Below, piece by piece: positions 1 through 15,547 of a DNA stretch of 15,547 nucleotides. Position numbers and translations under genes: made by a program. Below the pieces are notes generated by a model. The model ran no database searches and was not told the origin of the DNA. It worked only from the letters and a program-made list of their open reading frames with translations. Where the stretch lies: assembly GCA_026708165.1 (NCBI GenBank), contig JAPOVO010000272.1, positions 1 to 15,547 of the forward strand, in the 5' to 3' direction. The stretch comes from Chloroflexota bacterium (lineage in GTDB: Bacteria > Chloroflexota > UBA11872 > VXNJ01). The number at the start of each line of letters is the position of its first letter. The stretch's first letter is position 1.

Positions 1-620
1 GGCACTACATAGTCCCCTTCGGGGCCGTTGCCGCGGCTTGCGTAGAGGGCCTTGTGCTCGAGGAAAACCACCACGTTGTTGTCGCGAATTGCTGACTTGA
101 GCAGTCCCTTGGCGTCGTAGGGTGTTGAAGGCGCTACCACTTTGAGGCCGGGTATGTGAGTGAACCAGGCTTCGAGGCTCTGTGTGTGCTGCGCGGCGTT
201 TCCGATTCCAGCGCCGGTTGACGCCCGATAGACGATAGGCAGCGTCGCCTTGCCCCCGAACATGTAGCGGTTTTTGGCCGCCTGATTGACGATCTGGTCC
301 ATGGCGATGCCCATGAAGTCGCTGTACATGAATTCGGCGATGGGTCGCAATCCGGTTATCGAAGCTCCCACGGCCGCTCCCGCTATCAGGGCCTCGGAAA
401 TGGGCGTGTCGATGATCCGGCTCTCTCCGTATTTCTCCAGCAGACCCTCGGTTACTTTGTAGGCTCCGCCCCAGATTCCGACTTCCTCGCCGATGACGAA
501 TACAGCCGGGTCGCGCTGCATCTCCTCGTCTATAGCCTCGCGAAGCGCCTGATTGAAGAAAATCAGACGCTCCTGGGGAGCTTCCTGGCTAACGGCGGCG
601 ACGGCGGTTGTAGTAGTCAC
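1..620 (-). CDS. pdhB: Pyruvate/acetoin-type dehydrogenase E1 component, beta subunit (partial, 3' end missing)
   Basis: This gene encodes the beta half of the thiamine-diphosphate E1 enzyme that decarboxylates a 2-oxo acid and passes the acyl group to the lipoyl domain of E2. My translation from the GTG at 618-620 gives 206 residues before the window edge; the family is usually about 325, so roughly the last 120 (transketolase C-terminal domain) lie outside. Visible family signatures are GEEVGIWGGAYKVTEGL near residues 44-60, DTPISEALIAG near 71-81 (Glu76 matches the catalytic E1-beta glutamate of the family), AEFMYSDF, and the MFGG...LPIVYR region. The start is supported by AGGA (plus-strand tcct 628-631), 7 nt upstream. 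It follows the alpha gene by 9 nt, so the two are surely co-transcribed. An E2 gene would be expected past the left edge. Sequence alone does not separate pyruvate (PdhB) from acetoin (AcoB) dehydrogenase. Confidence 0.93.
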   Translation of the reverse strand, partial: MTTTTAVAAVSQEAPQERLIFFNQALREAIDEEMQRDPAVFVIGEEVGIWGGAYKVTEGLLEKYGESRIIDTPISEALIAGAAVGASITGLRPIAEFMYSDFMGIAMDQIVNQAAKNRYMFGGKATLPIVYRASTGAGIGNAAQHTQSLEAWFTHIPGLKVVAPSTPYDAKGLLKSAIRDNNVVVFLEHKALYASRGNGPEGDYVV

Positions 621-629
621 GAAATCATC

Positions 630-1634
630 CTAGTCGGCGTAGACGCCCTGCTCGATTGCTTCCAGCGGTGGAAACGGGCTGGCTTCGGCGAACTCTATGG
701 CCATCTCGACTTCCCGAACCACGTCTTCGTCAATTCGATCGAAATCTTCGGCCGTGAGCAGATTCTGCGATTCCACCACTCGCTTGAACCGCTCGATGGG
801 GTCCTTCTTTAACCACGCTTCCAACTCTTGCTTAGCCCGATAAGGGGCCATGTCGTGGACAGTATGTCCCTTGAACCTGTATGTCTCCGCCTCGATCAGC
901 GTCGGCCCCTTGCCGCTCCTGGCCCTGTCGATGGCTTCCCTGGCGACCGCGTTGACGGCGAAAACGTCATTCCCGTCGACCTCCACACCGGGAATCCCGT
1001 AAGCAACCCCCCGGCCGGCAATCGACGGCCCGGCGTTTGCCTTGTCGGAGGTGGTAGCCATTCCGTAATTGTTGTTCTCGCAGACGAATATCACGGGGAG
1101 ACTTTGCACGGCGGCAAAATTGACGCCTTCGTGAAACGCCCCGGTTGGACCGGCCCCATCGCCAAAGAAGCAAACTGTAACTCTGTCTTCGCCGCGTAAC
1201 TTGGCGCCGAGCGCGGCGCCTGCGGCGATGGGAATCCCGGCGCCGACTATGCCGTTTGCGCCAAGTATTCCCAGGTCAAGATCGGCAATGTGCATCGAAC
1301 CGCCCTTGCCGCCGCAATAGCCCGTTGCGCGGCCATACAGCTCGGCCATCATCTTGCTTAGACGACCGCCCTTGGCGATGCAGTGTCCGTGACCCCGATG
1401 AGTGCTGGTGATGTAATCGTCAGTCCGCAGTTCCGCGCAGATCCCGGTGGCGGTCGCCTCTTCGCCGATGTAAAAGTGCAACGCGCCTCGCATTCGCGCG
1501 TTCCGAAACGCTTCCTCCGCAGCTTCTTCGAACCGGCGAATACGCATCATCGCCTGGTAAATCCAAAGGAGCTTGTCGCGGGATAATGTGACCGCCCCGT
1601 TCTGCGAACCGGATTGTGACGCGTTTTCGGCCAT
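630..1634 (-). CDS. pdhA: Pyruvate/acetoin-type dehydrogenase E1 component, alpha subunit
   Basis: The 334-residue protein is full length for bacterial E1 alpha. The thiamine-diphosphate motif is intact: GDGA at residues 158-161 followed by NNNYG at 187-191. Other signatures are YIGEEA (55-60), STHRGHGH (77-84), the GGKGGSMH block (108-115) and GILGANGIVG (122-131). The segment YRFKGHTVHDMAPYR (252-266) is the family's mobile active-site loop, with Thr258 where many homologues have Ser. The first about 15 residues are a polar, low-complexity leader ahead of the conserved fold. The ATG at 1632-1634 has only a weak purine-rich stretch upstream, so a slightly later start cannot be excluded. The alpha-beta order, with 9 nt between, is the usual pdh/aco operon layout. 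The subunit works in the cytoplasm as an alpha2beta2 E1. Substrate (pyruvate versus acetoin) is unresolved; pdhA is the more conservative label. Confidence 0.94.
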   Translation of the reverse strand: MAENASQSGSQNGAVTLSRDKLLWIYQAMMRIRRFEEAAEEAFRNARMRGALHFYIGEEATATGICAELRTDDYITSTHRGHGHCIAKGGRLSKMMAELYGRATGYCGGKGGSMHIADLDLGILGANGIVGAGIPIAAGAALGAKLRGEDRVTVCFFGDGAGPTGAFHEGVNFAAVQSLPVIFVCENNNYGMATTSDKANAGPSIAGRGVAYGIPGVEVDGNDVFAVNAVAREAIDRARSGKGPTLIEAETYRFKGHTVHDMAPYRAKQELEAWLKKDPIERFKRVVESQNLLTAEDFDRIDEDVVREVEMAIEFAEASPFPPLEAIEQGVYAD

Positions 1635-1660
1635 GGCAGTTATTCTTCGTCTTCCGTGTC

Positions 1661-1674
1661 CGTCCCAAGGGACG
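1661..1674. promoter_or_regulatory. Perfect inverted repeat in the pdhA leader, possible operator
   Basis: The 14 bases CGTCCCAAGGGACG form a perfect inverted repeat of two 6-nt arms around AA. It lies 27 nt upstream of the pdhA start, downstream of the candidate minus-strand -10 box, so it would be in the 5' leader or act as a repressor site. As RNA it could fold into a 5-bp stem with a CAAG loop. On the plus strand it is followed by TTTT, but no plus-strand gene lies to its left, so a terminator role is unlikely. The function is unknown. Confidence 0.25.
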
Positions 1675-1714
1675 TTTTGCTGACTCTCGCCATTATTGTG
1701 TCAGAAATCGATTC

Positions 1715-1733
1715 TGCGGGTAACTCGCCCGCA
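1715..1733. promoter_or_regulatory. Short hairpin upstream of pdhA
   Basis: TGCGGG (1715-1720) and CCCGCA (1728-1733) are exact inverted arms around a 7-nt loop. The hairpin sits just upstream of the candidate minus-strand -10 box for pdhA, where a regulator could bind. Neither strand has a T-tract after it, so it does not look like an intrinsic terminator. Six-base arms can arise by chance in GC-rich DNA, hence the low confidence. Confidence 0.2.
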
Positions 1734-1827
1734 TCTCGAGTTTGCAAAGCGCAGCACGCCGGCAAGCTCCGTGTACGGCTGTGCGTAGCGCGGTATTATC
1801 AACGAACTGGATTTCTCCCGCAATCAG

Positions 1828-2007
1828 ATGCCCCGCCGTAAGAAGAAAAGAAGAAGACGATCCGCAACGTTATCAAGCAGCCACGCAGCGACTCCAAAGC
1901 GGCGGCGAATACTCAGCGTTCAGAGTGCATGGGCGTTCATAGGTCTTCTGGTAGCTGTCGTTATGGTTATTTCGCTCGTGGCGCCGCTGCTGACCGCATC
2001 ACGCTAG
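1828..2007 (+). CDS. Small basic single-pass membrane protein (59 aa)
   Basis: An ATG at 1828 opens a 59-codon frame ending in TAG at 2005-2007. The first 29 residues are extremely basic and polar (MPRRKKKRRRRSA at the start, then PKRRR at 24-28). They are followed by one hydrophobic helix, WAFIGLLVAVVMVISLVAPLL (about residues 35-55), and a short tail TASR. By the positive-inside rule the arginine-rich end would stay in the cytoplasm, possibly on nucleic acid or acidic lipid, with the helix in the membrane. No clear Shine-Dalgarno precedes the ATG; TATTAT at 1794-1799 could be a -10 box giving a very short leader. The frame is closed upstream by TAG at 1786-1788. It leads the plus-strand gene run, 70 nt before the antiporter. 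I do not recognise the family. The clean basic-then-TM organisation argues for a real gene. Confidence 0.6.
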   Translation: MPRRKKKRRRRSATLSSSHAATPKRRRILSVQSAWAFIGLLVAVVMVISLVAPLLTASR

Positions 2008-2063
2008 GCCGCGCCGTAGCCGGATCGGCAGGTCTTAAAGTTCAACCGGCGTTGCCGCCGCAC

Positions 2064-2070
2064 AAGGGGG
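2064..2070 (+). promoter_or_regulatory. Ribosome binding site fixing a TTG start
   Basis: AAGGGGG ends 7 nt before the TTG at 2078 and is the only good Shine-Dalgarno sequence near the start of the antiporter gene. It favours the TTG over the in-frame ATG at 2108, which would remove part of the first transmembrane helix. Confidence 0.6.
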
Positions 2071-2077
2071 CCGACGC

Positions 2078-3094
2078 TTGGCCTTAGACGTATTCCTGTT
2101 GATCGTCATGCTTCTTGTGATCCTCGCCGGAGCCATCGTCTTCACGAACGCCGTCGAGTGGTTCGGCCACAGGCTCGGCGTGGGTGAAGGCGTAACGGGC
2201 AGCATCTTCGCTGCGGTGGGAACGACTCTGCCGGAAACCGTGATTCCGCTGGTGGCGGTCTTCTCCGGCGGAGAGTCCGGGCACGAGGTGGCGGTAGGCT
2301 CGATACTCGGCGCGCCGCTGATCCTCGCAACACTTGCCATGTTCATGATGGCGGTGGCCGTCATAGGCCTTTCTCTGCGAGGACGTCGTGACTCGCACTT
2401 CAACGTCAATCAGTCGATTGTGAGCAGGGACCTGTTCTTCTTCGTGATCGTATACGTCCTGGCGATCGGCGCCGCGCTCATCGACTCACGATCCATCAAG
2501 ATCGTCATCGCCGTGATCTTGGCGCTCTGCTACGTGCTCTACGTCTGGTTGCACGTCAAGGCGGGCGACGACTCGCATGGGGAGGCCCCCGAGTTGGGGC
2601 CGCTCTGGTTCCAGCGGGGTGCTGAGAGTCCAAAGCTGATATTCATAGCGCTTCAGCTAGTGTTCGCCCTCGGTTTGATCGTGGGCGGTGCTCACGTATT
2701 CGTCCACTCTGTCGAGACCGTCTCGCACGCGCTGGGAATGTCGACCCTCATCCTTGCGCTCTTCATCGTGCCACTCGCCTCGGAGCTTCCGGAGAAGTTC
2801 AACTCGGTGATTTGGGTCTATCAGAAGAAGGACACGCTGGCCTTCGGCAACATTTCGGGCGCAATGGTCTGGCAAAGCTCCGTGGTGCCGATAATCGGCA
2901 TCGTGCTCACCGACTGGGCGCTGACCTCCGAAAGCGCCCCCGCGTTTATCAGCGCGGGCGTATCGCTGGCGGCGGCGGTCCTGATAGGCCTGGCGATGAG
3001 AATGCGAGGAAGCCTTTCGGCTCTCTGGGTTCTGGCAGTCGGAGGAGTCGGCTACTTTGGATACTTGGCCTACATAATCGCTACCCAGTTGTGA
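2078..3094 (+). CDS. CaCA-family cation antiporter (sodium/calcium exchanger-like)
   Basis: The 338-residue integral membrane protein has two homologous halves, the layout of the Ca2+/cation antiporter superfamily (Na_Ca_ex). The alpha-1 repeat contains GSIFAAVGTTLPETVIPL (residues 41-58) and the alpha-2 repeat contains PLASELPEKFNS (232-243). Each carries the ion-binding glutamate of the family, Glu53 and Glu239. About ten hydrophobic segments are visible, with a polar loop near 160-185 between the halves. The usual second part of each repeat (GNxxGSN) is degenerate: GSILGAP (74-80) and GNISGAM (257-263), so transport specificity may differ from a classical Na+/Ca2+ exchanger. The TTG start is supported by AAGGGGG 7 nt upstream. 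It likely exchanges Na+ or H+ against a cation across the cytoplasmic membrane. It sits 70 nt after the small membrane protein and 38 nt before the NYN gene; no functional link is evident. Confidence 0.85.
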   Translation: MALDVFLLIVMLLVILAGAIVFTNAVEWFGHRLGVGEGVTGSIFAAVGTTLPETVIPLVAVFSGGESGHEVAVGSILGAPLILATLAMFMMAVAVIGLSLRGRRDSHFNVNQSIVSRDLFFFVIVYVLAIGAALIDSRSIKIVIAVILALCYVLYVWLHVKAGDDSHGEAPELGPLWFQRGAESPKLIFIALQLVFALGLIVGGAHVFVHSVETVSHALGMSTLILALFIVPLASELPEKFNSVIWVYQKKDTLAFGNISGAMVWQSSVVPIIGIVLTDWALTSESAPAFISAGVSLAAAVLIGLAMRMRGSLSALWVLAVGGVGYFGYLAYIIATQL

Positions 3095-3132
3095 CCCCTT
3101 ACATGCCCGCATTGTGATTCAATAACGGTCAA

Positions 3133-3849
3133 ATGAACGCTGATGAGTTTCGGAACGGACAGACTGTTGCCCTGTTGCTGGACATTGCCGCATTCGACGC
3201 CGCCCTGTCCGAGACCGATCGGTCAAATCGCTACTCCAGCATCCTGACTACTGTGGCCGCGAACAGGCGGCTCCGGCGGGCGACTGCCTACGTCGCTCTT
3301 GACTTACCCTCTTCGGCGCAAAGCGAGCTTCTGTCGACCGTGCGGGAGTCAGGATTTCGAATAGTGGGTAAACGGCTCAGGCCGCTTTCCGACGGCTCGA
3401 TGCGCGGCTACGTGGGAGTTGAGATGGCGGTAGACGCCGTGCTCGCGGCGGAGACTTGCGACATTGTTACCGTCGTTACCGGCGACGCCGATTTTCTACC
3501 GGCCGTTCGCGCGGCGCAAAGTAAGGGCGCACGGGTCGAAGTGATCGGATGTCCCGGGCAAAATCTAGATTCCTTGAGAGACGCCAGCGATGCGTTCACG
3601 GCAATCGGCAGTATCTTTGATTCGACCAAGTCCGGCGACCATGGCAAGCGCAGCGCACGCCGTCCACCGGCACGCGCCGCCAGATTGAAACGCAATGAAT
3701 GGCCGACCCCACCACCGCCGCCGCCCGAGTCGGCGGCCCGGCGCAGTGGGGCACGTCGGCCGCCGTCTTCGAAGACCCCCCGAGTCCTCGAAGGGGAGCG
3801 TCTGTCGGGCATTACCGCCACGAAACCGGACGAATCGCGGTCCGGATAA
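3133..3849 (+). CDS. NYN-domain protein (LabA/DUF88-like, putative PIN-like RNase)
   Basis: Residues about 11-162 match the NYN fold, a PIN-like nuclease domain seen in LabA/DUF88 proteins. The acidic residues expected to bind metal are present: Asp17 (VALLLD), Asp101 (VEMAVD) and Asp118/Asp120 in TGDADFLPAV (117-126), followed by KGARVEVIG (131-139). The family normally has an Asn three residues after the first Asp (D-x-x-N); here that position is Ala20, so activity may be altered. Residues about 163-238 are a basic, disordered-looking tail with RRPPARAARLKR and a run of six prolines (193-198), suited to RNA or protein contact and prone to ribosome pausing. The ATG at 3133 has a poor Shine-Dalgarno. 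The gene lies 38 nt after the antiporter and 31 nt before the IolE-like gene. It is presumably a cytoplasmic RNA-processing or regulatory protein; the substrate is unknown. Confidence 0.8.
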   Translation: MNADEFRNGQTVALLLDIAAFDAALSETDRSNRYSSILTTVAANRRLRRATAYVALDLPSSAQSELLSTVRESGFRIVGKRLRPLSDGSMRGYVGVEMAVDAVLAAETCDIVTVVTGDADFLPAVRAAQSKGARVEVIGCPGQNLDSLRDASDAFTAIGSIFDSTKSGDHGKRSARRPPARAARLKRNEWPTPPPPPPESAARRSGARRPPSSKTPRVLEGERLSGITATKPDESRSG

Positions 3850-3880
3850 AGGCGCGCCCGAAAGTGGCCGAACAGGCACG

Positions 3881-4738
3881 TTGCGCGTAGGAATCAGTCA
3901 CCTACAGTGGCCGGCAGACCAGCCACTCGACCAGATTCTCACCGAGATGGCCGAGATCGGCTTTCTGGGCATCGAGGGCGCGCGCGACTACTTTGGGCAA
4001 TCAGCGCAGCTTCGGGTTTTGCTCGCCGACGCCGGTATGGAAATGACTGCGGGAACATACGCCGCGAACTGGTTCGACAAGGAATGGCGCCATCGCGAGC
4101 TTGAAGGTCTGCGACACTCGGCCGAGTTCTACGCGGGCGTCGGAGCCGATTACGTCGTGATCGGCTCGCTCGGCTCGCCCCAGCGGTTTCTCACGGCCGG
4201 CCATCCGCCGTCTTCCCTGACCGAGGGGCTGTCCGACTACCAATGGGAGTTTTTCGCTGAGACCATCAGCATGGCGGGCGAAATCTGCTTGGACGAATTT
4301 CAGTTGCAGCTCGTCTTCCTCAACCGGGCCGGTTCGTTCGTGGAGTCGCGTGAAGAAATCGACCGGCTCGTCTCACTAACCGATCCGCAAACCGTGTCTC
4401 TGGCCGCCGACACGGGACAACTCTTTTACGGAGGCGTCGATCCCGCGGAGTTCTTCGAGCGAAACGTCGAACGAATTCGGTACGTTCATCTAAAGGACGT
4501 AAACCCCGACATTTACGAGCAGAACATCGCTGACGGGGGCTCGTACAGGGATTTCGTAAGAATGGAAGGCTTTACCGAAGTGGGTTCCGGCGCCGTCGAC
4601 TTCGAGGCGGTCATCGAAACCCTGAAGAGCGGCGGCTATGACGGGTGGCTGGTGATTGAGCAAGACTACACTTCAAGGGACCCTGCGGTAGCGGCAGGCG
4701 CAAGCCTGGAACACGTCAACTCCCTTCTGGGAGTATGA
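3881..4738 (+). CDS. IolE-like sugar phosphate isomerase/epimerase family protein (TIM barrel)
   Basis: This 285-residue protein belongs to the xylose-isomerase-like TIM barrel group and most resembles inosose dehydratase (IolE). It has an N-terminal GISHLQW strand, a DTG strand (177-179), YVHLKDV (201-207), a GGSYRDFVRMEGFTEVGSGAVDF block (219-241) and YDGWLVIEQDYT (253-264). Metal ligands expected for the fold are in place: Glu155, Asp177, His203 and Glu260. Two usual positions deviate: DTGH is DTGQ (Gln180), and the normal His-rich strand reads FLNRAG (146-151), so the substrate may not be inosose. I chose the TTG at 3881 because homology begins exactly there and AGG lies 4 nt upstream; an open frame extends back to 3695 but overlaps the NYN gene and codes low-complexity sequence. 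It is followed 10 nt later by the lipoprotein glycosidase, suggesting a shared carbohydrate role in the cytoplasm. Confidence 0.82.
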   Translation: MRVGISHLQWPADQPLDQILTEMAEIGFLGIEGARDYFGQSAQLRVLLADAGMEMTAGTYAANWFDKEWRHRELEGLRHSAEFYAGVGADYVVIGSLGSPQRFLTAGHPPSSLTEGLSDYQWEFFAETISMAGEICLDEFQLQLVFLNRAGSFVESREEIDRLVSLTDPQTVSLAADTGQLFYGGVDPAEFFERNVERIRYVHLKDVNPDIYEQNIADGGSYRDFVRMEGFTEVGSGAVDFEAVIETLKSGGYDGWLVIEQDYTSRDPAVAAGASLEHVNSLLGV

Positions 4739-4748
4739 GATATAGCCC

Positions 4749-5873
4749 ATGCGGAAGATTACGCGTCGTTCAATGCTGCGAGCGGCGGCCGTTGCCGCGC
4801 TGCTTCCCGCAGCTTGCGCGGACCCGACCGCCCCGACAGGTGGCGAAACCGATGAAAACCGGTGGGGGGCCAACACATTCCTGCACCTCGACTCCGACCG
4901 CTGGCGAAAGCAAAAGACGCTGGAAATGGCCGCGCGGGCCGGCCTTGGGTGGATTAAACAGCACTTTCCGTGGGAGGACATAGAGAGCCTCGACAAGGGG
5001 CAGTTCCTCAATCCCACCTGGAAGCACCCGACCTGGGATAAATACGACGAGATTGTCGACCTTGCCGACGAGAACGGCCTAAAAATCATCGCGCGGGTCG
5101 ACCGCACCCCGGCCTGGGCGAGACCCGAAGACTCTACGCCCACGGAGCCTCCAGCCGACCTCGATGACTTTGGAGACTTTGTTACCGCAATAGTCCGCCG
5201 ATATCGTGGCAGGGTCCGCCATTTTCAGATTTGGAACGAGCCGAACCTCGCGGCCGAATGGGGAGGGAAGCCGCCCGACGCCACCCACTATGTGAAGCTA
5301 CTGGAAACGGCGTTCTCGGCGGCCGTCGGCGTCGACCCGGAAACAGTGATTCTGGCAGCGCCTTTGGCGGCAACTCTGGAGATGAGCGACCGGGCGCGCA
5401 ACGAACTCGTCTATCTACAACAAGTCTACGACGTCGGCGGAGGCGACTACTTCCACATACATTCGGCCAATGCTTTCGGTTTGGCCTTTCCACCCGAGGC
5501 ACCCCCTGACCCCAAAGTGTTGAACTTCCGCCGCGTGGAACTAAGCAGGGAGCTGATGGAACAAAACGGCGACCGGCACAAACCGATCTGGTTCAACGAG
5601 TACGGCTGGAACGCTTCCCCTCCCGACTTCTCGGCCAGCCAGCTAACGTGGGCGCGCGTTACCGAAGACCAGCAGGCGGAGTGGACAGTGCGCGGCGTGG
5701 AGTTCGCCCGGGAAAACTGGCCCTGGGCGGGGGTGTTCAATATCTGGTTTCTAAGGCGTCCGTTCACCGATGTCGATCCGTCCAAGTCCGAGTACTACTT
5801 CCGGATGATCGATCCCGACTTCACGCCTAGGAAGGTCTACAAGGCGGTCGCCGAAGCGGCGAACAAGCGTTGA
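4749..5873 (+). CDS. Tat-exported lipoprotein glycoside hydrolase (clan GH-A, GH39/GH5-like)
   Basis: This 374-residue protein begins with a signal combining twin arginines (TRRSMLRAA, residues 5-13) and a lipobox-like LPAAC with Cys23, so it is probably exported folded by Tat and lipid-anchored outside the membrane. The rest is a single TIM-barrel hydrolase. IWNEPN (161-166) supplies the acid/base Glu164, and KPIWFNEYGW (278-287) supplies the likely nucleophile Glu284. The spacing and motifs fit retaining clan GH-A enzymes such as GH39; PslG of the Pseudomonas Psl polysaccharide system is a comparable enzyme. It is clearly paralogous to residues about 57-395 of the next protein, sharing GANTF, FQIWNEPNL, E-D-Q-A-W and DPDFTPR-type segments. 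The ATG has no close Shine-Dalgarno (GGGAG is 15 nt upstream), suggesting translational coupling to the IolE-like gene. Its stop overlaps the next start. The glycan substrate cannot be told. Confidence 0.85.
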   Translation: MRKITRRSMLRAAAVAALLPAACADPTAPTGGETDENRWGANTFLHLDSDRWRKQKTLEMAARAGLGWIKQHFPWEDIESLDKGQFLNPTWKHPTWDKYDEIVDLADENGLKIIARVDRTPAWARPEDSTPTEPPADLDDFGDFVTAIVRRYRGRVRHFQIWNEPNLAAEWGGKPPDATHYVKLLETAFSAAVGVDPETVILAAPLAATLEMSDRARNELVYLQQVYDVGGGDYFHIHSANAFGLAFPPEAPPDPKVLNFRRVELSRELMEQNGDRHKPIWFNEYGWNASPPDFSASQLTWARVTEDQQAEWTVRGVEFARENWPWAGVFNIWFLRRPFTDVDPSKSEYYFRMIDPDFTPRKVYKAVAEAANKR

Positions 5874-8800
5874 TCTACGGCGTGAAGCTCAAGTACCGTG
5901 CTCGCGCCATCGTGCTCGTGCTGGCGGTCGCACTGCTCACCGGCGGTTCGACCGTCGCATTGGTCTTCTACAGGCAATTCCTCGAGCGGGGCGTTGCCTA
6001 CCACGACCAAGGCGCGGTCACGATCAATCACGCCAGCGGGCCGGCGCTCGGCGCCAATACGTTTCTCACTCTGGAGCCGGATATCGAGAACATCCGGCGT
6101 GAGCTGGCGATCCTCAAATCGGCTGGCGTGGGGATCATTCGGCAGCAATTCCTGTGGGAGGAGATCGAGCCGGAAAAAGGAGTCTTCCGGAACCGGCAAA
6201 CCGGCGTCAGCACGTGGACGAAGTATGACGCCATCGTCGAAGCCGCCCGGGAACAGGGAATCGAAGTCATGGCCCGGCTGGAACGTTCTCCGAGGTGGGC
6301 AACGCCCGGCTGGGAACCCAAGATACCAGCCAGTCAGAAGCCGCCCGACGACGTAGAGCTGTTCGCCGACTTCGTCCATGCCGTCGTCTCCAGATACGAG
6401 GGGCGGATCCGTTTCTTCCAAATCTGGAATGAGCCGAACCTCTGGGGAGAATGGGGTGAATCAGAGCCTGACGCGGCTGAATACGTGGAGCTCCTCGGAG
6501 CCTCGTATCAAGCCGCCAAAGCCGCCAATCCTCACGCGGTCGTGGTTGCCGCCGGACTTGCCCCCACGACCGAGCGCGGCCCCAACAACATAAGCGACGT
6601 TCTCTACCTTCAGCGCATGTACTTCCTCGGAGCCAAGGACTATTTCGACGTTCTCTCCTCAATGTCCTACGGCTTGATAACCGGTCCGAGCGACGTTCGG
6701 ATCGGAGAGCGCTGGACGAATTTCCCCCGCGCCGTGCTGCTCAGGGACGTGATGGAGACCTTTGGCGACGCGCACAAACCCGTTTGGGCCTCCGAGTACG
6801 GCTGGATGTCCTTGCCGGACGGATGGAGCGGCCGTCCGAGCATCTGGGGCAATCATTCAGTCGAAGACCAGGCGGCCTGGACGGTGGAAGGGATATTGCG
6901 CGCCCGCCGCGAGTGGCCCTGGATGCCCACGATATTCGTATGGGCCTCACGCTGGCCGGAGCAGGCCGATCCCGACGACCCGACTTACTGGTTCAGACTG
7001 ATGGACCCGGATTTCACACCCCGTCCGGCGCTGCTGGCCCTGCAAGACCTCGCCCGCGAACGACCGGTCGCAGGAGCCGGATTGCATCAGGAGGACCACC
7101 CGGCCTTCACCTACGCCGGTCCCTGGCCTCGGGAACCAAGCGACGAAGCCGCTGCTGGATTCTGGTCCAGCACCGGCGTGCCCGGCGCGGTCGCTCAATT
7201 TCGCTTCGAGGGCGAAAACGTGAGTTTGGTGGCCCGACAAGGTCCCGACATGGGAATGCTGCGTGTACGCATCGATGGCCTCGACGCGCTCGCCGACCTG
7301 GTGCCCAGAAGCGAGTTCGGCGAATCGATCGTGGACCTCTACTCGCCCGAAGTCCGGCCCGCCTCGACGATTCCGCTGGCTTCGCGGCTGCCCGCTGGTG
7401 TCCACGTGCTGGAAGTCGAGAGCCTTGGACGCGCCTCACCGCGTTCCACGGGCGGAAGAGTCGTCATCGACGGGATCGCAGTATCGAACTCCAGACCGCT
7501 TTGGCCTTACGCGGCCACCGGAATCGCCTGGGCCGTGGCGCTTGGCCTCATTGCGTGGCGGTTCGCTCGCCCGATTTGGGACGCCGTACCCGCGCGCATA
7601 CGACAAGTTCGGCTGACGCCTCCCTTGCTCCGCTCTCATACCGTGTACGGAATCTCAAGCCCGGCGCTGCTGACAGCCTCCGCGGCCGCCATACTGCTTG
7701 CCGCGCTGCCCGGCGGTGACGCCCTCTCTCCGTTCACGATCCTGCGGCTCGTTATCCTGGCTTATCTGGCCGCCCTCGTTATCGCGCATCCAGATGCCGT
7801 AGCCATCGTGACCGCCGGCGCGCAGTTCTTGCATCCGCTCAGACCGCAAACCGGCCCCGTGGCATTCTCCGTTCCAGAGCTTCTGCTTATGGCTCTCGCA
7901 ACCGGATGGGCGGCGCGAGGCTTCTATCGACGTAAGTTCGAGCTGCGGCGTTCGACGATCGGCTTCGTCGCCGCTTACTTCGTACTCGCCGCGCTGGCCT
8001 CAACAGCGTTCGCCGAGTACCCAAAGTTCGCTCTCAGATCGTTCCGAACGACCGTCGTTGAACCCGTTGCGCTGTTCTTCCTGCTCACGGCTTTCCTGAG
8101 CGGACGGCGCGCCGCCGCGCTGATACCGGCTGTCGCCGCGGGTGGGGTCATTGCCGCCGCTACGGTCGTCTTCGATCCCCTGCTGGACAGGGTTATCACG
8201 GCAGGCGTGCCCAGACTGCGCGGAATCTACGAGTCCCCGAACAATCTGGCGTTCATCCTTGAGCGGACGATCCCGCTGCTCGTGGGCTTGGCCGTGGCCT
8301 GGAAGGGTTCGGCGCTAGGCCGTGCGGCGACCGCGGTCGCCGCCGGTGCCGGTGTGGTTCTGATTCTCACGTTCTCCAGAGGCGCGTGGCTAGCGTCGGC
8401 GGCAGCTACGGCTCTGCTGGGTCTGCCGCAATTGCGGAGGCTGCCGGTTAAGCGCAGGTTGCTCGGTCTCGGGGCCGTCCTCATTCCCGTCGCAGCGCTC
8501 GCGGCGCTGGTTGGAACGGACCGGCTCTCCATCCTTTTCAGAACCGGCGACCGCAGCGGTGTTTCAAGAGTTTGGCTATGGGACTCCGCCGTCGAGATGA
8601 TTCGAGATTTCCCACTCTTTGGAGTCGGTCTCGACAACTTTCTCTACCACTACGCGGCCTACCTTAGGCCCGAGGCCTGGCGCGAGCCGCACATGTCCCA
8701 TCCGCACAATCTGGTACTCGACGCCTGGTTGAGCACGGGAGTGTTCGGCGCGCTGGCCATCATCGCGGCGCTGGCCATCTTCTACCTTTTGATCAGACGG

Positions 8801-9046
8801 TCATACTGTCTGCCGGACTGTCCAATCCCGCGCCCGGTTTTACTCGGCGTGGCTGCGTCGATGACTGCGGCCATTGCACACGGGCTTGTCGACAACTTCT
8901 ACTTTCTCCCCGAACTGTCCGGGTTCTTCTGGACGCTCATGGCGTTCGCCGTTTGCCTGGCTAACAGCCCGACTCGGCAGCCGGGCAGCGCCTTGGAGAC
9001 GCAAGTCGGTCCCATCGAAGAGGGACAGGCAACCGCAGGGCCGTAA
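5870..9046 (+). CDS. Fusion protein: membrane-anchored GH39-like glycosidase, jelly-roll module and O-antigen ligase/polymerase domain
   Basis: This 1058-residue protein has four visible parts. A single N-terminal transmembrane anchor spans about 12-33. A clan GH-A hydrolase follows (about 57-395) with FQIWNEPN (acid/base Glu188) and KPVWASEYGW (nucleophile Glu309). Next is a jelly-roll, sugar-binding-like module (about 410-540) with the recurrent PGAVAQFRFEGENVSLVARQ and VDLYS...LPAGVHVLEVES pattern known from modules attached to secreted glycosidases. Last are about 12 transmembrane helices (about 545-1031) with the O-antigen ligase/Wzy signature: TFSRGAWL (834-841), DFPLFGVGLDNF (913-924), and a large outer loop ending in HPHNLVLDAWLSTG (944-957), His946 being the likely catalytic histidine. 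The frame is continuous, so the fusion is real. The TTG at 5870 overlaps the preceding stop (TTGA); GTG at 5882 is an alternative. All catalytic parts should face outside. It probably trims and joins or transfers a surface polysaccharide; this is inference. Confidence 0.87.
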   Translation: MIYGVKLKYRARAIVLVLAVALLTGGSTVALVFYRQFLERGVAYHDQGAVTINHASGPALGANTFLTLEPDIENIRRELAILKSAGVGIIRQQFLWEEIEPEKGVFRNRQTGVSTWTKYDAIVEAAREQGIEVMARLERSPRWATPGWEPKIPASQKPPDDVELFADFVHAVVSRYEGRIRFFQIWNEPNLWGEWGESEPDAAEYVELLGASYQAAKAANPHAVVVAAGLAPTTERGPNNISDVLYLQRMYFLGAKDYFDVLSSMSYGLITGPSDVRIGERWTNFPRAVLLRDVMETFGDAHKPVWASEYGWMSLPDGWSGRPSIWGNHSVEDQAAWTVEGILRARREWPWMPTIFVWASRWPEQADPDDPTYWFRLMDPDFTPRPALLALQDLARERPVAGAGLHQEDHPAFTYAGPWPREPSDEAAAGFWSSTGVPGAVAQFRFEGENVSLVARQGPDMGMLRVRIDGLDALADLVPRSEFGESIVDLYSPEVRPASTIPLASRLPAGVHVLEVESLGRASPRSTGGRVVIDGIAVSNSRPLWPYAATGIAWAVALGLIAWRFARPIWDAVPARIRQVRLTPPLLRSHTVYGISSPALLTASAAAILLAALPGGDALSPFTILRLVILAYLAALVIAHPDAVAIVTAGAQFLHPLRPQTGPVAFSVPELLLMALATGWAARGFYRRKFELRRSTIGFVAAYFVLAALASTAFAEYPKFALRSFRTTVVEPVALFFLLTAFLSGRRAAALIPAVAAGGVIAAATVVFDPLLDRVITAGVPRLRGIYESPNNLAFILERTIPLLVGLAVAWKGSALGRAATAVAAGAGVVLILTFSRGAWLASAAATALLGLPQLRRLPVKRRLLGLGAVLIPVAALAALVGTDRLSILFRTGDRSGVSRVWLWDSAVEMIRDFPLFGVGLDNFLYHYAAYLRPEAWREPHMSHPHNLVLDAWLSTGVFGALAIIAALAIFYLLIRRSYCLPDCPIPRPVLLGVAASMTAAIAHGLVDNFYFLPELSGFFWTLMAFAVCLANSPTRQPGSALETQVGPIEEGQATAGP

Positions 9047-9090
9047 TCTGGCACTCCCCCGGTCAAACGGTCGACAGGCCGAACCGCCTC

Positions 9091-10479
9091 TTATTTCCCA
9101 ATGCAGAACTTGGAGAATATCGTCTCCAGAAGGTCTTCTGTCGCATCTTCGCCGGTTATCAGTCCCAGTTCGGTAATCGCGCCGTGCAGGCCAATAGAGA
9201 CGAAGTCCGACGGGAGCGAGTCGTCCACGGCCTCAAGTGAACTTCGCACGTGCTCCCGCGCCCGTACCAGCGCCTCGCGGTGCCGTTCGTTGGAAACAAG
9301 TGGTATTTCGCCGGCGGTGAGCGACCCCGCCCCGATTTCGCGTATGATCGCTCGCCTCAGCGACTCGACCCCCCGATGCTCCAGGGCGCATGTGTGAACC
9401 ATGCCGACGTCGGGCAGCAGATCAGCGACCCGGGCAGCGGTGACCTGAGCGGGCAAGTCATCCTTGTTCATGACGATCAGCGCCGGCCGACGCGAGTTGC
9501 GGACGAGCCGGGCGACATCCTCATCGGGTCTGGAAAGCGGCCTCGACGCGTCCAGCACCAACAGAACCAGATCGGCCTCACCGAGCGCCCGCTTGCTTCG
9601 CTCGACGCCCTCCGCTTCGGCCGCGTCGGTCGTTCCGCGAATTCCAGCCGTATCGACCACGACGACCGGCACTCCATCGAGATTGAGCGACTCCTCCAGC
9701 ACGTCGCGGGTGGTGCCAGGCAGCTCTGTGACGATGGCGCGGTCGGTGCGCAGCAACGCGTTTAGAAGGCTCGACTTTCCGACGTTGGGCGTGCCCACTA
9801 TCGCCAGCCGCAGTCCGTGACGCAGCAAGATTCCCTCCGACGCCCCCTCGATCGAGCTATCGATCGCCCTCTTGATATCGAGAAGCTGGCTGTGGAGCGC
9901 CCGTCGCGGCAGCGGCGGCACGTCGTCCTCGGTGAAATCGATCTCGGCCTCCATCTGCGCCAGTAGGTCCAGACATTTGCTTCTTATTTCTCGCACCTCA
10001 TTCGACAGCGCGCCCTGGAGCTGTTTTTCGGCAGCCTTCAGGGTCAAGTCCGTTGGCGCGCTCACCGCATCCGCCACAGCTTCGGCCTGCGCAAGGTCTA
10101 TGCGGCCGCTCAGGAACGCGCGTAGTGTGAACTCGCCGGGCCTCGCCTGCCGCGCTCCGGCGTTGACGATCGACCGCAGGGCCGATCTGACCGCAGCCAG
10201 CCCGCCATGACAGCTCACCTCCACCACGTCCTCGCGGGTGTAGGAATGCGGGCCGCGCATGTAGGTGATCATCGCCTCGTCGATATGCGAGCCGTCTTCC
10301 GAGTCGACAAGCCGACCCAGCGTCGCCACACGATTCTGCGGTAGACGCCCCGAATTGGTCCGGAAAGCTCTTAGACCGATTTGCAGGGCGTCGGGACCGG
10401 AAATGCGAATGACACCAATCCCCGCCGGACCGAGCGCCGTGGAAATAGCGGCGATAGTGTCGGACATATCGCCCGTCAT
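9091..10479 (-). CDS. mnmE: tRNA uridine-5-carboxymethylaminomethyl(34) synthesis GTPase MnmE
   Basis: This is full-length MnmE (462 residues), the GTPase that with MnmG installs the carboxymethylaminomethyl group on wobble uridine of certain tRNAs. The N-terminal folate-binding domain starts SDTIAAISTALGPAGIGVIRISG (6-28). The helical domain contains GEFTLRAFLSGRIDLAQAEAVADAVSA. The inserted G domain has G1 GTPNVGKS (229-236), G2 TTRD (256-259), G3 DTAG (276-279) and G4 NKDD (338-341). The C-terminus is the invariant CIGK (459-462) with the catalytic cysteine. Homologues usually start near the second Met, so ATG at 10465-10467 (giving MSDTIAA) may be the true start rather than 10477-10479. 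It lies 18 nt downstream of the radical SAM gene and converges on the glycosidase-ligase gene 44 nt away. mnmG is not in the window. Confidence 0.97.
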   Translation of the reverse strand: MTGDMSDTIAAISTALGPAGIGVIRISGPDALQIGLRAFRTNSGRLPQNRVATLGRLVDSEDGSHIDEAMITYMRGPHSYTREDVVEVSCHGGLAAVRSALRSIVNAGARQARPGEFTLRAFLSGRIDLAQAEAVADAVSAPTDLTLKAAEKQLQGALSNEVREIRSKCLDLLAQMEAEIDFTEDDVPPLPRRALHSQLLDIKRAIDSSIEGASEGILLRHGLRLAIVGTPNVGKSSLLNALLRTDRAIVTELPGTTRDVLEESLNLDGVPVVVVDTAGIRGTTDAAEAEGVERSKRALGEADLVLLVLDASRPLSRPDEDVARLVRNSRRPALIVMNKDDLPAQVTAARVADLLPDVGMVHTCALEHRGVESLRRAIIREIGAGSLTAGEIPLVSNERHREALVRAREHVRSSLEAVDDSLPSDFVSIGLHGAITELGLITGEDATEDLLETIFSKFCIGK

Positions 10480-10497
10480 GGGCGGTTTACCCCGAAG

Positions 10498-12318
10498 CTA
10501 GGCCGGGCAGGCGGCCCTGAAGGATGCTGTCGAAAGCCGCTCGCTAATTCCCTTCGCGGCGCGCAGCGCCCTCTCGTATTCCCACCTGAGCACCCAGCGC
10601 CTGGTATGGATGCTTATGTGGTCCCAGGGGAAGACCTCGTTTGCGGGGCGGTCCCGGTGGATGAACCAATCGAGGTCCACGCCGGTTTCCCGGCAGGCCC
10701 GCTCCCAGCGCGCGAAGTCGAACCATTCGTCCCAAGAGTCGAGCCGGCTACCGAGCTCCCACGCCCGCCGGATAGCCCGCCCGACACGCCGGTCGCCAAG
10801 CGACAGCAGCGCCTCGATCGCGCTGTTGTCGGGATCGTTCCAGTTGAGCTTTATCGACCGGTCCCGAAGCGACGACTTCAACAGGGCCTGCTTCTCCAGG
10901 ATCGACTCTTTCGAGTCCTGCGGGAACCACTGAAACGGAGTGTGCGCCTTCGGCACAAAGGTCGACACGCCAACTCTCACCTTTGCTCGACCGCCGCGCG
11001 ATCTCCGCCCGACGTCGAGAACCCGCTTGGCCAGCCGGGCGATGTGCTTCACGTCCTCGAGCGTTTCGGTGGGCAGTCCGATCATGAAATACAGCTTTAC
11101 GGTGTGCCAGCCCTGCGAGTAGGCAAGCTCAACCGTCCGCAGCAGTTCCTCCTCCGAGACTCCCTTCTGGATCACTTCCCGCATTCGCTCCGTCGCCGCC
11201 TCCGGTGCGAACGTCATGCTCCCCTTCCGCGAAGGCGCGAGGGCCTCGGCCAGCCCCACGTTGAAGGCGTCCACTCTGGTGGACGGGATGTTGATCGACA
11301 GACGCTCATCCGACTGCTGCTCGCGAATATCTCCGATGAGCGTGTGGATGTCCCTGTAGTCGGCGGCGCTCAGCGAAAGCATCGTCAAGTCCCGATGGCC
11401 GGTCGCCTTGATAATCGCATCCGCCATTTCCTTTACTTTTTCGGGGTCCCTGGACCGCACGGGCCGGTCGATGTAGCCGGCCTGGCAGAACCGGCAGCCC
11501 CGCATACAGCCGCGATGGATCTCGATGGACGCCCTGTCGAACACGGTCTCCGTAGAAGCGACCACGGGCATTTTCGGGTACAGGTATTCGTTGATGTCCA
11601 CGTGAATCCGGCGGATCTCCGCCGGGACGGCGGCATCCACCGGCTCCGTGGCGGTCAGAGAATAGTCAGCGGCGTATTCGGGCTTGTAGAGCCGAGGGAC
11701 GTAAACGCCTTCGTAACCCGCAACTTCGCTCAGATATCGCTCGCGCCAGCCTTCCTCCACGCCCTTCCACTTGTCCAAAGTTCGCATTAGCTGCGGGAGG
11801 ATTTCCTCGCCCTCGCCTATGACTATCACGTCGAAGAAGTCGGCCATCGGCTCAGGATTAACGAGCGACGCGCCCCCGCCTACGACGATCGGGTCGCGCT
11901 CGCCCCGATCAACGGAATCGAGTGGAATCTTCCCAAGGTCGAGCACTTCGAGAACGCCTGTCGCTCCCATCTCGTACGGCAGTGTGAACCCCAGCATGTC
12001 GAACTGGGAGAGTGGACGCCGCGAGTCGAGTCCGAACAGCGAAGTATCGGCCTCCCGAAGCGCGTCGGCCATGTCGGGCCAGGGGCAAAACGCCCGGTCG
12101 CAAAGGAAGCGCGGCAGTTCGTTGACCAGCTCGTAGAGGATCTGGATCCCCAGATTCGACATGCCGATCTCATAAGAATCGGGGAAGATCATGCAGAGCT
12201 TGACGTCCGCGCCGTCCCACGGCTTGTCGCGGGCGTTCCACTCGCCGCCCGCGTAATGCGCGGGCCTGCGCACACGCCCCAGAAGCGGTTCGACGTTAAC
12301 CCTGGCGCTCACGTTCAC
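10498..12318 (-). CDS. TIGR03960-type radical SAM protein with B12-binding-like N-terminus
   Basis: The 606-residue protein matches the TIGR03960 family of radical SAM proteins of unknown function. The N-terminal half resembles a cobalamin-binding-type domain, with KLCMIFPDSYEIGMSNLGIQ (40-59), PLSQFDMLGFTLPYEMGATG (102-121), VVGGGASLVNPEP (145-157) and VIGEGEE (166-172). The radical SAM core carries the [4Fe-4S] cluster motif RGCMRGCRFCQAG with Cys271, Cys275 and Cys278, followed by TMLSLSAADYRD and FAPEAATERMRE segments. Members are often encoded beside a DUF2344 gene, RNase E/G and ribosomal protein genes, which hints at RNA or ribosome work; here the partner is mnmE, 18 nt downstream. The start is GTG at 12316-12318 with AGGA only 3 nt away; GTG at 12310-12312 has better spacing (9 nt). 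The reaction is not known. Confidence 0.9.
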   Translation of the reverse strand: MNVSARVNVEPLLGRVRRPAHYAGGEWNARDKPWDGADVKLCMIFPDSYEIGMSNLGIQILYELVNELPRFLCDRAFCPWPDMADALREADTSLFGLDSRRPLSQFDMLGFTLPYEMGATGVLEVLDLGKIPLDSVDRGERDPIVVGGGASLVNPEPMADFFDVIVIGEGEEILPQLMRTLDKWKGVEEGWRERYLSEVAGYEGVYVPRLYKPEYAADYSLTATEPVDAAVPAEIRRIHVDINEYLYPKMPVVASTETVFDRASIEIHRGCMRGCRFCQAGYIDRPVRSRDPEKVKEMADAIIKATGHRDLTMLSLSAADYRDIHTLIGDIREQQSDERLSINIPSTRVDAFNVGLAEALAPSRKGSMTFAPEAATERMREVIQKGVSEEELLRTVELAYSQGWHTVKLYFMIGLPTETLEDVKHIARLAKRVLDVGRRSRGGRAKVRVGVSTFVPKAHTPFQWFPQDSKESILEKQALLKSSLRDRSIKLNWNDPDNSAIEALLSLGDRRVGRAIRRAWELGSRLDSWDEWFDFARWERACRETGVDLDWFIHRDRPANEVFPWDHISIHTRRWVLRWEYERALRAAKGISERLSTASFRAACPA

Positions 12319-12364
12319 TGATCCTGCTCAAAGCTGATGTCCTTTTGCGGTTAGACGGACTCCA

Positions 12365-12394
12365 AGAATAACAACGTGGAAATCACCTACTCAA
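12365..12394 (-). promoter_or_regulatory. Candidate sigma-70-type promoter for the radical SAM-mnmE operon
   Basis: On the minus strand TTGAGT (plus-strand 12389-12394, four of six to TTGACA) is followed after 18 nt by TATTCT (plus-strand 12365-12370, four of six to TATAAT). Transcription would begin near 12358, leaving a leader of about 40 nt before the GTG start. This is the best-spaced pair I find in the region, but both boxes are imperfect. Confidence 0.35.
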
Positions 12395-12501
12395 TCACAT
12401 ATCGCGTCCGAGCGCACAACAACAAGGTCGCCTTCATGACTAGAAGCCTGCGACTCCGTCAAATGTCTGCGTATAGGAATCAGGCGGGTCTCACGGCACA
12501 G

Positions 12502-12513
12502 CGCCAATTGGCG
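12502..12513. promoter_or_regulatory. Perfect 12-bp palindrome, possible operator
   Basis: CGCCAATTGGCG reads the same on both strands with no spacer. It lies about 100 nt upstream of the candidate -10 box for the rightward gene and about 130 nt upstream of the minus-strand promoter candidate. A homodimeric regulator could bind it, but no regulator gene is in the window and the regulon is unknown. Confidence 0.3.
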
Positions 12514-12613
12514 ACGTGATTCGTCCCGCAAGAGGCTCAGTTGTATCCCCGCTGCCACGCTCGCGGCACTTCTCTAAATGGCGGCGACTGTAGCTGAAGT
12601 ATACGTAAGCTCA

Positions 12614-12619
12614 TAGAAT
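12614..12619 (+). promoter_or_regulatory. Weak -10 box for the 937-residue membrane protein gene
   Basis: TAGAAT matches five of six positions of TATAAT and sits 45 nt before the ATG at 12664, which would place the transcription start near 12626. No good -35 hexamer is found 16-18 nt upstream (TAGCTG at 12591), so the call rests on the -10 match and position only. Confidence 0.25.
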
Positions 12620-12650
12620 CCAACTCGTCCCAAATCCAAAGCGGTAACCC

Positions 12651-12654
12651 GGAG
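12651..12654 (+). promoter_or_regulatory. Ribosome binding site deciding the ATG at 12664
   Basis: GGAG lies 9 nt before the ATG at 12664, a normal spacing, and supports that start for the large membrane protein. Confidence 0.5.
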
Positions 12655-12663
12655 TCCGCCTGA

Positions 12664-15477
12664 ATGAAAGTTGATCCATCGGTAATCCCCGGCCTGCTCT
12701 TCCTGCTGGCAGAGTTGGTCGCGCTGGCTGCCGTGGGCTACGTCATTGTCCGCGTTGCGCTGCGAGAGTCCGATCAACGAGTCGCGCTGGCGCAAGGCCT
12801 GGTCGTCGGACCGGCGATCTGGGGCGTAGTCGTCAACTTCATTATGTACGCGTTACCGGGAATGGCCGGAGTTTTTGCTGGCTGGGTATCCGTGCTGGCG
12901 CTGGCCGCCGTGCTGGTATGGCGCGCTCCAACACCGGTCCGACTGCAATTGCGCACGGCGGGGGTGTTCGCTGTCGTTGCCTTGGCGCTCTTCTGGGCCG
13001 CGCTTGCCAGCCGGCAGACGATGGGCATAATCGACCCGCACGTGCACCTTGGACTCGCCGCATCGATCCGCGAGGGACTGTTCCCGCCCCAACTCCCTCA
13101 CAGTCCTGGGGCGCCGGCTCCCTATCACTATGGCTTCTATTTGTTAAACGGCCTGTTGTCGCCCCCGTTCGGCCCCAACCTGGCGTTCAACGAGGAACTG
13201 CTGGGCGCATATGCCTGGGTGAGCCTCTTCTTGGTGGTGACGACCGTTATCCTGCGGCGCGCCTCCCGTTTTGCCCTCCTGATCACCGCTCCGATTCTTC
13301 TCACGGCTGGCGTATGGACCTCTACCAGTTGGCTTAGCGGCATCTTGGAGGTTCCGGTCCCGATCGGTGTCCCGGCGGCCGGGATACGCGCATCTCTCAT
13401 GGAAATCTGGTGGCCATCTGTGGAGCTGCCTTACGCTTCGCGGTTTTTCGCGCTGTCAAATATCTGGAAGCCGACATTCCCGCTGTCGTATGCGCTGGCT
13501 TACATAGTGCTTGCGCACGCTGCAAGCGCCCGCCGACGGTCGTGGCTCTCGGTGATTACGCTCGCCGCGCTGGTCGGGTTTCTAGGTCTCATGTCGATCT
13601 CGCTCACCCCAATAGTGTTCCTTTTGTGGGCAAGCCTCGAAGCGATTCATGCAAGAGACATCAGGCGGACGGGCAATTCCGTGCGGGTCCCCTTGGTCCG
13701 CTCGGCCTCCGGTCTATTGCTCGCGGCGACATTAGTGTTGACCGTTTGGTTTTCCACCACCGTCTTGGGTGGCTCCGAGAGGTCCGCCCTGTCACTTGGC
13801 GGTAGCGAATACGTCGAGGGTTGGCCCATGTTCGGCGCGCTAGATCGGCTGCCGGGCGGGGTCGGCATACTGGAGCTTGGCCCGCTCGCCATTATCGGCG
13901 CTGCCTTGCTGCTGGCCCGGCGCGACCGCTTGGTGCTGGCCCTGGCGGCGGGAGCTGGCCTGTTGCTGCTTACCACGCTGGTGCTTGCATACGAGCCAAG
14001 ACCATACGACCAGGTCCGGCTCGAGCGCCACGCGCGCAACTTCGCGCTGTTTGCGCTTCTCATTGCACTCGGCGTCCGCCTGGCCGCCCAGAGGTCCATG
14101 CGCTGGCGCTACGCCATCAGCTCGGCGCTGGTAGGACTGATCGTTTGGCCGACAATCATCGCGCCCGTGCGCAACCTCGGCTTGGCGGTCGCCAGCGGGA
14201 TTGACCTCGCCAACGCGCGGCGAACGGCCACGGCCTCCCCAGCGGCTTTTCACTCTCGATTCGTGCTCGATTTCTCACCCTCTGACCGTGTCACCACTTA
14301 CATTCGCGACAACACCCCGGTCGACACGCGCGTCTTCTCCACTCATCCCGGTCAAATGACCTACGCCACGGGCCGTCCCAACGCGTCGGGATTTGCCGGC
14401 CTCGTCCACTTTCTGCGAATTAGAGGACCTGCGTATTTGGACGTTCACGACTATCTCGAGCCAGCCGCCGTCCGCCGGCTCGGCTTCGAATACATCCATG
14501 CGTCCGATTCGTGGGTGGAAAACCTACCCGACGACGCGGCCGAGCAGCTCAACGATCCTCGCCTGTTCGAGCTCCTCATCCGCGATGAGTCCGAGCGTCT
14601 CTACCGAGTTTTGCCAGCGTTTCTGAGCCTCGACGGGTCGCCCGCTCCCGCTTCATACGAGGCTCTGAGGCAGGCCGTTCCCGCGACCACCCGGGTATTT
14701 CTGCCCGAGATATTCAAATCGAGGGAAGTCACCCGCACTGCGCAGGCGTTGTCCCATACTCGGCTGCTCGGCGTCATCGATGGCGAGTCGATCGATCTGC
14801 AGACAGCCTGGTCGGCTGAGCCGCTCGGCGACCACGAGCCAGACCTGATCATCATGCCAACGGGCTTCGTTCCCTGGGTGCTTTCTCCCATCGCGCGCCA
14901 GCCGATCTGGTGGAGCGACGAAACCGCCGTCTACGCCATCAATGGCGCCATCGCGCCGATCATGCCGCCGCCGCCGTGGGCTGAGCCAATCGGTCTTGGC
15001 GTCCAGGTGCCAGGCGTGCACACCACAGACGGACGGGCAGTCTTTACCGCCACCTTCGATAACCACGCCGACGGCCGATGGTCAGGCCAGGACTGGGTGG
15101 TCATTGCGATAGACGAATCGCCCTTAGGCCTCCCGAAGAAACTCCTTCCCGATCGCCACACTCCGGCGACAGACCTGTGGTTTTCCGGTCAGATAGGGCT
15201 GGATTCGCGAACAACCTCACTTACATACGAGTTCGATTTCCTCGCGCCCGGCCTGGCATTTCGACACGGTGCCGGCGCGTGGACTCCCGCTCAGGCGTCG
15301 GACGCGGAATTAGGTCCGGGTACGTACACTCTGGCCGTGCGTCTGCGCCACGAATACAAGCCGAATCAGTGGCGCACGGTGTCCTACATTCCAGTGCTCA
15401 GGATCACGGTCTCCGAGACCGGTCAACTCTCCTATCAGGTCCACGAAGAGGCCAGAAGCATCAAGACTGATCAGTAG
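12664..15477 (+). CDS. Large polytopic membrane protein, GT-C glycosyltransferase-like, with C-terminal extracytoplasmic domain
   Basis: The 937-residue protein has about 12-13 hydrophobic segments in residues 8-500 (for example 8-30, 41-62, 68-86, 97-117, 180-198, 346-367, 402-443, 459-474, 482-500). A soluble region of about 420 residues follows. The first large outer loop carries DPHVHLGLAASIREGLFPPQ (124-143) and APYHYGFYLLNGLL (152-165). An acidic/His motif and an aromatic-G motif in that loop are typical of GT-C enzymes, which move sugars from polyprenyl-phosphate donors on the outer face of the membrane. The region YIRDNTPVDTRVFST (546-560) then TGRPNASG (569-576) resembles the soluble part that follows the helices in many such proteins; beyond about 775 a beta-rich stretch may be a separate domain. 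It starts at an ATG with GGAG 9 nt upstream. I cannot name a family or substrate; a purely structural or transport role is not excluded. It seems monocistronic. Confidence 0.65.
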   Translation: MKVDPSVIPGLLFLLAELVALAAVGYVIVRVALRESDQRVALAQGLVVGPAIWGVVVNFIMYALPGMAGVFAGWVSVLALAAVLVWRAPTPVRLQLRTAGVFAVVALALFWAALASRQTMGIIDPHVHLGLAASIREGLFPPQLPHSPGAPAPYHYGFYLLNGLLSPPFGPNLAFNEELLGAYAWVSLFLVVTTVILRRASRFALLITAPILLTAGVWTSTSWLSGILEVPVPIGVPAAGIRASLMEIWWPSVELPYASRFFALSNIWKPTFPLSYALAYIVLAHAASARRRSWLSVITLAALVGFLGLMSISLTPIVFLLWASLEAIHARDIRRTGNSVRVPLVRSASGLLLAATLVLTVWFSTTVLGGSERSALSLGGSEYVEGWPMFGALDRLPGGVGILELGPLAIIGAALLLARRDRLVLALAAGAGLLLLTTLVLAYEPRPYDQVRLERHARNFALFALLIALGVRLAAQRSMRWRYAISSALVGLIVWPTIIAPVRNLGLAVASGIDLANARRTATASPAAFHSRFVLDFSPSDRVTTYIRDNTPVDTRVFSTHPGQMTYATGRPNASGFAGLVHFLRIRGPAYLDVHDYLEPAAVRRLGFEYIHASDSWVENLPDDAAEQLNDPRLFELLIRDESERLYRVLPAFLSLDGSPAPASYEALRQAVPATTRVFLPEIFKSREVTRTAQALSHTRLLGVIDGESIDLQTAWSAEPLGDHEPDLIIMPTGFVPWVLSPIARQPIWWSDETAVYAINGAIAPIMPPPPWAEPIGLGVQVPGVHTTDGRAVFTATFDNHADGRWSGQDWVVIAIDESPLGLPKKLLPDRHTPATDLWFSGQIGLDSRTTSLTYEFDFLAPGLAFRHGAGAWTPAQASDAELGPGTYTLAVRLRHEYKPNQWRTVSYIPVLRITVSETGQLSYQVHEEARSIKTDQ

Positions 15478-15502
15478 GCTCAATCCGGACCCACTCTCGA
15501 AA

Positions 15503-15537
15503 CGGGCCCGGCACGCCCATCCGATCGTGCCTGCCCG
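15503..15537 (+). terminator. Stem-loop after the large membrane-protein gene, possible terminator
   Basis: CGGGC (15503-15507) pairs with GCCCG (15533-15537), and GGCACG (15510-15515) pairs with CGTGCC (15526-15531), with a CC/T internal loop and a 10-nt apical loop. The 11-bp GC-rich stem begins 26 nt after the stop codon, a position typical for a terminator. No T-tract follows (AACACGCTCA), so it may only slow polymerase, protect the 3' end, or serve a gene beyond the right edge. Confidence 0.45.
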
Positions 15538-15547
15538 AACACGCTCA

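Follow-up and report, generated by a model that had tools for sequence, protein, structure and literature searches.

A PslG-like glycosidase domain and a WaaL-like transferase in one chain: a predicted cutter and joiner of surface sugars in Chloroflexota

The closest described systems are PslG with the Psl polymerization complex, WaaL, and PglS/PglL. PslG (PDB 5bx9, 4zn2, 9g17) is reported to be a retaining endo-beta-glucosidase with Glu165 as the acid/base and Glu276 as the nucleophile (PMC11912335). Located chiefly at the inner membrane, it interacts with PslE and affects the amount of Psl through its activity (PMC6813494). A PslG-type hydrolase there acts at the membrane together with the synthesis proteins of the polymerization complex (PslA, PslE, PslJ, PslK, PslL) (PMC6813494, PMC12816162). 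The pslG gene is co-transcribed with the psl synthesis genes, and the need of a polysaccharide synthesis cluster for a glycosyl hydrolase is described as an open question (PMC9075953). An earlier note on this DNA called hydrolases and ligases of surface glycans normally separate proteins; that they are normally unconnected is not supported by this co-transcription. The WaaL structures (PDB 7tpg, 7tpj) are from Cupriavidus metallidurans (PMC12800693), and a His in WaaL and in PglS was named the likely catalytic base (PMC10449877, PMC12800693). PglS and PglL are Wzy_C-type enzymes with an undecaprenyl-PP glycan, a proposed active-site His and protein acceptors (PMC12800693); the descriptions consulted mention no glycosidase domain in them, and it is on these descriptions that we liken them to the present protein.

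The window, the whole stretch of 15,547 nucleotides that was analysed, encodes a protein in which a PslG-like glycoside hydrolase (GH) domain, a beta-sandwich module and a WaaL-like Wzy_C part follow one another in one open frame (Table 1). The GH domain has the fold, the Glu pair columns and the membrane attachment in common with PslG. PslG stands alone, with residue numbers up to 442 in the sources cited, whereas the Chloroflexota domain is fused to a Wzy_C transferase. In the Psl polymerization complex PslJ is the Wzy-type polymerase and the components are separate proteins, while the Chloroflexota case is one chain. Like WaaL, the fusion protein has a GT-C fold and an HxHN motif in a large loop; it differs from WaaL by four extra helices and the fused GH. 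From sequence and predicted structure, one membrane protein would both cut and join surface sugars, the two activities being tied together because both domains lie in one chain. The three-part architecture described in the earlier note is thus borne out by a single frame and by predicted folds for both the GH barrel and the ligase-like part.

Table 1. Features of the fusion gene, its product and the upstream gene run (residue numbers follow the 1058-codon frame)
Feature	Residues	Coordinates	Strand	Basis and remarks
GH-beta-Wzy_C fusion gene		5870..9046	+	1058 aa in the open frame, 1054 aa from the probable start codon GTG at 5882
N-terminal membrane helix	14-32	5909..5965	+	hydropathy; model helix 2-39
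PslG-like GH-A (beta/alpha)8 domain	55-400	6032..7069	+	sequence match and predicted fold
Glu188, putative acid/base (WNEPN)	188	6431..6433	+	same alignment column as PslG WNEPN glutamate; conservation
Glu309, putative nucleophile (SEYGW)	309	6794..6796	+	same alignment column as PslG STEWGW glutamate; conservation
Beta-sandwich module	401-545	7070..7504	+	model strands 404-540, block pLDDT about 85-96
Membrane helix behind beta module	545-572	7502..7585	+	hydropathy and model
Two-helix segment preceding WaaL-like core	597-639	7658..7786	+	model; outside WaaL match
WaaL-like GT-C core	640-1031	7787..8962	+	12 helices, first one short; profile and fold match
Pfam Wzy_C (PF04932)	824-965	8339..8764	+	Pfam profile match
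Arg900	900	8567..8569	+	invariant among rows counted; helix preceding catalytic loop
His946 of HPHN	946	8705..8707	+	aligned with His of HAHN in WaaL
Second PslG-like GH gene (solo GH), directly upstream of fusion		4749..5873	+	both glutamates present; N-terminus judged by eye to be twin-arginine and lipobox-like
Xylose isomerase-like TIM-barrel gene, same gene run		3695..4738	+	true start possibly further downstream than listed
NYN-domain gene, conserved upstream neighbour		3133..3849	+	Pfam, neighbourhood comparison

The in-frame GTG is the probable start since it fits the length of the two nearest homologues among the matches listed (1054 residues each). Comparison of the window with L025 gave dN/dS values of 0.17 (GH), 0.08 (beta module) and 0.25 (Wzy part) at a dS of only 0.08-0.37, which lends weak support to purifying selection on the gene.

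In a sequence search of solved structures, PslG of Pseudomonas aeruginosa was the top match of the fusion protein (3.5e-10, residues 65-436). Structure comparison of the model likewise gave PslG as the best fold match at about 21% identity, and the predicted structure of the domain shows the PslG fold. In the Pfam scan all glycosidase matches in the fusion protein were below threshold; PF01229 (glycoside hydrolase family 39) reached 19.2 bits against a curated cut-off of 26, and the domain is therefore named PslG-like GH-A. For conservation near the window we aligned 100 proteins of at least 950 aa, taken from 121 sequences (the query and the 120 matches listed of 206; 21 shorter ones were excluded). 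Glu188 is found in 100/100 and Glu309 in 96/100, and the window protein has both. The pair named as catalytic in the earlier note thus falls in the PslG glutamate columns and is kept among close homologues. By analogy with PslG, we infer that the fused GH may have endo-beta-glycosidase activity.

The transferase part matched Wzy_C (PF04932) with 85.1 bits (5.6e-24; curated cut-off 31.7). It scored below the curated NCBIfam cut-offs for IctB (TIGR00947, 65.5 vs 366.4 bits) and PEP_O_lig_1 (TIGR03097, 39.6 vs 188.1 bits). In a profile search of solved structures it matched WaaL at 4e-10, the next match being at 0.24. The predicted model has the WaaL-type GT-C fold over 369 residues at 15% identity, as found by VIA, which re-ranks Foldseek's own candidates; the match begins at model residue 99, which is protein residue 638. 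His944, His946 and Arg900 are each present in 100/100 of the aligned proteins among the matches listed. A helix count by hydropathy only placed the catalytic loop on the opposite, wrong side, and a count by the WaaL plan places it outside. Both active sites would then lie on the outer face of the cytoplasmic membrane, as the earlier note had supposed, but since the first core helix is short this topology is tentative. A motif scan found HAHN in 31 of 32 solo Wzy_C proteins, so loss of that His does not set the fused and solo types apart. The window's genome has a third, weak and sub-threshold Wzy_C match (L109:2462-3871, + strand), in which no HxHN motif was seen by eye.

The likely acceptor was considered from the cell type. 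Neither LpxC nor Omp85 was found in five genomes chosen by hand (0/5 each; the window's own genome is 84.5% complete), and in the positive controls they were matched in 4 and 7 of 14 known genomes, respectively. Families of priming transferases and Polysacc_synt flippases are present in 5/5 of the chosen genomes. The cells therefore probably make and export lipid-linked glycans while lacking a lipid A acceptor. With LpxC in 0/5 genomes, no lipid A-core acceptor was found in the same cell that would make the protein a WaaL proper (LPS ligase), and its acceptor probably differs from that of WaaL. We considered the GH as a replacement of the chain-length regulator Wzz and rejected this. Wzz is missing from five of five genomes of the window's family and from six of six in genus g5, but it is found in 27 of 41 near genomes, most of which carry the fusion, so the GH does not simply replace it.

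The fusion is spread widely in Chloroflexota. A scan of a collection of species genomes found 537 stretches encoding relatives, and in the best 80, from separate genome records, GH and Wzy_C lie in one frame in 80/80. By record taxonomy, Chloroflexota account for 78 of these 80; of the other two, L089 (Promineifilum) is unplaced and L043 is labelled Alphaproteobacteria. The L043 fusion is of the Chloroflexota type, and its contig is suspected to be mis-binned because the mnmE neighbour is as in the window's lineage. In 36 of 41 near genomes a Wzy_C match lies inside a frame of more than 1000 aa with a GH match in the same frame. Among the rest, the fusion of G024 is cut by a contig end, G035 has a fragment only, G012 keeps the solo GH with no fusion seen, and G003 shows no fusion. 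G002 carries a helix-beta-Wzy_C gene directly behind the isomerase gene, with no GH match in it and no solo GH match. This natural GH-less form, from the same family as the window, is a stop-to-stop frame of 683 aa (L112:280-2328, - strand).

We propose, at even chances, that in the window's lineage the transferase joins a glycan and the fused GH cuts or trims the same glycan. The fusion would sit in the cytoplasmic membrane as an enzyme whose two working parts face outward. Its WaaL-like part would take a glycan off undecaprenyl-pyrophosphate and join it to an acceptor, either the growing chain or a surface acceptor other than LPS, with His946 as the putative base and Arg726, Arg799 and Arg900 near the pyrophosphate. 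The PslG-like part would bind the glycan leaving its own transferase domain, and Glu188 and Glu309 would cut beta links so that the chain is trimmed, proofread or released; the lipoprotein-like neighbour GH may be a second cutter of the same polymer. The donor, the shared substrate and the trimming role are inferred, and the His and Arg residues are given their roles by analogy; His946, Arg726, Arg799 and Arg900 are each kept in 80/80 of the best loci of 537. In this conditional form the role in glycan assembly suggested by the earlier note is supported. Some observations weigh against trimming. Loss of pslG lowers but does not abolish Psl (PMC9075953). In the window's lineage the fusion gene lies outside a glycosyltransferase cluster, and the genome's other over-threshold Wzy_C lies inside one.

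A further point against trimming is that in the wider family the fusion persists where the nucleophile is lost, which makes cutting no constant part of the function. Among the best 80 loci of 537, Glu188 is present in 76 and Glu309 in only 34. A search with a member lacking Glu309 gave 1070 proteins, of which 120 were listed; 118 were new and, one of 882 aa being excluded, 117 were counted. Glu309 is absent from 117/117 of these new sister-clade proteins among the matches listed. Together with P0113 and P0117 they make 119 rows, in which, again among the matches listed, position 309 is Asn (75), His (31), Ala (5), Asp (3), Gly (2), Gln (2) or one other. Asp187 is found in 119/119 of these rows, and so are the pocket residues Glu188, Arg91, Trp96, Trp143, Asn190, Trp312 and Trp351. 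In a combined set of 297 rows, which are not independent because sets P and L may share genes, Glu309 is missing from 0/119 rows with Asn187, from 163/174 with Asp187 and from 4/4 with His187. The fusion is thus retained without the nucleophile in 167/297 rows (163 Asp187 and 4 His187). As 11 rows with Asp187 still retain Glu309, N187D, which goes with nucleophile loss, probably precedes it, as judged from the alignment.

These data speak for a second reading, in which the GH everywhere mainly holds the nascent glycan over the transferase and sets processivity or length by binding, with cutting secondary and kept in the window's lineage. We consider it unlikely. Glu309 is kept in 25/25 of the best 80 loci (of 537) that lie outside the large clade, and in 9 of the 55 inside it (32 Anaerolineae, 17 without a class). 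A tree of the Wzy_C part (95 of 180 fused rows and 25 of 32 solo rows) has a 57-row clade that includes the sister group; Glu309 is missing from 48 of its rows and present in 9. None of the remaining 38 fused rows, of which 30 belong to the window's clade and 8 to another, has lost it, and the trait needs six changes on this tree. The solo GH adjacent to the fusion keeps both glutamates in 16/16 cases, and Glu188 is also lost in 4/80 loci, all in the sister clade. Taken together, the sister-clade GH without a nucleophile and G002 without both GHs suggest that the transferase can work without cutting and usually keeps the GH fold.

A third reading, which we regard as improbable, is that two enzymes of one pathway are translated together for convenience and act independently, as with pslG in the psl operon. 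The parts do occur alone: GH-type proteins of 581-622 aa without Wzy_C are among the homologues listed, in the sister clade solo Wzy_C genes share gene runs with the fusion, and G002 has the GH-less form. However, the fusion is present in 36/41 near genomes and survives loss of the GH nucleophile. In a 69-row GH tree, moreover, the 18 solo GHs and 11 of 12 GH-beta rows group together (support 90) apart from the fused ones, so that solo and fused GH, by this tree, are old paralogues. The remaining GH-beta row, P0106, falls among the fused rows; the pieces were therefore separated or joined at least once more.

The gene order of the window's lineage is NYN, isomerase-like, solo GH and fusion, with mnmE on the opposite strand. 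The solo GHs mostly have twin-arginine and lipobox-like N-termini (by eye, n=18). Both glutamate motifs are present in 16 of the 18, which are the 16 adjacent to a fusion. The other two (L031:2283-3539 and L041:942-2198, both + strand) have lost the nucleophile and have no adjacent fusion. Among loci that have Glu309 and 1.5 kb or more of sequence ahead of the fusion, 15/30 carry a tandem GH directly upstream, vs 0/38 without Glu309, kinship being uncorrected; the 38 loci without Glu309 are all in one clade, so the contrast amounts to few independent comparisons and, in following clade lines, counts against trimming. Directly upstream of the fusion in G006 is a stop-to-stop frame of 1014 aa (L114:3215-6256, + strand) with a solo-type GH at 677-1008; Pfam matched nothing in the first 670 residues, a part that may be no more than an open frame.

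In Anaerolineae-type loci the fusion adjoins glycan genes. Near it, out of 81 loci, many of them cut by contig ends, are a sugar epimerase (42), a solo Wzy_C (37), a GT4 glycosyltransferase (32) and a GtrA-type protein (28), each name resting on one representative per cluster. The solo Wzy_C count is by clustering within 8 kb, and the gene lies downstream by about 1 kb in the median; with similarity judged more strictly and within 3.5 kb, the count was 18/66 informative loci. Two different Wzy_C enzymes in one gene run may indicate a division into polymerase and ligase. A dedicated glycan operon for the fusion was rejected for the window's genome, where the other over-threshold Wzy_C, not the fusion, sits among glycosyltransferases. 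Two further neighbours were noted. A macro-domain-type protein, named from one representative, lies close behind the fusion in 15 loci (e.g., L047:13160-13711, + strand). The window also encodes a 937-aa protein (12664-15477, + strand) whose first half contains hydrophobic stretches; at the cut-offs applied, its sequence matched nothing in Pfam, NCBIfam or the PDB.

Wzy_C enzymes use lipid-linked donors, and a cut chain is not one. This established family knowledge argues against a relay by transglycosylation, in which what the GH forms, be it a covalent glycosyl-enzyme or a newly made chain end, passes to the ligase as acceptor or donor. We found no support for such a hand-over, which the earlier note had suggested: the 167/297 rows without a nucleophile keep the fusion, and one genome of the same family has beta-Wzy_C without the GH. 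Both active sites do lie in one chain and, by helix count on the model, on one face, and a designed inhibitor reacts covalently with Glu276 of PslG (PMC11912335), but the relay seems very improbable. An assembly or gene-calling artefact joining two genes, which the 505 contigs of the window's assembly might suggest and the earlier note had allowed for, is refuted by the same frame in all 80 loci, including contigs longer than a million bases (L047, L067) and G006, a single-contig genome from the same taxonomic order as the window, and has practically no chance of being correct.

Both domains are of known kinds, and such proteins already carry the database name 'O-antigen ligase family protein'. 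For the fused architecture and for the remodelled sister clade no report was found in the open-licence full-text literature. We tentatively propose, as a less than even prospect, a Chloroflexota-wide class of transferases in which the glycosidase fold would be a built-in glycan reader of a WaaL-type enzyme. It would be a cutter in one part of the class. Elsewhere, via N187D and then nucleophile loss, it may have turned into a guide that no longer hydrolyses, or into an Asp-Glu site of new chemistry, and so would control chain extension or release by the ligase. Many Chloroflexota have a PslG-type hydrolase built covalently into the joining enzyme. Among the natural versions some retain the nucleophile, some lack it and some lack the whole GH domain, and their comparison bears on whether such a domain cuts, measures or merely binds the chain.
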